Assembly: GCF_014836985.1 (NCBI RefSeq)
Contig: NZ_JACSPU010000001.1
Coordinates: forward strand, 1,023,855-1,087,854
Length of the DNA stretch: 64,000 nucleotides
Direction: 5' to 3'
DNA from: Planococcus wigleyi
GTDB lineage: Bacteria; Bacillota; Bacilli; Bacillales_A; Planococcaceae
A model generated the notes under the pieces. It searched no databases and had not been told where the DNA came from. It worked only from the letters and a program-made list of their open reading frames with translations. Positions 1 through 64,000 of the stretch are shown one piece after another (the stretch's first letter is position 1; each line of letters begins with the position of its first letter). The position numbers were made by a program, and so were the translations under genes.

Positions 1-1
1 A

Positions 2-709
2 CATGCCTATGGCGACCATTTCGAAAAGCTTTATCCAGGTGCGAAGCACGTCGTCCTGGATGCGGAGCGCCGGACCTATCCGATCTCGGCCACGCAGATA
101 CGCGAAGAAGGCGCGATGAAACATTGGGCGATTATCCCGCATGTGGTTCAGCCTTATTTTGTCCGGACCGTTGTCATAGTGGGAACCGAAAGCGCCGGCA
201 AGTCGACCTTGGTCAAGAACCTGGCAAACCTGTACAACACCAGCTATGTGGAAGAATACGGGCGCAAATTCTATGACCATATCGGTGCCGAAATCGCCAT
301 CGAATCCGATTTCCCGAAAATCGCATTTGAGCATAAATACCACGAAACAGAACAGGCCAAACGCGCCAACAAACTGCTCTTTATCGACACAGAAGCGAAC
401 GTCACCCAGTATTTCTCGTGGGCATATCTGGGTTATGAGCAACCGGTCTTAGACCAAGTCGCAGCCCTGCAAAATTATGACCTGTGGCTTTTCCTTGAGC
501 CGGATGTGAAATGGGTGGATGACGGCACCCGGTTGTTCGGCGAACAGACGATTCGGGAGCGCAACAACGATTATTTAAAAGCCATACTGGATCGCCAAAA
601 TATCACCTACTATTCCATTAGCGGGAATTATCACGAACGTCTGGAACAGGCGATCGAGCTGGTTGATGAAGTTTTGGAGGAGAAGCTTTATGGGGAAATA
701 AATGAATAA
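2..709 (+). CDS. nadR: NadR-like NMN adenylyltransferase / ribosylnicotinamide kinase, 5' end outside window
   Basis: The reading frame is open to the window edge, so about 236 C-terminal residues are visible. The first part ends a nucleotidyltransferase domain with the motif ISATQIR, the ISxTxxR signature of this superfamily. It is followed by a P-loop kinase domain with GTESAGKST (Walker A) and a typical NadR stretch, YVEEYGRKFYD. NadR proteins salvage NAD by phosphorylating nicotinamide riboside and adenylylating NMN in the cytosol. The order adenylyltransferase then kinase matches bifunctional NadR. The internal ATG at 116 is not the true start because coding sequence continues upstream. 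The family assignment is secure; the exact activity of each half is inferred. Confidence 0.85.
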   Translation, partial: HAYGDHFEKLYPGAKHVVLDAERRTYPISATQIREEGAMKHWAIIPHVVQPYFVRTVVIVGTESAGKSTLVKNLANLYNTSYVEEYGRKFYDHIGAEIAIESDFPKIAFEHKYHETEQAKRANKLLFIDTEANVTQYFSWAYLGYEQPVLDQVAALQNYDLWLFLEPDVKWVDDGTRLFGEQTIRERNNDYLKAILDRQNITYYSISGNYHERLEQAIELVDEVLEEKLYGEINE

Positions 710-818
710 AGTCTATTGGATACAGGTTGAGGGTGAGAGCTCTTGGCTTGTGTCTTTTTTTGTGGAGAGGGATATGGAGACCATACAAAAGATATATAAG
801 AAAAAATGGCCAAAATAG
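702..818 (+). CDS. Possible 38-residue small protein overlapping the nadR end
   Basis: A short frame begins with ATG eight bases before the nadR stop, preceded at about 6 nt by GGGG. It encodes MNKVYWIQVEGESSWLVSFF and then a basic tail ending KKKWPK. I recognise no family. The overlap would suit translational coupling to nadR, but short frames of this kind also arise by chance and there is no second copy in the window to support it. Confidence 0.25.
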   Translation: MNKVYWIQVEGESSWLVSFFVERDMETIQKIYKKKWPK

Positions 819-863
819 TTCAACGTGTATGAAGTTGAGCTGAAAATCATTCTTTAGGTAAAC

Positions 864-1010
864 TTAAATACTGGTGTACATACGATAAATCCATCTTGGT
901 ATGGCCATCAAAGTATTCCATATTGCTAGAAATGCAGCTTCAACAATAATTAGAAGGCCAATTTCCTTAACCAAGCCTATAAAGCAATTTTCTTTTCTCT
1001 GCTTTTTCAT
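864..1010 (-). CDS. Small putative membrane protein, 48 residues
   Basis: This frame starts at ATG 1010 and is preceded by AGAGGT at a slightly long spacing. The product begins MKKQRKENCFIGLVKEIGLL, has one hydrophobic segment (about residues 11-36) and ends with the positively charged RWIYRMYTSI. A basic N-terminus, a single membrane span and a basic tail is a common layout for small single-pass peptides. I know no named family. It points away from nadR and towards the same strand as the small paralogous pair further right. Its reality rests on start-site geometry and amino acid composition only. Confidence 0.45.
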   Translation of the reverse strand: MKKQRKENCFIGLVKEIGLLIIVEAAFLAIWNTLMAIPRWIYRMYTSI

Positions 1011-1105
1011 CTCATAATCGACCTCTTATTCTTAAGGATTTTTTAAGTAGAGTTTCCAAACTTTTTTTAAAAAAAGAAAACAAAAAACCTCCCGATTAAG
1101 AGAAG

Positions 1106-1342
1106 TCAATTATCATCAAGCACATGAATTTTTTCATTAATAAATTCAGCTGCTTCGTCAATGGAGGTAAAGTGCTTTGTTATTTCCTGTTCATTGGAAG
1201 TGATTTCAAGAATGAATGTTTCTTGAATGCAGATAACTGTTAGCGTCTCATCGCTTCCTTTAACTGCAAAGGTATGAGTGATGTTGGAGTTGTTGAAATT
1301 ACAAATGATCTGCAACAGTTCTTTGATGTTTTCTAACTTCAT
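1106..1342 (-). CDS. Small protein, paralogue A of a tandem pair
   Basis: The start chosen is the ATG at 1342, giving 78 residues beginning MKLENIKELLQ. Upstream extension is possible, but this start aligns exactly with the start of the neighbouring paralogue (LRLNSIKSFLQ). The two proteins share the pattern NIT-x-TFA, a following L-x-V core and a C-terminal S-x-DE-x-A-x-FI segment, so they are clearly related by duplication. Composition suggests a small cytosolic alpha/beta protein with no membrane segment or signal peptide. I do not recognise the family and assign no function. The next gene upstream on this strand is the paralogue, about 115 bases away. Confidence 0.6.
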   Translation of the reverse strand: MKLENIKELLQIICNFNNSNITHTFAVKGSDETLTVICIQETFILEITSNEQEITKHFTSIDEAAEFINEKIHVLDDN

Positions 1343-1439
1343 GAAAATCAGGCTCTTCCTTTTCAGACGTAGTTTTAGACGGAGGAAATGAATCTCGTTG
1401 CCCGGGTCCACTTCTTGGTATGCCCAATACTGAGCAAAA

Positions 1440-1461
1440 GAAAACCCCTGAAAAAATCAGG
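1440..1461 (-). terminator. Weak hairpin at the end of paralogue B
   Basis: CCTGA and TCAGG form a five-base stem across an A/T loop. Read on the minus strand it is followed by GGGGTTTTCTTTT. The stem is short, so partial read-through into paralogue A is likely. Confidence 0.3.
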
Positions 1462-1702
1462 AGCTGACTGGAAGTAGGTTAGCACTAAGATAGTTGTCGA
1501 TAAACAAAGCAGTCTCGTCCATAGATGCATTTTCCCACAATTGATTTGTTGCAGCATCGGTAACAGAAAACATTTGAATTGCTGCTATGAATTGAACTGA
1601 TAAGCTTCTTGTTTTGTCCTCAGAAGCAAAAGTCTGAGTGATATTAACCGATGAATAGTCGTGCATCGTTTGTAGAAAACTTTTGATGCTATTGAGTCTC
1701 AA
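1457..1702 (-). CDS. Small protein, paralogue B of a tandem pair
   Basis: A GTG at 1711 would be too close to the AGGAAAGG ribosome binding site, while a TTG at 1702 lies 9 bases after it and makes the N-terminus align with paralogue A. I therefore choose TTG, giving 81 residues. Shared positions include N-x-IK-x-x-LQ, NIT-x-TFA and S-x-DE-x-A-x-FI. The middle of the protein diverges, as expected for an old duplication. No family is recognised and no function is proposed. A weak hairpin overlapping the stop codon may end its transcript before paralogue A. Confidence 0.55.
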   Translation of the reverse strand: MRLNSIKSFLQTMHDYSSVNITQTFASEDKTRSLSVQFIAAIQMFSVTDAATNQLWENASMDETALFIDNYLSANLLPVSS

Positions 1703-1711
1703 ATAGACCAC

Positions 1712-2368
1712 GCCTTTCCTAATGGAAAGTGACTAAGAAAAGTCTTAAGAATCCATAAAATCATACAAGTAACTATAACACAGGATGGAAACTTACGTCC
1801 TTGATGTTCAATGCTGTTGTTGTATTGCTTTGGATTACCATTCCTATTTTATTTCTGAGCAGCTACCGTGTTTTTTGAAAAAGAAACGCGTACAGGCTTC
1901 TGGAGTTGTGCGGAAGTTCAATACAATGCAGAAAACAAAATTTGGATAGGCCATATATCTAACAAACGTGCACAATTGACGAGCGCCCCTATAAATTTGA
2001 ATCCATGCAGGCCGGCAGTGATAGAAAAAGTCCGAAATCGAAAAACTAAATTGCGATGATGACGAAGGTCCAATCTGATCATGGTCGATAGGTCAGTCGC
2101 TGAGAGTAATTATCCTGAAAGAAGTCGATCCTCATTTCAAGGATTTTTTGTTCGGCTAAAATCAAAATTTTCAGTTCCTGGTAGGTGGTTGCGGCAACTC
2201 GAAAAGAATCCAGATTAAATCTCGAGACTTCACGGCATAAAAGCCTGGTTTTCTTATTAAGAAAACTCAGGCGAGTCTACAAAAAAAACCTCCAAAACCC
2301 CACACTATGAAATCCCAAGCCATCTGGGTTACACTAAAGATATAATCCAAATGAAATGAGGCGAAAGC
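1712..2368. other. Gene-poor stretch with decayed coding traces
   Basis: No convincing gene is present. A 63-codon plus-strand frame (1868-2059) lacks a ribosome binding site. On the minus strand around 2070-2280 there is a start-less frame reading ATTYQELKILILAEQKILEM and onward, which looks like the tail of a decayed small gene. A hairpin at about 2244-2272 (a GTTTTCTT / AAGAAAAC stem flanked by CCTG / CAGG) is followed on the minus strand by CTTTTAT. Nothing else stands out. Confidence 0.4.
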
Positions 2369-2806
2369 ATGAACGCATATGATGAGTACATGAAAGGCAT
2401 AGTTGTGCCTATGCGCCAGGAATTGACGGGTGCAGGATTTAAAGAGTTACTGACGGCAGAAGAGGTAAACGAACACATGAGCAGTTCTGAAGGAACAAGT
2501 CTTGTTGTGATCAACTCGGTTTGTGGTTGTGCAGCAGGCTTGGCGCGTCCAGCGGTTCTGGAAGCATTGAATACGGCAGAAGCGAAACCGGAACACTTGG
2601 TGACGGTATTTGCCGGCCAGGATAAAGAAGCGACTGCGCAAATGCGCAATTATTTCGAGGAAGTTCCTCCGTCATCTCCATCGATTGCGGTGCTGAAAGA
2701 CGGTCAATTGGCATATTTCATTCCGCGTGAACAGATTGAGGGTTATCCAATGGAACAGATCCGCGACCATTTGGCGCAGGTTCTTGCACAGGTGGCTGCT
2801 CAGTGA
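2369..2806 (+). CDS. brxA: Bacilliredoxin BrxA/BrxB (YphP/YqiW family)
   Basis: This 145-residue protein has the diagnostic CGC motif in NSVCGCAAGLARP near residue 53, and the family's usual length of about 145. Bacilliredoxins are thioredoxin-fold proteins that remove bacillithiol from S-bacillithiolated cytosolic proteins after oxidative stress. BrxA (YphP) is the likelier paralogue because the next genes are ypiP, ypjP, thyA and dfrA, the B. subtilis yphP neighbourhood. The stop overlaps the GTG start of the next gene, so the two are translationally coupled. The family is certain; the choice between BrxA and BrxB rests on synteny. Confidence 0.92.
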   Translation: MNAYDEYMKGIVVPMRQELTGAGFKELLTAEEVNEHMSSSEGTSLVVINSVCGCAAGLARPAVLEALNTAEAKPEHLVTVFAGQDKEATAQMRNYFEEVPPSSPSIAVLKDGQLAYFIPREQIEGYPMEQIRDHLAQVLAQVAAQ

Positions 2807-3585
2807 AGACGGTAGTCACAACTGCGTACCGGCCGACTACAGCCACGTTGGAGTGGGCCGAACGCGTTTCAGCAGACCTTTCGCTTTTGCAAGTCCCGCG
2901 CAATAAACGTTCCATCGACAGAATGCATGCGGATGAAAAAGCGGATCTTGTGGTCTGTTTGAAGGAGCGGCTCGAGTTTTACCCGAGGGGTAAAAGCGAG
3001 CCGTTCTTTTTTCATCCGAATTCGGCAGCGTTCCGGACAAAGCGTCCGCTTGAACAGGATCCGTTGATCGACGTATCCGGCCTTCAGAGTGGTGATTCTT
3101 TTTTGGATTGTACTTTGGGCCTGGCGTCTGATTCAATTGTGGCTTCCCAGCGTGTCGGAGAGGAAGGTAAGGTGTATGGCTGCGAAAGCCATCCGATCCT
3201 CGCTTACGTCGTTCGGCAAGGGCTCGGGCAATACAATGGTATGCCGCATCTGGATGAGGCGATGAAGCGGATCGAGGTGGTTTCTTCTGATGCTGTATCG
3301 TTCTTGCAGACGCTTGACTCTGATTCCATCGATGTGATTTACATGGACCCGATGTTCACAGAGGAAATTACGGAAGCGTCCAACTTCACGCCATTACGTG
3401 GACCGGCTGACCAAGGCCAGTTGACGGAACTATGGATCGCAGAAGCAAAACGTGTAGCGCGTAAATCCGTTGTACTGAAAGCGCATTTCCGTTCGGAGGA
3501 TTTTGAGCGCTTCGGTTTTACCCGCCGCGTACGACCCAATACGAAATTCCATTACGGCGTCATCCTGTGCCAAACACAAAAATAA
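2803..3585 (+). CDS. ypiP: YpiP-like class I SAM-dependent methyltransferase
   Basis: The protein has 260 residues from a GTG start that overlaps the brxA stop (GTGA). A class I methyltransferase core is visible from about residue 95: FLDCTLGLASD corresponds to the SAM-binding motif I region, VYGCESHP to the acidic end of strand 2, and IDVIYMDPMF near residue 180 to motif IV. The N-terminal 85 residues are family specific. Such YpiP proteins are thought to be nucleic-acid methyltransferases, but the substrate is unknown to me. It sits between brxA and ypjP as in B. subtilis and is followed by a strong terminator. Confidence 0.82.
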   Translation: MKTVVTTAYRPTTATLEWAERVSADLSLLQVPRNKRSIDRMHADEKADLVVCLKERLEFYPRGKSEPFFFHPNSAAFRTKRPLEQDPLIDVSGLQSGDSFLDCTLGLASDSIVASQRVGEEGKVYGCESHPILAYVVRQGLGQYNGMPHLDEAMKRIEVVSSDAVSFLQTLDSDSIDVIYMDPMFTEEITEASNFTPLRGPADQGQLTELWIAEAKRVARKSVVLKAHFRSEDFERFGFTRRVRPNTKFHYGVILCQTQK

Positions 3586-3630
3586 GCAATAAAAAAACTT
3601 CCTGGCTTACAGGAAGTTTTTTTATTGCTT
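3584..3630 (+). terminator. Strong bidirectional terminator after ypiP
   Basis: A near-perfect inverted repeat (AAGCAATAAAAAAACTTCCTG and its complement around a GCTTA loop) ends in a T run. It also lies just beyond the small minus-strand gene at 3632-3709, so it probably works in both directions. Confidence 0.9.
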
Positions 3631-3631
3631 A

Positions 3632-3709
3632 TTAATCCGTAATTGAAAGTGAAGTCAAGTATATAAGCATGAATAGAAGACCTAATCCGATCAATAATGA
3701 TGCATCCAC
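3632..3709 (-). CDS. 25-residue hydrophobic peptide with a perfect ribosome binding site
   Basis: A GTG start at 3709 lies 7 bases after AGGAGG. The peptide reads MDASLLIGLGLLFMLIYLTS and then LSITD, so it is one membrane-spanning helix with acidic residues at both ends. Its stop codon directly abuts the shared terminator at 3584-3630, giving a complete transcription unit of about 100 bases. I know no named family. It is far too short for normal gene callers. Candidates include a membrane regulator peptide or a toxin-like peptide, neither of which the sequence can settle. Confidence 0.55.
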   Translation of the reverse strand: MDASLLIGLGLLFMLIYLTSLSITD

Positions 3710-3855
3710 AAAAATTCCTCCTTTTCAAAAAAACAAGGCATTGTATATAACTTTATTGTACAATGAATCTCAAGAAGATGAAACCTTTACACAGGAAATT
3801 CGTATAAATAAGCAAACGCGTTACTAAAATGTTCATATATGAAAAGGTGATGTTG

Positions 3856-4449
3856 ATGAAAAATTGGTGGAAAAAGTCGCTGATGATTACAGTTGCCGTA
3901 TTGACATTGGGCGCAATCTCCCCGAACCACTTGATCTGGGAGTCCCTTTTGGACGAAAAAGGCCAACCGAAATCACATGCAGCGCAAAGCGATAACAAAC
4001 AATATGTCTATGATTGGATCGACCCGAGCGAATTTTACGATACCGGCGACTCCTTCATCCACTCAGTGCACCAGTCTGCCGAAGAACAGTCCTACATAAA
4101 ATTCGGTTCACGCATTGGGCCAGTCATTCAAGGAGAATTCCAAACTTCTGTGCTGCCGAACATCCAACGGGCCATCGATCTTCATTTGGCGAACTTGGAC
4201 TCAGGCAAACTGAAGAAATTGGCGATTTCCGAAAAACCGTCAGGCGATTACTCCGAAAAGATTTTCCATGTCTACGATACCGAAACCAATAAAGACGAAA
4301 TCCGTTTCCATGTAAGAACCGAGAAAAAACCGCAAGTCGGTTATTCCTTCAATTTTCATTATCATTTGGCCGAGGATAACTTCCAAAAACATATAACTTT
4401 GGGCGACATTTACTGGTCTAAAAATACTCCGCCGAAATGGCTTTCCTAA
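3856..4449 (+). CDS. ypjP: YpjP family exported protein
   Basis: I choose the ATG at 3856, 6 bases after AAAGGTG, which gives 197 residues. The upstream ATGs at 3829 and 3850 lack proper spacing. The N-terminus MKNWWKKSLMITVAVLTLGA is a signal sequence or anchor. The mature part is soluble, with YVYDWIDPSEFYD-like and GDIYWSKNTPPKWL segments typical of the YpjP family. The role is unknown. Its position between ypiP and thyA matches B. subtilis. A terminator follows directly, so it is probably transcribed alone. Confidence 0.75.
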   Translation: MKNWWKKSLMITVAVLTLGAISPNHLIWESLLDEKGQPKSHAAQSDNKQYVYDWIDPSEFYDTGDSFIHSVHQSAEEQSYIKFGSRIGPVIQGEFQTSVLPNIQRAIDLHLANLDSGKLKKLAISEKPSGDYSEKIFHVYDTETNKDEIRFHVRTEKKPQVGYSFNFHYHLAEDNFQKHITLGDIYWSKNTPPKWLS

Positions 4450-4475
4450 ACCGTTCACTTTGTGACGGTTTTTTG
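4448..4475 (+). terminator. Terminator after ypjP
   Basis: AAACCGTTCAC / GTGACGGTTT forms a stem with a TTT loop, followed by TTTT. Confidence 0.8.
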
Positions 4476-4568
4476 TTTGGATTTTTATAGTTTCATAATT
4501 ATTTGTATGAAAAGTGTCTTGATACGCAGTTTTTGTTATGATTAGACTTAACAATGGAGGCGATTTAC

Positions 4569-5513
4569 ATGAAACAATATTTAGATTTATGCGAACATAT
4601 TTTACATAACGGAGCACAAAAAGAAGATCGGACCGGAACCGGGACTTTGAGTGTTTTCGGCCATCAAATGAGATTTGATTTAAATGAAGGATTCCCATTA
4701 ATGACTACGAAGAAAACAGCATTCCGCTTGATAGTCTCAGAGCTTCTTTGGTTCATCAAAGGCGACACCAATGTTCGGGCGTTGCTTGAAGACAATAACC
4801 ACATTTGGGACGAGTGGGCGTTTGCGCAATGGGTGGCAAGCGATGAATACGCCGGCCCCGATATGACCGACTTCGGCCGCCGTGCCCAAAAAGATCCTGA
4901 GTTTGCAGAACTGTATAAGATCGAGATGCAGGGCTTTCAGCGTAAAGTAATCGAAAATCCAGTGTTTGCAGGAAAATACGGCGACTTAGGTCCGGTTTAC
5001 GGCAAGCAATGGAGATCGTGGGCCACCACAGAAGGAGGCACCATTGACCAATTGAAGAACGTCATCGAATCCATCAAGAAAAACCCGGATTCCCGCCGTC
5101 ATCTTGTCACTGCCTGGAACCCGGAATTCATCGATGACATGGCTTTGCCGCCATGCCACATCATGTTCCAATTTTACGTAGCCGACGGCAAATTGTCTTG
5201 CCAGCTGTATCAGCGAAGTGCAGATGTCTTTTTAGGCGTGCCATTCAATATTGCATCCTATGCCTTACTGACGCATCTCATTGCGCGGGAATGCAATTTA
5301 GAAGTCGGTGACTTTGTCCATACAACAGGCGACACGCATCTTTACTCTAACCACTTGGAACAAGTGAAGGAACAGCTGACGCGCGAACCAAAACCGCTGC
5401 CGACTTTAAAAATCAATGAAGAAGTCGAATCGATTTTCGACCTGACCTTATCGGACATTACAATAGAAGGCTACGATCCACACCCACGGATCAAAGCGCC
5501 GGTTGCTGTATAA
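4569..5513 (+). CDS. thyA: Thymidylate synthase, long form
   Basis: The ATG at 4569 is 8 bases after GGAGG and gives 314 residues; the frame's upstream ATG lies inside the ribosome binding site. ThyA converts dUMP and methylenetetrahydrofolate to dTMP and dihydrofolate. The catalytic cysteine is in [11 protein letters not shown], and the nucleotide-binding stretch [17 protein letters not shown] is present. It carries the insertion of about 50 residues in the small domain (roughly residues 80-140) known from Lactobacillus and Staphylococcus enzymes and absent from the 264-residue E. coli type. dfrA follows in the same direction, giving a dTMP/folate pair separated by an intergenic repeat. Confidence 0.97.
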
Positions 5514-5540
5514 CGAGTTATGCAAATAAACTAATTTGCG

Positions 5541-5830
5541 CTAGCTTCGTCGCAAAGACACTGGCTGAACTTACTCGGGCAAGACGCTCGAGTAGATTCC
5601 TCTTTCCTTTCTGCTCCCTAAGAAGTCTGCGCTGTTTTGCTTCATATCTTAATGGGCAAGCAGTAATTAGAACTTTCATTTATTAGCAAGGATCTGACTA
5701 TTAGAAGAAAGAGCGGAAGGGGGCGACTCCTGAGGGAACAGCACGAGGTGGAGCCACTGGACTGAGCAAAGCGAGGGAAGCGGCAGAAGCCGTGCCCGCG
5801 GAAAGCGTCCGCCTGGAGCGATTTCTTCAA
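5541..5830. repeat. Intergenic repeat of the Bacillales GCGGAAGG...GCGGAAAGC type between thyA and dfrA
   Basis: The 367-base gap holds a GC-rich block (about 5710-5826) beginning GCGGAAGGGGGCGACTCCTG and ending GCGGAAAGCGTCCGCCTGGA. Its layout resembles a dispersed intergenic element that I recall from many Bacillaceae and Planococcaceae genomes. Just upstream, 5541-5645 reads on the minus strand as AAAACAGCGCAGACTTCTTAGG, which resembles part of the GC-rich block at 34.4 kb. It contains no gene. Copy number in the genome cannot be judged from this window. Confidence 0.5.
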
Positions 5831-5880
5831 CAACTACTAAAGTTCAACACCCGCCAAGCGCGGTTTAGGAGGAAAAATAA

Positions 5881-6378
5881 ATGATTTCATTGATGGTAGC
5901 GCATGATCCGAACCGGGTCATCGGTATAGATAACGAATTGCCTTGGCATATCCCGGCCGATTTGGCTTATTTTAAAGAACACACAATTGGTAAAGGAATC
6001 GTCATGGGCCGCAATACGTTCGAATCTATTGGCAGACCGCTTCCGAAACGCCGCAACATTGTCGTGACACGGAGCGACGATTACCAGGCAGAAGGTGTGG
6101 ATGTGGTCCATAACCTGCAGGATGCCGTGAAATTGGCAAGAGAAACCCATGAAGAAGTGATGATCATCGGAGGCGAGCAGATTTTCAACTCGATTTTGGA
6201 TGAAGCAGACCGCCTGTATATCACATTGGTCCATCAGGAATTTGAAGGCGATACCTACTTCCCTGAATACGGCCGTGAATGGAAACTCGTTTCCGAGTCG
6301 GAACAGCAAATTTCGAATGATGTGCCTTTTTCGTACCAGGTGTACGAACGGCGCAAAAAGAAAAAGAACTATGCTTAA
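5881..6378 (+). CDS. dfrA: Dihydrofolate reductase
   Basis: A 165-residue protein of normal length begins ISLMVAHDPNRVIGIDNELP and has PWHIPADLAYFKEHT (the substrate-site acidic residue is the D in PADL), MGRNTFESIG and IIGGEQIF (cofactor-binding glycines). It reduces dihydrofolate made by ThyA back to tetrahydrofolate with NADPH, and is the target of trimethoprim. AGGAGG precedes the ATG by 7 bases. Its stop overlaps the start of the acyltransferase gene by 8 bases, so the two are coupled, as in B. subtilis dfrA-ypkP. Confidence 0.97.
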   Translation: MISLMVAHDPNRVIGIDNELPWHIPADLAYFKEHTIGKGIVMGRNTFESIGRPLPKRRNIVVTRSDDYQAEGVDVVHNLQDAVKLARETHEEVMIIGGEQIFNSILDEADRLYITLVHQEFEGDTYFPEYGREWKLVSESEQQISNDVPFSYQVYERRKKKKNYA

Positions 6379-7111
6379 TTCCATTCGCACATTCTCATTT
6401 CTTTTCGGCTATTTGCCTCTCAGTACAGTGAATTTGAAGAAATTCATCAAACAGAAGCCGCAGTTGAGTGTACAGGAATACGATGAATTGATTCACACAG
6501 AACCTCAAAAATGGGCAACGGGCATCATGAAACGGACACAGAGCAACATTACGATCACAGGATTGGAAAAGTTGCCTGAAGGGCCTGTCCTGTTTGTCAG
6601 CAATCACGAAGGAAATTTCGACATTCCGGTCCTGCTGTCAAAGATTCCGAAGCCCTTCGGTTTTATTTCCAAAAAAGAAGTCAAGAAACTGCCGATCATC
6701 CCTTTGTATATGGAACAGATGAATTGTGTCTTTTTGGATCGCACCGATCGCCGGAGCGCCTTAAAATCAATCACCGATACCGTGGGGAAGCTGAAGGAAG
6801 GCCACTCGATTTTGATTTTTCCTGAAGGCACCAGAAGCAAAGGTGAAGGGATGGGCGAATTCAAGTCCGGCTTTATGCGTATCGCGAAAGATGCCGGTGT
6901 ACCGATTCAGCCGATTGCGATTCTCGGAACTTCCGAGATCATGGAGAAAAACAACAATAAAGTGTTGCCGGCAGATGTAGCAGTACAGCTTCTGGACCCT
7001 ATTCCAGCTGACGTCATCGAACAGTTGAATGCAAAAGAAGCAATCCATCTGGTTCGATCAAAAATTGAAGAAGCCATTGCCGGGCTGTCTCGTCAAAAAA
7101 CCAATAAATGA
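6371..7111 (+). CDS. ypkP: YpkP-like lysophospholipid acyltransferase (PlsC family)
   Basis: The start is the ATG overlapping the dfrA stop; longer versions of this frame are only read-through inside dfrA. The 246 residues include the LPLAT motifs NHEGNFD (HX4D catalytic site, about residue 79), FPEGTRS (acyl-acceptor site, about 155) and VPIQPIAI (about 178). The family moves an acyl chain to lysophosphatidic acid or a related lysolipid at the inner membrane face. The ribosome binding site is poor, consistent with translation coupled to dfrA. A fatty-acid-binding DegV protein follows, which suggests a lipid theme. Confidence 0.88.
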   Translation: MLNSIRTFSFLFGYLPLSTVNLKKFIKQKPQLSVQEYDELIHTEPQKWATGIMKRTQSNITITGLEKLPEGPVLFVSNHEGNFDIPVLLSKIPKPFGFISKKEVKKLPIIPLYMEQMNCVFLDRTDRRSALKSITDTVGKLKEGHSILIFPEGTRSKGEGMGEFKSGFMRIAKDAGVPIQPIAILGTSEIMEKNNNKVLPADVAVQLLDPIPADVIEQLNAKEAIHLVRSKIEEAIAGLSRQKTNK

Positions 7112-7198
7112 CGGCAAATAGAACTGCGCAAGACATCCTATCAGTTGTGTAAGGCCCGGCAATTCCTTAAACTAAGTGAATAAGAAGGAAGTGATTTC

Positions 7199-8038
7199 AT
7201 GTCAAAGATTCATATCGTCACGGATTCGACCGCTGATCTAAAACCAGAGGTCATTGAAAAATATAATTTGCATGTGGTCCCGCTGACCATCCAAATCGGG
7301 GGCAAAACCTATTTGGACCGCGTTGACCTTGAACCGGAATCTTTCCTCGAATTGATGAAGAATTCCGATGAAATGCCAAAAAGCTCACAGCCGGCTCCGG
7401 GTGTATTCAAAGAGCTATATGATAAATTGGGAGAAGATGGCGACCAGATTCTGTCCATCCATATGACTGGGGGGATGAGCGGTACAGTGGAGTCGGCAAA
7501 AACAGCGGCACAGCTGACCGACTCGGATGTGACCGTAATCGATTCGCGTTACATTTCTCATGCGTTGACATTCCAGGTATTCGAGGCTGCCGATATGGCA
7601 AAAGCCGGCAGGTCAATGGAAGAGATTGTGGAGCGGATAGAAAAAATCCGTCTGAATACAAAATTATTCGTAGTCGTTGATACTCTTGATAATCTCGTCA
7701 AAGGGGGACGCATCGGTAAAGGGCGTGCCTTGCTCGGTTCATTGATGAAGATCAAACCGATTGCTTCATTGGACGATGGTTCTTATACACCGGTGGCGAA
7801 AGTCAGAAGCCACAAACAGGTGGTCGAGTATCTATTCAACGATTTTAAAGAGCGGACTGCCGGGAAAATCGTAAAAGGTGTCGGGCTTGCCCACGCTGGT
7901 GGACTTGCCATGGCTGAACCGTTGCGTGAAAAAATTAAAGAAACGGGTTTTACGGATATTAAATTCGATTTTACAACACCGGTCATCTCGACCCATACAG
8001 GAGTCGGAGCCATTGGTTTTATGTACTACACGGATTAA
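7199..8038 (+). CDS. DegV family fatty-acid-binding protein, probable FakB
   Basis: This 279-residue DegV protein starts SKIHIVTDSTADL and has TGGMSGT (about residue 90) plus the ISTHTGVGAIG tail expected around the bound fatty acid's carboxyl group. In S. aureus the gene between dfrA and msrA is fakB2, which presents fatty acids to the kinase FakA for phosphorylation before PlsX/PlsY use. The same order (thyA, dfrA, degV, msrA, msrB) occurs here with insertions. FakB function is therefore likely by synteny, but the fatty-acid preference cannot be read from sequence. Confidence 0.85.
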   Translation: MSKIHIVTDSTADLKPEVIEKYNLHVVPLTIQIGGKTYLDRVDLEPESFLELMKNSDEMPKSSQPAPGVFKELYDKLGEDGDQILSIHMTGGMSGTVESAKTAAQLTDSDVTVIDSRYISHALTFQVFEAADMAKAGRSMEEIVERIEKIRLNTKLFVVVDTLDNLVKGGRIGKGRALLGSLMKIKPIASLDDGSYTPVAKVRSHKQVVEYLFNDFKERTAGKIVKGVGLAHAGGLAMAEPLREKIKETGFTDIKFDFTTPVISTHTGVGAIGFMYYTD

Positions 8039-8077
8039 AGAAAGCTGTAAGGCCATTTTCAAAAAGGAGAGACGAAT

Positions 8078-8878
8078 TTGAAGCGCATCCTGTTGATTAT
8101 CGTCGTTTTGTCTTTAGTTATAGTAGCGGGATGCAGTCCAACTTTTATCTTCAATAACGAAGAAGCGGAACCGCGCAACGAACCGTCTATCGGCCGGTAT
8201 ACGGTACCGCCGAATTTCATCCCCCAGGCATTGGTCATCACTGCACTTGGGGATTCCTTGTCTCAAGGTGTGGGAGATGAAGAAAATCTGGGTGGCTACA
8301 CGGGAAGAGTAGCCGCTGAAATCCGGACATGGCCGGGCGTTGAAGGAGTCGCAGTTGAAAATACGGCAAAACGTGGACGCCGCAGCGACCAATTGCTGGC
8401 GATGTTCCAGCAGGGAGAACTGACCGGCCCGGTAGCCGAAGCGGATTACCTGTCTCTGACCATCGGCGGCAATGATGTGATGCGGATCGTCAAACGCGAT
8501 TTGTTTTCACTGAATATGCAAGCTTTTGAAGATGAACTCATTTTGTATGAAAACCGGTTTGAAAATATCTTTACCGCTATCCGCAGCATCAACCCGACTG
8601 TTCCCATCATTGTCATGGGTATCTATAACCCTTTCTCGCTCATAACGGATGAAGTGGAGGAATTCGATCAAATTATCGCTTCCTATAACGAGGCCATGCA
8701 GGAAAGCGCTGAAGCGGATCCACAGGCCTGTTTTGTGCCTGTCAGTGATTTGTTTGAAGGGAATAAAAATCTGGTTTACCATACTGATTTCTTTCATCCG
8801 AACAGCAAAGGCTATGATTTGATGAGTGAGCGCATCCTGGAACGGATGGAAGAATGCGGGTTGAGCTACAAAGAGTAA
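8078..8878 (+). CDS. ypmR: YpmR-like SGNH/GDSL hydrolase lipoprotein
   Basis: A TTG start sits 8 bases after AAGGAG. The N-terminus has a lipoprotein signal ending VIVAGC (lipid-bearing Cys about residue 19). The SGNH blocks are GDSLSQG (Ser nucleophile, about 58), GGND (about 132) and DFFHPN with catalytic Asp/His near residue 240. Such enzymes hydrolyse esters outside the membrane; the natural substrate of YpmR is unknown. It is followed at 12 bases by ypmS, matching the B. subtilis ypmR-ypmS pair. At 266 residues it is a normal size for the family. Confidence 0.88.
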   Translation: MKRILLIIVVLSLVIVAGCSPTFIFNNEEAEPRNEPSIGRYTVPPNFIPQALVITALGDSLSQGVGDEENLGGYTGRVAAEIRTWPGVEGVAVENTAKRGRRSDQLLAMFQQGELTGPVAEADYLSLTIGGNDVMRIVKRDLFSLNMQAFEDELILYENRFENIFTAIRSINPTVPIIVMGIYNPFSLITDEVEEFDQIIASYNEAMQESAEADPQACFVPVSDLFEGNKNLVYHTDFFHPNSKGYDLMSERILERMEECGLSYKE

Positions 8879-8890
8879 GGGGTAATGAAA

Positions 8891-9466
8891 ATGAAAAAAT
8901 GGCGTTTTGCGTTTTTTATTTTGCTGGCAGTGAATGTACTGGCGCTGGTGGGCGTTGTTCTCTATATGACGACGCCTCCGAAGGACTATACGTCCTATCA
9001 GGCATTGAAAAATGCACCGGCAGCCGGCAATACGGTAGTCGTCAATACGACAAAAGCTGACTTTGAAGGAATTGCCAACACATATATACAGGATGCGATG
9101 AAAGACCAGCCGATTCCGTTGGCGTTGTCCGTTAACGACGATGTCAGCTTATCGACGGAGTTGACTATTTTTTCGGTGACATTGCCGATTTTGATGAAAT
9201 TCGAGCCGCTTGTTCAAGAAGATGGCAATTTATTGCTCGAACAGAAATCTGTGGAAGTCGGTATGCTGGATATTCCGCCTGAATCTGCGTTAAAGTTGCT
9301 AAGAGACTCAGTTGAACTTCCGGATTTCATGGAAGTGATGCCTGCTGAAGAGGAAGTGCTGCTGAAGCTGACGGAAATTCCGTTGGATGACGGCATCTCG
9401 GTCCGGGCGGCATCGTTCAACCTGCAAGAGGATGATATCCGCTTGTTGGTGACAATTGAACCATAA
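8891..9466 (+). CDS. ypmS: YpmS family (DUF2140) membrane-anchored protein
   Basis: GGGG at 8879-8882 is 8 bases before the ATG at 8891 but only 2 before the ATG at 8885, so I take the later start (191 residues). The N-terminus [20 protein letters not shown] is a single membrane anchor. The outside part is a soluble domain with paired hydrophobic strands, as in the YpmS family, whose function is unknown. It is in an operon with the upstream ypmR and the downstream msrA (16 bases away), which suggests envelope maintenance, but that is inference. Confidence 0.8.
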
Positions 9467-9482
9467 GGAACGGAGTGAGCAC

Positions 9483-10013
9483 ATGAAGACAGAAAAAGCG
9501 ACATTTGCAGGGGGCTGTTTTTGGTGTATGGTCAAGCCCTTTGATTCTTTGGACGGCATTGAAGAAGTAGTGAGTGGCTATACGGGCGGCGAATTGCCGA
9601 ATCCGACGTATGAACAAGTATGCTCCAACGCAACCGGACATGTGGAAGCCGTACAAATTACGTTCCAGCCGGACATTTTCCCATATGAAAAGTTATTGGA
9701 AGTGTTCTGGACGCAAATTGATCCGACAGATGCAGGCGGCCAATTTTTTGACCGCGGCGAATCCTACCAAACAGCGATTTTCTATCATTCTGAAGAACAG
9801 CGGATCGCTGCAGAAAAATCCAAGCAGGAGCTGGACAATTCAGGCAGATTCGAAAAACCTGTAGCCACGCCTATTTTGGAAGCGAAACCGTTTTATTTGG
9901 CAGAAGCATACCATCAGGATTATTATAAGAAAAACCCTGCCCATTACAACCGTTATTCGGTTGGTTCGGGTCGGACAGCGTTTATTGAAAAGAACTGGGG
10001 TGGACAAGCATGA
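9483..10013 (+). CDS. msrA: Peptide methionine-(S)-S-oxide reductase MsrA, copy 1
   Basis: The ATG at 9483 follows GGAG by 7 bases and gives 176 residues; the upstream ATG lies in the end of ypmS. The active-site motif [12 protein letters not shown] carries the nucleophilic cysteine (about residue 13) and a second cysteine three residues later. MsrA reduces the S epimer of methionine sulfoxide in proteins using thioredoxin. It overlaps msrB by four bases (ATGA), so both epimer-specific repair enzymes are made together. A second, closely similar msrA lies at 36161-36691. Confidence 0.96.
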
Positions 10014-10435
10014 AAGAAGAACTAAAAGCGAAATTAACACCGATGCAATATCATGTAACCCAGGAAAGCGGCACCGAGCCTCCTTTCCAGGGAGAATACG
10101 ACCAGCATTTCGAAGACGGCATCTACGTGGATATCGTTTCCGGCAAACCGCTGTTCAGCTCTAAAGACAAGTTTGACGCCCATTGCGGTTGGCCGAGTTT
10201 TGCTAAGCCGCTTGAAGACACAGAAGTGAAAGAAAACCTGGATACCAGCCATGGCATGAGAAGAACGGAAGTTCGTTCAGCTACAGCTGATTCACATTTG
10301 GGCCACTTGTTCCCGGATGGCCCTTCGTCTCTTGGCGGATTGCGCTACTGCATCAACTCTGCAGCTCTCCGTTTTGTTCCGAAAGAACAATTGGATGCTG
10401 AAGGCTTATCCGAATACAAGAAACTGTTTGAATAA
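10010..10435 (+). CDS. msrB: Peptide methionine-(R)-S-oxide reductase MsrB
   Basis: This 141-residue protein shows [17 protein letters not shown] and the catalytic block [11 protein letters not shown] with the nucleophilic cysteine. It lacks the two CxxC pairs that bind zinc in many MsrB proteins, so it belongs to the zinc-free type. It repairs the R epimer of methionine sulfoxide, complementing MsrA, whose stop codon it overlaps. A strong terminator follows. Confidence 0.96.
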
Positions 10436-10442
10436 CGGGTTG

Positions 10443-10468
10443 CCCGGACAACTGTCCGGGTTTTTTTT
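10443..10468 (+). terminator. Terminator of the ypmR-msrB operon
   Basis: CCCGGACA / TGTCCGGG stem with a two-base loop followed by eight T residues. Confidence 0.9.
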
Positions 10469-10493
10469 GCCCTAAATAAGGAAGGAGAACTTC

Positions 10494-10709
10494 ATGGACC
10501 GTTCATTCTATCAATTTGCATTAAAATACCGCGGAAAACTGATGGCTGATGATTTTTCGCGTTTTGCGGAGTCGATGTTCTTGGATCATTCGTTTCCCAA
10601 GAATTCCAGAGACTTTGACCACTTGTCAAAGTACATTGAAGAAAAAGCGCATCCGGTCATGAAAGCATCCACCTTCGATGAAATGTGGGAAGAATATACA
10701 GCGAGTTAA
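10494..10709 (+). CDS. yozE: YozE family (UPF0346) small protein
   Basis: The 71 residues begin MDRSFYQFALKYRGK and include DHSFPKNSRDFDHLSKYIE and TFDEMWEEY, the conserved positions of the YozE family. YozE proteins fold as a small SAM-like helical domain in the cytosol; their partner and function are not known. GGAGAA precedes the start. Length and sequence match the family, so the call is firm even though the role is not. Confidence 0.9.
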   Translation: MDRSFYQFALKYRGKLMADDFSRFAESMFLDHSFPKNSRDFDHLSKYIEEKAHPVMKASTFDEMWEEYTAS

Positions 10710-10779
10710 GGCTCGTCATTGCACTATAAGGAAAAAAACAGTATGATTAAATCGACTATATTAAAGTGAGGTTTTTTAG

Positions 10780-11484
10780 ATGAGTGTTCATATTAACGCA
10801 AAAAAAGGCGATATTGCCGATACGATTTTACTGCCGGGTGACCCGCTTCGCGCAAAATACATAGCGGAAACGTTTTTGGAAGATGTAACTTTATACAATG
10901 AAGTCCGTAATATGTTCGGCTATACAGGAACATACAAAGGCAAACGCATCTCTGTTCAAGGAACAGGAATGGGTGTACCATCGATTTCAATCTACGTGAC
11001 TGAATTGATGCAGGAATATGACGTACAGAAATTGATCCGCGTTGGTACATGTGGGTCTATTCATAAAGACGTTAAAGTACGCGACGTTATTTTGGCTCAA
11101 AGTGCCTCAACTGACTCAAAAATGAACGAAATCATTTTCAAAGGCGTCAACTATGCACCAACAGCAAATTTCGATCTTTTGCTGAAAGCATATAATGCAG
11201 GCCAGGAAAAAGGATTGAACTTACGTGTCGGGAACGTCTTTACTGAAGATGTTTTCTACAACGAATTTGCAGAACATGAAAAATGGGCTCAATACGGTGT
11301 ACTTGCACTAGAAATGGAATCTTCAGCTCTTTATACATTGGCAGCGAAATTCGGCCGCCAGGCGCTATCGATACTGACAGTGAGCGATCACTTGTTGACA
11401 GGTGAAGTGACAACTTCTGAGGAACGCCAAACAACGTTCAACGACATGATCGTTGTCGCGTTGGATGCTGCAATTCAGGAGTAG
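10780..11484 (+). CDS. deoD: Purine nucleoside phosphorylase, DeoD type
   Basis: This 234-residue enzyme starts [21 protein letters not shown] with the phosphate-binding GDPLRAKY stretch. It has RVGTCGS (about residue 87), [15 protein letters not shown] (ribose-binding Glu/Met/Glu, about 180) and SDHLLTGE with the catalytic Asp. It splits purine nucleosides into base and ribose-1-phosphate for salvage, as a hexamer in the cytosol. It is followed by an intergenic repeat region and then ctpA, an order close to B. subtilis. Confidence 0.97.
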
Positions 11485-11491
11485 TATATAA

Positions 11492-11819
11492 GAAAAGCGC
11501 AAGCGCCCATTTGAGGAACGTAAGCTTAAAGGCGCGACTTCCTGTCGCAACGCTTACATGATCCGCATCCTGCGGACCTCTGCCGGGCATAAGACAGACC
11601 AGCAGAGTGGCGTTCTTTGCCACGGCAGCTGGGTTGGCTTATGACCCAAAGAGCTGGGCACTGGAGTCTGGACAAAGAAAAGCGCAAGCGCCCGTTTAGC
11701 TCTGACAGGTGTAAGGCGATTTGGCGAAGCGGCATGTTTTCAGCCGCACAGCCAGAGCGACTTACATCCCGAAGAGCTGGGCACTGGAGTCTGGACAATC
11801 AGAAAAGCGCAAGCGCCTT
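11492..11819. repeat. Tandem copies of the GAAAAGCGCAAGCGCC intergenic repeat
   Basis: The 16-base motif GAAAAGCGCAAGCGCC occurs three times (11492, 11677, 11802). The first two intervals end with the same string AGAGCTGGGCACTGGAGTCT plus GGACAA (11650-11675 and 11773-11798). The unit is thus about 125-185 bases, tandemly repeated, with a partial third unit. AAGCGCAAGCGCC-headed intergenic repeats are common in Bacillaceae. It contains no gene and lies between deoD and ctpA. Confidence 0.8.
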
Positions 11820-11828
11820 TATAAAAGG

Positions 11829-11856
11829 AAAAAGACTGTCTTGACAGTCTTTTTCT
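11829..11856 (+). terminator. Terminator at the end of the repeat region
   Basis: AAAGACTGTC / GACAGTCTTT stem around TT followed by T residues. It may end the deoD transcript or belong to the repeat. Confidence 0.75.
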
Positions 11857-11905
11857 TTACATTTCCTCCTGTTCTAAAGGCAATTATGAAAGTGGTGAAA
11901 TATAG

Positions 11906-13420
11906 ATGGATGACAAACGTCCGGGGGAAGAGCAGGAACAAATTCCGCCAACAGAGGAATCGCCGTCACACGTTATTAAAATGAAGACATTCAGCTTTAT
12001 TATGCTGGTATTCCTTTTAATCATTGCAACGGCAGGCTTGACCGTTTTTGCGTTGACCTTTGGTGACGATAAAGCCGTGGAAGTCAATTCGCCGGAGCGT
12101 CGTGAATTCGACAAGCTCTACACAGCCTATGATGAAATACAGAATAATTATTTCGAAGATGTGGATAGAAATGTCCTGATCAACGGGGCAATCAACGGAA
12201 TGGTTGATTCGCTTGAAGATCCTTACTCCGATTACATGAATGAAGAAGAAGCTTCACAGTTCCTGGAAGGGATTTCGTCCAGTTTCCAGGGTATTGGTGC
12301 AGAAGTACAAGAGCGAGGCGGCTATGTAACAGTCGTATCACCGATTAAAAACTCACCTGCTGAAAAAGCAGGCATTCTGCCGAATGACCAGATTTTAGCG
12401 GTTGATGGAGAAAGCATTCAAGGCTTCACTACCACTGAAGCTGTTATGTTGATCCGTGGTGAAAAAGGAACGGAAGTTACATTGACCATTCAACGCGGTG
12501 AAAACACAGAGCCGATTGAAATTACAATCGTCCGTGATGAAATACCGATTGAAACCGTTTATGCGGAAATGGTCGGCGATAACGTGGCCCATATCCAAAT
12601 CACGAGTTTCTCTGAAAACACGTACCAGGAGTTGCTTGATGCCATTGATGAAATGGAAGCTGAAGGAATGGAAGCGGCCGTAATGGACGTTCGCCAGAAT
12701 CCGGGCGGCTTATTGGATGTAGCGCTTAAAATATCCGATTTGTTTATTGAAGACGGGAAACCGTTGTTCGAAGTCCAGGCAAAAGGTGCTGAACCTGAAG
12801 TTTATATGTCTTCACCGGGTACGAAACTCGAAGTGCCTGTCACTTTATTGATTGATGGGGGCAGCGCCTCGGCATCTGAGATTTTGGCCGGAGCGATGAA
12901 CGAGTCGGCTGATATCAAATTGGTTGGTGAGAAGACATTCGGCAAAGGAACGGTCCAAACAGCCAATGACCTTCAAGATGGCTCGAACTTGAAATTTACG
13001 ACGGCTAAATGGCTGACACCTGACGGCAACTGGATTCATGAAAAAGGAATCGAACCGGATGTGAAAGTTGCTTATCCGGCATATGCCTCTCTTCCGGTCC
13101 TGGATACTTCTCAGGAGCTAAAAGACGGTGTGATTTCAGAACAAGTGAAAACTGCTGAGCAGATGCTCGAAGCACTTGGCTACGAAGTTGGAGATGTGGA
13201 TGGTGTATTTGAAGAGCAAATGACGGAAGCTGTTGAAACTTTCCAGGAAGAAAACGAACTGGAAGTGAACGGTATTCTTACTGGAGACAGTACATTTGCG
13301 GTGATGGATGCGTTGCGCAAGAAAATCGAAAGCGATGATCCGCAATTGCAGGAAGCCAAAAAGATTCTGATGGAAGAAGCGGGAATTGAAGCTTCTGCAG
13401 CAGAAGAAACTGAAGAGTAA
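11906..13420 (+). CDS. ctpA: CtpA-type S41 carboxy-terminal processing protease
   Basis: The 504 residues show a membrane anchor (about 28-51, FSFIMLVFLLIIATAGLTVF), a PDZ domain (about 105-180), an S41 catalytic domain with the nucleophile in GGSASASEI (about 320) and general-base lysine in GEKTFGKGTVQ (about 350), and a C-terminal peptidoglycan-binding domain (about 420-475, MLEALGYEVGDVDGVF). The last domain and the deoD neighbourhood fit CtpA rather than CtpB. Such proteases trim or degrade envelope proteins outside the membrane. Length is normal. The start has only a weak ribosome binding site. Confidence 0.92.
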   Translation: MDDKRPGEEQEQIPPTEESPSHVIKMKTFSFIMLVFLLIIATAGLTVFALTFGDDKAVEVNSPERREFDKLYTAYDEIQNNYFEDVDRNVLINGAINGMVDSLEDPYSDYMNEEEASQFLEGISSSFQGIGAEVQERGGYVTVVSPIKNSPAEKAGILPNDQILAVDGESIQGFTTTEAVMLIRGEKGTEVTLTIQRGENTEPIEITIVRDEIPIETVYAEMVGDNVAHIQITSFSENTYQELLDAIDEMEAEGMEAAVMDVRQNPGGLLDVALKISDLFIEDGKPLFEVQAKGAEPEVYMSSPGTKLEVPVTLLIDGGSASASEILAGAMNESADIKLVGEKTFGKGTVQTANDLQDGSNLKFTTAKWLTPDGNWIHEKGIEPDVKVAYPAYASLPVLDTSQELKDGVISEQVKTAEQMLEALGYEVGDVDGVFEEQMTEAVETFQEENELEVNGILTGDSTFAVMDALRKKIESDDPQLQEAKKILMEEAGIEASAAEETEE

Positions 13421-13427
13421 TTCTCGA

Positions 13428-13450
13428 GGTCCGCTTAGGCGGGCCTTTTC
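13428..13450 (+). terminator. Terminator after ctpA
   Basis: GGTCCGC / GCGGGCC stem with a TTAG loop and a short T run. Confidence 0.8.
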
Positions 13451-13477
13451 TTAATCAGTAACCGAAAGGATGAGACG

Positions 13478-14359
13478 ATGAAAGACGTATATTTGTTTAG
13501 TGGATTTTTGGGAAGCGGAAAGACGACGCTTTTGAAAGGCATGATCACCCAAATGAAAGATAAAGGACTGAAACCTGCAGTCTTCATGAATGAACTCGGC
13601 AAAATGAACATGGATTCTGATTCAGTGGAAAACGGCGTGCCGCTGAAGGAAATTCTCGACGGCTGCATTTGCTGCTCGGGTTCCGAAAAATCAGAAGCGC
13701 AGATCCAGACGCTATTGGCAGAAGAAGATTTTGATGTCTTGTTGATTGAAACGACAGGGGCGGCGCACCCAGTGGAAGCGCTTGACGCTATTTTTTCTCC
13801 GTTGTTTGCCGACCAATTAAACTTTAAAGGAATCGTTACGGTAGCGGACAGCAAACGCTGGATGGACCGCAACAGCTTGTCGCCACAGATCCGTTCGCTG
13901 TTTTTGGAACAAATCCGCCATGCCGACTTGATTTTGGCCAATAAAATGGATTTATTGACGGACGGCGAACAAGGAACGGTCGTCTACGAAATCCAGTCAT
14001 TGAACCCGACAGCGCAGATCATTCAGACCGTGCATGCCAAAGTGCCTTTTTCTGCACTGGACAAAATGACGCCTTCAAGATCAGAAGACGTCACCAAAAC
14101 CCCTGTTTCAAAGTTAAACCTAAACGCCAAAGTGCTGCAGTTTGATGCACCTGTGCAACGGGAGAAATTTGAAGACTGGCTGCGCGCGTTGCCGGATACG
14201 GTATTCCGCATCAAAGGCTATGTGCCGTTGGAAGGCGATAAGTATCCGCATGCGTTTCAGTTTGCTTATGGGATGGCCCAATGGCTTCCTGAGTACATCA
14301 AGATGCAGAATCAGATTGTTGTGATCGGTGAAGGGTTGGAAGGAGTCGAGCTTCCATGA
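13478..14359 (+). CDS. CobW/P47K G3E GTPase metallochaperone
   Basis: The 293 residues contain GFLGSGKTT (Walker A, about residue 10), ILDGCICCSGSE with the CxCC metal motif (about 65), IETTGAAHP (about 90) and NKMD (about 155, guanine specificity), then a CobW C-terminal domain. This family uses GTP to hand metals such as zinc, cobalt or nickel to client proteins. Which metal is involved cannot be told, as no Zur or B12 element is seen upstream. The stop overlaps the next start (ATGA), so a small partner protein is co-translated. Confidence 0.88.
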   Translation: MKDVYLFSGFLGSGKTTLLKGMITQMKDKGLKPAVFMNELGKMNMDSDSVENGVPLKEILDGCICCSGSEKSEAQIQTLLAEEDFDVLLIETTGAAHPVEALDAIFSPLFADQLNFKGIVTVADSKRWMDRNSLSPQIRSLFLEQIRHADLILANKMDLLTDGEQGTVVYEIQSLNPTAQIIQTVHAKVPFSALDKMTPSRSEDVTKTPVSKLNLNAKVLQFDAPVQREKFEDWLRALPDTVFRIKGYVPLEGDKYPHAFQFAYGMAQWLPEYIKMQNQIVVIGEGLEGVELP

Positions 14360-14601
14360 TTGGATCGTACCGGAAACTGTGGCCGCAGCGTGCATCTGCT
14401 GAAAACATCACAACACAGGAAGAGCTTGAAAAGTACATCCTGATCGAACTCAACGACGAATTGACGCATCCGCGTGTCCGGAAATCCAAACAGCAGAAAT
14501 TGGAACTGGCGTTGGAACGGATCGAACAGTCGGATCTGTCGGAATCAGAAAAATACGGCTTAGCTGCTTTGTACAAAAGGCTGGCCGCTGAAAAAGAGTA
14601 A
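14356..14601 (+). CDS. Small helical protein coupled to the CobW-type GTPase
   Basis: This 81-residue frame starts within the stop of the upstream GTPase gene by a four-base ATGA overlap and ends before a strong terminator. The sequence is charged and predicted helical (TTQEELEKYILIELNDELTH, then KQQKLELALERIEQSD), with no cysteines or histidine clusters. I do not recognise the family. Tight coupling suggests it works with the metallochaperone, but nothing in the sequence shows how. Confidence 0.7.
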   Translation: MIGSYRKLWPQRASAENITTQEELEKYILIELNDELTHPRVRKSKQQKLELALERIEQSDLSESEKYGLAALYKRLAAEKE

Positions 14602-14623
14602 AGCTGTTTTGGAAAAGGACAAA

Positions 14624-14670
14624 ACGAAAGCAGGAAGAGAAAATCTTTAATTTTCTCTTCCTGCTTTTTT
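14624..14670. terminator. Bidirectional terminator between convergent genes
   Basis: GCAGGAAGAGAAAA / TTTTCTCTTCCTGC stem with A and T runs at the two ends. It serves both the GTPase operon and the convergent MATE gene. Confidence 0.9.
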
Positions 14671-14688
14671 GATGTGTATTCATAAGGT

Positions 14689-16059
14689 TCATCGATTTTG
14701 AATCATCGGCGACCGGGCGGCGATTTTTTTCTGGATCAACAGCAGACGGATGGACAACGTGATGGCACCTGCTGTGAGGCCGGCAATCAGGCCGATCCAA
14801 TAACCGAAAGCACCGAAATCAGTGAAATTGGCAAGCAGGTATCCGACAGGCAAGCCGATTACCCAATAAGAGACCAATGCCATAACGAACGTGATGTTGA
14901 CGTCTTTGTAGCCGCGAAGAGCTCCTTGCACCGGAGCCTGTATGGCATCTGATAATTGGAACAGTGCGGCAAACAACAAGAATTGGACAGCCAGTTCGAC
15001 AACTACTGGGTCTGAGGAATACAAGGCCGCAATGTCGCTGCGCAAGAAAAACAGAAGACAGGCGGACACGAAACTTAAGGTGACGGCAGTGCCTACGCTC
15101 AGCCAACTGTACTGTTTGGCATCATGGAAACGCTTGGCTCCGACTTCGTAGCCGACCAATATGGTGGCGCCCATGGAAATGCTGAGCGGCAGCATATATA
15201 ACAGGGAAGCAAAATTCAAAGCGATTTGGTGGGCTGCAATGGTGACGGTGCCGTAAACGGCCAGCATGAACGTCACCGCAGAGAAAATACTGGTTTCCAC
15301 AAAAATCGAAATGCCGATCGGGACACCGATGCGGCTGATTTCATTCCAGCGGCTAAAGGATAATTTGGGCCATTTGCGGAAAATGCCATAAGAGTTGAAT
15401 GGATTTCGTGTATGGATAATCCATATCGCAATCGCTAAAATCAGCCAGTAGGTGATAGCCGATGCCAGTCCGGCACCAGCTCCACCAAGCTCTGGAAAGC
15501 CGAACTTGCCGAAAATCAGCAAGTAGTTGAAGAAAATATTGATGGGTGCGGACAATAGTGAAATGACCATTGTGACTCGAGTAGCTCCAAGTGCATCGAT
15601 ATACGAACGCAATGCATTGTAGACGAATAACGGTATCAGCCCTATAGACATCGCAAAAATATAGCGGCTCGCCACATCAGCAACAACCGGTTCAAGGTCC
15701 ATAAATGTCAACAAGTAGTCGAGTCCGAAATAAAAGAAGGCGAAGACGATCACAGCCAGCAGAATGGCCAAATAAATCCCTTGCTGCACGGCTTCTTTTA
15801 CCTGTTCTTTTTTCTTAGCGCCCATCAATTGTGCTACAATTGGAGTGATGGACATCAGGATTCCTGCAAGCCCGATATAGACGGGCACCCAAAAGGAAGA
15901 CCCGATGGACACGCCGGCAAGATCTTCTGTACCATAGCGGGCAGTCATGTAAATATCGAAAAAAGTCACCATATACATCGCAATTTGAGTCACGAGAATC
16001 GGAAAAACAATTTTTACTAACAATAATAATTTCTCTTTCATGGTTCTGGTTTGGTGCAT
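14689..16059 (-). CDS. MATE family multidrug efflux transporter (NorM-like)
   Basis: The ATG at 16059 lies 8 bases after GGGAGG, giving 456 residues; the longer frame starts inside the ribosome binding site. Twelve hydrophobic segments are visible in two similar halves, with MATE-typical stretches such as FDIYMTARYGTEDLAGVSIG and IAAHQIALNFASLLYMLPLS. These pumps export cationic drugs or metabolites in exchange for Na+ or H+. The upstream region has an inverted repeat that may control it. The substrate is unknown. Confidence 0.9.
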   Translation of the reverse strand: MHQTRTMKEKLLLLVKIVFPILVTQIAMYMVTFFDIYMTARYGTEDLAGVSIGSSFWVPVYIGLAGILMSITPIVAQLMGAKKKEQVKEAVQQGIYLAILLAVIVFAFFYFGLDYLLTFMDLEPVVADVASRYIFAMSIGLIPLFVYNALRSYIDALGATRVTMVISLLSAPINIFFNYLLIFGKFGFPELGGAGAGLASAITYWLILAIAIWIIHTRNPFNSYGIFRKWPKLSFSRWNEISRIGVPIGISIFVETSIFSAVTFMLAVYGTVTIAAHQIALNFASLLYMLPLSISMGATILVGYEVGAKRFHDAKQYSWLSVGTAVTLSFVSACLLFFLRSDIAALYSSDPVVVELAVQFLLFAALFQLSDAIQAPVQGALRGYKDVNITFVMALVSYWVIGLPVGYLLANFTDFGAFGYWIGLIAGLTAGAITLSIRLLLIQKKIAARSPMIQNR

Positions 16060-16103
16060 ATTTCTTTCCTCCCGCAATCAACTTCTGTAAATAAAAAAAT
16101 GAA

Positions 16104-16190
16104 CGATTACATTTAATGCCGATCAAGCATTGCTTGGTTATCGGCATTGATGGCCAATTCAAGAACAAGTTAATCTACCCGATTACAATT
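16104..16190 (-). promoter_or_regulatory. Inverted repeat and paired motif upstream of the MATE gene
   Basis: AATGCCGAT (16115-16123) and ATCGGCATT (16140-16148) form a nine-base inverted repeat with further pairing inside (AAGCA / TGCTT). CGATTACA occurs on either side at 16104 and about 16180. Whether this is an RNA hairpin in the leader or a repressor site cannot be decided. Confidence 0.4.
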
Positions 16191-16279
16191 TAGCAAATAA
16201 AATCCAGTATAGCATAAATGGGTCTTCTAAAAAGCCTTACCTGCTATACCAAATTATATAGATGAGAGTAGGACACGCA

Positions 16280-17356
16280 ATGGACAACAAAACGATTTTA
16301 TTGACCGGGGGCGGAACAGCAGGTCACGTCTCCCTAAACCAGGCATTGATTCCGGAACTGAAGAATTTAGGCTTCAACGTCGAATACATCGGTTCCAAAG
16401 ATGGGATTGAAAATGAACTCATCCGGGATTCGTTTCCATCAGTTCCATACCATGCCATTTCCAGCGGCAAGTTAAGACGCTATTTTTCAACGAAAAATTT
16501 CTCGGATCCATTCCGTGTGGGTGCAGGCTTGACACAAGCACTCAATATCATCCGCAAAACCAAACCGGTCGCCATTTTTTCAAAAGGCGGATTCGTATCG
16601 GTTCCTGTGGTTATGGCAGGCCGCATGATGTCGGTGCCGGTCATCATCCATGAGTCCGATGTGACTCCCGGACTCGCCAATAAATTGGCATTGCCTTTTG
16701 CCGACCACATTTTCACGGTCTTTAAAGAAACGTTGGCGCACGTGCCAAGCACTAAATCGACATGTACAGGATCTGTGATCCGCAGTGAATTGATGGAAGG
16801 TTCTGCTGAAAAAGGGCAGGAAATCTGCCCATTCAATAATGATTTGCCCGTATTGATGGTTATGGGCGGAAGCCAAGGCTCAGCCATGATCAACTCGGCT
16901 GTCCGCAATAACCTGGAGCGACTGCTGGAGCAATTCAACATCATCCATTTGTGCGGAAAAGGCAACAGCATGCCCGAACTGGATGTTCATTTGAATTACC
17001 GCCAATTTGAATACGTTACCCATGAATTGCCGCATCTATTGCATATGACCGATTTTGTTGTGTCCCGGGCAGGATCGAATTCCATATTCGAATTCCTGGC
17101 ATTGAAAAAGCCGATGCTGCTTGTGCCGCTGTCTATCCAAAAAAGCCGCGGCGATCAGATACTGAATGCCAATCTATTCGAAAAACAGGGCTTTGCCCAT
17201 GTCGTGGAAGAAGAAGAGCTTTCTGCCGACCGTTTTATGGAAGAACTGGAGCGCCTGCAACAAGATAAAGACCAGCTGATCGAAACGATGACACAAACTG
17301 AATCTCCAATTACCGCTGCTGAAATGGCCAAATTGGTCACTTCGTACGCTAAATAA
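16280..17356 (+). CDS. murG: MurG, lipid II-forming GlcNAc transferase
   Basis: I choose the ATG at 16280 (358 residues), which follows GTAGGA at 8 bases. The N-terminal domain has LLTGGGTAGHV (lipid-substrate glycine loop) and the hydrophobic patch around KLRRYFS. The C-terminal GT-B domain has MVMGGSQGSAMIN (about residue 193) and SRAGSNSIFEFLALKKP (about 260), which binds UDP-GlcNAc. MurG adds GlcNAc to lipid I on the inner membrane face. It lies outside a division/cell-wall cluster here, next to a dapF-like gene, so both neighbours serve peptidoglycan. Whether another murG exists elsewhere is unknown. Confidence 0.93.
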   Translation: MDNKTILLTGGGTAGHVSLNQALIPELKNLGFNVEYIGSKDGIENELIRDSFPSVPYHAISSGKLRRYFSTKNFSDPFRVGAGLTQALNIIRKTKPVAIFSKGGFVSVPVVMAGRMMSVPVIIHESDVTPGLANKLALPFADHIFTVFKETLAHVPSTKSTCTGSVIRSELMEGSAEKGQEICPFNNDLPVLMVMGGSQGSAMINSAVRNNLERLLEQFNIIHLCGKGNSMPELDVHLNYRQFEYVTHELPHLLHMTDFVVSRAGSNSIFEFLALKKPMLLVPLSIQKSRGDQILNANLFEKQGFAHVVEEEELSADRFMEELERLQQDKDQLIETMTQTESPITAAEMAKLVTSYAK

Positions 17357-17384
17357 TTCCCATTACTTTCAAGAGGTGACGAAA

Positions 17385-18338
17385 ATGGAAATGACATTGA
17401 TAAAAGTTCATGGTTCAATGAATACCTTCTATATGTTTGAATCGGCTGAGCGTGAAGATTTTGCGCAAATAGCTGTCCGGCTGTCGGAATTAGATCCGGA
17501 AATCGACGGAATTCTGGTGATTTTGCCTTCTTCTGTTGCGCATGCGAAAATGCGCGTCTTTAATAATGATGGTTCAGAAGCTTCCATGTGCGGCAATGGC
17601 CTTCGCTGTGTCGCCCGTTATGTTTGTGAACGCGACGGGGTGCAGGAGGCGGTCGTAGAGACGATGAAAGCTTCACTGCGCGTGAAAAAAGAAGAAACTT
17701 TGAACGAAGGCATCGAAACCTATGCCGTGGAAATATCACCCGTTTCTTTTTCATTGAGCAGTCTGCCGATGAAGCTGGCTAACCATACCGAGTGGATAGC
17801 GAAACCTTTGCCATTCGTATCGGAAGAGATTCCGTTTTCTGCAGTAGCGGTACCTAATCCGCATTTGATCGGCATCGTGCCGCCTGAATTGCAGAAAGAT
17901 ACCAGCCACCAGCAGAAGTGGGCGCAGTATTTCAACGGCCCCAATGATTATTTTTCTGATGGCGTCAACGTCAGTTACGTAACGCCTATGGATGATGGTA
18001 TTTTTGTCCGGACCTATGAACGCGGAGTCGGCTTCACCAATGCCTGCGGAACAGCGATGACAGCTTCGGCGCTGATCAGCTGCATGGCAGGCCTGGTGCC
18101 GTATGGCGATGTGGCTGTTTACAATCCTGGAGGAATGGTCAAATGTGCGGTGGCTGTCGAAGGAGATGACATCCGCCTTCAATTGACAGGCAATGCGACT
18201 TATTTGTCGACAGCCAAATTCGACTGGCAAGGAGCCGGAACTGACAGTCGAATCCTTTCAAGCGAATCTTTAGAAGAACAGCGACGTTATAATGAATTTA
18301 TTGAAGAGGTATCAACTGTCTCTAAACAATTCGTATGA
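17385..18338 (+). CDS. dapF: Diaminopimelate epimerase family protein
   Basis: The ATG at 17385 follows AGAGGTGA; the GTG at 17376 lies inside that site. The 317 residues contain both cysteine motifs of DapF: MCGNGLRCVARY (about residue 70) and TNACGTAMTASA (about 220). DapF interconverts LL- and meso-diaminopimelate for lysine and peptidoglycan. The second motif has CGTAM where many enzymes have CGTG, and the protein is about 35 residues longer than typical, so a related amino acid epimerase is possible. It follows murG after 28 bases. Confidence 0.85.
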   Translation: MEMTLIKVHGSMNTFYMFESAEREDFAQIAVRLSELDPEIDGILVILPSSVAHAKMRVFNNDGSEASMCGNGLRCVARYVCERDGVQEAVVETMKASLRVKKEETLNEGIETYAVEISPVSFSLSSLPMKLANHTEWIAKPLPFVSEEIPFSAVAVPNPHLIGIVPPELQKDTSHQQKWAQYFNGPNDYFSDGVNVSYVTPMDDGIFVRTYERGVGFTNACGTAMTASALISCMAGLVPYGDVAVYNPGGMVKCAVAVEGDDIRLQLTGNATYLSTAKFDWQGAGTDSRILSSESLEEQRRYNEFIEEVSTVSKQFV

Positions 18339-18356
18339 TGGAAAGCGGTGAAACGG

Positions 18357-20003
18357 ATGCCCAACCCTTTTACAATAGAACAGCTGGATCTGCTCTACAG
18401 AAAATCAAAAGATCCGGTCTATTTTATGAAACAGATCGATGAGACGTTTGAGTATGTCTACGTCAATCCGGTATGTTTCAATATTTTCAAGAAAGAATTG
18501 GTGGGCACGACGCTGGAAGACAGCATGCCGCCTGAGCTGACAAGGGAGATCAAAAAACAGTACCTGATCGCATTGAAAGCGGGCAAGAACCATATATACC
18601 GCGATTACAGTTTATTCAGCGACCTTGAGACCGCGATGGAAACCGAATTGACGCCCATTGATTTCAAAGGGCAGCGATTTGTGCTGGCGGTAACGAGAAA
18701 TGTAGCAGCTCAGAAGAAAATAGAAGAGGATTATTTATTCTACGAGTCACTGGTTCAAAACTCTGTGGATCCCATGATTATGATATCGGCCGAGTATATG
18801 GTCATTGACTTGAATCCGGCTTATGAAAAAGCATTTGGAGTGAAGAAGGATGAATGGGTCAACCGTTATTACGATGAGCTGTCTGATGACCATAAGGAGC
18901 TGTTCAGACCCGGCAAACTTTTGCTGGAACAGTTTAAACCGGGCGCAAAAAGCACTTCGCTGATTATGAAACGACGAAAGCAGGATGGTACGGTAGCGAA
19001 GTTTTCAGCCAGCTATTCACCCATCAATGAAAATGGCATCATTCGGGCATTTCATGTCGTATTAAGGGAATTGACCAGTGAACTGCTTTTGAGGAATGAA
19101 CTCAAAAAAACCGAGAATATTCTGGAGAGCTACAAGGATGCACTTAATTACGCAGCACTTGTCGCGATGTGGAGTGTATCTGGTAACATAGAATTCGTTA
19201 ATGAAAATTTTAGTGAACTCACAGGATACCAGCCGGAAGAATTGATCGGCGTCAACATCTCTACCATAGGAAAAGCGGTCATATCGACGGAAGAATATGA
19301 AAAAATCCGCGCGGTTGTCTGGAAAGGGCAAATTTGGCGCGGGCAGATCCGCAGCCTGAAGAAAAATGGCGTTCTGTTCTGGGTAGATGCCACAATCATT
19401 CCGTTGATTGATGTGGAGGGACAAATTTATCAAGTCATGTCGATTCTTTTTGACGTGACGGAACGCAAACAGCTGGAAGAGCAACTCCGTTATATGGCCT
19501 ATCATGACGGCTTGACGAAATTGCCGAACCGGCGAATGATGGTTCAGCAATTTGAAAAGCTGAAACAAGAAGCGGCTGAAAAAGGAGAATACATTGCCCT
19601 TCTGTACATTGATGGAGACGATTTTAAATCCATCAATGACCAATATGGCCATGACGTCGGCGACGATTTCATCTACCATTTCGGCCAGGCGATAAAAAAC
19701 AGCATCCGCAAAGAAGATTTGGTTGCACGTGTCGGAGGCGATGAATTTCTGGTCGCACTGTTCGGCCTGGCACCGGAAAAAAGCCAAGTGCTGATTGAAA
19801 AAGTCATCAGCCGCATCAATCACGCACTTTCAGAAGGCTGGAAAATCAATGGCCATTGGTTCACCCCGACTTCATCGGCCGGCATTTCCATTTTTCCGAT
19901 GCACGGCAATAATTTTGAAGAATTGGTCAAAAAAGCAGATGCCGCCCTCTACTTAGCGAAAAGCAGCGGAAAAGGGAGTTTCTTCCTGTACTCATCCCTT
20001 TAA
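18357..20003 (+). CDS. Diguanylate cyclase with three PAS domains
   Basis: The 548 residues (from ATG 18357; GTG 18348 is the alternative) show PAS-like sensor domains at about 10-125, 130-245 and 260-380, then a GGDEF domain from about 390. The active site VGGDEF is intact, and RKED five residues before it forms the RxxD product-inhibition site. The enzyme should make cyclic di-GMP from two GTP in response to a signal bound by the PAS domains. There is no membrane segment, so it is cytosolic. It starts 19 bases after the dapF-like gene and may share its transcript. Confidence 0.92.
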   Translation: MPNPFTIEQLDLLYRKSKDPVYFMKQIDETFEYVYVNPVCFNIFKKELVGTTLEDSMPPELTREIKKQYLIALKAGKNHIYRDYSLFSDLETAMETELTPIDFKGQRFVLAVTRNVAAQKKIEEDYLFYESLVQNSVDPMIMISAEYMVIDLNPAYEKAFGVKKDEWVNRYYDELSDDHKELFRPGKLLLEQFKPGAKSTSLIMKRRKQDGTVAKFSASYSPINENGIIRAFHVVLRELTSELLLRNELKKTENILESYKDALNYAALVAMWSVSGNIEFVNENFSELTGYQPEELIGVNISTIGKAVISTEEYEKIRAVVWKGQIWRGQIRSLKKNGVLFWVDATIIPLIDVEGQIYQVMSILFDVTERKQLEEQLRYMAYHDGLTKLPNRRMMVQQFEKLKQEAAEKGEYIALLYIDGDDFKSINDQYGHDVGDDFIYHFGQAIKNSIRKEDLVARVGGDEFLVALFGLAPEKSQVLIEKVISRINHALSEGWKINGHWFTPTSSAGISIFPMHGNNFEELVKKADAALYLAKSSGKGSFFLYSSL

Positions 20004-20246
20004 CGGCAAGGTTCGGATGCAAAAAGGAACCTATAAAATGGATAAAAACGATTTAAATCAGACTGTGTGAAAATTTTCACGAAAAGCCTTGTTTTTTATT
20101 GGGGAAGTAGTAAGATTGATAGGGAATTTTAAACTTTTCTTGCTAAAACGCCTTCTGCTTTATGTCTAGTGGGATGCGTGATAATATAGACAAGACATAT
20201 ACAAATTAAGTGACTGCCGTCAAACAAATAGTTGGAGGTTTTTTTA

Positions 20247-23057
20247 ATGTCTAGCAATTATTCAGATGCAAAATCCCCATGGAGTTCCATTACTGGTCCT
20301 AACTTAGGGTACATAATGGAAATGTATGACCTGTATCAAGAATCACCGGAATTACTTGATCCAGAATACGTTGAGCTTTTCAAACAGTATGGGCCACCTG
20401 TTGAAGCAACCACAGGTCAACAAACTGCAGTTGCAGAAACTGTTGAACCTAATAATTTCCAAAAAGTCTTGGCTGCTGTTCAATTGGCTGAAGCAATCCG
20501 CGCTCATGGCCATCTGGCATCGGATATCTATCCGCTGAAAGATCAGCCCAAAGATACTTCACGTCTGGAGCCTTCTACATACGGCTTGACTGAACAGGAT
20601 TTAAAAGAAGTACCGGTATCATTACTTCTGACTAATGCACCAAACGGCATTGCAAACGGTCTGGAAGCGGTTAATTATTTGAAATCGCTTTATACGGATA
20701 AAGTCGCTTTTGAATTTTCCCATGTAATCCAGCCGCAGGAACGCAGCTGGCTGCAAGAAAAAATTGAAGCTGGGGAAGTCAAACCCAAGTTGGATGCAGA
20801 CAAAAAGAAACAAGTCTTGGACTTGTTGACGCGTGTAGAAGGCTTCGAGAAGTTTGTACATCGCACGTTTGTCGGCCAAAAACGCTTTTCTATTGAGGGC
20901 GTGGATTCACTTGTTGTGTTGATGGATGAACTGGTCCGACTTTCTGAGTCTGCGGGCACTCAAGACATCATGATCGGAATGGCGCATCGCGGCCGTTTAA
21001 ATGTGCTTACGCATATCTTGAACAAACCGTATGAAATGATGTTTGCCGGTTTTGCGCATGTTGGAGATGACGCATTCCTTCCAGAAGACGGCTCACTTCA
21101 AATCACCAAAGGCTGGTTCGGGGATGTAAAATACCATATGGGCGCAGCCTTTAAATCGGAAAAAGGGACAAGTATCAAACTTGCCTATAATCCCTCACAC
21201 CTTGAAATCGTCAGCCCGATCGTTGCAGGACAGACACGTGCGGCGCAAGAGCTTACGGATAAACCTGGTGTAGCAGCTATGGATCCTAATAAATCCTACT
21301 CGATTCTTGTTCACGGGGATGCGGCATTCCCTGGCCAAGGCATCGTGACTGAAACTTTGAACTTCAGCCGTGTTAAAGGCTACCAGACAGGTGGATCAAT
21401 CCACATCATCGCCAATAACCTGATCGGCTTTACGACAGAGCAGTTTGATTCAAGATCGACGCATTATTCTTCAGATCCTGCAAAAGGCTATGAAGTTCCT
21501 GTTATCCACGTCAATGCAGATGAGCCAGAAGCGGTTGTCGCTGTGGCACGGTTGGCGTTTGAATACCGTGAGAAATTCGGCAAAGACATTCTGATTGATT
21601 TGATCGGTTACCGCCGTTATGGCCATAACGAAATGGATGAGCCGTTGGTGACAAACCCAACGATGTACCATGGCATCCACCAGCACGATACAGTCCGTGA
21701 ACTTTACGGAAAACAGCTGTCAGCAGAAAACGTATTAGCTGAAGACGATGTTAAACAGCTTGATGCAGATATACAGAAAGAAATGCAGGAAGCTTACGAT
21801 AGAGTCAAAGAAAATAAATCTGCGGATTTCCCGAAAGTCGAGATTCCTGACGGCGTCTTGAATGGCTATCCTGAAGTTCCGACAGGCATCGACAAAGATG
21901 TTCTGACGAAGATGAACGAAGAATTGCTGTCTTGGCCAAGTGATTTCTCTGCATTCGGCAAGTTGGCGCGCATTCTGAAACGCCGTGAAGATCCGTTCAA
22001 CGGCAAAGGCAAGATTGACTGGGCACATGCTGAAACGCTTGCATTCGGTACGATCCTGCAAGAAGGCAATCCGATTCGTTTGACTGGCCAGGATGCGCAG
22101 CGCGGAACATTCGCTCATCGCCATCTTGTACTGCATGATGAAAAGAACGGCAATGAACTTGTGCCGTTGCATCACATCTCAGATGCTAAAGCATCGTTTG
22201 TCGTCTACAACAGCCCGCTTAGTGAAGCATCTGTACTTGGCTTCGAATATGGCTACAATGTTGAAAACGACAAAGCGCTTGTCATCTGGGAAGCCCAATA
22301 CGGCGATTTCGCCAACATGGCACAGATGATGTTCGATCAGTTCATTTCAGCGGGACGCGCAAAATGGGGACAAAAATCCGGATTGGTCATGCTATTGCCG
22401 CACGGCTATGAAGGACAAGGACCTGAGCACTCGAGTGCCCGCTTGGAAAGACACCTTCAAATGGCTGCTGAAAACAACTGGACGGTTGCAAACCTTTCAA
22501 GTGCAGCAAACTATTTCCACATTTTACGCCGTCAGGCTAAAATGCTTGGAGAAGAGTCGATTCGCCCATTAATCATCGTTTCACCGAAATCGTTGCTTCG
22601 CCACCCTCTAGTTGGTGCGGATGTAGCTGATTTGACAGAAGGCAACTTCCAGACAATCATCGAACAACCGAACATGGGCAAAGATGCTAAAAAAGTGAAA
22701 CGCATTCTGTTTGCGAGCGGGAAAATGGCGATTGATTTAGCAGAACGGGTAAAAGATGGAAAAGGCTACGAGTGGGCGCATATTGTCCGCGTCGAGCAGC
22801 TGTATCCATTCCCATCCGAAAAAATCAAAGCCATCGTTGACCGTTACCCGAATGCCAAGGAATTGGCTTGGGTACAGGAAGAGCCTCAAAACATGGGTTC
22901 ATGGACATTTGCGGATCCATACCTGCGTGAAGCGGCAGACGGCAAAGAAGTGAAATATTACGGACGTATTCAGCGCCAAAGCCCTGCAGAAGGCGATGGA
23001 GAAGCGCATAAAGTTGAACAAGCACGCATCATTGATGAAGCATTAGCTAAATTGTAA
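20247..23057 (+). CDS. odhA: 2-oxoglutarate dehydrogenase E1 component
   Basis: The ATG at 20247 lies 7 bases after TTGGAGG, giving 936 residues. The thiamine diphosphate enzyme is recognisable from WSSITGPNLGYIMEMYDLYQ at the N-terminus, GMAHRGRLNVL (about 240), VHGDAAFPGQGIVTE and GYEGQGPEHSSAR in the C-terminal half. It decarboxylates 2-oxoglutarate and transfers succinyl groups to the E2 lipoyl arm in the TCA cycle. odhB follows after 24 bases with its own AAGGAGG. A possible weak promoter with TAATAT lies near 20177. Confidence 0.98.
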   Translation: MSSNYSDAKSPWSSITGPNLGYIMEMYDLYQESPELLDPEYVELFKQYGPPVEATTGQQTAVAETVEPNNFQKVLAAVQLAEAIRAHGHLASDIYPLKDQPKDTSRLEPSTYGLTEQDLKEVPVSLLLTNAPNGIANGLEAVNYLKSLYTDKVAFEFSHVIQPQERSWLQEKIEAGEVKPKLDADKKKQVLDLLTRVEGFEKFVHRTFVGQKRFSIEGVDSLVVLMDELVRLSESAGTQDIMIGMAHRGRLNVLTHILNKPYEMMFAGFAHVGDDAFLPEDGSLQITKGWFGDVKYHMGAAFKSEKGTSIKLAYNPSHLEIVSPIVAGQTRAAQELTDKPGVAAMDPNKSYSILVHGDAAFPGQGIVTETLNFSRVKGYQTGGSIHIIANNLIGFTTEQFDSRSTHYSSDPAKGYEVPVIHVNADEPEAVVAVARLAFEYREKFGKDILIDLIGYRRYGHNEMDEPLVTNPTMYHGIHQHDTVRELYGKQLSAENVLAEDDVKQLDADIQKEMQEAYDRVKENKSADFPKVEIPDGVLNGYPEVPTGIDKDVLTKMNEELLSWPSDFSAFGKLARILKRREDPFNGKGKIDWAHAETLAFGTILQEGNPIRLTGQDAQRGTFAHRHLVLHDEKNGNELVPLHHISDAKASFVVYNSPLSEASVLGFEYGYNVENDKALVIWEAQYGDFANMAQMMFDQFISAGRAKWGQKSGLVMLLPHGYEGQGPEHSSARLERHLQMAAENNWTVANLSSAANYFHILRRQAKMLGEESIRPLIIVSPKSLLRHPLVGADVADLTEGNFQTIIEQPNMGKDAKKVKRILFASGKMAIDLAERVKDGKGYEWAHIVRVEQLYPFPSEKIKAIVDRYPNAKELAWVQEEPQNMGSWTFADPYLREAADGKEVKYYGRIQRQSPAEGDGEAHKVEQARIIDEALAKL

Positions 23058-23081
23058 GGATAATCTAAGGAGGAATTTTTT

Positions 23082-24344
23082 GTGGCAGAGATCAAAGTAC
23101 CAGAATTAGCAGAATCGATTACAGAAGGAACAATCGCTCAGTGGCTTAAACAGCCAGGCGAAACAGTTGAAAAAGGAGAATTCATCGTTGAATTGGAAAC
23201 GGATAAAGTCAACGTTGAAGTTATTTCCGAAGAAGCTGGAGTCGTTCAAGAACATTTAGCGCAAGAAGGCGATACAGTTGAAGTTGGACAAGTAATCGCA
23301 ATCGTCGGCGAAGGTTCTGGCGAAGCTGCAGCACCTAAAGCTGAAGAAGCTCCACAAAAATCCGAAGAACCAGCTAAAACAGAAGCTCCTGCAACTCAAG
23401 AGCCTGTTGAAAAAGATCCAGCGGCTGAAGAGCAATCTTCTTCTGACCGGACAATCGCAAGCCCTGCTGCACGCAAATTAGCACGCGAAAAAGGAATCGA
23501 CTTGGCTGCTATCACGCCAGTTGACCCAATGGGCCGTGTACGCGTTCAGGACGTAGAAGCTCACGGATCAAAACCGGCTGCAAGCGCTCCTGCTGCAAAA
23601 GCGGAAGCACCAAAAGCTGCAGCTCCTTCTTCTGATGAAGAAAATGGCCGCATCATCCGTGAAAAAATGACAAGACGCCGTCAAACGATTGCAAAACGTC
23701 TGCTTGAAGTAAGACAATCAACTGCCATGTTGACTACATTCAACGAAATTGACATGACAAACGTTATGGCATTGCGCAGCCGCAAAAAAGACCAATTCCT
23801 TAAAAACAACGACGTGAAACTTGGCTTCATGTCATTCTTCACTAAAGCTGTTACAGCTGCATTGAAAAAATACCCATATGTCAATGCTGAATTGGACGGG
23901 ACAGATGTCCTTCTGAAACAGTTCTATGATGTCGGGATTGCTGTTTCAACTGAAGAAGGCCTTGTTGTACCGATCGTTCGCGACACGGACAAAAAGAACT
24001 TCGCTGAAATTGAAGCAACTATCGGTGAACTTGCGACTAAAGCACGCGATAAAAAGCTTTCAATTGCTGATATGTCAGGTGGTTCATTCACGATCACTAA
24101 TGGTGGGGTATTCGGATCATTGATGTCTACACCAATTTTGAACGGAACACAGGTTGGTATTCTTGGAATGCACACAATCCAAAAACGTCCTGTTGCTATC
24201 GGCGACGAAGTCCAAATCCGTCCGATGATGTACGTTGCACTTTCTTACGATCACCGTGTCATTGACGGAAGCGATTCTGTAGGCTTCTTGAAAATGGTTA
24301 AAGATATGATCGAAAACCCTGAAGATTTGTTGCTTGAATCTTAA
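23082..24344 (+). CDS. odhB: 2-oxoglutarate dehydrogenase E2, dihydrolipoyl succinyltransferase
   Basis: A GTG start follows AAGGAGG. Domains in order are a lipoyl domain (1-75, lipoylated Lys in [11 protein letters not shown]), an Ala/Pro/Lys/Glu-rich linker, a peripheral subunit-binding domain (about 125-160, [16 protein letters not shown]), a second linker, and the catalytic domain (about 185-420) ending with [12 protein letters not shown], where His and Asp are catalytic. At 420 residues it is normal for the family. It accepts succinyl groups from OdhA and gives succinyl-CoA. E3 is not encoded here and must be shared from elsewhere. Confidence 0.98.
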
Positions 24345-24358
24345 GAATTGATCACTCT

Positions 24359-24391
24359 GATAGTCCTGCATTGCAGGACTATCTTTTTTTT
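24359..24391 (+). terminator. Terminator of the odhAB operon
   Basis: GATAGTCCTGCA and its complement around a single T, followed by eight T residues. Confidence 0.92.
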
Positions 24392-24433
24392 GTCATCATA
24401 AGGATAAGAACAGCCTAAAGGCGGTAGAAGTCC

Positions 24434-25024
24434 ATGGATATCTCATTTTTTATTGAATTAGTGAAGGAATACGGTTATTTCAGCATGTTCGTCTTTAATT
24501 GGCTGTTGCTGTTCGGACTGCCGATTCCCAATGAAGTGGCTGCGGCATTTTCAGGCGTGTTGACGGAAATCAGTTATTTTAAGCCGGTCTATGCTTTTCT
24601 CTCCGCTTATTTGGGATTGGTCACCAGTAATACGTTTGCCTACTTTATCGGCCGCAGTTTGGGGCACCGGCTGTTGAACCGGTTGAACAAGACGCGCCTG
24701 AATGGCCCAATCAGCCGCTTTAGTGCCTTTCTTGAAAAGCATGGGGAATGGGCGATCGCTTTCAGTTTTTTCCTGCCGGGAATCCGTTGGGCTATGCCAT
24801 ATGTCGTCGGAGCCAACCGCTTTCCTTTTATGCGCTATTTGATGTTTGCTTATACAGCCGGCTTTGTCTGGATGTTCATCTACTTTAATATTGGCAGGAT
24901 GTTCCCTTATGCTTATCAGACCATTCTTGAACACCTCCAGGGTTTTCTGGTTTTGGTATCGGTCCTTATTGTAGCAGCGGCCCTGCTGCGCTATTTGTAT
25001 AGCGCAAAGTTTACGAAAAAGTGA
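24434..25024 (+). CDS. DedA family membrane protein
   Basis: This 196-residue protein has four to five hydrophobic segments and the DedA core motif FFLPGIRWAMPYVVGANRFP (about residues 115-134), with the conserved FxxGxxR arginine. Some DedA proteins flip undecaprenyl phosphate or other phospholipids; others affect proton balance. Which applies here is unknown. It stands alone between the odh terminator and a small gene and has its own weak terminator. Confidence 0.85.
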   Translation: MDISFFIELVKEYGYFSMFVFNWLLLFGLPIPNEVAAAFSGVLTEISYFKPVYAFLSAYLGLVTSNTFAYFIGRSLGHRLLNRLNKTRLNGPISRFSAFLEKHGEWAIAFSFFLPGIRWAMPYVVGANRFPFMRYLMFAYTAGFVWMFIYFNIGRMFPYAYQTILEHLQGFLVLVSVLIVAAALLRYLYSAKFTKK

Positions 25025-25095
25025 AACGTCTCGAAAATTAAGGTGTTTTATCTTTTAGGTATATCGGTGGTGCAGGAACAATAGATTTTCAGGAG

Positions 25096-25122
25096 CCGGT
25101 TTGAAATTAACCGGGGTTTTCC
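25096..25122 (+). terminator. Probable terminator after the DedA gene
   Basis: CCGGTT / AACCGG stem with an eight-base loop then GGTTTT. Weaker than others in the window. Confidence 0.5.
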
Positions 25123-25161
25123 TTATACTGAAGGATAGACAGATAGAAAAGGATGAGGACG

Positions 25162-25359
25162 ATGATTCACAACGAATGGCTGGAAAAAGAAACAATCAAA
25201 ACGGTCACATGCAAACATACCGACGCAGCTAAGTTTTTGGTTTCCAATGTGCTGACTGTAGGCAAAGAATACAAAGTGAAAAACGAAACCGAAGAATTCA
25301 TTTTTGTCGTGGATAACACGGGCAAAATTGGCGGATTCTACAAAACGTATTTCGAGTGA
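25162..25359 (+). CDS. Small protein of the DUF6501 type
   Basis: The ATG at 25162 lies after AGGATGAGG and gives 65 residues: MIHNEWLEKETIKTVTCKHT at the start, then VLTVGKEYKVKNETEEFIFV and a GGFYKTYFE end. I recall this pattern from a short Bacillales protein family of unknown function (DUF6501). It is probably a small beta-rich cytosolic protein. The upstream ATG at 25153 is inside the ribosome binding region. It is followed by a structured RNA segment, not directly by the next gene. Confidence 0.7.
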   Translation: MIHNEWLEKETIKTVTCKHTDAAKFLVSNVLTVGKEYKVKNETEEFIFVVDNTGKIGGFYKTYFE

Positions 25360-25365
25360 TCAAAA

Positions 25366-25509
25366 GAAATCTTCAGCAATAGAGAGAATTTTTTCCATTG
25401 CTGCCCGTTAATGCGGGACAACCGAATAGCGGCGACTTTTGCCGGTACAATTGGCTGCTGCCAGCCATAAAGAATGTCAAAAAGCCGATGGATTCACATC
25501 GGCTTTTTC
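25366..25509 (+). ncRNA. Structured leader ending in a strong terminator upstream of the MoxR gene
   Basis: After the small gene the sequence shows successive hairpins: AGCAAT / ATTGCT (about 25375-25401), CCCG / CGGG, CGGCGA / TGCCG-like pairing, and GGCT / AGCC around GCTGCC. It ends in a strong terminator hairpin, AAAAAGCCGATG / CATCGGCTTTTT (25479-25508). The terminator lies only about 20 bases before the start of the next gene. This is the layout of a riboswitch or attenuator, but I do not recognise the class. A simpler reading is a terminator for the upstream gene only. Confidence 0.4.
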
Positions 25510-25529
25510 TGTGGAAAGAAGGAATAAGA

Positions 25530-26387
25530 ATGTCATTGATTGAACAGGATATCACGAAGCGTAAAGAACGGAGACATGAAGATTACACTAAATTAATCGG
25601 AAAGCCGGGTTATATTGCTCCCGATAACCATCTCTGGCAGGATATTCTGTCAGCAGTGGTATTGCGCAAGCCTGTATTGCTGAAAGGGCCGACCGGAGCA
25701 GGCAAGACCAAGCTGGCTGAAAGCATATCGGCTCTTTTCGGACAGCCGATGCAAAGCATCAACTGCTCGGTTGACCTCGATGCTGAAGCGCTATTGGGCT
25801 TTAAGACTTTGGTGCAGCGGGATGGCCAAAGCATCATCGAGTTTGTAGAAGGGCCTGTCGTAACTGCCATGAAAAAAGGCCATTTCCTATATATTGATGA
25901 AATCAATATGGCCAAAGCCGAAACGCTGCCGATTCTGCACAGCGCGCTGGATCATCGCCGCATGATGACCAATCCGTTTACCGGAGAAGTGATTGAAGCC
26001 CATCCGGATTTCGGCGTCATTTCAGCGATCAATGAAGGCTATATCGGCACGGCACCGATGAATGAAGCGTTGAAGAACCGCTTTATTGCGTATCCGATTC
26101 CTTATTTGACCGGCCAGCAACTTGCAGAGCTTTGGAACCGTGAATTTCCGGATGCAGACGCAACTCTGAAGTCGTTTATGCTGAATCTGGCGGAAGACTT
26201 GATGAAGCAAGTGAAGAATGGTTTGTTGTCGGAAGAAGCCGCTTCGATCCGCAGTTTGCTGGATGCTACGGCACTGGCCCAATACATGGATCCGCTGCGC
26301 GCCGTGCGATACGCGATTGCCGAAAAGTTGGAAGATGAAAGTGAACGCGATTTGTTCATGGACTTGGCTCATACTTGGAAAAAGTAG
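25530..26387 (+). CDS. yojN: MoxR-type AAA+ ATPase (YojN-like)
   Basis: The ATG at 25530 follows AAGAAGGA; longer frames read through the terminator hairpin and are not real. The 285 residues have GPTGAGKTKLAES (Walker A, about residue 53), FLYIDEINMAKAE (Walker B, about 115) and conserved arginines after it. MoxR ATPases are chaperones that load metals or cofactors or assemble complexes together with VWA proteins. The next gene is such a VWA protein 9 bases downstream. Together with the odhAB neighbourhood this matches B. subtilis yojN-yojO. The client is unknown. Confidence 0.87.
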   Translation: MSLIEQDITKRKERRHEDYTKLIGKPGYIAPDNHLWQDILSAVVLRKPVLLKGPTGAGKTKLAESISALFGQPMQSINCSVDLDAEALLGFKTLVQRDGQSIIEFVEGPVVTAMKKGHFLYIDEINMAKAETLPILHSALDHRRMMTNPFTGEVIEAHPDFGVISAINEGYIGTAPMNEALKNRFIAYPIPYLTGQQLAELWNREFPDADATLKSFMLNLAEDLMKQVKNGLLSEEAASIRSLLDATALAQYMDPLRAVRYAIAEKLEDESERDLFMDLAHTWKK

Positions 26388-26396
26388 GTGGAAAAG

Positions 26397-28250
26397 ATGG
26401 CATCAGTCAATCGCTTTATCCAATTCAATAACGAAACCATCGATACGAAAATGCTTCATCAAATGGAGTTGCTTGCCGGTGCGTTGGCGGATGCCCCTTA
26501 TTTGAAGGTGACGACACGCAAATTGGTGGAACTGCGGCCATCTGAATCCGCCATGTCCATCAGTGTGTTTTGGCGGCATCGCACAAAACGGATCGAGCGC
26601 AACGGTTACTTGTCGGATATCTATTTGATGGCAGCAGGCTATTGGCGCGATTTCAGCTTCGCTGCATGGCGCCGTTTCAAACAAGTGGATACCGCTTTGC
26701 CGAGTTTAAGGGAACAATTATTATTGTGTGCAGAAGAGTTTCGGCTGTCCGAGAAGATAAAAGCGGCACGTCCCGGAACGGCTGCAGCTTTCGATACGAG
26801 GGAAGCTGTTTACACCGATTACCACGAAGATCAATTCCAGCAGAATCTGAAAAAAGGCTTTACAAGCGATTTGTTGATCAATGCGGCTTATTTGAGTTTG
26901 CGCGGTGTCGAAGTGAATGCTGGAGAGCGTTTCAATGCTTTATCATTCATCTGGACCGAGTTATTTGATGCAAGAACGACGATGGACTCCATAAAAGTAG
27001 TGAATCGGATTATGGACCGGATTGAATTTCTGCTGGAGTCGGATGCTTTGCATACGTACTACACATTTGGCGAGGCAGCCGATAAAGCTCCGCCGTTTCA
27101 TTATCACGAAGGCATTGATGCCGAAGAGTCAGATGAACCTGAAGAAATTGAGACCATTGAGGAATGGTTCCAAGCCTGGCACAGGGAAACTGAAAAGAGC
27201 GAGGCGCCAGCAATGGAGTTTGAGCTCGAACGTGGAGATTCCCAATTGGCAGAAGGCGGCAGGGAAGAAGAAGGCACAGCAGACGTCCAACAGACCGCCA
27301 AAGGAGATTCAAGCGGAGAACATTTGGAAGACAGTGATGCAGAAGATCGGCAGATGGCAAGCAAGCCGAAAAAAGCGGAAGGTCGATTCGGATCTGCCAA
27401 TGATCAGGTCGTATACCACGAGTCCAGGTTGCTGGCAGAAAGAGACCATCGCCTGGAGATCGAAGCCTGGCGAAACAAACAAGCACCGTATGTGCGGGCT
27501 TTGCTGAAAGAATTGAAAAAGCGCATGACGCAAAGGCAGGAAGGCGTCCGCAGCAATTTGAACGCAGGCCGGCTGTCGAAAAAACTGATGCCGTTGGTGA
27601 TTGAAGAACGGCCAAAACCTTTCTACCGGAAAACAGCGCCTTCCAAAGAACTGGATGCAGTTTTCTGTCTGTTGATTGATGGCTCGGCTTCCATGATCGA
27701 CAAGCTGGATGAGACCAAGCAGGCTGTCCTGCTTTTCCACGATGTGTTAAGAGGCTTGGATGTGCCTCATGAAATCGTCCTGTTCTATGAAGATGCGTAC
27801 GAGGCAAGTGATGCTGAACAGCCGAATTATTTTCAATGGATGCATAAATTCGAAGACCGGGGCAGAGATCATGCACAGGAAATTGCCTCGTTGGATGCGC
27901 ATGAAGACAATCGGGACGGTTTTGCCATACGCTGGATGAACAGCCGGCTGAAACGGCGGACCGAAAAACACCGCTTTTTACTGGTCTTTTCCGATGGGGA
28001 GCCATCTGCCTACAACTACGCTGAAAACGGCGTAGTGGATACGGCAAACGCTGTTTCGGAGGCGAAAAAGCAAGGCATTGAAGTGCTGCATCTGTTTTTG
28101 AGCGGCGATTCCATTACAGAAGAACAAGCGGCGTTTTACCGGATGATGTATGGCAATAAATCCGTCAGTGCTGATTCTCTCGAACAATTTGTCGAACAGA
28201 CGCTGCGCCTGTTGAAAAGGAGTTTGCATCTGGTGATCCAGGCGGGATAA
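26397..28250 (+). CDS. yojO: VWA domain protein partner of MoxR (YojO-like)
   Basis: The ATG at 26397 follows AGGTGG by 5 bases (617 residues). The N-terminal 250 residues are helical and unlike named domains. Residues about 255-340 are acidic and low complexity. The C-terminal von Willebrand A domain starts near 420 with the metal site FCLLIDGSASM and continues with FLLVFSDGEPSAYNY. The protein resembles cobalt-chelatase-type VWA subunits (CobT-like). With the upstream MoxR ATPase it should form a metal-dependent assembly machine in the cytosol. The substrate is not known to me. Confidence 0.85.
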   Translation: MASVNRFIQFNNETIDTKMLHQMELLAGALADAPYLKVTTRKLVELRPSESAMSISVFWRHRTKRIERNGYLSDIYLMAAGYWRDFSFAAWRRFKQVDTALPSLREQLLLCAEEFRLSEKIKAARPGTAAAFDTREAVYTDYHEDQFQQNLKKGFTSDLLINAAYLSLRGVEVNAGERFNALSFIWTELFDARTTMDSIKVVNRIMDRIEFLLESDALHTYYTFGEAADKAPPFHYHEGIDAEESDEPEEIETIEEWFQAWHRETEKSEAPAMEFELERGDSQLAEGGREEEGTADVQQTAKGDSSGEHLEDSDAEDRQMASKPKKAEGRFGSANDQVVYHESRLLAERDHRLEIEAWRNKQAPYVRALLKELKKRMTQRQEGVRSNLNAGRLSKKLMPLVIEERPKPFYRKTAPSKELDAVFCLLIDGSASMIDKLDETKQAVLLFHDVLRGLDVPHEIVLFYEDAYEASDAEQPNYFQWMHKFEDRGRDHAQEIASLDAHEDNRDGFAIRWMNSRLKRRTEKHRFLLVFSDGEPSAYNYAENGVVDTANAVSEAKKQGIEVLHLFLSGDSITEEQAAFYRMMYGNKSVSADSLEQFVEQTLRLLKRSLHLVIQAG

Positions 28251-28310
28251 TTTTTCATTGTTTCCGGCTAATACGGGCCTTTTCGAAGATTGACTTCCAA
28301 TATAAGGATT

Positions 28311-28402
28311 TACTTTCCGACAAGCATAAAATACTTTCCAAAATAGCCGGAATACTTTCCGCTGGCATTCAAATACTTGCTGAATCTGTTGAAATACTTT
28401 CC
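28311..28402. repeat. Five TACTTTCC repeats at an exact 21-base period
   Basis: TACTTTCC starts at 28311, 28332, 28353 and 28395, and the variant TACTTGCT at 28374. All starts are 21 bases apart and most are preceded by AA. The 13 bases between motifs are unrelated. It lies between the convergent yojO and yaaN genes, upstream of their shared terminator. Confidence 0.85.
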
Positions 28403-28421
28403 ATACAAATAAAACACAGAA

Positions 28422-28459
28422 AAAAATCCCCGGAAGCGATGGAGCTTCCGGGGATTTGC
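28422..28459. terminator. Bidirectional terminator between yojO and yaaN
   Basis: AAATCCCCGGAAGC / GCTTCCGGGGATTT stem with a GATGGA loop; A-rich on one side and T-rich on the other. Confidence 0.88.
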
Positions 28460-28461
28460 TG

Positions 28462-29640
28462 TTATTGATTGTTTTCATTGCCATCGTGGATCGCCAGAAG
28501 GCGCTGTTTCAAGTCTTCTTCCATGCGGCCGATTTCGAGCTCGGCGGCTTTGCGGTTTCTGCGGCCTTCCGCTTGGATCTTCAATGTTTCTTCGATGGTT
28601 TCGAGCAGGTTTTCCTGCGTTTTCTTCAACGTATCGATTTCAACGATGCCACGCTCATTTTCACGGGCAGTTTCAATCGAATTCATCTTCAGCATCTCAG
28701 AGTTTTTCAAAAGCAGGTCATTGGTGGTAGACGTAACTTGTTTTTGCGCTTCGACAGCTTTCATCTGTTTATTCAAGGTCAACGCAATGGCGATTTGGTT
28801 TTTCCATAATGGAATCGACGTCATGATGGATGACTGGATCTTTTCCGCCAAGGTTTGGTTGGTCTGTTGAATCATGCGGATCTGCGGTGCGCTTTGGATG
28901 GTGATTTGGCGCGACAGCTGCAGGTCATACAGCCGTTTTTCCAGACGGTCGACATATTGCATCATGTCGTTGACTTCTTGATAAACCATTTGATCCTGAG
29001 AACTCTCTGCTTTTTTGCGGAGGGCAGGGATCGTTTCGCTCATGATTTCATCGCGCTTCAATTCAGCAGCAGCGATATAGACATTCAATGCCTGGAAATA
29101 CGTTTTGTTCTGGTCATAGAGTTGCTCAAGCATCTGGACATCATCAAGCAGTCCGCGTTTGGAATGGTCGAGCTGGATGCTGATGCGGTCGACTTGTGTG
29201 CTGAGCTTCTGGTATTTGGTCATCATTTCCTGGACTGAATACTTGGCTTTCGAAAAAAGCTTGCGGATGCCTGATTTTTTCCCTTGCGTCAATTCTTCAG
29301 GATTCAGTTCTTCCAGTTTCTTCATTAGATCGTGGAGCACGTCACCGACAGGGCCGATGTCTTTACGCTGCACATGATCGAGCATTTTATGCGAAAACTG
29401 GCTCAGTTGATTTTGGGCATTGGCACCGTATGTGAGAATCGCTTCGTTATTGCCGACGGGAATTTGCTTGGCGAGCTCCCGTGCTTTCGCTTGCTCTTCT
29501 TTCGTTAAGCGGTCCATTAAAGCGACAGGGCGCCCTTCTGCCTGTTCAGCTACAGACTGCTCCTGCTTTTCCAATTGCATGCCAAAAGGCGATTCCAATA
29601 AATCATCCAATTCACTTCGAGTTGATGGTTTCTCTGTCAT
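28462..29640 (-). CDS. yaaN: YaaN/TelA toxic-anion resistance family protein
   Basis: The ATG at 29640 follows GGGAG at 9 bases, giving 392 residues; longer frames read into xpaC. It is almost entirely helical and coiled-coil with the TelA features KLEELNPEELTQGKKSGIRK and QRKDIGPVGDVLHDLM. The family was named for tellurite resistance but occurs widely and probably has an envelope- or membrane-linked role. It overlaps the upstream xpaC gene by 29 bases, the same gene pair as xpaC-yaaN in B. subtilis. Biochemical function is unknown. Confidence 0.88.
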   Translation of the reverse strand: MTEKPSTRSELDDLLESPFGMQLEKQEQSVAEQAEGRPVALMDRLTKEEQAKARELAKQIPVGNNEAILTYGANAQNQLSQFSHKMLDHVQRKDIGPVGDVLHDLMKKLEELNPEELTQGKKSGIRKLFSKAKYSVQEMMTKYQKLSTQVDRISIQLDHSKRGLLDDVQMLEQLYDQNKTYFQALNVYIAAAELKRDEIMSETIPALRKKAESSQDQMVYQEVNDMMQYVDRLEKRLYDLQLSRQITIQSAPQIRMIQQTNQTLAEKIQSSIMTSIPLWKNQIAIALTLNKQMKAVEAQKQVTSTTNDLLLKNSEMLKMNSIETARENERGIVEIDTLKKTQENLLETIEETLKIQAEGRRNRKAAELEIGRMEEDLKQRLLAIHDGNENNQ

Positions 29641-30325
29641 CTTCCACGTCTCCCTCGTGTTCAGGCTCTGGCTGAACGAGTAATTTCTGTTGCTTGTTAT
29701 TGTGCTTATCGACAGCCAATTGGGCGTAATCCAATTCCATACGGAGTCTTTCGACATCGCTGGATAGAACTTGCTTCAGATCTTGTTCCATCACTTTATT
29801 GAGCGACAACAGCATTTCCCGGGTGTCCTGCAAAGCGACGCGCATGTCGCGGTCTTTGACAGGCTGCCCAACCAATAATGTGTATTTCTCCGTCAATTCA
29901 ATCGCTGAATCCAGATGGGAATAGAAGAACGGCTCAGCCAAGTAGAATTTTCTGGGGTTTTGTTGCACCACTGTAATGATTTTATTCGCAATCTTTGTCA
30001 TATCCATCAATTGCTTGAAAGATGAAATGGAACGGACTTTATAATAATTGCTTTGAAGCTGTTTGATTTTATCTTTGCCTTCTTTTATCTGGTTTCTGAC
30101 ATTTTTAAATTCACTGCGGGTCATCCCGAGATTTTTGGAGTCTGATGAAAGTTGAACTTGCTTGATGGTCGTGTTGCTGGCAAGATAGGTTCCAGCTGCC
30201 ACAGCTCCAGATGCGATCAATCCGATCTCTGCACCCAAATAAAGGACCGGAAACATCACAGTCATGAGAGGCAGGCTGACGGATTGCCTTTTGATGAAAT
30301 TTTCAATCGGCTTTAAGGGCTTCAT
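29612..30325 (-). CDS. xpaC: XpaC family membrane protein
   Basis: The ATG at 30325 follows AAAGGAGG at 9 bases. The 237 residues have a basic N-terminus, two adjacent hydrophobic segments (about 17-48, SLPLMTVMFPVLYLGAEIGL onward) and a long helical cytosolic part with FKNVRNQIKEGKDKIKQLQ. XpaC was named for hydrolysis of a chromogenic phosphate in B. subtilis, a trait that does not prove enzyme activity. It overlaps yaaN, so the two products are likely partners at the membrane. Confidence 0.85.
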   Translation of the reverse strand: MKPLKPIENFIKRQSVSLPLMTVMFPVLYLGAEIGLIASGAVAAGTYLASNTTIKQVQLSSDSKNLGMTRSEFKNVRNQIKEGKDKIKQLQSNYYKVRSISSFKQLMDMTKIANKIITVVQQNPRKFYLAEPFFYSHLDSAIELTEKYTLLVGQPVKDRDMRVALQDTREMLLSLNKVMEQDLKQVLSSDVERLRMELDYAQLAVDKHNNKQQKLLVQPEPEHEGDVEDDRETINSK

Positions 30326-30527
30326 GCAATGGACCTCCTTTATTGCTACTTAACTATACGTCCTGGACACCGAAAAGTTTCGTTTCGATGCTTGCTTTAC
30401 CTTATATTTTACGTGAAACTGCATGTCAATACAAACTTTCGAATCTCTTGAAAATATCATGCAAAACGCTTTACAAGCTGTAAAATATTTGGCAAAATGC
30501 TAATTAGGAAGAAATGGGGCTGGAACT

Positions 30528-30824
30528 ATGCATGAAATCGTCTACACTCGAGCAGATTATGAACCTTGGTGGATGTTTGATGACTGGAAAGAAAAAATCG
30601 TCTCTCTTCAACAATTCTCTTCTGACGAGGAAGCACAGCGTTATTTGGAAGAACAGAAGCAGGCTTTCAGTCTGCAATTTGCCAATCATGAAAAACGGGA
30701 TTTAGCTTTTGATGCTTACTGGAATGAGGAAGAAATGGAATATTGCGAAAAGTGCGAAGAGGATCTGCAGATTTTTCATAGTCTTATATGGCTAGTGGAT
30801 GGGGTTCCAAAGATAAGTTTTTAG
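30528..30824 (+). CDS. DUF1033 family protein
   Basis: The 98 residues begin MHEIVYTRADYEPWWMFDDW, the conserved N-terminus of DUF1033, and continue with a charged helical part. Its C-terminal half holds two cysteines in YCEKCEEDLQ. Proteins of this family occur across Firmicutes without known function. The ribosome binding site is weak (GGGGCTGG). The gene stands alone, with the divergent xpaC upstream and the cold-shock gene promoter just downstream. Confidence 0.75.
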   Translation: MHEIVYTRADYEPWWMFDDWKEKIVSLQQFSSDEEAQRYLEEQKQAFSLQFANHEKRDLAFDAYWNEEEMEYCEKCEEDLQIFHSLIWLVDGVPKISF

Positions 30825-30830
30825 ATTTAT

Positions 30831-30858
30831 TTGACTTTTGTAGTCAATTTGCTATACT
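30831..30858 (+). promoter_or_regulatory. SigA-type promoter of the cold-shock gene
   Basis: TTGACT and TATACT are separated by 16 bases, with TG one base before the -10 box (extended -10). Transcription should start near 30865, leaving an untranslated leader of about 140 bases before the csp start. Confidence 0.75.
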
Positions 30859-30894
30859 GATAGTAACAACATGAAATCTTGACCAATTACCGCT

Positions 30895-30957
30895 ATTCAC
30901 GCATTCCCAAAAGTGATCAGCAAGTGATGGTACTTTTGGGAATATGTGAATTTTTTT
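30895..30957 (+). ncRNA. Large hairpin with U run in the csp leader
   Basis: Two arms of about 19 bases (ATTCACGCATTCCCAAAAGT and its near-complement ACTTTTGGGAATATGTGAAT) pair across a 17-base loop and are followed by seven T residues. It lies between the promoter at 30831 and the csp ribosome binding site. It could be an attenuating terminator, a leader that changes fold with temperature, or the end of a short separate RNA. Confidence 0.6.
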
Positions 30958-31008
30958 ATTTGAAAAGATTCCATATTGAAAATTTTTTTACCACAGGAGG
31001 TAATTTAC

Positions 31009-31209
31009 ATGCAAGAAGGAACAGTAAAATGGTTTAACTCAGAAAAAGGCTTCGGGTTTATCGAAGTTGAAGGCGGAGACGATGTATTCGTACACTTCTC
31101 AGCTATCCAAGGCGAAGGCTTTAAAACACTTGACGAAGGACAACGCGTTGAATTCGAAGTTGAAGAAGGAAACCGCGGACCACAAGCTACTAACGTAACT
31201 AAAGTCTAA
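31009..31209 (+). CDS. Cold-shock protein, CspA/CspD type
   Basis: The ATG at 31009 follows AGGAGG by 8 bases, giving 66 residues. Both RNA-binding motifs are present: KGFGFIEV (RNP1) and VFVHFSAI (RNP2), after the typical start [14 protein letters not shown]. These small beta-barrel proteins bind single-stranded RNA and DNA and keep messages unfolded, especially after cold shock. The long leader with a hairpin suggests post-transcriptional control. A strong terminator follows at once, so it is a one-gene unit. Confidence 0.96.
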
Positions 31210-31215
31210 TGTCCA

Positions 31216-31247
31216 AGAACCACTCTCTCCAGAGTGGTTCTTTTTTT
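31216..31247 (+). terminator. Terminator after the cold-shock gene
   Basis: AGAACCACTCT / AGAGTGGTTCT stem with a four-base loop then seven T residues. Confidence 0.92.
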
Positions 31248-31430
31248 GCATCAATTCAGCGAAAATCCTGTATGCTTTTCCTGCTCCCGGTTCTTTATTT
31301 CCTTCTACTCCTTTCTTTAAAGAAGTGAGGGACGTCCATTTGTTGCCGCTTCTTGCCGTGAAGGTTTTTATTCAGACTTGTCAGGGTATAAATAAAAGAC
31401 TGGATAACGAGAATATGGGAGGTTTTAAGT

Positions 31431-31637
31431 ATGGAAGGCAAAGTAAAATCGTTTGATGAAACCAAAGGTGTAGGCATGATTACTGGAGACAACGGCGAAG
31501 ATTTCTTTTTCGAAGAGATCAATATCAATGTAGATGGCCTCCGGAAACTGAATCCTGGGCAACCGGTGAAATTCACCGTCTATCAAGGCGTAGCCGATAA
31601 AGAGCGTGTAGCGACAAATGTAACATTGGTATTCTGA
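31431..31637 (+). CDS. Divergent cold-shock-domain protein
   Basis: This 68-residue protein follows GGGAGG and has the cold-shock fold outline: GKVKSFDETKGVGMITGDNG corresponds to strands 1-2 and EDFFFEEININ to RNP2, while the end KERVATNVTLVF mirrors the Csp terminus. RNP1 is degenerate (KGVGMIT for KGFGFI), so RNA binding may be altered. It lies 222 bases after a regular csp and before a ykvA-like gene. It looks like an old paralogue of the neighbour. Confidence 0.75.
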   Translation: MEGKVKSFDETKGVGMITGDNGEDFFFEEININVDGLRKLNPGQPVKFTVYQGVADKERVATNVTLVF

Positions 31638-31692
31638 TGGTCAAGCCAAAAGTGATAGTTGCACAGAAGTAAGATGGAGGGGGGACATTCAA

Positions 31693-32169
31693 ATGACGAA
31701 TGAATACTTAAAAAAACCGATGCCAAGCGAAGAAAAACAACAGGATTTCTACCAGAAGCTCCGGGCGAAAGTCCAGAAATGGGTAGACAATAAACCCGGA
31801 GTGGTTGGAACAGTCAGCGGATATGTTCTTTTCGCTCCAGACCTTTTTCACTTGCTGACGAAGATGATGCTGGACGGCCGGATTGATGCGAAGAGCAAAG
31901 CGGCAGTTGGTGCCGGTATTATGTATTTTATCGCACCAATTGATTTTATGCCGGAAATTCTTGTAGGGCCAGGCGGATTCCTCGACGATGTTGTCGTGGC
32001 CGTATTTGTCATCAATACGCTTTTAAATAAATTCCCGACAGAAGTCATCACCGAGCATTGGGCAGGAGATGAAGATTTATTGGCGCTTGTCAAAAAAGTC
32101 TCCAACTCAGGAAATAAATACGTTTCCAAATTGCCTGCAGGCCGTTTAGTGAAACGTTTCACCAAATAA
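31693..32169 (+). CDS. YkvA family (DUF1232) membrane-associated protein
   Basis: The 158 residues contain the DUF1232 core KSKAAVGAGIMYFIAPIDFMPE, followed by GGFLDDVVVAVFVINTLLN. The PxDxxP-like stretch and the neighbouring aspartates are the family signature. One or two short hydrophobic segments suggest membrane association. Function is not known. A GGAGGGGGG ribosome binding site precedes the ATG. It has its own strong terminator. Confidence 0.8.
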   Translation: MTNEYLKKPMPSEEKQQDFYQKLRAKVQKWVDNKPGVVGTVSGYVLFAPDLFHLLTKMMLDGRIDAKSKAAVGAGIMYFIAPIDFMPEILVGPGGFLDDVVVAVFVINTLLNKFPTEVITEHWAGDEDLLALVKKVSNSGNKYVSKLPAGRLVKRFTK

Positions 32170-32173
32170 AACC

Positions 32174-32223
32174 AACAGGCAAAGCCAGGGATGTGAAGAC
32201 ATCCGCGGCTTTGCCTGTTTTTC
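32174..32223 (+). terminator. Terminator after the ykvA-like gene
   Basis: AACAGGCAAAGCC / GGCTTTGCCTGTT outer stem with an inner GATGT / ACATC hairpin, then T residues. Confidence 0.88.
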
Positions 32224-32228
32224 TGTAT

Positions 32229-32272
32229 TAAAAAAGCAATAGCCCTGCTCGTTTAACCGAGCGGGCTGTTGC
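32229..32272 (-). terminator. Terminator of ykpA
   Basis: Read on the minus strand, GCAACAGCCCGCTCG pairs with CGAGCAGGGCTATTGC and is followed by six T residues. Confidence 0.85.
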
Positions 32273-32283
32273 GGGTGGTTGGA

Positions 32284-33891
32284 TTAGTTGGTGATGCCTT
32301 GTGTATCTTTCCATTCCAAAAATTCATCATAAGTCAATTGCTTGTCGAGGATCGTTCCGTCTTCACGGATTTCAATCACGCGGTTTGCAACTGTCTGGAT
32401 AAACTGATGGTCATGGGAAGTGAAGACCATGGCGCCTTTGAAGGCGATCATGCCATTGTTCAAAGCCTGGATCGATTCAAGATCCAAGTGGTTAGTCGGT
32501 TCATCCAATAACAGGACGTTAGCGTGCGACAGCATCATTTTTGAAAGCATGCAGCGTACTTTTTCGCCACCGGATAAAACAGAAGGTTTCTTTTTCACTT
32601 CTTCGCCGGAGAACAGCATTCTGCCGAGGAAGCCGCGAAGGAATGTTTCGCTTTCGTCTTCTGGTGAGTACTGGCGAAGCCAGTCGACCAATGACGTTTC
32701 GCTTCCTTCAAAATAGGATGTGTTGTCGATCGGCAAGTAAGCGCGTGAAGTCGTAACTCCCCAGCGAGCCGAACCGGATTCCGGTTGGTCTTCTTCTGCG
32801 AGAATACGCAGAAGCGCTGATTTTGCAAGCGGATCACCGATCAAGACGATTTTGTCGTCTTTGTTTAAGTTAAAGCTGATATTGTTCAATAATTTATTGC
32901 CGTCAACAGTTTGGCTGACATCTTTGACAGTCAACACATCGTTGCCGATTTCCCGGCCGATGGTGAAGTTGACGAACGGATATTTACGTGAAGAAGGGCG
33001 GATATCATCCAGCTCGATTTTATCCAGCATTTTCTTCCGTGACGTCGCTTGCTTCGATTTCGAAGCGTTTGCGGAGAAGCGGGCGATAAAGGCCTGAAGC
33101 TCTTTGATCTTCTCCTCTTTCTTCGAGTTTTGGTCCGATGCCAAACGTGTTGCCAATTGGCTTGATTCGTACCAGAAGTCGTAGTTTCCTACATACAATT
33201 GAATTTTTCCGAAGTCAAGATCGGCAATATGCGTACATACTTTGTTGAGAAAGTGACGGTCATGCGAGACAACGATGACGGTGTTGTCAAAGTTGATCAG
33301 GAATTCTTCCAGCCATTGGATGGCTTTCAAGTCCAGATGGTTGGTAGGTTCATCCAGCAAGAGAACATCGGGTTTGCCGAATAAAGCTTGTGCCAAAAGC
33401 ACTTTCACTTTATCGGAACCGGAAAGTTCGGACATTTTCTTGTCATGGAGGTCTTCAGAAATGCCAAGGCCCTGCAACAAAATAGCCGCTTCAGATTCAG
33501 CTTCCCAACCGTTCAATTCAGCGAATTCGCCTTCGAGCTCGGCTGCACGCATCCCATCTTCATCAGAGAAATCCTCTTTCATGTAGATGGCGTTTTTCTC
33601 GGACATGACTTCATATAATTTCTTATGTCCCATAATGACGGTTTCCAGAACCGCGTACTCTTCGTATTCGAAATGGTTTTGCTTTAGAACAGCAAGTCGT
33701 TCGCCTGATCCCATATAGACATTTCCGGATTGCGCTTCAAGATCACCTGACAGAATTTTGATGAACGTCGATTTGCCGGCACCATTGGCACCAATCAATC
33801 CGTAGCAATTGCCGGGGTTGAATTGAATATTTACATCTTCGAATAGTTTGCGGTCACCAAAGCGAAGACTCACATCATTTACAGCTATCAT
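32284..33891 (-). CDS. ykpA: ABC-F ATPase, YkpA type
   Basis: The 535 residues hold two ABC domains and no membrane segment. The first has GLIGANGAGKST (Walker A), LSGSDKVKVLLAQ (signature) and LLLDEPTNHLDL (Walker B). The second has LSGGEKVRCMLSK and LLLDEPTNHLDL, but its Walker A position reads IGDPLAKSALL and lacks the GKST loop; the YkpA subgroup shows a similar loss. ABC-F proteins act on stalled ribosomes rather than in transport. There is no sign of an antibiotic-resistance subtype. The ATG at 33891 is 10-11 bases after AGGAGG. Confidence 0.92.
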   Translation of the reverse strand: MIAVNDVSLRFGDRKLFEDVNIQFNPGNCYGLIGANGAGKSTFIKILSGDLEAQSGNVYMGSGERLAVLKQNHFEYEEYAVLETVIMGHKKLYEVMSEKNAIYMKEDFSDEDGMRAAELEGEFAELNGWEAESEAAILLQGLGISEDLHDKKMSELSGSDKVKVLLAQALFGKPDVLLLDEPTNHLDLKAIQWLEEFLINFDNTVIVVSHDRHFLNKVCTHIADLDFGKIQLYVGNYDFWYESSQLATRLASDQNSKKEEKIKELQAFIARFSANASKSKQATSRKKMLDKIELDDIRPSSRKYPFVNFTIGREIGNDVLTVKDVSQTVDGNKLLNNISFNLNKDDKIVLIGDPLAKSALLRILAEEDQPESGSARWGVTTSRAYLPIDNTSYFEGSETSLVDWLRQYSPEDESETFLRGFLGRMLFSGEEVKKKPSVLSGGEKVRCMLSKMMLSHANVLLLDEPTNHLDLESIQALNNGMIAFKGAMVFTSHDHQFIQTVANRVIEIREDGTILDKQLTYDEFLEWKDTQGITN

Positions 33892-33998
33892 TTATACGTA
33901 CCTCCTAAATTTCACAATAAGAAGAGTATACCACGAAATCCACGGAAATCGATAGCAATCGCCCGTGGTCTCGGATAAACTAAAAATATAAGCTTATT

Positions 33999-34232
33999 TT
34001 ACCTCGTTTTGCGTTCCAAATAAGCTTCCAACAAGCCAAGTTCCTTGTTAAGCAAATACTCCATCCGAACATATTCGCGCCGCCCGGGAATATGTTCGGG
34101 GGTTAGGCCTTTCATCGAATAGATAAAGTAGTAGCCGCCGATTTGGCGGAACAAGACAACGACATGCGGAAACTCATCGAAAATCGCTTTTATGTTATAG
34201 CGTTTTGCGTAACTCCAGTTTACGAGCTTCAT
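33999..34232 (-). CDS. Small conserved-looking protein of unknown function
   Basis: The 77 residues begin MKLVNWSYAKRYNIKAIFDE and contain VVVLFRQIGGYYFIYSMKGL and a charged C-terminus. The ATG has a poor GGCGGG ribosome binding site. Base composition and amino acid usage look coding. It has no membrane segment of full length. I recognise no family. It shares direction with ykpA but is separated from it by about 110 bases. Confidence 0.6.
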   Translation of the reverse strand: MKLVNWSYAKRYNIKAIFDEFPHVVVLFRQIGGYYFIYSMKGLTPEHIPGRREYVRMEYLLNKELGLLEAYLERKTR

Positions 34233-34370
34233 TGACTACCCGCCTTTCACACCTCCATTTTAAATGATGCAAGGGTGAGAACACAAGTTTGGCGTAAGGC
34301 ATTAATTTGAAAACCATTTAAACAGTAATATGCCCGTTTAGTATAGGTAGTTGAGCTAAAGGAATAATAT

Positions 34371-34566
34371 TTGAGACACCGCCTCGCGCTGAGAAAAAAC
34401 GCTAGAGATACAGAGCCAAACAGCGGAGACTCCTTAGACAAAGCTAGCGCTGCGATGCAGGAGCACCGGTTTTTACGTAGCAGGCGAGAGGATTGGGCGC
34501 GAGCCCGCTGGGGGAAGAAGGAGTGGAAGGCAGCGGCCTGCTCCATGGAACAAGCTATACATATTT
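34371..34566. repeat. GC-rich intergenic element upstream of the CynX-type carrier
   Basis: The 358-base gap is dominated by a GC-rich block without coding logic, with segments CCAAACAGCGGAGACTCCTT, GCGATGCAGGAGCACCGG and GGGCGCGAGCCCGCTGGGGG. The first resembles, on the opposite strand, part of the block near 5620. GGGCGCGAGCCC is a hairpin. This looks like a dispersed genomic repeat, but a second full copy is not in the window. Confidence 0.4.
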
Positions 34567-34591
34567 GAGTTAGTTAACAGGAGGAAAAAAC

Positions 34592-35776
34592 GTGGTTGAA
34601 AAGCAAAAGAAATCAACATTGGGATTGATGATAGTGGCCATATTGTTCGTTGCCTTGAACCTGCGGCCAGCCATTTCGTCCATCGGCCCGATGCTCGAGC
34701 CTATACGTGCAGATTTAAATCTAAGCAATAGCGAAGTCAGTTTGCTGACGGCGATTCCGGTTTTTTGCATGGGGTTATTTGCGCCACTGGCTGTATGGTT
34801 TGGTCGGAAGTTCGGCTTAAAGCGTTCAATCGCATTATTATTAATGGCAATCGGACTGTTTACGCTAGTCAGAGGCTTTTGGCCAACTTATCCGGTTCTG
34901 CTTGGCACCGCTTTTATCATTGGTTTGGCGATCGCTATTATTGGACCTTTGCTGTCTGCCATGATTAAACGTGATTTTCCATTGCGTACTGCTGCATTGA
35001 TTGGAGTCTATTCGTTCGGAATGGGACTCGGGGCGACTTTGTCCGCGGGTTTGACCGGTGTCTTTTACACGATTGCTGATTGGCCGCTGGCAATTGCAAG
35101 TTGGAGCCTTTTGTCGATAGCTGCTATCATCGTTTGGCTGCAAGTGAAACAGCCGATTGAAGTGAAAGTGGAGAGTATAGCAGGGGACAGCGCTGTCGCT
35201 TTATCGCCATGGAAAAATAAACGGGCTTGGTATATGCTGATCTTTTTCGGCTGCCAATCGGCATTATTCTTTTCTATGCTGACCTGGCTAGCGCCGATTG
35301 CCATTGAAAAAGGAATGTCGGTCCTGGCAGCCGGTGGTGTACTGACATTAATGACTGCCGTCCAGATTGCAGGAAGCATCAGCATTCCGCAATTTTTCAA
35401 TCGATTTCCTAATCGTTTCATGTGGACGGTAATTATATTGGCTTCCGGCACAATCGGGATACTGCTGCTGATGTTCGGAAGTCTCGCCACGATTTGGATC
35501 GCGGCTGCTTTTATCGGTGTTGCGCTGGGGGGGCTATTCCCGATTGCCTTATTGATGCCTCTTGATGAGACCGTTTCTGCTGATGAAGCCAATCGCTGGA
35601 CGGCTATGACGCAATCAGGCGGCTATATCATTTCGGCTTTCATGCCGTTGACGATTGGCATCGTTTATGACCAGACAGGCAATCACACGATTACGTTGTT
35701 GATGCTGCTTAGTTTTATTGTGCTGATGTTCATTTTTGCTTTCCTGCTCACTAATAAGAAAGAGGCTATTTCTTGA
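34592..35776 (+). CDS. CynX/NimT family MFS transporter
   Basis: A GTG start follows AGGAGG. The 394-residue protein has twelve hydrophobic segments and the family signature LNLRPAISSIGPML near residue 25. CynX-type carriers have been linked to cyanate, nitroimidazole resistance and other small compounds, so the substrate here is open. The 3' end overlaps a convergent small membrane-protein gene by 11 bases. Confidence 0.85.
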   Translation: MVEKQKKSTLGLMIVAILFVALNLRPAISSIGPMLEPIRADLNLSNSEVSLLTAIPVFCMGLFAPLAVWFGRKFGLKRSIALLLMAIGLFTLVRGFWPTYPVLLGTAFIIGLAIAIIGPLLSAMIKRDFPLRTAALIGVYSFGMGLGATLSAGLTGVFYTIADWPLAIASWSLLSIAAIIVWLQVKQPIEVKVESIAGDSAVALSPWKNKRAWYMLIFFGCQSALFFSMLTWLAPIAIEKGMSVLAAGGVLTLMTAVQIAGSISIPQFFNRFPNRFMWTVIILASGTIGILLLMFGSLATIWIAAAFIGVALGGLFPIALLMPLDETVSADEANRWTAMTQSGGYIISAFMPLTIGIVYDQTGNHTITLLMLLSFIVLMFIFAFLLTNKKEAIS

Positions 35777-36077
35777 TATCCGGGAGGAAGAACTCTTTGA
35801 TCGCTTTCGGCTGCAGGATAAAAAGCCAGGAAAGATACAGCGAGATCAACGGGAAAATGATGCACCAGGAAGAAACCATAGTGAATGACAGTTTTGAATT
35901 CGGAAAAAATGAAGAGAAATACCAAAAATTATAACTTAAGGTCAATAACATCGTAGTAATCGGACCGACATAAATTCTTTTGGTCAAGATAGCGAGCACA
36001 ATGCCGATTCCTATAACCATTGTCGGTAAAATCACTAATTGCATCACAATCGGGTCGATGGATTCTATAAGCTTCAA
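35766..36077 (-). CDS. Small membrane protein, DUF2651/YbeF-like
   Basis: The 103 residues contain three hydrophobic segments (about 8-30, 38-60, 66-90) and end with a basic tail. The pattern PTMVIGIGIVLAILTKRIYV recalls the YbeF/DUF2651 family of small Bacillales membrane proteins of unknown function. GGGAGG precedes the ATG. The gene is convergent with the MFS carrier and overlaps its end. Confidence 0.6.
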   Translation of the reverse strand: MKLIESIDPIVMQLVILPTMVIGIGIVLAILTKRIYVGPITTMLLTLSYNFWYFSSFFPNSKLSFTMVSSWCIIFPLISLYLSWLFILQPKAIKEFFLPDIKK

Positions 36078-36142
36078 TCGAGTTCCTCCCTAATTCGAAT
36101 GTAAATAGGCGATTTGACGGAATAATCCGTCAATAAATGAGG

Positions 36143-36180
36143 GGAAAAAAAGTTGACGCTTCAAGCGTCAACTTTTTCCC
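36143..36180 (-). terminator. Terminator overlapping the end of the second msrA
   Basis: AAAAAGTTGACGCTT / AAGCGTCAACTTTTT hairpin with a long T run on the minus strand; the msrA stop codon lies in its loop. Confidence 0.9.
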
Positions 36181-36691
36181 AGGCATTGGACAGAAATGCA
36201 TCCCGTCCGGATTCTTCACGGTCTTTTTTGTAATGCTCGGCATTTTTCTTATAAAAATCCTGATGGTACTCTTCCGCTCTGTAGAAAGTGACGGCATCCA
36301 AGATTTCTGTCACCACAGGTTTGTCAAAACGCCCACTGGCATCAAGGTCCTGCTTTGTTTTTTCAGCCAGCGCCCGCTGCTGATCGTTGTGGACAAAAAT
36401 AGCAGCCCGGTAGGAGGAGCCGCGATCCTGGAATTGGCCCTCGTTGTCAGTCGGATCGATCTGCTGCCAAAAAATATCCAGCAATTGTTCATACGGGAAG
36501 ATATCCGGTTGGAACGTGATTTCCACGGCTTCCATATGTCCGGTAGTACCCGATTTCACCTTTTCGTATGTAGGGTTTTCGATATGCCCGCCGATATAGC
36601 CGGAAACTACCTGTTCAATGCCGTCAAACTGATCGAACGGTTTGACCATGCACCAAAAGCAGCCGCCTGCGAATGTCGCTTTTTCTGTCAT
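36161..36691 (-). CDS. msrA: Peptide methionine-(S)-S-oxide reductase MsrA, copy 2
   Basis: The ATG at 36691 follows GGAG and gives 176 residues beginning [20 protein letters not shown], very close to copy 1 at 9483-10013. The catalytic cysteine and downstream [12 protein letters not shown] and GSSYRAAIF segments are intact. Unlike copy 1 it has no msrB partner and stands alone with its own terminator, so it may answer to a different stress signal. The longer frame upstream has no ribosome binding site. Confidence 0.94.
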
Positions 36692-37066
36692 AATTATGTC
36701 TCCTCTCGAATTAGTGATAACCTGTTTTATACTTTGCGGATGAGATTTTGGGCTTTTCGGCATCTTGTTGTTTATATAGGAAGAAAAGCTAATTTCTACA
36801 TCATCTTTTAGTAGGTAAGAAAAATCTTACCACTCCGCTTGATTCACGACAATTAAAATGTTTTATTTACAATGAATTTACCATTGGAAATCAAAAGGTG
36901 GGCTTTCAAACGGCAATGGGCATTAGTTTTTTTATGAATTCAATGGTTTCGTATGAGAAAAAGCCTATATTCCTGATTCTTTTCATTTATTTAAAGGAAA
37001 TCTTGAAACTTAATGCATACCTGCGCGTCATATTGACGTAAAAGTTTAGAAAGGAGTAGATCTGTT
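36692..37066. other. Intergenic region between divergent msrA and the LCP gene
   Basis: No gene is visible. GGTAAGAAAAATCTTACC (36814-36831) is a perfect inverted repeat and could be an operator for either gene. CGTCATATTGACG (37025-37037) is a second short palindrome just before the LCP ribosome binding site. No clear promoter pair can be named. Confidence 0.4.
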
Positions 37067-38035
37067 ATGGAAGAAGAATTACAACCTGTCAGAAGAAAAA
37101 GACGCAGAAAAAGAAGAGTACGGCTGCGCGGCATCATCTTCCTGCTAATGGTCGCTCTTATTGCAGTTGGTGCTTATGCATTCATACAATTTAAAAGTGG
37201 AGTAAGTTTAGCAGAAGACAATACCGAGCAAGAACCAGTAGCATTTGATGGAGATGAAGCAAACGGTGATTACGAGAATATCCTGGTATTGGGTGTCGAT
37301 TCCCGTGGAGAAGAATTTTCACGCACAGATACAATGATGCTCGCTACACATGATAAAGTAAATGGGGAAATCAAGCTGACGTCATTCATGCGCGACATAT
37401 ATGCGGACATTCCCGGTTATCAATCCTATAAATTAAATACAGCCTATTATTTAGGAGAAAAACACGGTGAAGGCGGTGTGGATCTGCTGGCGGATACTCT
37501 GAGAAACATGTTCGGTGTGGAAATTCATCATTACGCAGTGATTGATTTTGAGAGCTTTGAAAGTCTGGTTGATGTGGCAGCTCCAAACGGCGTAGAAATC
37601 GATGTGGAAAAAGCGATGTCGAAACGGATTGGGGTCTCATTGGAGCCAGGTGTCCAGAACCTGAACGGCAAAGAGCTTTTAGGGTATGCGCGTTTCCGCG
37701 CAGACGATGAAGGCGACTTTGGCCGTGTGCGCCGCCAACAACAAGTGATTGCGGGCATGAAAGACGAATTGATCAGCATTTCTGCGATTCCGAAATACCC
37801 GAAAATGGCAGGAGCTTTGCAAGGCTATGTCCAAACGGATATGCCTCTGACCGATCAAGTGAAATTGGCGACACAGTTGGCAACCGGCGGAAGCGGGGAA
37901 GTGGGCCGTCTGACTTTGCCTGTTGAAAACAGCTATAGTTACGGAAATTACTCCCATGCAGGATCGGTTCTCGATATTGATGTAGAACAGAACAAACAGG
38001 CCTTAAGTGAATATTTGTCACAACCCTTAGACTAA
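37067..38035 (+). CDS. LytR-CpsA-Psr (LCP) family wall-polymer ligase
   Basis: The 322 residues start with a very basic cytosolic tail (RRKRRRKRRVRLR), one membrane span (about 24-44), and an extracellular LCP domain with LVLGVDSR, SRTDTMM (conserved Arg/Asp), SFMRDIYADI (Arg/Asp) and YARFRADDEGDFGRVRRQQQ. LCP enzymes attach teichoic acids or other polymers from lipid carriers to peptidoglycan. Which polymer is used cannot be told. AGGAG precedes the ATG. The gene is followed by an AI-2E family permease. Confidence 0.92.
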   Translation: MEEELQPVRRKRRRKRRVRLRGIIFLLMVALIAVGAYAFIQFKSGVSLAEDNTEQEPVAFDGDEANGDYENILVLGVDSRGEEFSRTDTMMLATHDKVNGEIKLTSFMRDIYADIPGYQSYKLNTAYYLGEKHGEGGVDLLADTLRNMFGVEIHHYAVIDFESFESLVDVAAPNGVEIDVEKAMSKRIGVSLEPGVQNLNGKELLGYARFRADDEGDFGRVRRQQQVIAGMKDELISISAIPKYPKMAGALQGYVQTDMPLTDQVKLATQLATGGSGEVGRLTLPVENSYSYGNYSHAGSVLDIDVEQNKQALSEYLSQPLD

Positions 38036-38093
38036 ATTATCAGATGATATGATAATATGAAAGTAGATAGTCTATTAAGAAAAGGGGAAGCTT

Positions 38094-39281
38094 ATGCAGC
38101 CAGAGGACAAGCCATCGTTTTTTGCTACAAATTATATTCGCTTTTTAGGCGGAAGAAATACCATATTCACGCTGATTACGCTATTGCTGCTTGGCTTGGT
38201 GGTTTTCACTTTCAAAGAGGTTTCGTTTATTTTCCACCCGCTTAGCGTATTCATGAAAACCGTAGTCCTACCGATTGTGTTGGCATTGATCCTCTTCTAC
38301 TTGCTGCGGCCGGTGTTGCGCATGTTGGAGAATTTTAAAATTCCGCGCATTTGGGGGATTCTCATCATCTTTCTTGGCGTGGTCGGACTGATCACATTAT
38401 TGATCGTCTTGGTATTTCCATTTTTAAAATCACAATTCCAAACACTCATTGAAGAGTTTCCGACGTATTTTATGCAATTACTGACGGATGTGGATGCCTT
38501 TTTAAGAACCTCGTATATCGGTGATTATTACAGTGAATCCAACTTTACAATCGACACCTTGCTTGCAACGTTGCCTGGCAATATTGCAGATACCCTGCAA
38601 AATACCGTGACCAGCATCATTACAGGGGTGACTGGTTTAATTTCAACGATTACTGGCGTTATTTTATCGGTGGTCATCGTTCCGTTTATCCTGTTTTATC
38701 TGTTGAAGGACGGCGAGAAATTGCCGGAGTATTTCCTCAAACTCTTGCCGCCCAGATTCCGCGACGATACGCGTGAAGTATTCACGGAAGCGGATAAGCA
38801 ATTGGGGGCTTACATACAAGGGCAGCTGATTGTAGCGTTTTGCATTGGTGTCATGGTTTATATCGGATTCCTGATCATTGGCATGGATTATGCCTTGCTG
38901 CTGGGGGTTTTAGCCATGGTGACCAGCATTGTGCCCTATATAGGGCCTGCTATTGCCATCACTCCTGCCGCCATTATTGCACTTGTTACATCCCCTTTCA
39001 TGCTGGTTAAACTGGCAATAGTCTGGACGGTTGTGCAGTTGGTGGAAGGAAATTTGATTTCTCCACAAGTTATGGGAAAAACATTATTTATCCATCCGGT
39101 GACGATCATCTTTGTGCTTTTGACAGCGGGGTCGCTATTCGGTGTTGTCGGCGTCATTTTAGGGATTCCGATGTATGCGTTGCTTCGGGTCTTGATTTCC
39201 CATTTTTATAGGCTCTTTAAACGCCGTTACAACAAACATGAAACCAATTTGGAAAATCAATACGATTATACAGAACTATAA
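38094..39281 (+). CDS. AI-2E family (UPF0118) transporter
   Basis: The 395 residues show the family's layout of about eight membrane segments with a soluble region (about 110-190) between them, and the conserved PYIGPAIAITPAAIIALVTS and EGNLISPQVMGKTLFIHPV near residues 280-330. Members export small molecules or exchange Na+/Li+ for H+; most are uncharacterised. AGGGGAAG precedes the ATG. It may form a transcript with the LCP gene 58 bases upstream. Confidence 0.87.
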   Translation: MQPEDKPSFFATNYIRFLGGRNTIFTLITLLLLGLVVFTFKEVSFIFHPLSVFMKTVVLPIVLALILFYLLRPVLRMLENFKIPRIWGILIIFLGVVGLITLLIVLVFPFLKSQFQTLIEEFPTYFMQLLTDVDAFLRTSYIGDYYSESNFTIDTLLATLPGNIADTLQNTVTSIITGVTGLISTITGVILSVVIVPFILFYLLKDGEKLPEYFLKLLPPRFRDDTREVFTEADKQLGAYIQGQLIVAFCIGVMVYIGFLIIGMDYALLLGVLAMVTSIVPYIGPAIAITPAAIIALVTSPFMLVKLAIVWTVVQLVEGNLISPQVMGKTLFIHPVTIIFVLLTAGSLFGVVGVILGIPMYALLRVLISHFYRLFKRRYNKHETNLENQYDYTEL

Positions 39282-39345
39282 GATTGTTTTAAAACAGCAT
39301 AATAGTGGTATATAAGGATTAACAAAAGTTGGGGGTTTCTACGTT

Positions 39346-39765
39346 ATGAAGTTCAAAGATTTTTTATCATCAATCGGCATCGGGTCTTTAAAAGTCGAAA
39401 CGGTAGTCGAAATGCCGCATCTCGAAGAAGGCGAAACATTGAACGGGACAGTGTATCTGGACGGTGGAGACGGCGATCAAACAATTGATTTCATTGAGTT
39501 GAACGTCATCAAACTAGTCGAAAATACACGGGACGACAGCGATTTCGATTTTTACGAAACGGTCATCGGAAAACAATCGATGGAGTTTGCAGGATCGGTC
39601 AAATCAAAAGAAACGGTCATGCAGCAATTTGAAATCATGCCTGATGAACGCTGGATAGTGGATCATCCAAAAGCAAAATTGATTTTGCGTACTGTCGTCC
39701 ATGTAAAAAATGGCGTCAATGCACAAGATGAAGACGAAATCACATATGGAACATACGAGAGCTGA
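39346..39765 (+). CDS. Short Spo0M-like (arrestin-fold) protein
   Basis: The sequence MKFKDFLSSIGIGSLKVETV and EGETLNGTVYLDGGDGDQTI matches the N-terminal arrestin-like half of Spo0M, but at 139 residues it is about half the length of B. subtilis Spo0M. The frame ends cleanly before a good terminator, so this is either a natural short form or an old truncation. Spo0M modulates sporulation and cell shape in Bacillus. Role here is unknown. The ATG follows a GGGGG stretch. Confidence 0.75.
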   Translation: MKFKDFLSSIGIGSLKVETVVEMPHLEEGETLNGTVYLDGGDGDQTIDFIELNVIKLVENTRDDSDFDFYETVIGKQSMEFAGSVKSKETVMQQFEIMPDERWIVDHPKAKLILRTVVHVKNGVNAQDEDEITYGTYES

Positions 39766-39785
39766 TTTTCAGCTCTCTTTTTTTA
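39757..39785 (+). terminator. Terminator after the Spo0M-like gene
   Basis: GAGAGCTGA / TCAGCTCTC stem with a TTT loop followed by seven T residues. Confidence 0.9.
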
Positions 39786-39920
39786 TGCTTGCAGATGAGG
39801 GCGAAACTGAAATTAATTAAATGAATAGATACGATGCTGAGATTAGTGGAAGTTTTTTCAGCAAAGCGGAATTAGTATGCGCCAACGAAAATTTAGAAAA
39901 CTTTGTTCTATTTCATTAAT

Positions 39921-39953
39921 GATATTGATAATCATTCTCACTTGTGATAAGGT
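39921..39953 (+). promoter_or_regulatory. Fur box overlapping a SigA-type promoter
   Basis: GATATTGATAATCATTCTC (39921-39939) matches the 19-base Fur consensus at 17 positions by eye. A promoter TTGATA-17-TAAGGT (39925-39930 and 39948-39953) with TG before the -10 box overlaps it. Iron-loaded Fur would block this promoter. The transcript would run into the structured leader and the small exported protein at 40361. Confidence 0.75.
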
Positions 39954-39957
39954 ATGT

Positions 39958-40300
39958 GAGAACACAAATTAAAAATTAAACAAAGGCACAAGCTATCGAA
40001 AAAAAGCGAAGCTTGTGCTTGGGTGTTGCAATAGCCAGCTGGTTAACCTGCAGCAACAGGCCGTGACCCTGTATTTGTGGAAGGAACCGGTTAGGAAAAG
40101 TGGGAGAATGCTGACATGATCGCTTTCGTCCTTTGTTCGGAATAGTTTTCAGACATTCCGTCTGGACGTGAAATTATCGGTTAGCAGAAGTGTAGAAGAG
40201 GCTCAGGCGCAATTATTGTTCAAAGGTGCTCTGCTCAGCATCTGTGGAACAGCAAATGCTGCCAGGAAGCCTCTATTATTTTTTACCAAATTCCTGCTAA
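39958..40300 (+). ncRNA. Long structured leader of unknown class downstream of the Fur box
   Basis: The first element is a hairpin GCACAAGCTATCG / CGAAGCTTGTGC (about 39987-40018). Next are GTTGC / GCAAC pairing around CCAGCTGG, and ACAGG / CCCTGT. Between about 40197 and 40275, AGAGGCT and AGCCTCT can close over an inner hairpin CAGCATCTGT / ACAGCAAATGCTG and are followed by ATTATTTTTTACC. That last unit looks like a terminator or expression platform. Some strings recall cobalamin riboswitches (GCCAGCTGGTTAACCTGC), but the order is wrong, so I do not assign that class. Confidence 0.4.
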
Positions 40301-40360
40301 TGGTGCATTGCAGCTGGAGAACAAAGGAGTCCAGCTTACGGCTGATAGGAGCGGAGGCAG

Positions 40361-40720
40361 ATGAAGAAAGCAATGTTGTTGCTGTGCTTGAGCCTGTTTC
40401 TATCCAGTGATGTTCAGGCTCATGTGCCGGGTGGACAACTGGAAAATCGCAATCATGTGGAAGGTGGTGTGCAAACGGCTATTCTGCTCGAGGCTGTGCC
40501 GGATGCTTACCCACAAAAAGCACATTTGCCCGCAATTCAATATACAAGGCTCGAAATAAAGCTCGCTGATATGTCGTCAGCCGAAATGAAACGAGAACTG
40601 GTGAAGGCAGAATTGGATGAAGAAGCAGGACAAGTCGATTGGAAAACAGCCATCATCGTATTATGCGTCGCTTTTCTGGTTTACTGGATCAACAAGAGCA
40701 AGCGGCAGGATATCGATTAG
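40361..40720 (+). CDS. Small exported or membrane-anchored protein under Fur-type control
   Basis: The 119 residues begin with a signal peptide (MKKAMLLLCLSLFLSSDVQA, cleavage likely after Ala 20), then a short outside part starting HVPGGQLENRNHVEGG and a C-terminal membrane span (about residues 94-110, AIIVLCVAFLVYWI) with a basic tail. GGAG lies 9 bases before the ATG. I recognise no family. The Fur-box promoter and structured leader upstream suggest an iron-related role, perhaps in metal or haem handling at the surface. That is inference from context. It has its own terminator. Confidence 0.6.
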   Translation: MKKAMLLLCLSLFLSSDVQAHVPGGQLENRNHVEGGVQTAILLEAVPDAYPQKAHLPAIQYTRLEIKLADMSSAEMKRELVKAELDEEAGQVDWKTAIIVLCVAFLVYWINKSKRQDID

Positions 40721-40780
40721 AGCCGAGTGGAGCAAGCAGATACTGATGTCCAGTCCCTACTCGTCAAAATAAAATACATA

Positions 40781-40836
40781 AAAACCCATTGCCCAAGCTT
40801 GCCTTTTGAGGACAAGTGTAAGCAATGGTTTTTTTA
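40781..40836 (+). terminator. Terminator after the small exported protein
   Basis: AACCCATTGC / GCAATGGTT outer stem with an inner CTTG...CAAG hairpin, followed by seven T residues. Confidence 0.8.
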
Positions 40837-40874
40837 TAATCAGTTGAAAGTGCAGTGGCTGATTATGGAAGTGG

Positions 40875-41339
40875 TCACTTCAAAGGGATATCGTAGATCA
40901 TTTTGGCGCCGAGGGCTTTAATTTCGATGTGGGGGGATGCTTTTTTCAGGCTGGCTATTTGCTCGGTTGCTGCCTTTTGGGCATCTTCGAAGTTCCGATG
41001 ATTCTCAATGCTTCGGGTAGGCTGAAGTTCAAAGGGAGCAGAAGGCGATTCTTTAATAAATAATAATATTATGTAACCTTCTTGTATAGAAGTATCCATA
41101 AATGTATTGGGCTCAATCAATAATTCATTGTCAGGGAAGTAGCTGATTTTATCTTCACAGATGATCGCAATTTTTTTCAAGATCCATATTTTCGAGTAGC
41201 CGGAAGAAATGGTGGATTCGACTCGCTCAAGTACGGTTTCCAGATGCTGTTCAAACAACGGAAACAAATGCGGATGGTGAGGGACAAAGGTAAAGTAAAT
41301 CCGGCTATCTTGTTCATCGAGCAGTTGAAAGCGATTCAC
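40875..41339 (-). CDS. Hypothetical protein, 154 residues
   Basis: A GTG start follows GGAGG by 7 bases. The protein is soluble with mixed alpha/beta composition (RIYFTFVPHHPHLFPLFEQH near the start, SIENHRNFEDAQKAATEQIA near the end). There is no signal peptide or membrane segment. I recognise no family or catalytic motif. It is convergent with the small exported protein and stands alone. Confidence 0.6.
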   Translation of the reverse strand: MNRFQLLDEQDSRIYFTFVPHHPHLFPLFEQHLETVLERVESTISSGYSKIWILKKIAIICEDKISYFPDNELLIEPNTFMDTSIQEGYIILLFIKESPSAPFELQPTRSIENHRNFEDAQKAATEQIASLKKASPHIEIKALGAKMIYDIPLK

Positions 41340-41508
41340 AGTAATTCCTCCCCGTCGATTCGAAATATGTAACTGCTTTCATTATAATCGATAGCAGCCT
41401 CGGGAACAAATGGCTGTTATCCATAATACATGTAAAAAACTACATAATGTTATATAGAAAAGTTCAAAACACGCAACAACAAAAAAAGTAAAAAGTAAAA
41501 AAGAAATA

Positions 41509-41545
41509 AAAAAAGACGATTCTCCAATTGGGAATCGTCTTTTTA
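41509..41545 (-). terminator. Terminator of the DinB-like gene
   Basis: AAAAAGACGATTC / GAATCGTCTTTT stem; the long A run on the plus strand is a T run for the minus-strand gene. Confidence 0.82.
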
Positions 41546-41558
41546 GTCGATCAGTTCA

Positions 41559-42062
41559 TTATAATGGGGAATTTTCTACACCAAGTTTAATCCAATCTTC
41601 TTTTGGGGGACCGTAAACACCAAAAGGCTTGAGGCCAGCTTGGCGAATCAGCACCGTCATCTGCCCGCGGTGATGGACCAAATGTTTAATGAATCCCATT
41701 AGAATTTGAGCGTTCGTTTCCTGGCGGCCAAAAGCGTTTTGCACTTGCTTTAAGGTTTCATCCGTCCATTGTTCTTGAAGTGCTTTCGAAGCTTTTTGGC
41801 TGAGGTGTTTGAATGTCTCAGCAATCTCTTTAGCTGAGGATGGAACGGTTTCGCTGTTTTTGACCTGTTCGATCTCTAATCCGAAATGAGCCAAGTAGTC
41901 GGGAATGCCAGTCGTGATGTGCCAGGCGATTCGGCCCAAAGACCGTCCTTCAGGATAGACTTTTTGTTCCAGCGATTGATCTGTTAAACCTTCCAGGACC
42001 TGTTGAGTCAATTCGGCTTCTTTTTGCCATTCATTGATGAAATCCGTTAATGTCACGTACAT
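41559..42062 (-). CDS. DinB/YfiT-like putative metal-dependent protein
   Basis: The ATG at 42062 follows AAGGA by 7 bases and gives 167 residues. It is a four-helix bundle of the DinB superfamily, with metal-binding histidines expected in RIAWHITTG (about residue 47) and HLVHHRGQMTVLIRQAG (about 127-143). Members include bacillithiol or mycothiol transferases and proteins of unknown use. Fosfomycin- or thiol-linked detoxification is possible, but no neighbour supports it. The frame's earlier ATGs are not preceded by a ribosome binding site. Confidence 0.82.
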   Translation of the reverse strand: MYVTLTDFINEWQKEAELTQQVLEGLTDQSLEQKVYPEGRSLGRIAWHITTGIPDYLAHFGLEIEQVKNSETVPSSAKEIAETFKHLSQKASKALQEQWTDETLKQVQNAFGRQETNAQILMGFIKHLVHHRGQMTVLIRQAGLKPFGVYGPPKEDWIKLGVENSPL

Positions 42063-42226
42063 GCTGAATCCTTCCATTAGCGATAAATTAGCAATCACTG
42101 CTTCCACTTAAATTAACACAGCCGGCAGCGTAAGGGAAATAAGTTGCCGCCAAAGTGGTTGCAGTCAAAAAGTGTTTTAATGATGGATTCATAAAGGGAT
42201 GTCCACTAGTAGAGAACGTGATTATC

Positions 42227-42982
42227 TCAGCTCAGCCAGCTGCCGCCAATGCAACTGGCGAGCAGAATGACCAAAAAAACTCCGGACATCCATATATCGG
42301 TGCGACCGATCCTGACCGGCCGATAATAGGCACTTCTTGGCTCTCCGGTGAAGCCTCTTGCTTCCATGGCAAATGCAGAACGTTCCGCTTTTCGGACAGC
42401 GCCTGCAAGCATTGGAATCAAGATGCGGCGCATCTCGAGCAAACGCTGCCAACTGTATTTTTTCATTTCGGCACCACGCAGTCGTTGTGCCTGCTGAATC
42501 TGGGTAAATTCGTCTTTCATGACCGGCAGAAACTGATAGCCGACCATGATGCCATATGCCATTTTAGGCGACAGCTTTAGCTGCTGCATCAGGCTCATGA
42601 TGAATTTCACGGGATCGGTGGTGAATGCAAACAGCAACGACAAAGTGGAAAACGCCATCACACGTAAGGCCAATGACAGCGCACGAGCCCATTGTTCATC
42701 CGTCACGTCAATTCCGGCAAATGACCAGATGACAGTCCCGCCTGTGTCTGCACCGAATACCACAGTGGTCCATAAATAGCCGAAAGCGCCGATTGAAAAG
42801 GGCAGCATGAACAACAGCCAGAGTTTCCATTTTGTGCGGCTCATCGTCAGCTGCAGGAGGAGAATACCCAACCAAAACAGCAGCGGCGTCCAAGGGTTAA
42901 AGAAGAATGCCAGTGCGAGCATCGACACGGTAACAAGGACAAACTTGACGGACGGATTCATGTCATGCAAAAGATTCCGCAA
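42227..42982 (-). CDS. ykoC: YkoC, membrane subunit of the thiamine-precursor transporter
   Basis: The best start is a TTG at 42982, 9 bases after AAAGGAG, giving 251 residues and a 20-base overlap with ykoD. The protein has five to six membrane segments and the EcfT-type cytosolic coupling helices with AQRLRGAEMKK (about residue 165) and AMEARGFTGEPR (about 205). It forms the scaffold that links the two ATPase domains of YkoD to the substrate component YkoE. It is the last gene of a TPP-riboswitch-controlled operon. Confidence 0.9.
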   Translation of the reverse strand: MRNLLHDMNPSVKFVLVTVSMLALAFFFNPWTPLLFWLGILLLQLTMSRTKWKLWLLFMLPFSIGAFGYLWTTVVFGADTGGTVIWSFAGIDVTDEQWARALSLALRVMAFSTLSLLFAFTTDPVKFIMSLMQQLKLSPKMAYGIMVGYQFLPVMKDEFTQIQQAQRLRGAEMKKYSWQRLLEMRRILIPMLAGAVRKAERSAFAMEARGFTGEPRSAYYRPVRIGRTDIWMSGVFLVILLASCIGGSWLS

Positions 42983-44393
42983 GACGGGACACTCCTTTCG
43001 GCGCCAGCAAATGATGCTGTTCCAGCAGCTTATCATTTTGCCAAACATCTTTTGCAGCAAACTTGCCGGTCATTTCACCGTCTTTAATAAGCAGCACCGA
43101 ATCAGCCAAGCTCGCCGCAAATTCCATGTCATGTGTAATGATCAGAAAAGTTGCCCCTTCTTTGGCGCGCTGGTCAATCAAAGCAAATAGCTCAAGCAAC
43201 GCAGCTGTATCCTGTCCGGAGGTCGGTTCATCCATCAACAGCACTGGCCGTTTATCCGCGAGCATGGCAGCTATCGCTACGCGCCGTTTTTGCCCATGGC
43301 TGATGGCAAATGGATGGGCTTTCTGTATTTCCTCAAGACGCAGACTATCCATCAATTGGGTTAACTCGAACGGAGTGGAGGCCCCAGAAAAAGCGACTTC
43401 CTGTTGGACACTTTGGGTCAGAAACAGGTACTCCGGCGATTGAGGTACATAGCCGATGCCATCCGATTCAACCTTTCCGGTCGTCCGTTTGTAGATGCCG
43501 CACAGCGATTTTGCCAAAGTGGACTTGCCGCTGCCGTTCGGTCCGGCAATCACCACCACTTCGCCACGGCTGACGGAAAAAGACACCGGTGCAAGCAGTT
43601 GCCGATCTTTGATTGTGACAGAAAGCTTTTCTGTCTGTAAGGCCACTTCCGACTGGCAACTGGACTGCCGTTCAGGAAATGAAACCGGCAGCCGCGGTAT
43701 GAATGGGTGGTCTGCGTCTATAGCGCCATTACAGCCCATTTGAATTTCTCGCCCGAAAAATGTGCCCCAGCTATCGAGACGATGCTCGACCGCAACAATA
43801 GTCAGGTTGGACTGCTGCTGAAGTTCTTCCAGCCATTCGACAAATTGTTTGGCAGTATAAGGGTCAAGGTGAGACAAAGGCTCATCAAGCAATAAAACCT
43901 CCGGATCCATGATCAATGCGCAAGCGGTTGCCACGCGCTGTTTCATTCCTCCGGATAGAGATTGGATAACGGAATGGCGCAGATGTGAAAGTCCAGTGAC
44001 TTCCAAAACGGTGGTGATGCGCGGTTCCATCTCAGCAAGCGGTGCATGCAGGTTTTCCAGCGTGAATGCCAGTTCTTCTTCAACGGTCGGCATGCAGAAC
44101 TGGGAATCAGGATCCTGGAAAACCGTCGCAATGCGGTGATTAATTTCACCTGGCGCATATTCATCCGCAGATTTCCCGAACAAACGGATTTCTCCGTCTA
44201 CCAGACCATCGCAGTTATCGGGATAGAGGCGATTGAGCAAATACAATAAAGTGCTTTTTCCGCAGCCGCTTGGACCGGAGATGACCAGCCGTTCACCCTG
44301 CTCGACTGAAAAGGAAATGCTTGTTAAGGTTTTTTCGTCATCTTCCGGAAAGCGGAAAGAGAGGTCCGTTAAAGAGAAAATCTCTTCAGGCAT
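42963..44393 (-). CDS. ykoD: YkoD, double ATPase of the thiamine-precursor transporter
   Basis: The 476 residues carry two ABC ATPase domains. Domain one has ISGPSGCGKSTLL, SLSGGMKQRVA and LLLDEPLSHLDP. Domain two has IAGPNGSGKSTLA, ISHGQKRRVAIA (variant signature with SHGQ) and LLMDEPTSGQD. The fused arrangement is typical of YkoD/EcfA proteins. It powers uptake of hydroxymethylpyrimidine or thiamine. It overlaps ykoE by 8 bases and ykoC by 20, so all are translated together. Confidence 0.93.
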   Translation of the reverse strand: MPEEIFSLTDLSFRFPEDDEKTLTSISFSVEQGERLVISGPSGCGKSTLLYLLNRLYPDNCDGLVDGEIRLFGKSADEYAPGEINHRIATVFQDPDSQFCMPTVEEELAFTLENLHAPLAEMEPRITTVLEVTGLSHLRHSVIQSLSGGMKQRVATACALIMDPEVLLLDEPLSHLDPYTAKQFVEWLEELQQQSNLTIVAVEHRLDSWGTFFGREIQMGCNGAIDADHPFIPRLPVSFPERQSSCQSEVALQTEKLSVTIKDRQLLAPVSFSVSRGEVVVIAGPNGSGKSTLAKSLCGIYKRTTGKVESDGIGYVPQSPEYLFLTQSVQQEVAFSGASTPFELTQLMDSLRLEEIQKAHPFAISHGQKRRVAIAAMLADKRPVLLMDEPTSGQDTAALLELFALIDQRAKEGATFLIITHDMEFAASLADSVLLIKDGEMTGKFAAKDVWQNDKLLEQHHLLAPKGVSRLAESFA

Positions 44394-44967
44394 TCACATC
44401 ACCTTTTTTCGTGCGTGCAATTGCATAGCCGCGGAGCGAACCGGTCGCAAGCAAGGCATCGCCAATATACTTGCCGCCGATTCCAGCGATAACAGCACCG
44501 CTGAGGACACGGATGGTGAACATCAACGCAACGAATGACGGATCCAGTGCCGCATAGCCCGATACGAAATAACCGTAGACAAAGCTGAAGACGGCCGATC
44601 CAATACCTGCAAGCATAAGGACAAGGATATTGAAATGCTTATAGCCGGTCAATGCAAACGCGGCTTCAGCACCAAGCCCTTGGATAACGCCTGACAAGAT
44701 CAGACGGGGACCGACGGCATTGCCGATCAGCACTTCAATGGCAGCAGCCATAGTTTCGGATAAAACCGCAGCACCCGGTCTGCGGATAATGTACATGCAA
44801 ATGATCGAGACGATGAACCAGATGCCGAACATCCATTCATAGGCAAGGGGGCCAATCAGTGCTGCCCAAATGTTCGCGACGTGGAGAAACAGCAAGTAAA
44901 CGATGCCAAAGACGACCGCAAACAGGGACATCAAGACGACTTCTTTTAATTTCCATGATTTCAGCAT
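44386..44967 (-). CDS. ykoE: YkoE, substrate-specific membrane component
   Basis: The ATG at 44967 follows GGAGGG and gives 193 residues with five to six membrane segments. Sequence such as VFGIVYLLFLHVANIWAALI and RPGAAVLSETMAAAIEVLIG matches YkoE, the binding component of the HMP/thiamine transporter. It overlaps ykoD and directly follows ykoF, whose stop is almost adjacent. Control by the TPP riboswitch upstream supports the substrate assignment. Confidence 0.92.
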   Translation of the reverse strand: MLKSWKLKEVVLMSLFAVVFGIVYLLFLHVANIWAALIGPLAYEWMFGIWFIVSIICMYIIRRPGAAVLSETMAAAIEVLIGNAVGPRLILSGVIQGLGAEAAFALTGYKHFNILVLMLAGIGSAVFSFVYGYFVSGYAALDPSFVALMFTIRVLSGAVIAGIGGKYIGDALLATGSLRGYAIARTKKGDVNA

Positions 44968-44968
44968 G

Positions 44969-45559
44969 TTACAGCCCTCCATGAGACGGACTGTTGATGC
45001 TCATCGATACCGTCATCACCAAATGGCGATGTTTATCGGAACGGGCGTTGGTGAAGGCCTCTTCGTAAAAAGCGAAGACATCATGGATGTCGCCGTGAAT
45101 GCCGCTGGCGTAATGCATGGAATCGTTGAAGACGCCTTGTTTTTTGGCACGGTCGACTTCCTGGTAGATGACTGCCATGTAATCCGGATTGTTCATCGGA
45201 TACAGCGCAAACTGGGAAGACACGTATTGCTTGGTGAAATCGGTATTCAACAATTCATCGTCTTTTTCCAAGTAGACGTCCCCTGATGAATCGCCTGGGC
45301 AGCCGATTGAGAAGGTGCCGGACAACGCGACATGCTCACCGGATTTTGCAGTATGCAAAGCTAATGCCTTCGCGACATTGAATACGTGATTCTGTTTGCC
45401 GCGAATGACTGTCGAAACGTCATCGGTGTGCATCCAGACGTTTGAAGTGTCCGTTTCGTTCAATGCTCCTTTAATGACTTTGATGAAATCGCCGGTCATC
45501 GGATGAAGCGAAAAGCGAAATCCGACAATTGGACTGGTACCGCATTGCAATGGTTCCAT
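44969..45559 (-). CDS. ykoF: YkoF, thiamine/HMP-binding protein
   Basis: The ATG at 45559 follows AGGAGG and gives 196 residues of the YkoF family, which has two tandem ferredoxin-like domains (about 10-95 and 110-195) that bind thiamine or its pyrimidine part in the cytosol. Start MEPLQCGTSPIVGFRFSLHP and end MTVSMSINSPSHGG are family-typical. It is first in the ykoFEDC operon, preceded by a TPP riboswitch and a SigA-type promoter. Confidence 0.92.
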   Translation of the reverse strand: MEPLQCGTSPIVGFRFSLHPMTGDFIKVIKGALNETDTSNVWMHTDDVSTVIRGKQNHVFNVAKALALHTAKSGEHVALSGTFSIGCPGDSSGDVYLEKDDELLNTDFTKQYVSSQFALYPMNNPDYMAVIYQEVDRAKKQGVFNDSMHYASGIHGDIHDVFAFYEEAFTNARSDKHRHLVMTVSMSINSPSHGGL

Positions 45560-45589
45560 ATCAACATTCCTCCTAAAAATTTGCACAAA

Positions 45590-45622
45590 AAAGACCGCAT
45601 CCGTGAAGATGCAGCCATAATC
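45590..45622 (-). terminator. Expression-platform terminator of the TPP riboswitch
   Basis: On the minus strand, CTGCATC pairs with GATGCGG and is followed by TCTTTTTT. It lies between the aptamer and ykoF, as expected for control by premature termination. Confidence 0.75.
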
Positions 45623-45654
45623 TACAAATAACCAAAAGGAATTATTTCAGAAAT

Positions 45655-45755
45655 GCGCCGCACTTCCTCACGCAGGTATTATCCTGATCGAGTTATAAGG
45701 GATCGAAGCTTGCGCTTGCATCTCAGCCATAATGGGCACCCCTAGTGCAGTAAAC
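45655..45755 (-). ncRNA. TPP riboswitch (THI element)
   Basis: Read on the minus strand the conserved blocks appear in order: GGGGTGCCC (45742-45734), CTGAGAT (45726-45720), GATAATACCTGCG (45683-45671) and GGAAGTG (45667-45661). This is the thiamine pyrophosphate aptamer. When TPP is high it should favour the terminator at 45590-45622 and shut off ykoFEDC. Confidence 0.95.
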
Positions 45756-45795
45756 GGTATGCGGTTTTTGTGTTCGGGTTGTTCCCGATGGGTTT

Positions 45796-45824
45796 AGTGT
45801 AGAGGAAGTGGTGGAGGATGTAAA
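45796..45824 (-). promoter_or_regulatory. SigA-type promoter of the ykoFEDC operon
   Basis: On the minus strand TTTACA (45824-45819) and TACACT (45801-45796) are 17 bases apart, just upstream of the TPP riboswitch. Confidence 0.7.
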
Positions 45825-45829
45825 GGGGA

Positions 45830-46127
45830 GATTAGAAAGATGTACTCAGTAGTCATTTAGGTTGGGATTCTGAAATCGCTTCGGTCGCTTTGGGCATGGC
45901 TCACGCGTTGAACCAGGAAGAGCACCTGTTTCATCGCTCCGCCCATGGACGTACCGGCGCTTTGAGTGGTAAAGTCAGTTTTTTCGATTATCTAGAGTTA
46001 TCTCCTCGCTTCTCGATATATATTTTAGTAAAAGAAATAAGTTTAGAAAAAATTTTTCCAATATTTTCTTCTTAAGTTTGCAGATTTTCGTTATACTGGA
46101 GTCATTATGACTGTAGGAGGGCATTTG
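45830..46127. other. Intergenic stretch without a convincing gene
   Basis: A 61-codon plus-strand frame (45890-46075) has no ribosome binding site and no family resemblance. TATACT at 46092-46097 may be the -10 box of the downstream VWA gene, but no good -35 partner is present at 16-18 bases. Confidence 0.4.
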
Positions 46128-46844
46128 ATGAGTACCATTTCCCTTAAAAAGAAAACAGCGAGCATTGTGCTGGAGAAAAAACAATTGACCGGTGTTACGG
46201 CTAAAGTCGGCATTGTCTTGGATATTACAGGATCGATGCGAAAGCTGTATCGCGACGGCGTCGTGCAGGAAGTTGTGGAACGGGTGCTGGCAGTAGCGAG
46301 CCAATTTGACGATGATGGCGAGCTGGATGTCTGGGTGTATGACAACGAATTTTCCCGTTTGCCGGCAGCGACAGAAGAAATTTTCATGGGCTACGTAGAA
46401 AAAAACATCCTGTCCAATGACAGTGTCCACAAGTTCGGGCGAAACGACGAACCGAAAGTCATGAAAGATGTGATTCAGAAATACACGAAAGAAGAACCGA
46501 GCGATGTCCCGGTTTTTCTGGTCTTCATCAACGATGGCGGATGCAAAGCCGGCATTAAGAAATTCATTGTGGAATCGTCGACTCAGCCGATCTTTTGGCA
46601 ATTTATCGGGATCGGGGATTCGAACTTTGATGTCTTGAGAAAACTGGATACGATGGAAGGCCGCTTCGTGGATAACGCGAATTTTTTCCATGTCTCGGAC
46701 ATCGACCAAGTGACGGATGAAGAACTGTACAATCAAATGCTGAATGAATTTCCCGAGTGGCTGAAAGAAGCGAAGGAGAAAGGCATCTTGCGCAAAAAGC
46801 GAAAATCGCCTTTGGACTTTATTTTCCCGAATCGAAACAAATGA
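46128..46844 (+). CDS. VWA domain protein of the TerF type
   Basis: The ATG at 46128 follows AGGAGGG. The 238 residues are a von Willebrand A-like domain with the metal site IVLDITGSM (DxTGS variant) near residue 31, VWVYDNEF, VFLVFINDGG and IFWQFIGIGDSNFDVLRKLD. This matches the TerF/TerY-like VWA proteins of tellurium-resistance and stress systems. No other ter gene is adjacent, so it is an isolated member. The function of lone copies is unknown. Confidence 0.82.
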   Translation: MSTISLKKKTASIVLEKKQLTGVTAKVGIVLDITGSMRKLYRDGVVQEVVERVLAVASQFDDDGELDVWVYDNEFSRLPAATEEIFMGYVEKNILSNDSVHKFGRNDEPKVMKDVIQKYTKEEPSDVPVFLVFINDGGCKAGIKKFIVESSTQPIFWQFIGIGDSNFDVLRKLDTMEGRFVDNANFFHVSDIDQVTDEELYNQMLNEFPEWLKEAKEKGILRKKRKSPLDFIFPNRNK

Positions 46845-46857
46845 GTGAAGCCAAAAA

Positions 46858-46892
46858 AAAACCCGATGAAATCTATTGATTTCATCGGAGAT
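46858..46892. terminator. Bidirectional terminator between the VWA gene and pbuE
   Basis: CCGATGAAATC / GATTTCATCGG stem with a TATT loop, nine A residues to the left (T run on the minus strand) and ATTTT to the right. Confidence 0.85.
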
Positions 46893-46906
46893 TTTAATTG
46901 TCTGTG

Positions 46907-48109
46907 TTAATTTTGCTCATAACCGGCATTGAATTTCCGGTTGTCAGCTTTTTGAACATCGCGGTTGATTGCCGGGCGCGTCAGCGAAAAGACGGCGCAG
47001 GCAAGGGCAATCAAGACGATTACAGCGCCAACCCAAGCGGTGCTTGAGACGGAGCCGGTTTGCGTCAAGGTGAAGCCGCCGATGGCAGAACCCAGCGCAA
47101 TTCCGATCTGTAAGGCGGAGTTATTGAAGCTTTGCTGAATATCTGATGTGGCAGGGTCGGTTTCAATCAAATAGCTTTGTTGAGGCGGAGCCAAACTCCA
47201 GCTCAGTGCTGCCCAAATGACCATCACCGGCAGGAAAATAATCAGCGAGAACGTTGTCAGCGGAAGCAGGAATAAGACAACCGCAAACGCTGAAATAACG
47301 ATGATGATGCTTTTCTTTGAGCCGATCGAATCGGACATGGTACCACCGATCGCACCGCCGCTCACAGCTGCGATTCCGAACAGCAAGTAGCAAAGGCTGA
47401 CCCAGAACGAACTGAGCTGCAGGTTGGTCTCCAAAAATGGTGTGAAGTAGGCATAAACGGTATAATGTCCGGCAAGCATGAACATAGTCGCGAGATGAGC
47501 GGAGCCGATTTTAGCGCTCGCCACTGCTTTTAACTGCTGTTTGAGCGGGATGGCTGTGCCGCCAGGAATTGGCTGGATGTAATGGGCGATGAGCACCATC
47601 GAGCCGACGGACAATGCCGCGATGCCAAGGAAAATCACACGCCAGCCGAAGGCATCTGAAACGAGGATGCCGAGCGGAACCCCAAGAACGAGCGAAGAGC
47701 TGATGCCCATGAAAATCAGGCCGATTGCTTTTGCGCGGTAAGGCGGTTCAACGATTTTCGCCGCAATGGTCAACGACAAAACGACAATAAGTGCCGTACT
47801 TGCAGCGGTCAATACGCGCGCAATCATCATCCACGTAAAGTCTGGACTGAAAAACGTCAGGATATTTCCAAGGAAAAAGATGAACAAGGAAATCAAATAA
47901 ACTTTCTTCCGTTCGAATCGGCTGGTCGCCACCAGCAAGACGGGTCCGGCAATGGCGTAGATTAATGCAAATAAGGTGATCAACTGCCCGGCTGAACTCA
48001 ACGAGACGCCGAACTCTTCGGCGATTGTCGGCAAGATGCCTCCGACAATCAGTTCCACGAGTCCGACTGCAACTGTGGATAATGCTAGGATGTATACTTT
48101 CAAATTCAT
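46907..48109 (-). CDS. pbuE: PbuE, purine base/nucleoside exporter (MFS)
   Basis: The 400 residues are highly reminiscent of B. subtilis PbuE (YdhL) along the whole length: [55 protein letters not shown] and [12 protein letters not shown] are typical. Twelve membrane segments are visible. PbuE pumps hypoxanthine, adenine or purine analogues out of the cell with the proton gradient. The adenine riboswitch directly upstream gives independent support: adenine binding would allow expression. Confidence 0.95.
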
Positions 48110-48181
48110 GGGTTCGTACGCTTCCTTTCAAAAATAAAATAGAATAAAAAAATGGCTTAAAGGTCCCATTCAGAAAACACA

Positions 48182-48285
48182 AAAAAATCCTGATTACAAA
48201 AAACGAACAGATCGTTTTCTGTAATCAGGATTTTGCGGTTCCTGGTAGAGACCCTTAAGCCATATTCTTAAGGTTATACAGACGC
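48182..48285 (-). ncRNA. Adenine riboswitch with terminator, controlling pbuE
   Basis: On the minus strand the aptamer reads TATAACCTTAAGAATATGG, then CTTAAGGGTCTCTACCAGGA and ACCGCAAAATCCTGATTAC, the purine-riboswitch core. The base at the specificity position is T (CCTGATTAC, not GACTAC), which indicates adenine. Its 3' strand ATCCTGATTACAG can instead pair with TGTAATCAGGAT to form a terminator with seven T residues (48182-48236). This is the on-switch design of B. subtilis pbuE. Confidence 0.96.
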
Positions 48286-48307
48286 TTATGAAGTATTTAC
48301 TTTGAAA

Positions 48308-48336
48308 ATCTTACTACAGACTCCAAAATTCTGCAA
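48308..48336 (-). promoter_or_regulatory. SigA-type promoter of pbuE
   Basis: On the minus strand TTGCAG (48336-48331) and TAAGAT (48313-48308) are separated by 17 bases and lie just upstream of the adenine riboswitch. Confidence 0.7.
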
Positions 48337-48572
48337 GCTATCAGGATAGAAAATCAAATCACAGACAAAAAATACAAACGAAAATCGGTTCTGGCTTTCT
48401 GCAAATTTCAGCCAGTCGCTGGTCATTGAATGCAAAAGCGAGTATCAACGATTCGGAAGATTAGATGGCAATTTCACCAAAGAAATAAATTAGATAATTA
48501 ATAAAATTCGCCGACCATAAATGGGTACGATGTGCTATTATATGTAAGATATTCCAAAATGAGAGGGAGTAA

Positions 48573-49874
48573 ATGATGGACAAGAGCATGATTCAATCGA
48601 AAAGGGAAAACGTCTATTTTTTCATCAGTTTATTATTGAGCATTTTTATCTACGCGGCAGCCATTGTGTCCATTATCGGGATTGCAATTGCCATTACGAT
48701 TTTCATCATCCTGCTTTTCACCAATGCCATCATGCTCGGTTCAATCCGCGGCAATGGCGTCCGGATTCACGAGCGGCAGTTTCCGGATGTCTATGAACGC
48801 GTTCAGGTGTTGGCAAAGGAAATGGAACTGAAGAAAGTACCGGATGTCTTTGTCATCCAATCTGAAGGGGCGCTGAATGCGTTCGCCACCCGTTTCTTCG
48901 GCCGCGATATGGTCGTTTTGTATTCGGAAGTGTTTGAAATGGCGCGCGAGCAGGGACAGGAAGAACTGGACTTTATCATTGCCCACGAACTGGCCCATGT
49001 GAAGCGCCGCCATATCTGGAAAAACCTCTTGATCTTGCCTGCTGGGTTTATTCCGTTTCTCAGCGAAGCGTACAGCCGGTCATGTGAATACACGTGTGAC
49101 CGTCACGCGGCCTACACGATTCAAAATGCACCAGCCGCAAAACGCGCATTGACGCTTCTTGGAATCGGCAAAAAGACGTATTTGGAAGTGAACGAAGACG
49201 CATACCGCGAACAGATCGCTACGGAAACCAACGCCGTTGTCTGGTTGAGTGAAGTACTGTCGACGCATCCGCGTCTGCCAAAACGCATCCAATCCATCGA
49301 ACAATTCGCTCAAGGAGATTCGAAGTTTTACGAACCGGACCACGGGAAAATCGTGCTTGGCGCGACATTGATGGTCGGAGTTATAGGAGCTGCCTATTTC
49401 CTGACCGTTGCTCTTTTTGCAGGAGGGGCATTGGCGTTTTCTCAGTTTTTGCCGGATGTAAATGAAACCTTTATTGAAGACGATTATTCGATTCAAGATG
49501 ACTTTTCAATTGAAGGCGAGACGCCATTGATGGCTGCGGCATCGATGGGCGATCTCGCGGGTGTCCAAGAAGCGCTTGCGGATGGGGAAGATGTACTCGC
49601 CAAGGACTCTGAAGGCACAGATGCTTTGATGTACGCCGTCTATTCAGGTGACACGGCCATCATCAACGCTTTGATCGACGCAGGGGCTGATGTGAACTCG
49701 TCCGATAATTACTCAACGGCATTAGGTTCAGCCGTGATGTACGGGGAACATGAATCGGCCTTGCTGTTGCTTGAAAAAGGAGCTGACCCTGCCTTGCCGG
49801 GTCCTGATGGTCTGAGTGCGATGGACCATATGGGAGCAGAAAGTGAAGCGGAGTTAGTGGAGATGCTGGAATAA
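48573..49874 (+). CDS. M48 metalloprotease fused to ankyrin repeats
   Basis: The 433 residues have two N-terminal membrane segments (about 12-52), an M48 peptidase domain with the zinc motif HELAHVKRRH (about residue 138) and a downstream ECT/CDRHA helix supplying the third ligand, another hydrophobic segment (about 265-292), and then three to four ankyrin repeats (about 310-433; TPLMAAASMGDLAGVQEALA, DALMYAVYSGDTAIINALID, ALGSAVMYGEHESALLLLEK). M48 enzymes such as HtpX degrade damaged membrane proteins. The ankyrin tail is unusual and probably recruits a partner. Confidence 0.9.
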   Translation: MMDKSMIQSKRENVYFFISLLLSIFIYAAAIVSIIGIAIAITIFIILLFTNAIMLGSIRGNGVRIHERQFPDVYERVQVLAKEMELKKVPDVFVIQSEGALNAFATRFFGRDMVVLYSEVFEMAREQGQEELDFIIAHELAHVKRRHIWKNLLILPAGFIPFLSEAYSRSCEYTCDRHAAYTIQNAPAAKRALTLLGIGKKTYLEVNEDAYREQIATETNAVVWLSEVLSTHPRLPKRIQSIEQFAQGDSKFYEPDHGKIVLGATLMVGVIGAAYFLTVALFAGGALAFSQFLPDVNETFIEDDYSIQDDFSIEGETPLMAAASMGDLAGVQEALADGEDVLAKDSEGTDALMYAVYSGDTAIINALIDAGADVNSSDNYSTALGSAVMYGEHESALLLLEKGADPALPGPDGLSAMDHMGAESEAELVEMLE

Positions 49875-49899
49875 AGAAACCCGCCTTTGCGTGTCTCAC

Positions 49900-49937
49900 G
49901 AAAAAGCGTCGATCACTTTAGTGGATCGGCGCTTTTT
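49900..49937 (+). terminator. Terminator after the M48-ankyrin gene
   Basis: AAAAAGCGTCGATCAC pairs with GTGGATCGGCGCTTTTT around TTTA. Confidence 0.88.
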
Positions 49938-49970
49938 AGCTGAATCCAACTAGATCAAAGGAGTGTTCCG

Positions 49971-50330
49971 ATGTTCACAGTTCAAAATCTATTCATCGCT
50001 GTTTGGGTGATCGGGGGCATCTTATCAGTCATCGGTAACTTTCGAAAAGGCATTATATGGGTCGTTCCCACCTTGGTTTTAACCTTATTCATGCTATTCG
50101 GTTTCTGGTACGACTCGCAAGGGGACAGCCATTTCGCGCCAATCACCATGTTGGTCATCCTGTCTGTCAGCTTGTTGGATGATGTCGTCTATTTCGCACT
50201 TGGCCGGATGCCTGCCGGGCTATTCAACCGGCCCGAGCCTGCAGAGCCGATTAAAGAATTGATCCGGAGGTTGCTGTCTTTTGCGGTAACCCTGGGACTC
50301 ATTTTCCTCATCAGCTCATATTTAATGTAA
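49971..50330 (+). CDS. Hypothetical membrane protein, 119 residues
   Basis: The sequence has four hydrophobic segments (about 5-22, 28-48, 57-77 and 98-117) separated by short loops, including GNFRKGIIWVV and LGRMPAGLFNRPEPAEP. AAAGGAG precedes the ATG. I recognise no family. It is flanked by terminators on both sides and so forms a one-gene unit. Confidence 0.7.
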   Translation: MFTVQNLFIAVWVIGGILSVIGNFRKGIIWVVPTLVLTLFMLFGFWYDSQGDSHFAPITMLVILSVSLLDDVVYFALGRMPAGLFNRPEPAEPIKELIRRLLSFAVTLGLIFLISSYLM

Positions 50331-50337
50331 TTTCATC

Positions 50338-50387
50338 AAAAACGCCACCTTCGAAATCAAATGATTTCATAGAAGGTGGCGTTTTTT
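50338..50387. terminator. Bidirectional terminator between the membrane protein and the FadR-type regulator
   Basis: AAAAACGCCACCTT / AAGGTGGCGTTTTT outer stem with an inner GAAATCA / TGATTTC hairpin. Confidence 0.9.
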
Positions 50388-50414
50388 CGTAACTGGCCAA
50401 TTGCCTACAATTAT

Positions 50415-51110
50415 TTATGGAGTGTTGAACAATTCCATCCGAATCCGTGAGATATGCTTCTCCATCAGCTGCTTCGCTAAGTCGCTGTTGCCGTCGGCGA
50501 TGGCAAGGTAGATTTCTTCGTGTTCTTTGAGTGTATCCTGATGCCGGTTTTTATCGGTGAACCGTTGGCTGCGGGTAGCCCTTATATTTTCTTCCATCCG
50601 TTTGGCGAGTGTTTCCATCAAATCGATCAAAAGTTGGTTCTTTGCAGCATAAGCGACCTGAAAGTGGAAATCCAAGTCTGCCTGGACGCCCATTTCCGGA
50701 TCGTCTACGGCGTCAGCCATTTGCGACAGCACATGCCGAATGGCTTTTAGGTTCTGAGAAGTTGCCCGTTGTGCTGCCAGAGAAACCGCTTCCACTTCAA
50801 AAGCTCGGCGAAGTTCGAGCATGTCGTCGATCAATTGAGCTTGTGTCTCCTCTATGTGCGTGCGGAGTTCTTTGCCAAGCGTATCGCGTTTGGAAGCAGC
50901 GAGGAAACTTCCGCCCCCTTGGCGTATTTCGATAAATCCTTTGCTTTCCAGTCCCTTCAATGCTTCTCTCACTGAATTTCGGCTCACACCGAATAGGCTG
51001 GCGAGATCCCGTTCGGAAGGAAGCCGGTCACCGGGATGTAAATTTTGTTCCAAGCAGAGCATGTTTATCTGTTCGACAATCAATTCATAGGTTCGTTTCT
51101 TAGGATTCAA
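50415..51110 (-). CDS. FadR-subfamily GntR regulator of the glcD operon
   Basis: A TTG start follows GGGGAGAG. The 231 residues have an N-terminal winged helix (1-75, with LPSERDLASLFGVSRNSVRE as the recognition helix region) and an all-helical FadR-type FCD domain (about 90-225) whose Asp and His residues usually bind a metal and an organic acid. It is divergent from glcD and faces a palindromic operator, so it most likely represses that operon until lactate, glycolate or a similar acid is present. The exact ligand is inferred. Confidence 0.88.
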   Translation of the reverse strand: MNPKKRTYELIVEQINMLCLEQNLHPGDRLPSERDLASLFGVSRNSVREALKGLESKGFIEIRQGGGSFLAASKRDTLGKELRTHIEETQAQLIDDMLELRRAFEVEAVSLAAQRATSQNLKAIRHVLSQMADAVDDPEMGVQADLDFHFQVAYAAKNQLLIDLMETLAKRMEENIRATRSQRFTDKNRHQDTLKEHEEIYLAIADGNSDLAKQLMEKHISRIRMELFNTP

Positions 51111-51187
51111 AAAGATTCTCTCCCCGCCAGCTTTTTTCTACTTTTCATCATCATACAGAATATTTTTGTAAATGTCTGAACATTTCG

Positions 51188-51215
51188 TTGTGATTTTCAG
51201 AGTATTATGTATAAT
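51188..51215 (+). promoter_or_regulatory. SigA-type promoter of glcD
   Basis: TTGTGA and TATAAT are 16 bases apart; transcription should start near 51222, exactly at the operator. Confidence 0.7.
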
Positions 51216-51221
51216 TAGGTT

Positions 51222-51238
51222 AATTGGTTGGACCAATT
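51222..51238. promoter_or_regulatory. FadR-type operator
   Basis: AATTGGTTGGACCAATT is a perfect palindrome around a three-base centre and contains TTGGT-N3-ACCAA, the usual FadR-subfamily half sites. It overlaps the expected transcription start of glcD. Confidence 0.82.
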
Positions 51239-51299
51239 CTTAAAGAAAGTATAAACCTTTCTTTTATTATACTGAATTTTACTAAAGGGGCGATACAGC

Positions 51300-52703
51300 A
51301 TGGCAATCGACAATCAGGAAAAGATCCTTGAAAGCTTGAAGCAGCACTTGACACCAGAGCAGATCAGCGTTAATGAAACCGTTAAAGAATTGCATGGGAA
51401 AGATGAATCCTATCACAAAATGGAGTTGCCGGACATCGTCGTTTTCCCTGAAAACAAGGAGCAGGTTTCGGAGATTATGAAAATCTCGTCACAGTATCAG
51501 ATTCCCGTCATCCCATTCGGACTTGGTTCCAGTTTAGAGGGCCATGTCATTCCGCAACGCGGAGGCATCACCATCGATTTTTCATTGATGAACAAAGTCT
51601 TGGAAGTTTTTGAAGAGGATTTTCTTGTGACTGTACAGCCGGGTGTAACACGGACCCAGCTCAATAAGGAACTGAAGAAATACGGCTTGTTTTTCACAGT
51701 AGATCCAGGAGCGGATGCGACGCTTGGCGGTATGGCCGCCACCAACGCCAGCGGCACCACATCAGTGAAGTACGGAGTTATGCGTGATCAAGTAAGGGAT
51801 TTGGAAGTGGTATTGGCGGATGGAACCTTTATCCATACCGGCAACAAAGCAGCAAAATCTTCCTCAGGCCTTCACTTGAATGGATTGTTTGTCGGTTCAG
51901 AAGGGACGCTCGGCTGTTTTACTGAAATGACACTTCGTGTATACGGCATCCCGGAACACATCACAGCAGCCCGCGCGTCGTTCCCGACGGTTAAAGACGC
52001 CGTGGAAGCCGTCGTATCCATTTTACAGGCAGGCATCCCGATTGCCCGCGTCGAACTGGTGGATGAGCAATCCATGGTACAAGTCAACAAATACAACGAA
52101 ACCGCTTATACAGAGGGGCCAACACTGTTTTTAGAGTTTCATGGAAATGAAGCGGGACTGCGTCAGGACGTGGAATTCATGCAGGAAATCGTCCAAGGGC
52201 ATGCCTGCATCGAAGTGGCGTTTGAAACGGATACCGCAGCGCGCAACCGCTTATGGGAAGCACGCCATACCTTGGCTTATGCCTATATCCACGGGCATCC
52301 AGGCAAAAAAATGATGGTGACGGATGTCTGCCTGCCGATTTCTGAACTGGCAGGAGCGGTCAGCCATGCACGGGAAAATCTGATGGCACTTGAATTGCCA
52401 GGGGGCATCGTGGGGCACGTCGGCGACGGCAACTTCCATGCACTCATCATGATGGACATGGACAACCCGGAAGAAGTGGCCAAAGCGCAGGAATTCAATG
52501 AACGCATCGTCTTGTATGCACTTGAACGCGGCGGCACATGCACGGGAGAACACGGTGTCGGCATCGGCAAGAAAAAATACCAGCAACAAGAACACGGAGC
52601 TGCACTGGACGTCATGGCAAAAATCAAAGCAGCCCTGGATCCGAATAATTTGCTGAACCCTGGAAAAAATATCAATGTCGATCATAAGGAGCTGACCCAA
52701 TGA
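51300..52703 (+). CDS. glcD: FAD-linked D-2-hydroxyacid dehydrogenase (GlcD/D-lactate dehydrogenase type)
   Basis: The 467 residues have an FAD-binding PCMH domain (about 40-220) with VIPFGLGSSLEGHV, GADATLGGMAATNASGTTSV and GSEGTLGCFTEM, and a C-terminal domain with GHVGDGNFHALI and GEHGVGIGKKKY. These enzymes oxidise glycolate or D-lactate and pass electrons to the respiratory chain. No glcE/glcF or iron-sulphur partner is present, which favours a stand-alone D-lactate dehydrogenase type. It overlaps the next gene by 4 bases, and a FadR-type operator lies upstream. Confidence 0.9.
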   Translation: MAIDNQEKILESLKQHLTPEQISVNETVKELHGKDESYHKMELPDIVVFPENKEQVSEIMKISSQYQIPVIPFGLGSSLEGHVIPQRGGITIDFSLMNKVLEVFEEDFLVTVQPGVTRTQLNKELKKYGLFFTVDPGADATLGGMAATNASGTTSVKYGVMRDQVRDLEVVLADGTFIHTGNKAAKSSSGLHLNGLFVGSEGTLGCFTEMTLRVYGIPEHITAARASFPTVKDAVEAVVSILQAGIPIARVELVDEQSMVQVNKYNETAYTEGPTLFLEFHGNEAGLRQDVEFMQEIVQGHACIEVAFETDTAARNRLWEARHTLAYAYIHGHPGKKMMVTDVCLPISELAGAVSHARENLMALELPGGIVGHVGDGNFHALIMMDMDNPEEVAKAQEFNERIVLYALERGGTCTGEHGVGIGKKKYQQQEHGAALDVMAKIKAALDPNNLLNPGKNINVDHKELTQ

Positions 52704-53683
52704 AAGTTTTGCAGTCCATTAGTGCAGTCGCCGGAAAATACTTTGCCGTCTGGGTCGTCCTGATTGCGTTGCTGGCCTTTTTCTTCCCAGCCGCGTTCCT
52801 GGGCTTCGGCAGCTACATCACCATTTTGCTGGGAGTCGTTATGTTCGGAATGGGCTTGACGCTGAAGCCAGTCGATTTCAAAATCATCTTCAAAAGTCCG
52901 CTCCCTGTCGTCATCGGAGTAGCGGCACAATTTTTAATCATGCCGTTTGCAGCATTCGCCATCGCTTATGTATTGAAATTGCCGCCTGAACTGGCTGCGG
53001 GACTCGTGCTCCTCGGCTGCGTTCCTGGAGGGACGGCATCGAATGTTATGGTTTATCTTGCTAAAGGAAATCTGGCGTTGTCCGTTGCAATGACGTCATT
53101 ATCGACTTTGATGGCACCCATCATGACGCCGCTGTTGTTATTGCTGCTGGCAGGCCAATGGCTTCCGGTAGATCCGGTATCGATGTTCCTGTCGATCGTT
53201 CAAGTGATCATCATTCCAATTGCGCTGGGCATTCTGGTTCAACGGTTTTTCCCGACAGCATTCGCCAAAAGCGTCACCATCGTACCGCTCATTTCCGTTG
53301 CAGCCATTTTAATCATTGTCTCTGCAGTTACAGCAGCCAATGCGCAAAATGTCATCAGTTCAGGATTCATCGTGTTCTTTGCAGTATTCCTGCATAACGG
53401 CTTCGGCTTATTGCTGGGCTATCTGACAGCGATGGCGATGGGGCTCAATGAAACAGACCGACGTGCCATTTCACTTGAAGTGGGCATGCAGAATTCCGGC
53501 TTGGGCGTCGCTTTAGCCACAGCCCATTTCAGCCCGCTCGCTGCACTTCCAAGTGTCTGGGGCGCAATCTGGCATAATATTTCCGGACCGATTCTTGCGA
53601 CGATTTGGTCGAAGAAATCGGCTGATAAGAAGGAAGTAGTTGGGGTGGATAGAGGGGTAGAGGTTAAGCCTTGGAAGGTTTGA
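52700..53683 (+). CDS. BASS family (bile acid:sodium symporter-like) carrier
   Basis: The 327 residues show nine to ten membrane segments and family stretches GVVMFGMGLTLKPVDF, LVLLGCVPGGTASNVMVYLA and ISLEVGMQNSGLGVALA. BASS proteins import organic anions with sodium, including pyruvate, pantoate precursors and other 2-oxo or hydroxy acids. Co-translation with glcD (ATGA overlap) suggests that it carries the substrate or product of that dehydrogenase. The specific anion is inference. Confidence 0.9.
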   Translation: MKVLQSISAVAGKYFAVWVVLIALLAFFFPAAFLGFGSYITILLGVVMFGMGLTLKPVDFKIIFKSPLPVVIGVAAQFLIMPFAAFAIAYVLKLPPELAAGLVLLGCVPGGTASNVMVYLAKGNLALSVAMTSLSTLMAPIMTPLLLLLLAGQWLPVDPVSMFLSIVQVIIIPIALGILVQRFFPTAFAKSVTIVPLISVAAILIIVSAVTAANAQNVISSGFIVFFAVFLHNGFGLLLGYLTAMAMGLNETDRRAISLEVGMQNSGLGVALATAHFSPLAALPSVWGAIWHNISGPILATIWSKKSADKKEVVGVDRGVEVKPWKV

Positions 53684-53726
53684 AAGAGTGTCGGTGAATC
53701 ATTTATCATATATAGGAAACTATTAG

Positions 53727-53751
53727 CCGTCCATTTATGGGCGGTTTTTTT
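53727..53751 (+). terminator. Terminator of the glcD operon
   Basis: CCGTCCAT / ATGGGCGG stem followed by seven T residues. Confidence 0.85.
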
Positions 53752-53940
53752 GTGGTTGATTTTGGCTAAAGATTAAGAAGGGTGCGTCAAGTCAAAGTTG
53801 GTTATTATTGTAATTACATCCTACTCTAGTAAAATGAAAGCTGAAGATAATTATAGATGCGAGCGGAACCATGTTAGGATAAAGAAATGAAGAAACAGAA
53901 TATAAAACCAATAGGCGCGAGTTCTTAGCAGGCCATATAG

Positions 53941-54468
53941 AACAGCATATCTAAGTCAGATAGTATCATTTTAGATTTCTTTGCTGGTTCTGGAACAACT
54001 GGCCATGCAGTTATGGAAATAAATAAAGAAGATGATGGTCAACGTAACTTTATATTATGCACAAATAATGAAAATAATATTTGCAAAGAAGTCACATATG
54101 AGCGTTTAAGAATAATAAATGAAAATGAATTTAAAAATTTAAATTTAAAATACTATCAAATTGATTTTATCCCTACGCAAAACCGATTTTACTATGAATA
54201 CGCAGATCAACTTCTTGAACGGGTACGCGAGCTGGTTGAATTGGAAAATGCAATTAACTTCACAGACAACAAGGAAATTGCAATCATTTTAAGTGATGAA
54301 GAATTAGAAGGATTTATGCAAAATCTTGAAGAAAATAAAGATTACAGAGTAGTATATTTAGGACATAACGTTCTTGCAACTGGTGAACAAGAAAAGGCAT
54401 TGTTTGAAAATAAAATTAAAATCAACGTTATACCAGATTACTATTTTCAAGAGCTAAGGGGACTATGA
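53941..54468 (+). pseudogene. mod: 5'-truncated type III restriction-modification methyltransferase (mod) fragment
   Basis: A start-less frame after a TAG at 53938 reads [20 protein letters not shown], the SAM-binding FxGxG motif, followed by [16 protein letters not shown] and a C-terminal [20 protein letters not shown] typical of type III Mod proteins. In this beta-class layout the catalytic DPPY motif and the target-recognition domain lie N-terminal; both are missing here. Only about 175 residues remain. Base composition is visibly AT-rich compared with the glcD operon. An internal ATG at 54013 may still give a 151-residue product. It abuts res by one base. Confidence 0.85.
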
Positions 54469-54469
54469 G

Positions 54470-56659
54470 ATGGCAAAGTTAGCTGATTTTCAGATAAAGG
54501 CGATAGCTAAACTAACAGAAAGCATGAATGACGAAAAGAAAGAAGTTGTATTAAAAAGCCCTACAGGCTCGGGCAAAACAATTATAATTACTCATTTTAT
54601 GGACGAATACGGAAAAGGGCATTTTAACAATGTCTTTGTATGGTTAACTCCTGGAAAAGGAAATTTAGAAGAACAAAGCAAAGCCAAGATGGATGCTTAT
54701 ATTCATAACAGTTCAACAAAACTTTTATCAGATGTTATGACCTACGGATTTAAAGAAAATGATGCGTGTTTTATCAACTGGGAAAAGTTAACTAAAAAAG
54801 GAAATACAGCTCTAAAAGAATCCGAAAGAACTAATTTCTTAGAGCATATTGAACGTGCCCATAGAGAAGGGCTCGAATTTACAATCATTATCGATGAGTC
54901 TCATCAAAACGATACTGTAAGAGCTAGTGATCTAATTGAATTATTCAAACCTAAAAAGATAATAAGAACTTCTGCTACACCTAAAAATTATACTAACGCT
55001 ACTTTGATTGAAGTATCGGAGTCTGATGTAATAGCAGAAGGACTAATTAAGAAAATGCTCATTATTAATGAGAATTTTGGTGGAAACCTTGAAATCGAAA
55101 GCCCAGTAAACTTTCTTTTAGATAAAGCTTTAGATAAATTAGATGAATTGAAGTCAGGTTTTGCTGAAAGAAAAGCAATTATAAATCCCTTAATGGTTGT
55201 GCAGCTTCCTAATAATAGTGACGCATTATTAGATGAAATTGAAAGATACTTAGCAACCAAACACATTACTTATGAAAATGGATTACTTGCAGTTTGGCTG
55301 AGTGATAAAAAACAAAATCTTGAAGAAATTGAAGAGTTAAATGCTAAGCCTACTATCGTGATTATTAAGCAGGCTATTGCTACAGGATGGGACTGCCCGC
55401 GAGCCCATATTCTTGTTAAATTAAGAGAAAACACTAGAGAGACATTTGAAATTCAAACTATTGGGCGCATACGGAGAATGCCCGAAGTAAAACATTACGA
55501 GAATGATTTATTAGATTCTTGTTATTTGTATACATTTGATGAAAGGTTTACAGAAGGAGTGAAATTGCATTTAGGAAAAGGTGCATTAGATGCTGCAAAA
55601 TTATTTTTAAAAAATGAGCTCCGAAATATCACTTTAATTACTGAGCACAAAACTGGGGTAGGGGCGCCAAGAGATGCGTCGTTATCGTTAAAAACAATGG
55701 AAAATTATTTCAAGGATGAATATGAGTTGACGAAAAAAACAACTCATAATAAAAATAAAATGGAAGCTAAAGGATATAAATTTTCAGAGAATATAATTAA
55801 GCAAACTTTCACAGGTCAAGTGCATACTTTGACAGTGGAAGAGTTTGAAAATCTAGAAAAAATTAATTTAGTAGAACCATTAAACACGCATAGACACGGA
55901 CGGGAGTACCATAATAGGGTAAGTACGTTAGGGGTTCAATTGAGTTTACCCTATGAACAAATGAATACTATTATTAGACGCCTATTTGATAAAAATGTTG
56001 AATATAAAAACAAACTTTTGAACTTAGAAACTAAAGAAGTTTATGCATTTGTAATAAATAACTTCTACAGATTAAAAGAAGATTTTAGATCAGCCATGTC
56101 TGGTGTTAATATACAAGTTGCGTTAGATCTTAAAGATATTACAGAAAGAGAAATAACTATTCCTAAAGAGTTTTTATTTACTTTTGATGGAAATAATAGA
56201 GTGCAACGAGAATACGAAAGTAGCGTATATAAAGGTTATTTATCTTCCGCAGAAATTCGGTCTGATTCCGAAAAAACATTTGAGAAATACTGTAATGATT
56301 CTAAAGAGGTTGAATGGGTATATAGAAATGGTGATAAAGGCAATGACTACCTTTCTATTGTTTATCAAGATAATTTCGGTAAACAAAAATCTTTTTATCC
56401 CGATTATATACTTTCGAAAAATGGTGAAATTTGGATTGTTGAAACAAAAGGTGGATTTAGCAGAAGTGGAAGTAGCGAAGATATTGATCGTTACTCACCA
56501 AAGAAATTTGAAGTGTTAAAAAGATACTTAACTAAACATAATTTAAAAGGAGGATTTGTTAGAAAAGATAAGAGCAACAATGAGTTGTTTATTTGTACTG
56601 AAAATTATAAAGATGATATTAAAGACGAATGTTGGACTATATTAAGTGAAATATTGTAG
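54470..56659 (+). CDS. res: Type III restriction enzyme Res subunit, apparently intact
   Basis: The 729 residues have a superfamily 2 helicase core: KSPTGSGKT (Walker A, about residue 30), IIIDESH (motif II, DESH, about 140), RTSATPK (motif III), and QTIGRIRRMPE (motif VI, about 330). The C-terminal nuclease domain shows FYPDYILSKNGEIWIVETKG (PD-x-ExK). It should translocate on or scan DNA and cut it together with Mod. As type III Res needs Mod for site recognition and the local mod is truncated, it is probably silent unless a Mod is supplied elsewhere. The gene is AT-rich and likely acquired. Confidence 0.92.
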   Translation: MAKLADFQIKAIAKLTESMNDEKKEVVLKSPTGSGKTIIITHFMDEYGKGHFNNVFVWLTPGKGNLEEQSKAKMDAYIHNSSTKLLSDVMTYGFKENDACFINWEKLTKKGNTALKESERTNFLEHIERAHREGLEFTIIIDESHQNDTVRASDLIELFKPKKIIRTSATPKNYTNATLIEVSESDVIAEGLIKKMLIINENFGGNLEIESPVNFLLDKALDKLDELKSGFAERKAIINPLMVVQLPNNSDALLDEIERYLATKHITYENGLLAVWLSDKKQNLEEIEELNAKPTIVIIKQAIATGWDCPRAHILVKLRENTRETFEIQTIGRIRRMPEVKHYENDLLDSCYLYTFDERFTEGVKLHLGKGALDAAKLFLKNELRNITLITEHKTGVGAPRDASLSLKTMENYFKDEYELTKKTTHNKNKMEAKGYKFSENIIKQTFTGQVHTLTVEEFENLEKINLVEPLNTHRHGREYHNRVSTLGVQLSLPYEQMNTIIRRLFDKNVEYKNKLLNLETKEVYAFVINNFYRLKEDFRSAMSGVNIQVALDLKDITEREITIPKEFLFTFDGNNRVQREYESSVYKGYLSSAEIRSDSEKTFEKYCNDSKEVEWVYRNGDKGNDYLSIVYQDNFGKQKSFYPDYILSKNGEIWIVETKGGFSRSGSSEDIDRYSPKKFEVLKRYLTKHNLKGGFVRKDKSNNELFICTENYKDDIKDECWTILSEIL

Positions 56660-56804
56660 TTATCACTATAAATTCTTAGTTGACCATCAAGAATTATGTG
56701 TGCAAGCTGTCGAAGGTGAACAGTATTACTTCCTCGACGTCTCGCTCTTTCAAGGTCAAATGACTTCTTGCGAAATAAAACCATTGTATGGGGAAGAACT
56801 TTGA
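56646..56804 (+). pseudogene. Possible coding remnant after res
   Basis: A frame overlapping the res end reads HYKFLVDHQELCVQAVEGEQ and then YYFLDVSLFQGQMTSCEIKP and ends at a TGA. Amino acid order looks coding and base composition is higher in GC than res. A GTG could start it, but there is no ribosome binding site. It is probably the tail of a lost gene; the family is not recognised. Confidence 0.3.
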
Positions 56805-56840
56805 GTTGAAGATAAATTAATAAATAAATAATTTTAACCT

Positions 56841-56877
56841 ATCAAAAACGATGGTTTTTGATAGTACCGAGAAGAAG
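56841..56877 (+). repeat. Left copy of a 37-base sequence flanking the TRAP cassette
   Basis: The copy begins ATCAAAAACGATGGTTTTTG and ends GAGAAGAAG. It matches 62850-62886 at 31 of 37 positions in the same orientation. It includes a hairpin (CTATCAAAAAC / GTTTTTGATAG). In the right copy the same sequence runs into a full terminator; here the second arm is absent. Confidence 0.65.
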
Positions 56878-56950
56878 ATGGAAATATTTGTCGCTTTCGG
56901 AGCCGATTTGTATCTATTTTAAGTGCTATTTTGCATCGTATATATAATAA

Positions 56951-56991
56951 AACCTGATTTCCCTTTTGAGTACTAGGGAAATCAGGCTTTT
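56951..56991 (+). terminator. Terminator-like hairpin without an obvious gene
   Basis: CCTGATTTCCC / GGGAAATCAGG stem with a 12-base loop and CTTTT. The nearest plus-strand gene is res, about 290 bases upstream. The rest of 56805-57298 holds no gene except the fragment at 57061-57165. Confidence 0.65.
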
Positions 56992-57060
56992 GATGTTCAA
57001 CAATCGCGCCGGTTATGGAAAACTCTGAGATTGAGCGAAATTAGAGAAATGTCACCGTGT

Positions 57061-57165
57061 TCATAAACACTTTACAGGCTCTGATGGGTTGATTTTTTGT
57101 CCAATAATTCCGGCACATTCTTCCGGTGATGTTTTTGTTGTGTCAACGCCACTTCTATTCTGCAT
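57061..57165 (-). pseudogene. Possible C-terminal fragment of a small kinase-like protein
   Basis: The frame reads SGVDTTKTSPEECAGIIGQK and ends INPSEPVKCL. The pattern VDTT-x-x-SPEE-x-A-x-II recalls the last helix of small P-loop kinases, but the rest of such a gene is missing. There is no ribosome binding site at the internal ATG. Treated as a remnant at best. Confidence 0.25.
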
Positions 57166-57298
57166 TACACAACTCTCTTTTTTATTAATCTTGCGTACGG
57201 TCTTTCCGTTGGTTATGATTAATTGAAGAATATGGACGCAGCACAATCGGGAGAAATTTTATAGGACTTTGCTGAATTTCAATTCTTAGGGGGATAAA

Positions 57299-58000
57299 AT
57301 GTATAAACTACCACCACGTAATTCAATCTATCAAGATGTATTGAATGAAATTATAAACTTGATTAAAAATGGGGAATGGACCGCAGGGGATCGAATACCC
57401 ACTGAAACAGAACTGGCAAGAATATTTCAAGTAAGCAGGAATAGTATCAGGGAAGCCCTGAAGATTTTAGATCATCTGAACATAATTTCTTCTAAAGCTG
57501 GCAGTGGTACTCATGTGTCAGAAGAGTCCCATCAAAATATACAAAAGATGGAACTCATTCATACACTGCGGCAGAATAGTACTTACGAGTCCTTGATGGA
57601 TACACGCTTGATCATTGAGCCGGAGCTTACTTATCGAGCTGCATTGAATGCTACGGAAGAAGATATTAAAAATTTGGAAGGCATCATTGAATTGAGTTTC
57701 AATCAAGTTAAGGATGGTACCTACTATACTCCAACAGTTGGCTTTTCATTTCACATGGAACTCGCAAAAATTGCTCATAATGAAATCTTGTGGAAGTTTT
57801 TGGAGTCAATCACGCTAGAACTTCTAGGACTTAGAAAAGTAATCATGAACAAACACGATCAACAGGATTTATTAGGTGAGATAGGAGAACATAAAATTAT
57901 CTTTGATTTTATTAAAGCAGCTGATGCTGAAGGAGCAAAAAAGGCGATGTATAACCACTTGAAGAATGCTCAAAGCTATCTGACTGATACAGAAAAATAA
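57299..58000 (+). CDS. FadR-subfamily GntR regulator of the TRAP cassette
   Basis: The ATG follows GGGGG. The 233 residues have an N-terminal winged helix (1-78; TETELARIFQVSRNSIREAL) and a FadR-type helical FCD domain (about 90-225) with histidines in FSFHMELA and GEHKIIFDF expected to bind a metal and an organic-acid ligand. The next genes encode a TRAP transporter and an amino-acid-related dehydrogenase, preceded by a 27-base palindrome, so this protein most likely represses them. The ligand is unknown. Confidence 0.88.
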   Translation: MYKLPPRNSIYQDVLNEIINLIKNGEWTAGDRIPTETELARIFQVSRNSIREALKILDHLNIISSKAGSGTHVSEESHQNIQKMELIHTLRQNSTYESLMDTRLIIEPELTYRAALNATEEDIKNLEGIIELSFNQVKDGTYYTPTVGFSFHMELAKIAHNEILWKFLESITLELLGLRKVIMNKHDQQDLLGEIGEHKIIFDFIKAADAEGAKKAMYNHLKNAQSYLTDTEK

Positions 58001-58113
58001 TCTTAATCCAATTTAGAGTTAAGCAGGTTCTATGATTAAATCATAGATCCTTTTATTTTGGGCAATTATTTTTGAAACATTTGATTGAATAAAATAAGTT
58101 TTCTAAATAATCA

Positions 58114-58141
58114 TTGCAATCTGCTATTAAGGCATTATAAT
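58114..58141 (+). promoter_or_regulatory. SigA-type promoter of dctPQM
   Basis: TTGCAA (58114-58119) and a perfect TATAAT (58136-58141) are 16 bases apart, just upstream of the operator. Confidence 0.75.
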
Positions 58142-58153
58142 AAATTATAACGA

Positions 58154-58180
58154 TTGTTTAATTGTAGGACAATTGAACAA
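58154..58180. promoter_or_regulatory. 27-base palindromic operator
   Basis: TTGTTTAATTGTAGGACAAT plus TGAACAA is symmetrical about AGG with one mismatch pair. Its core TTGT-N3-ACAA is FadR-type. It lies directly after the promoter, over the start of transcription. Confidence 0.8.
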
Positions 58181-58186
58181 TATTGA

Positions 58187-58200
58187 TGTAAGCGTTTTAT
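58187..58200 (+). promoter_or_regulatory. Possible cre site (CcpA)
   Basis: TGTAAGCGTTTTAT fits the cre consensus TGWAANCGNTNWCA at 12 of 14 positions. Located downstream of the promoter, it could block elongation when preferred sugars are present. Confidence 0.5.
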
Positions 58201-58227
58201 TTTCACGGAAAAGGGAGGAGAAATGTT

Positions 58228-59253
58228 ATGCAAAAGAAATGGCTTTTAAGTTTGGTGCTGGTTTTGACGCTATCGATCTTGGCAGCTTGTGGTTCAGGAA
58301 GTTCAGCAGGAGGAGATGGGGGCGAAGAAGTTACATGGAAGTTGAACCATATTCGACCTGCTGATACTCGGACAGATAAAAGTGCAAATGAATTTGTAAC
58401 GAATGTCTTGGATGAAACTGAGGGTAGAGTAAATATTGAGATTTATGATAACTCTCAACTGGGCGACTACCAACTTGTTCAGGAAAGTGTTTCAACAGGT
58501 GAGATAGAAATGCAGTTAGCTACATTGGGAACGAACGTGGATCCGTCGCTTCAGGTAGCGATTGCTCCTTACCTTGTGACCAACTGGGAAGAAGCGAAGC
58601 AACTTTATAACTCTGAAGATGGAATGCTGAACAACTATCTATCAGAACAACTAGAGAAACAAAACATTAAACTATTAGCTGTTTATCCTCAATATTTCGG
58701 TTCTGTATTTTTAGCAAAAGAAGCATTAGATCCTAAAAACCCTAACGTCAGTAAAGACATGAAAATTCGGGTTCCTGCGATGAAGTCTTTCGAGGAGTTT
58801 GGGAAGGGTATCGGATTTGTTGTCACGCCACTTCCGGCATCGGAAATGTTTACATCACTTCAAACAGGTGTTGTAGATGGAGTTCTAGGTGGTGGAACGG
58901 AACTATATTACAACCAATTAAGTGAACTAGGCGAATACATTTTGCCGATCAATACACATTTCGAAGCGCATTATCTGACAGTGAACAAAGACAAATTCGA
59001 AAGTTTGAATGGAGAAGATCAAGAAGCAATCTTGAATGTGGCCAAAGAATTTGAAACAGCAGCCTTTGCTCAAGCAGAAGAAGAGCAGAATAAATATAAC
59101 GAGCTCATTGAAGAAGAGGGCGTAGAAGTCATCGAATTAACAGACGAAGAAGTTAAAGTATTTGCTGATAAAGTGCGTAAAGATGTATGGCCAATTATTG
59201 AAAGTGAATATGGAGAGATTTTCGACGATGTTAAAAAGGAACTAGGAATCTAA
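58228..59253 (+). CDS. dctP: DctP-type TRAP transporter solute-binding lipoprotein
   Basis: The 341 residues begin with a lipoprotein signal ending LAAC (lipid-bearing Cys about residue 20), then a serine/glycine linker and a DctP domain with HIRPADTRTDKSANEFVTNV and the substrate-site stretch MKIRVPAMKSFEEFGKGIGF, whose arginine normally salt-bridges the ligand carboxylate, plus LQTGVVDGVLGG. It captures a carboxylic acid outside the membrane and delivers it to DctQM. AGGGAGG precedes the ATG. The substrate is unknown, but an amino- or imino-acid-like ligand would suit the downstream dehydrogenase. Confidence 0.93.
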   Translation: MQKKWLLSLVLVLTLSILAACGSGSSAGGDGGEEVTWKLNHIRPADTRTDKSANEFVTNVLDETEGRVNIEIYDNSQLGDYQLVQESVSTGEIEMQLATLGTNVDPSLQVAIAPYLVTNWEEAKQLYNSEDGMLNNYLSEQLEKQNIKLLAVYPQYFGSVFLAKEALDPKNPNVSKDMKIRVPAMKSFEEFGKGIGFVVTPLPASEMFTSLQTGVVDGVLGGGTELYYNQLSELGEYILPINTHFEAHYLTVNKDKFESLNGEDQEAILNVAKEFETAAFAQAEEEQNKYNELIEEEGVEVIELTDEEVKVFADKVRKDVWPIIESEYGEIFDDVKKELGI

Positions 59254-59294
59254 AACTAAAAGTTTCTTCAAAGTACAGTTAAGGAAGTGAAGTT

Positions 59295-59825
59295 TTGAAT
59301 AAGGGAAATTCGATTTATAAAGGACTGACTTCTAAACTGATATTTATCCAACAAGGTCTGGGCGTTTTTATGATGGTTATGCTTCTCCTCTTAGTGTTTG
59401 TCCAAGTCATATTAAGAGCATTCAATGCTCCATTAATGGGCATCGAGGAATTGCTTATTCTTCCGACGATTTGGCTTTATATGCTTGGGTCAGCTAATGC
59501 GTCACAAGAAAGATCTCAAATCTCTGTCGATATTCTAGAGGTCTTCATGAAAAACCAAACCGTATTAACAATCATTCATGTGATAAAAAATATTGTCAGT
59601 TTGATTATCGGAATTGTATTAACGTACTGGATGTTTAATTTCCTGATGTATTCGTTCGATCTATGGAAACTCAGTCCTCTACTGTCCATGCCGATGTTCT
59701 TTATTGAATCAGCTTTGTTTGTGGGGTTGGCTTTAATGACACTGTATACTTTTGTTGATTTGATATTGAGTTTGCGTGATGCAAAAAACTATTTTGGAAA
59801 TTCTAGAAAGGGGGGGGGGATTTAA
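59295..59825 (+). CDS. dctQ: TRAP transporter small membrane subunit DctQ
   Basis: A TTG start follows AAGGAAGTGAAG. The 176 residues have four membrane segments and the DctQ pattern IEELLILPTIWLYMLGSANA. It joins DctM to form the sodium-driven carrier. The last codons lie in a run of ten G residues (SRKGGGI then stop), which also acts as the ribosome binding site for dctM. One added G would read straight into dctM. The stop and the dctM start overlap as TAATG. Confidence 0.9.
   Translation: MNKGNSIYKGLTSKLIFIQQGLGVFMMVMLLLLVFVQVILRAFNAPLMGIEELLILPTIWLYMLGSANASQERSQISVDILEVFMKNQTVLTIIHVIKNIVSLIIGIVLTYWMFNFLMYSFDLWKLSPLLSMPMFFIESALFVGLALMTLYTFVDLILSLRDAKNYFGNSRKGGGI
59810..59819 (+). repeat. 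G10 homopolymer at the dctQ/dctM junction
   Basis: Ten consecutive G residues lie in the last codons of dctQ, five bases before the dctM ATG. Adding one G would join dctQ in frame to dctM (GAT TTA ATG with no stop). Confidence 0.9.
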
Positions 59826-61162
59826 TGCTTCTATTCATTTTGAACATATTATTACTGCTCGTTCTATTGATTTTAGGAACTCCCCTTCCATTTGCTTTTG
59901 GCGGCGCGGTAATCTTTATGATTGTTTTTGCGGACCTCCCGATTATCACGATAACTTTGTGGGGATTCAACCAGATTATCAGCCCTTCCTTATTGGCAGT
60001 GCCACTTTTCATTTTGTTTGGTTCTATCGTGAGTGTCAGTGGAATAGCAGACCGTTTACTCCAGTTTGCTAATTTATTCATAGGGAAAATCAAAGGCGCA
60101 ATAGGAGCGGTTGTAGTTCTGACTTCCGGATTTTTGGGTGCCATCTCCGGAAGTTCGTTTACAGGAATCGCTTCAGTAGGGCAAATAATGATTCCCCGTA
60201 TGATCCGCCAAGGATACTCTCGAGGATACTCTACAGCACTTGTAAGTGTATCTTCCGTTTTGGGTGCTCTTATTCCCCCGAGTGTCATGATTATCATCTA
60301 TGGCTGGGCGACAGGAACATCTGTCTTAGGCTCTTTTTTAGCAACCATTGGACCCGGTGTATTACTGATAGTGCTTTTTATCACGATACATATGATTTAT
60401 ACAAAAAAATATTTTTCACAGGGGCATAAGTATAACGAAAGCATTGATGATATCGATGCATCCAAGCAAATGAATTATAAGTTCTTGGGTGAAGCGAACA
60501 GCAAATCGAGAATCTTTTTAGCTGCTTTGCCTTCACTGCTTTTACCGGTTGTAATTTTGGGAGGCATATACGGTGGGTATTTCACGCCAACTGAAGCAGC
60601 AGCTGTTGCGAGTGTCTTAGGCATCTTTATAGGTATCGCACTTTACCGGGAATTGAAATTTAAAAACCTCATCGGCTTATTTAAAGAATCTACATCTTCT
60701 GTCGGCTCAATTATGACGATGATCTTTTTTTCATTGTTACTGGCACAAACCTATGTGCATATGAGAATTCCACAGACGCTAGTGGAGGTATTTGTTGATA
60801 TCACAGAGAGTAAAATTGTTGTCTTAATAATCGTTACGATTTTCTTGCTATTTGTGGGGATGATTGTAAACGATACCACAGCTATTATTTTGACGGCACC
60901 ATTACTACTTCCGTTAGTCGTCAGTTATGGAGTGGATCCGATTCACTTCGCTGCCATTATGGCTGTAAACCTCGCGATGGGTGGCATTACTCCACCTTAT
61001 GCAAGCGTTCTCTATTTTGGCATGAGAGTCGGAAATGCGAAATTCAGTGAAGTGGTAAGACCTACAATTATGTTTATCGTCTTTGGATTTATTCCGGTTA
61101 TTTTACTTACTGTATTCTTTGAACCTTTATCGATGGCGATACCTAGATGGTTTGGATATTAA
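59825..61162 (+). CDS. dctM: TRAP transporter large membrane subunit DctM
   Basis: The 445 residues have about twelve membrane segments and DctM hallmarks: VPLFILFGSIVSVSGIADRL, GAISGSSFTGIASVGQIMIP, SVSSVLGALIPPSVMIIIYG and INLAMG-like NLAMGGITPPYASVLYFG. It is the translocating subunit using a sodium gradient. The ATG overlaps the dctQ stop by one base, and the G10 run provides an unusual all-G ribosome binding site. Confidence 0.94.
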   Translation: MLLFILNILLLLVLLILGTPLPFAFGGAVIFMIVFADLPIITITLWGFNQIISPSLLAVPLFILFGSIVSVSGIADRLLQFANLFIGKIKGAIGAVVVLTSGFLGAISGSSFTGIASVGQIMIPRMIRQGYSRGYSTALVSVSSVLGALIPPSVMIIIYGWATGTSVLGSFLATIGPGVLLIVLFITIHMIYTKKYFSQGHKYNESIDDIDASKQMNYKFLGEANSKSRIFLAALPSLLLPVVILGGIYGGYFTPTEAAAVASVLGIFIGIALYRELKFKNLIGLFKESTSSVGSIMTMIFFSLLLAQTYVHMRIPQTLVEVFVDITESKIVVLIIVTIFLLFVGMIVNDTTAIILTAPLLLPLVVSYGVDPIHFAAIMAVNLAMGGITPPYASVLYFGMRVGNAKFSEVVRPTIMFIVFGFIPVILLTVFFEPLSMAIPRWFGY

Positions 61163-61190
61163 TAAGCATTATTAGAAGGGAACGATAAAA

Positions 61191-62219
61191 TTGGAACAGA
61201 CACTATTATTGAATCAAGAAGAGATCAAAGAGCTTGTTACGATGAAAGATGTAGTAAAACTGGTGGACAAAACGTTTCAGGACATGGGAAACGAAAAAAC
61301 TGTCAACCCTACAAAAGTTTTGTTGGACCTTGGTGAAACAGCAGCATATCCACCATATGAAGGTTTTATGAATGCAATGCCAGCATACATCGGATGGCAA
61401 GATATCGCCGGCATTAAGTGGGCTGGTGGACTGTTAGGGAAACGAAAAGAACTGGGTCTGCCATATATCACTTCTATGATCCTGTTGATCAATCCCCAAA
61501 TCGGGAATTTTGTCAGTGTAATGGATGGAGCATATATCACGAATTTCCGGACAGGGGCTCAGACCGCAAATGCACTGAAGTACATCAAGCGTGGTCAGAA
61601 GAGCATCAAAGTTGGGCTTTACGGAGCGGGAATGCAGGGAAGAACACAGACCATGGCACTGTCAGAAGTCTTCGATATCGAAGAACTGATCGTTTACGAT
61701 ATTTATAGGGAAGTGGCAGAGAAATTCAAAGAATCGATGGAGTCTTATGTAAGAGGAAATATCAAGATTGCTAAAGAACCGAGTGAAGTAGCTCAAAATG
61801 TGGATGCAATTATTTGTGTCACGCAATCGAAAGATAGCTTCCTCAAGGATGAGTGGGTACAGCCAGGGACGGTTGTTTTCCCTATGGGCTCTTACCAAGA
61901 AGTCGAAAACGAATTCATTTTGAATGCTGATCATATTGTTGTCGATCACGTCGAGCAATGTTTACACCGCGGCGTCTTGAAAGACTTGAACGAACAGGGG
62001 AAAGTAACTAAGGAACATATCGACGCGACGATTGGAGAGCTTGCCATCGGCGTGAAGACCATTGAAGATTTCCGAAACAAGCGGGTTATTTGTATACCGA
62101 TTGGTACTGGCGCAATGGATATCAGCGTAGCCAAATTTGCTATGGATGAAGCGAAGAAGAGGAAGATGGGTAAACCGTTCGACTTTTTAGGAACGGGCGA
62201 AATAGCCACCCCTCTATAA
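61191..62219 (+). CDS. Ornithine cyclodeaminase / mu-crystallin family dehydrogenase
   Basis: A TTG start follows AGAAGGG. The 342 residues show the family's N-terminal substrate domain with IAGIKWAGGLLGKRKELGLP and VMDGAYITNFRTGAQTANA, and a Rossmann domain with VGLYGAGMQGRTQT (about residue 141) and VTQSKDSFLKDEWVQPGTVV. Members include ornithine cyclodeaminase, ketimine reductases and alanine or opine-type dehydrogenases, so the exact reaction is open. As last gene of the FadR-TRAP cassette it probably processes the imported compound. Confidence 0.9.
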   Translation: MEQTLLLNQEEIKELVTMKDVVKLVDKTFQDMGNEKTVNPTKVLLDLGETAAYPPYEGFMNAMPAYIGWQDIAGIKWAGGLLGKRKELGLPYITSMILLINPQIGNFVSVMDGAYITNFRTGAQTANALKYIKRGQKSIKVGLYGAGMQGRTQTMALSEVFDIEELIVYDIYREVAEKFKESMESYVRGNIKIAKEPSEVAQNVDAIICVTQSKDSFLKDEWVQPGTVVFPMGSYQEVENEFILNADHIVVDHVEQCLHRGVLKDLNEQGKVTKEHIDATIGELAIGVKTIEDFRNKRVICIPIGTGAMDISVAKFAMDEAKKRKMGKPFDFLGTGEIATPL

Positions 62220-62436
62220 AAAACAAAAATAATATTGCCAAATCCGAAAATTAAACTTTCTCGAACAGCCAGCGCTGTCAATCCGTACGGAGCGGCCAGT
62301 TGGCGGGCAAGGTAGAATCGGATTGAAGTGATGGGCGGATGCCGCTCCTTGCAGGAGACAACCAGTCTTTTGCGTAGGATGAATTTGTGAAGATGCTCTA
62401 TCCTTTTGAAGAGACTAAATGGAAGACAGTGAACAG

Positions 62437-62475
62437 AAAAAAGATCAGAAAACACTAATTTCACTGTTTCTGATC
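62437..62475 (-). terminator. Minus-strand terminator-like hairpin in the IS remnant region
   Basis: GATCAGAAA and TTTCTGATC pair; on the minus strand the stem is followed by six T residues. It lies downstream of the ISL3-type fragment. Confidence 0.5.
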
Positions 62476-62543
62476 CAGTGAATGATAGGGATCGACGCTA
62501 TGGGTCCGTTTCCGTTCCATCTGAGGCGGTCTTTGCATCCACA

Positions 62544-62693
62544 CTAAGCGAAAAAGCGAGCAATCGCTAACCGCAAAGACTTTCGATCGTAAGCGTTCCA
62601 CCATTTCGGCCGTCTCTCCATAAAGATCTGCTGGTGACAGTCGGACTGATAACAGAAGAATTTCCGAGCCCGTACATGCAGGGAAACAGGCAT
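62544..62693 (-). pseudogene. N-terminal remnant of an ISL3-family transposase
   Basis: The frame reads MPVSLHVRARKFFCYQSDCH, then QQIFMERRPKWWNAYDRKSL and RLAIARFFA before a stop. This matches the zinc-ribbon region of ISL3 transposases (LPV-x-L-x-V-x-x-R-x-F-x-C-x-x-x-x-C-x-x-x-x-F-x-E-R). The catalytic part is absent and no inverted terminal repeats are evident, so only a fossil remains. It marks past insertion at the right edge of the TRAP cassette. Confidence 0.6.
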
Positions 62694-62849
62694 TTAACGA
62701 AGCAATATTTAACGTAGCAAACTGTCAATAATTTCTTAAACATCTCAAAAAGTTCAGTATGAGCTTAATTTAATATGATACGGCAACATATGAATAAATT
62801 TTAATATTTTATGAATCTATATACAATAGTCCAATAAAATTTCAAATAA

Positions 62850-62886
62850 ATCAAAAACGATGATTTTTGAAAAGGCAGAGAAGAAG
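62850..62886 (+). repeat. Right copy of the 37-base sequence flanking the TRAP cassette
   Basis: It begins ATCAAAAACGATGATTTTTG and ends GAGAAGAAG, matching the left copy at 56841-56877 at 31 of 37 positions. Its second half is the first arm of the terminator at 62870-62914. Confidence 0.65.
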
Positions 62887-62914
62887 GTCCAAGACCTCTT
62901 TTCTGCCTTTTTAT
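62870..62914 (+). terminator. Terminator following the right repeat copy
   Basis: AAAAGGCAGAGAAGAAGGTC pairs with GACCTCTTTTCTGCCTTTTT around CAA. It could end plus-strand transcription from the TRAP cassette. Confidence 0.75.
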
Positions 62915-62997
62915 TTGTCTCATAACTATTTTCAAAATCAGTTTTTCATAAACGGTGTGAAGAATGATTTTAACAGCATTCGCCAGTAATTCTTAGG

Positions 62998-63999
62998 TTA
63001 AATTGAGATTTTTAATAATTCCTCAGTGGTTTTAATTAGTTTTTTTAGATCTTTAATCACCAAATCCATGTCTACACCATTCAATTCCAATAATTTTTGT
63101 TCATTAATAAGTTGGCTATAGAGAGAATCTTTCAAAGTTTTACTACCAACTTTAAAGCCAAGTATTGTCTCTTTCCAATATTCACTTAATACTTCTTCGT
63201 ATTTTGAAACTGCATTTGCTTTTTCAAACTGCTTATTTGTAGCTTTAGCTAAGCTTTTTTTCCATCCTACTCCTGAAATGGAGTAAGTAATTATTGCGCC
63301 AGTTATCGCCAAACCTATTACTAGGGTAACCGGCCCTCCTATGGCTGAAATTGCAGTTACAGCAGCAGCTCCTCCACCTACGCTGATTCCCATGGCAGAG
63401 AGAACTCCAACAGCCTTAGTCACCAATATATATCCCCCCAAATTTCCTAGGGTCGACATATAAAAAGTTAATCCCCCATATGTTGCTGCGCCAGCTAAAC
63501 CGGAAAAGAAAAGATTCTTAAGATTGTTTTTGTGTTGATTCTCCATTTCAACTGAAGTCTTAACTGTTTTTATTCTAAGATTTAGCGCATTGAAATATTC
63601 TTCTGTAAGCAAAAGAACTTTTTTATTTGATTCATCGATAACGTCTTTTAATATCTGGTGAAGTTTATTGTTAACGAACATTATAAATTTTTCTTTGTCT
63701 GCTTTCTTATTTTCTAGATCCATAGCATTGATCTGGTCAATTAAGGAGTCTTGATTCATGAACTCATTGATGTTTTTATTTAACTTTAAATGAGTCAGCT
63801 CACTCAAGTCATTCACTTGTTCAAGAACTTTATTCATTTGGTCATTAATTAATTTATTGTCATCTCTTAAAGATTCTTCTATTTCTTTAACATGGGCTAG
63901 TGCTTCTTTTTTATCGATTTTTTCTCTTTCAATTTCTTCAATTTGGGCTTCTGCTAATTTCGAAAATTCAGTGGCACTGTTTGTAATAAGTTTTTTAGT
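62998..63999 (-). CDS. C-terminal part of a dynamin-like (LeoA-type?) protein, 5' end outside window
   Basis: The frame is open to the window edge, so an internal ATG at 63837 is not the true start; 333 residues are visible. The first 140 are a charged helical coiled coil (KLAEAQIEEIEREKIDKKEA). Then follow two glycine-rich hydrophobic segments (LGGYILVTKAVGVLSAMGIS and AAVTAISAIGGPVTLVIGLA) and GVGWKKSLAK, and a helical tail. This order, and the ISAIGGPVTL / WKK-x-LAK strings, recall the paddle and stalk of bacterial dynamin-like GTPases of the LeoA type, whose GTPase domain would lie outside the window. The gene is AT-rich like res. Confidence 0.5.
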   Translation of the reverse strand, partial: TKKLITNSATEFSKLAEAQIEEIEREKIDKKEALAHVKEIEESLRDDNKLINDQMNKVLEQVNDLSELTHLKLNKNINEFMNQDSLIDQINAMDLENKKADKEKFIMFVNNKLHQILKDVIDESNKKVLLLTEEYFNALNLRIKTVKTSVEMENQHKNNLKNLFFSGLAGAATYGGLTFYMSTLGNLGGYILVTKAVGVLSAMGISVGGGAAAVTAISAIGGPVTLVIGLAITGAIITYSISGVGWKKSLAKATNKQFEKANAVSKYEEVLSEYWKETILGFKVGSKTLKDSLYSQLINEQKLLELNGVDMDLVIKDLKKLIKTTEELLKISI

Positions 64000-64000
64000 C

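Follow-up and report, generated by a model that had tools for sequence, protein, structure and literature searches.

Among the closest described systems are the small RNAs FsrA of Bacillus subtilis (84 nt) and IsrR of the staphylococci, which, according to their descriptions (PMC7430163, PMC9410917), share with the locus reported here a Fur-controlled RNA, conserved stem-loops and a Gram-positive host genus. The FsrA source also attributes RNA binding to CitB of B. subtilis (PMC7430163). Unlike FsrA and IsrR, the Planococcus RNA forms the 5' leader of a protein gene; it measures about 400 bases, occurs in seven of 46 genus genomes and has no match to the FsrA model. A literature search, with most subscription journals outside its reach, found no published work describing a leader RNA for iron control in this genus, and the novelty of the element rests on that search and on Rfam. 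The favoured reading, given a probability of roughly 0.45 on the sequence evidence, is a gene with a Fur-controlled promoter and a cis-acting translational leader element, in which the apex of hairpin III would hide the ribosome-binding site (RBS). The coordinates in Table 1 refer to the window, that is, the whole stretch of 64,000 nucleotides that was analysed from Planococcus wigleyi.

Fur box, promoter and the protein gene

The original prediction of a near-consensus Fur box overlapping a good promoter, which drives a small exported protein of unknown family, largely stands. The box core TTGATAATCATT is present in 7/7 orthologous loci, and Fur box-like sites have a mean of 0.00 over 100 shuffles of the window. 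Two further distinct sites within three mismatches of this box exist in the whole genome, one located between siderophore-type ABC ATPase-like and ferredoxin-reductase-like genes and the other just upstream of a FecCD-like permease gene, with all these identities read from the sequence. The box overlaps the promoter, a feature of membership in the Fur regulon, at a promoter position assigned by eye. The quality of the promoter is a different matter, as a simple automatic scan lists none on the + strand here, so that the label "good" derives from the conservation of the bases picked out by eye. Transcription is predicted to start near 39960.

The structure model of the protein is poor (mean pLDDT 53.4) and places helices at residues 2-20, 60-69, 73-90 and 94-118, the first predicted to be a signal helix and the last a C-terminal membrane helix. 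Pfam, NCBIfam and PHROGs hold no match for the protein, and a profile search of solved structures returned only two weak matches, both to the signal-peptide regions of antibody chains; the model is of too low a quality to support a fold search. The coding tail (33 codons, 21 pairs) has a mean pS of 0.62 and a mean pN of 0.14, with dN/dS of 0.06-0.18 in seven of eight listed pairs (those with computable dS), and is under purifying selection. Conversely, the outer part of the protein varies in length and sequence among relatives: the relative in genome G013 is a 285-residue form with an SLH-like stretch just below the Pfam cut-off, and the protein of G034 ends a few codons early.

Table 1. Features of the Fur-controlled leader locus, in window coordinates
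Feature	Position	Strand	Basis
Fur box TGATATTGATAATCATTCTCA	39920-39940	+	2 mismatches to the 21-base consensus TGATAATGATAATCATTATCA
Promoter: -35 TTGATA (39925-39930), 17-base spacer, extended -10 TGnTAAGGT (-10 at 39948-39953)	39925-39953	+	reading by eye and conservation
Untranslated structured leader, about 400 bases	39960-40360	+	fold z -3.48; no upstream frame common to the seven species
Hairpin II: lower stem CUGCAG/UUGUGG, upper stem ACAGG/CCUGU, loop CCGUGAC	40048-40080	+	6/7 species, covariation
Hairpin III: conserved core 40206-40263, apex UGCU-CUGCUC-AGCA at 40227-40240	40197-40274	+	7/7 species; two-sided changes in 6/23 pairs
CUCUGCUC, apex of hairpin III, complementary to the RBS	40229-40236	+	8 contiguous pairs in 7/7 species
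U-rich run ATTATTTTTT after the hairpin III stem (40197-40274)	40275-40285	+	window sequence
RBS GGAGCGGAGGCAG, with the proposed apex partner GAGCGGAG at 40349-40356	40348-40360	+	strongly conserved, 7/7 species
Gene of a 119-residue exported protein with a C-terminal membrane anchor, orphan family	40361-40720	+	ORF, profile searches, predicted helices

Leader RNA and its two hairpins

The leader, whose length is counted from the predicted start to the ATG, was predicted to be untranslated and structured, and its folding bears this out: bases 39955-40380 reach a minimum free energy of -138.4 against a shuffled mean of -120.1, and 0/100 shuffles fold as well. The Fur box, hairpin III and the RBS are conserved in all seven species carrying the leader and hairpin II in six of them, while the remaining leader is divergent. 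The seven species share no upstream open reading frame with a Shine-Dalgarno-like string. A frame reading CSAQ(H/Q)... across hairpin III, with some silent changes, was rejected as coding, having no ATG, GTG or TTG before the motif in 4/7 species; in G045, a stop lies just past the CSAQ motif in this frame.

The alignment of homologous leaders reveals compensatory changes in both hairpins. Specifically, over the 11 pairs of hairpin II in six species, 92.4% of cells are paired (shuffled mean 83.6; 0/500 shuffles as high), two-sided changes affect five pairs (reached by 6/500 shuffles), eight further pair types occur (7/500) and covariation is 0.352 (0/500), and slid control versions are 21.2-43.9% paired. 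Its loop CCGUGAC is invariant in 6/6 species, and G045 does without the hairpin. Over the 23 pairs of the hairpin III core in seven species, 87.0% of cells are paired (reached by 5/500 shuffles; slid versions, 25.5-50.3%), with two-sided changes in six pairs (48/500) and nine cells (11/500), 16 further pair types (155/500) and a covariation of 0.246 (12/500). These two-sided changes all fall in the lower stem and none in the apical helix, and the apex is nearly invariant, with the loop CUGCUC in 7/7 species. Since the shuffle statistics ignore kinship, on alignments of at most seven species chosen to be gapless around the motifs, the support from the sequence comparison is graded as good for hairpin II and as moderate for hairpin III.

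Covariance models of the hairpins, run with stricter filters in the large searches, lead back to the same place: the hairpin II model finds six loci with E below 1e-9 in 46 genomes and the hairpin III model seven loci with E below 1e-15 in 261 genomes, every one at this leader locus. Reverse-strand matches of the hairpin III model correspond to its own palindrome. Its weak matches (E 2e-5 to 4e-4) are terminator hairpins in G036, G043, G015, G016 and G001 that have the outer bases in common with hairpin III and lack the CUGCUC loop; they lie away from the protein gene in G036, G043 and G001, and G015 and G016 have no such gene. Still weaker matches comprise four in other genera (E 0.003-0.03) and one in G022. 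In five other species (L069-L073, around 1500-1550), terminator-like hairpins flanked by A/T runs carry the same or nearly the same 15 bases, CATCTGyGGAACAGC, as hairpin III does on its 3' side, whereas the loop is absent from them. A dispersed palindrome was considered for hairpin III and rejected, as its own genome holds one other site within one mismatch of CATCTGNGGAACAGC and hence no repeat.

The hairpin with a U run that had been predicted is present in the window, where it could terminate transcription. The stem is found in 7/7 species, and a U-rich tail follows it in only three (the window, G037 and G044), the other four being unlike it by eye, so that termination does not seem to be what the seven species conserve. 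This result bears on two other readings of the leader. In the first, the leader itself or a product of its processing would be a small RNA of the FsrA/IsrR kind, controlled by Fur and acting in trans, which would end at the terminator-like hairpin III, with some read-through to the protein gene, and thus have a dual function. The Fur promoter, the conserved loops and the U run in three species all suit such an RNA, as does the description of IsrR, in which the pairing regions likewise sit in stem-loops and H3 and the terminator are poorly conserved (PMC9410917). Moreover, the FsrA model RF02273 scores above its cut-off in 0/46 genus genomes (no match in the same genome as the window, weak matches in 4/46 with E 3e-4 to 1e-3), while the B. 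subtilis control matches. However, occurrence in only 7/46 genus genomes and absence at this place from close relatives would be unexpected if the RNA had a core role in iron sparing, the U run is clear in 3/7 species, and the RBS downstream is conserved together with hairpin III. A separate small RNA is rather improbable, and less likely than the cis-acting translational element.

The second, judged about equally improbable, is a riboswitch that binds a ligand or an attenuator that binds a protein, with termination at hairpin III as the switch. A long structured leader, the terminator-like hairpin of the window and the invariance of loop II speak for it; against it stand the sparse U run, the species without hairpin II, the lack of any apparent conserved multi-helix junction and the absence of an Rfam match. 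With regard to the last point, a search with the covariance models of Rfam 15 gave nothing credible for the window leader or the six orthologous loci, only chance-level matches far below gathering scores, so that no known class is recovered. The cobalamin resemblance suggested by strings noted in the original prediction is unsupported, as the cobalamin riboswitch models give no match at the gathering score or at E <= 10, and known riboswitches, cobalamin included, were rejected on this ground. Elsewhere in the window, a TPP riboswitch (45648-45753, -), a purine riboswitch (48202-48301, -) and a Bacillaceae-1 RNA (11509-11576, +) score above gathering.

Complementarity between hairpin III and the RBS

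The cis-acting reading rests on a feature newly found here and noticed post hoc, after inspection of the data, namely that the apex of hairpin III can pair over eight bases with the RBS of its own gene. CUCUGCUC and GAGCGGAG form eight pairs without a gap in 7/7 species, with three substitutions within the 16 pairing positions: in G031 both partners are changed, from C-G to U-A, which is the single two-sided compensatory change, and in G034 a G-U pair is turned into A-U. Regarding chance, 28 of 2337 leader hexamers match the duplex energy of the loop CUGCUC with the RBS and 138 reach its six pairs, while an apex sequence shuffled 5000 times achieves eight pairs with the RBS in 177 cases; another place in the window leader, near 40129, offers nine. 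Loop III is predicted to be unpaired (1.00) in 7/7 species and the RBS to be largely paired in nested folding (unpaired 0.00-0.50). When duplex energy is combined with constrained folding at a pseudoknot penalty of zero, the six-pair interaction beats the nested fold in 3/7 species and the eight-pair interaction in 1/7. On RBS hiding, the outcome is complementarity in all seven species with one two-sided change, balanced energies, and chance eight-pair runs in 78 of 2092 other leader 14-mers; pairing with the RBS is the most likely function of hairpin III.

A single gene would thereby be induced when iron is scarce, and its own leader would then hold expression back. Fur loaded with iron would cover the promoter: the box and its conservation are observed, and repression would follow from what is established for Fur. 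At low iron, the leader and the mRNA would be transcribed and the leader would fold its two covariation-supported hairpins, after which the apex of hairpin III would pair with the RBS, about 115 bases downstream, in a long-range loop interaction that hides the site from ribosomes. A second signal, for example a protein, a small RNA, a metabolite or RNA processing, would free the RBS and allow the membrane-anchored protein to be made; hairpin II may help to receive this signal, although it is missing from one species. A role of the protein in acquiring metal at the membrane is probable, as suggested by the Fur box and by the nickel/peptide-type ABC operon that contains the gene of the G013 relative.

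The original prediction had also proposed double control, by Fur and an RNA element, over one orphan exported protein. Conservation in seven species and covariation make such control of one gene by Fur and the leader RNA likely, and the leader qualifies as a candidate new RNA family, of an already known kind. Two outcomes that the original prediction had named as refuting, an Rfam hit to a known class and a lack of covariation among homologues, did not occur. The data do not establish its accompanying suggestion of a new class of riboswitch or a small regulatory RNA within the leader: what is conserved amounts to two simple hairpins, the U run is unconserved and the best-supported function is the pairing of hairpin III with the RBS.

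Distribution and comparison with known systems

Two sets of genomes were searched, 46 of the genus and 261 of the taxonomic family. The protein is found in 17/46 genus genomes by single-sequence search and in 18/261 family genomes by profile search, all 18 within this genus (18/46). Fur box, leader and protein occur together at the equivalent place in 7/46 (G000, G037, G044, G031, G034, G002 and G045), in each case after a Spo0M-like gene. In the window, an AI-2E-type transporter gene and the Spo0M-like gene (39346-39765) are followed by the Fur box, the leader and the 119-residue protein gene, and then, on the opposite strand, by an orphan coding for 154 residues (40875-41339, -). This second orphan has no Pfam or NCBIfam match and is present in 6/7 leader species, not being seen in G045. 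Beyond it, also on the opposite strand, lie what are presumably an ECF-type transporter set and a DinB-like gene. In G011, ecfT directly follows the Spo0M-like gene, and G027 aligns with G011 there; in G006, a different gene takes this place.

An FmdE-like gene is present in 11/46 genomes, which are exactly the 11 protein carriers without the leader (11/11, versus 0/7 of those with it). It adjoins the protein gene in ten, the two genes lying on different contigs in G040. The name is a soft one, since in a Pfam scan of three such proteins that of G007 was above the FmdE cut-off, that of G013 just below it and that of G042 without a match; in G028, the gene is frameshifted (L026 7886-8392, +). 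Fur-like sites occur among these carriers as well: a box with two mismatches about 200 bases upstream of the protein gene in G007, a degenerate string seen by eye in the G028/G042 group (eight genomes), and in G013 one box with three mismatches to the consensus at the head of an ABC operon, near whose end the protein gene lies, and another with one mismatch at a LysR gene. The G013 operon (L027 7292-11204 and 12431-15935, -; L116 528-2174, -) includes, besides the SLH-like relative, a nickel/peptide-type ABC importer, an FtsE/FtsX-like pair and the FmdE-like gene. LysR-type regulators with a cysteine-rich CCxxCPxEINGxCY motif (L026 6399-7289, +; L116 2370-3320, -) lie upstream of the protein gene in the G028 group and at the head of the G013 operon, and might sense metal. 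The G013 operon occupies the same slot as the leader locus, and a Fur box there differs from that of the window by one base. A transporter-operon remnant was considered for the leader locus; in the 12 further genomes tested, the G013 binding protein has nothing but paralogues of at most 30% identity, which makes the operon look specific to G013, and the idea was dropped.

The distribution also bears on two further readings, each judged quite improbable and below the alternatives weighed above. One is a dual-function Fur-induced RNA: iron starvation would release the leader as a small RNA that works in trans by means of the two conserved loops, with read-through making the orphan membrane protein, as a lineage-specific stand-in of the FsrA type in species without the FmdE-like gene. 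The other takes the leader mostly as a by-product of locus rearrangement that left the Fur promoter distant from its gene, with the hairpins as stabilisers or weak terminators, and a labile locus with the protein in 18/46 genomes, the seven leader species without the FmdE-like gene and a largely unconserved leader would fit it, yet loops are invariant and stems compensated although synonymous sites of the coding tail differ at 62% on average.

If the cis-acting translational reading is true, the leader is a candidate RNA family that stacks iron control by Fur with an RNA checkpoint on one gene. The interaction lends itself to direct testing, since the bases proposed to pair are specified and a compensated variant already exists in one species, and the clean split between the FmdE-like gene (11 relatives) and the leader RNA (seven) would offer a tractable case of the origin of a leader RNA within a genus.

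With regard to the other known systems, the locus resembles the iron-responsive element, a target of aconitase (CitB of B. subtilis), in that an iron-controlled transcript contains a hairpin. Loop II is faintly similar to the CAGUGN hexaloop of that element; however, loop sequence and size misfit, as neither CCGUGAC (6/6) nor CUGCUC (7/7) is this hexaloop. With Fur-regulated surface proteins of the Isd type, the locus shares the Fur box, the signal helix and the C-terminal membrane helix, whereas its orphan protein has no recognised domain and, in 261 family genomes, is confined to one genus. Lastly, as in the anti-Shine-Dalgarno leaders that control translation, a conserved leader stretch is complementary to the RBS of its own gene; unlike in those leaders, no Rfam family matches here, and the stretch sits in a hairpin apex some 115 bases 5' of the RBS, in a transcript with a Fur promoter.
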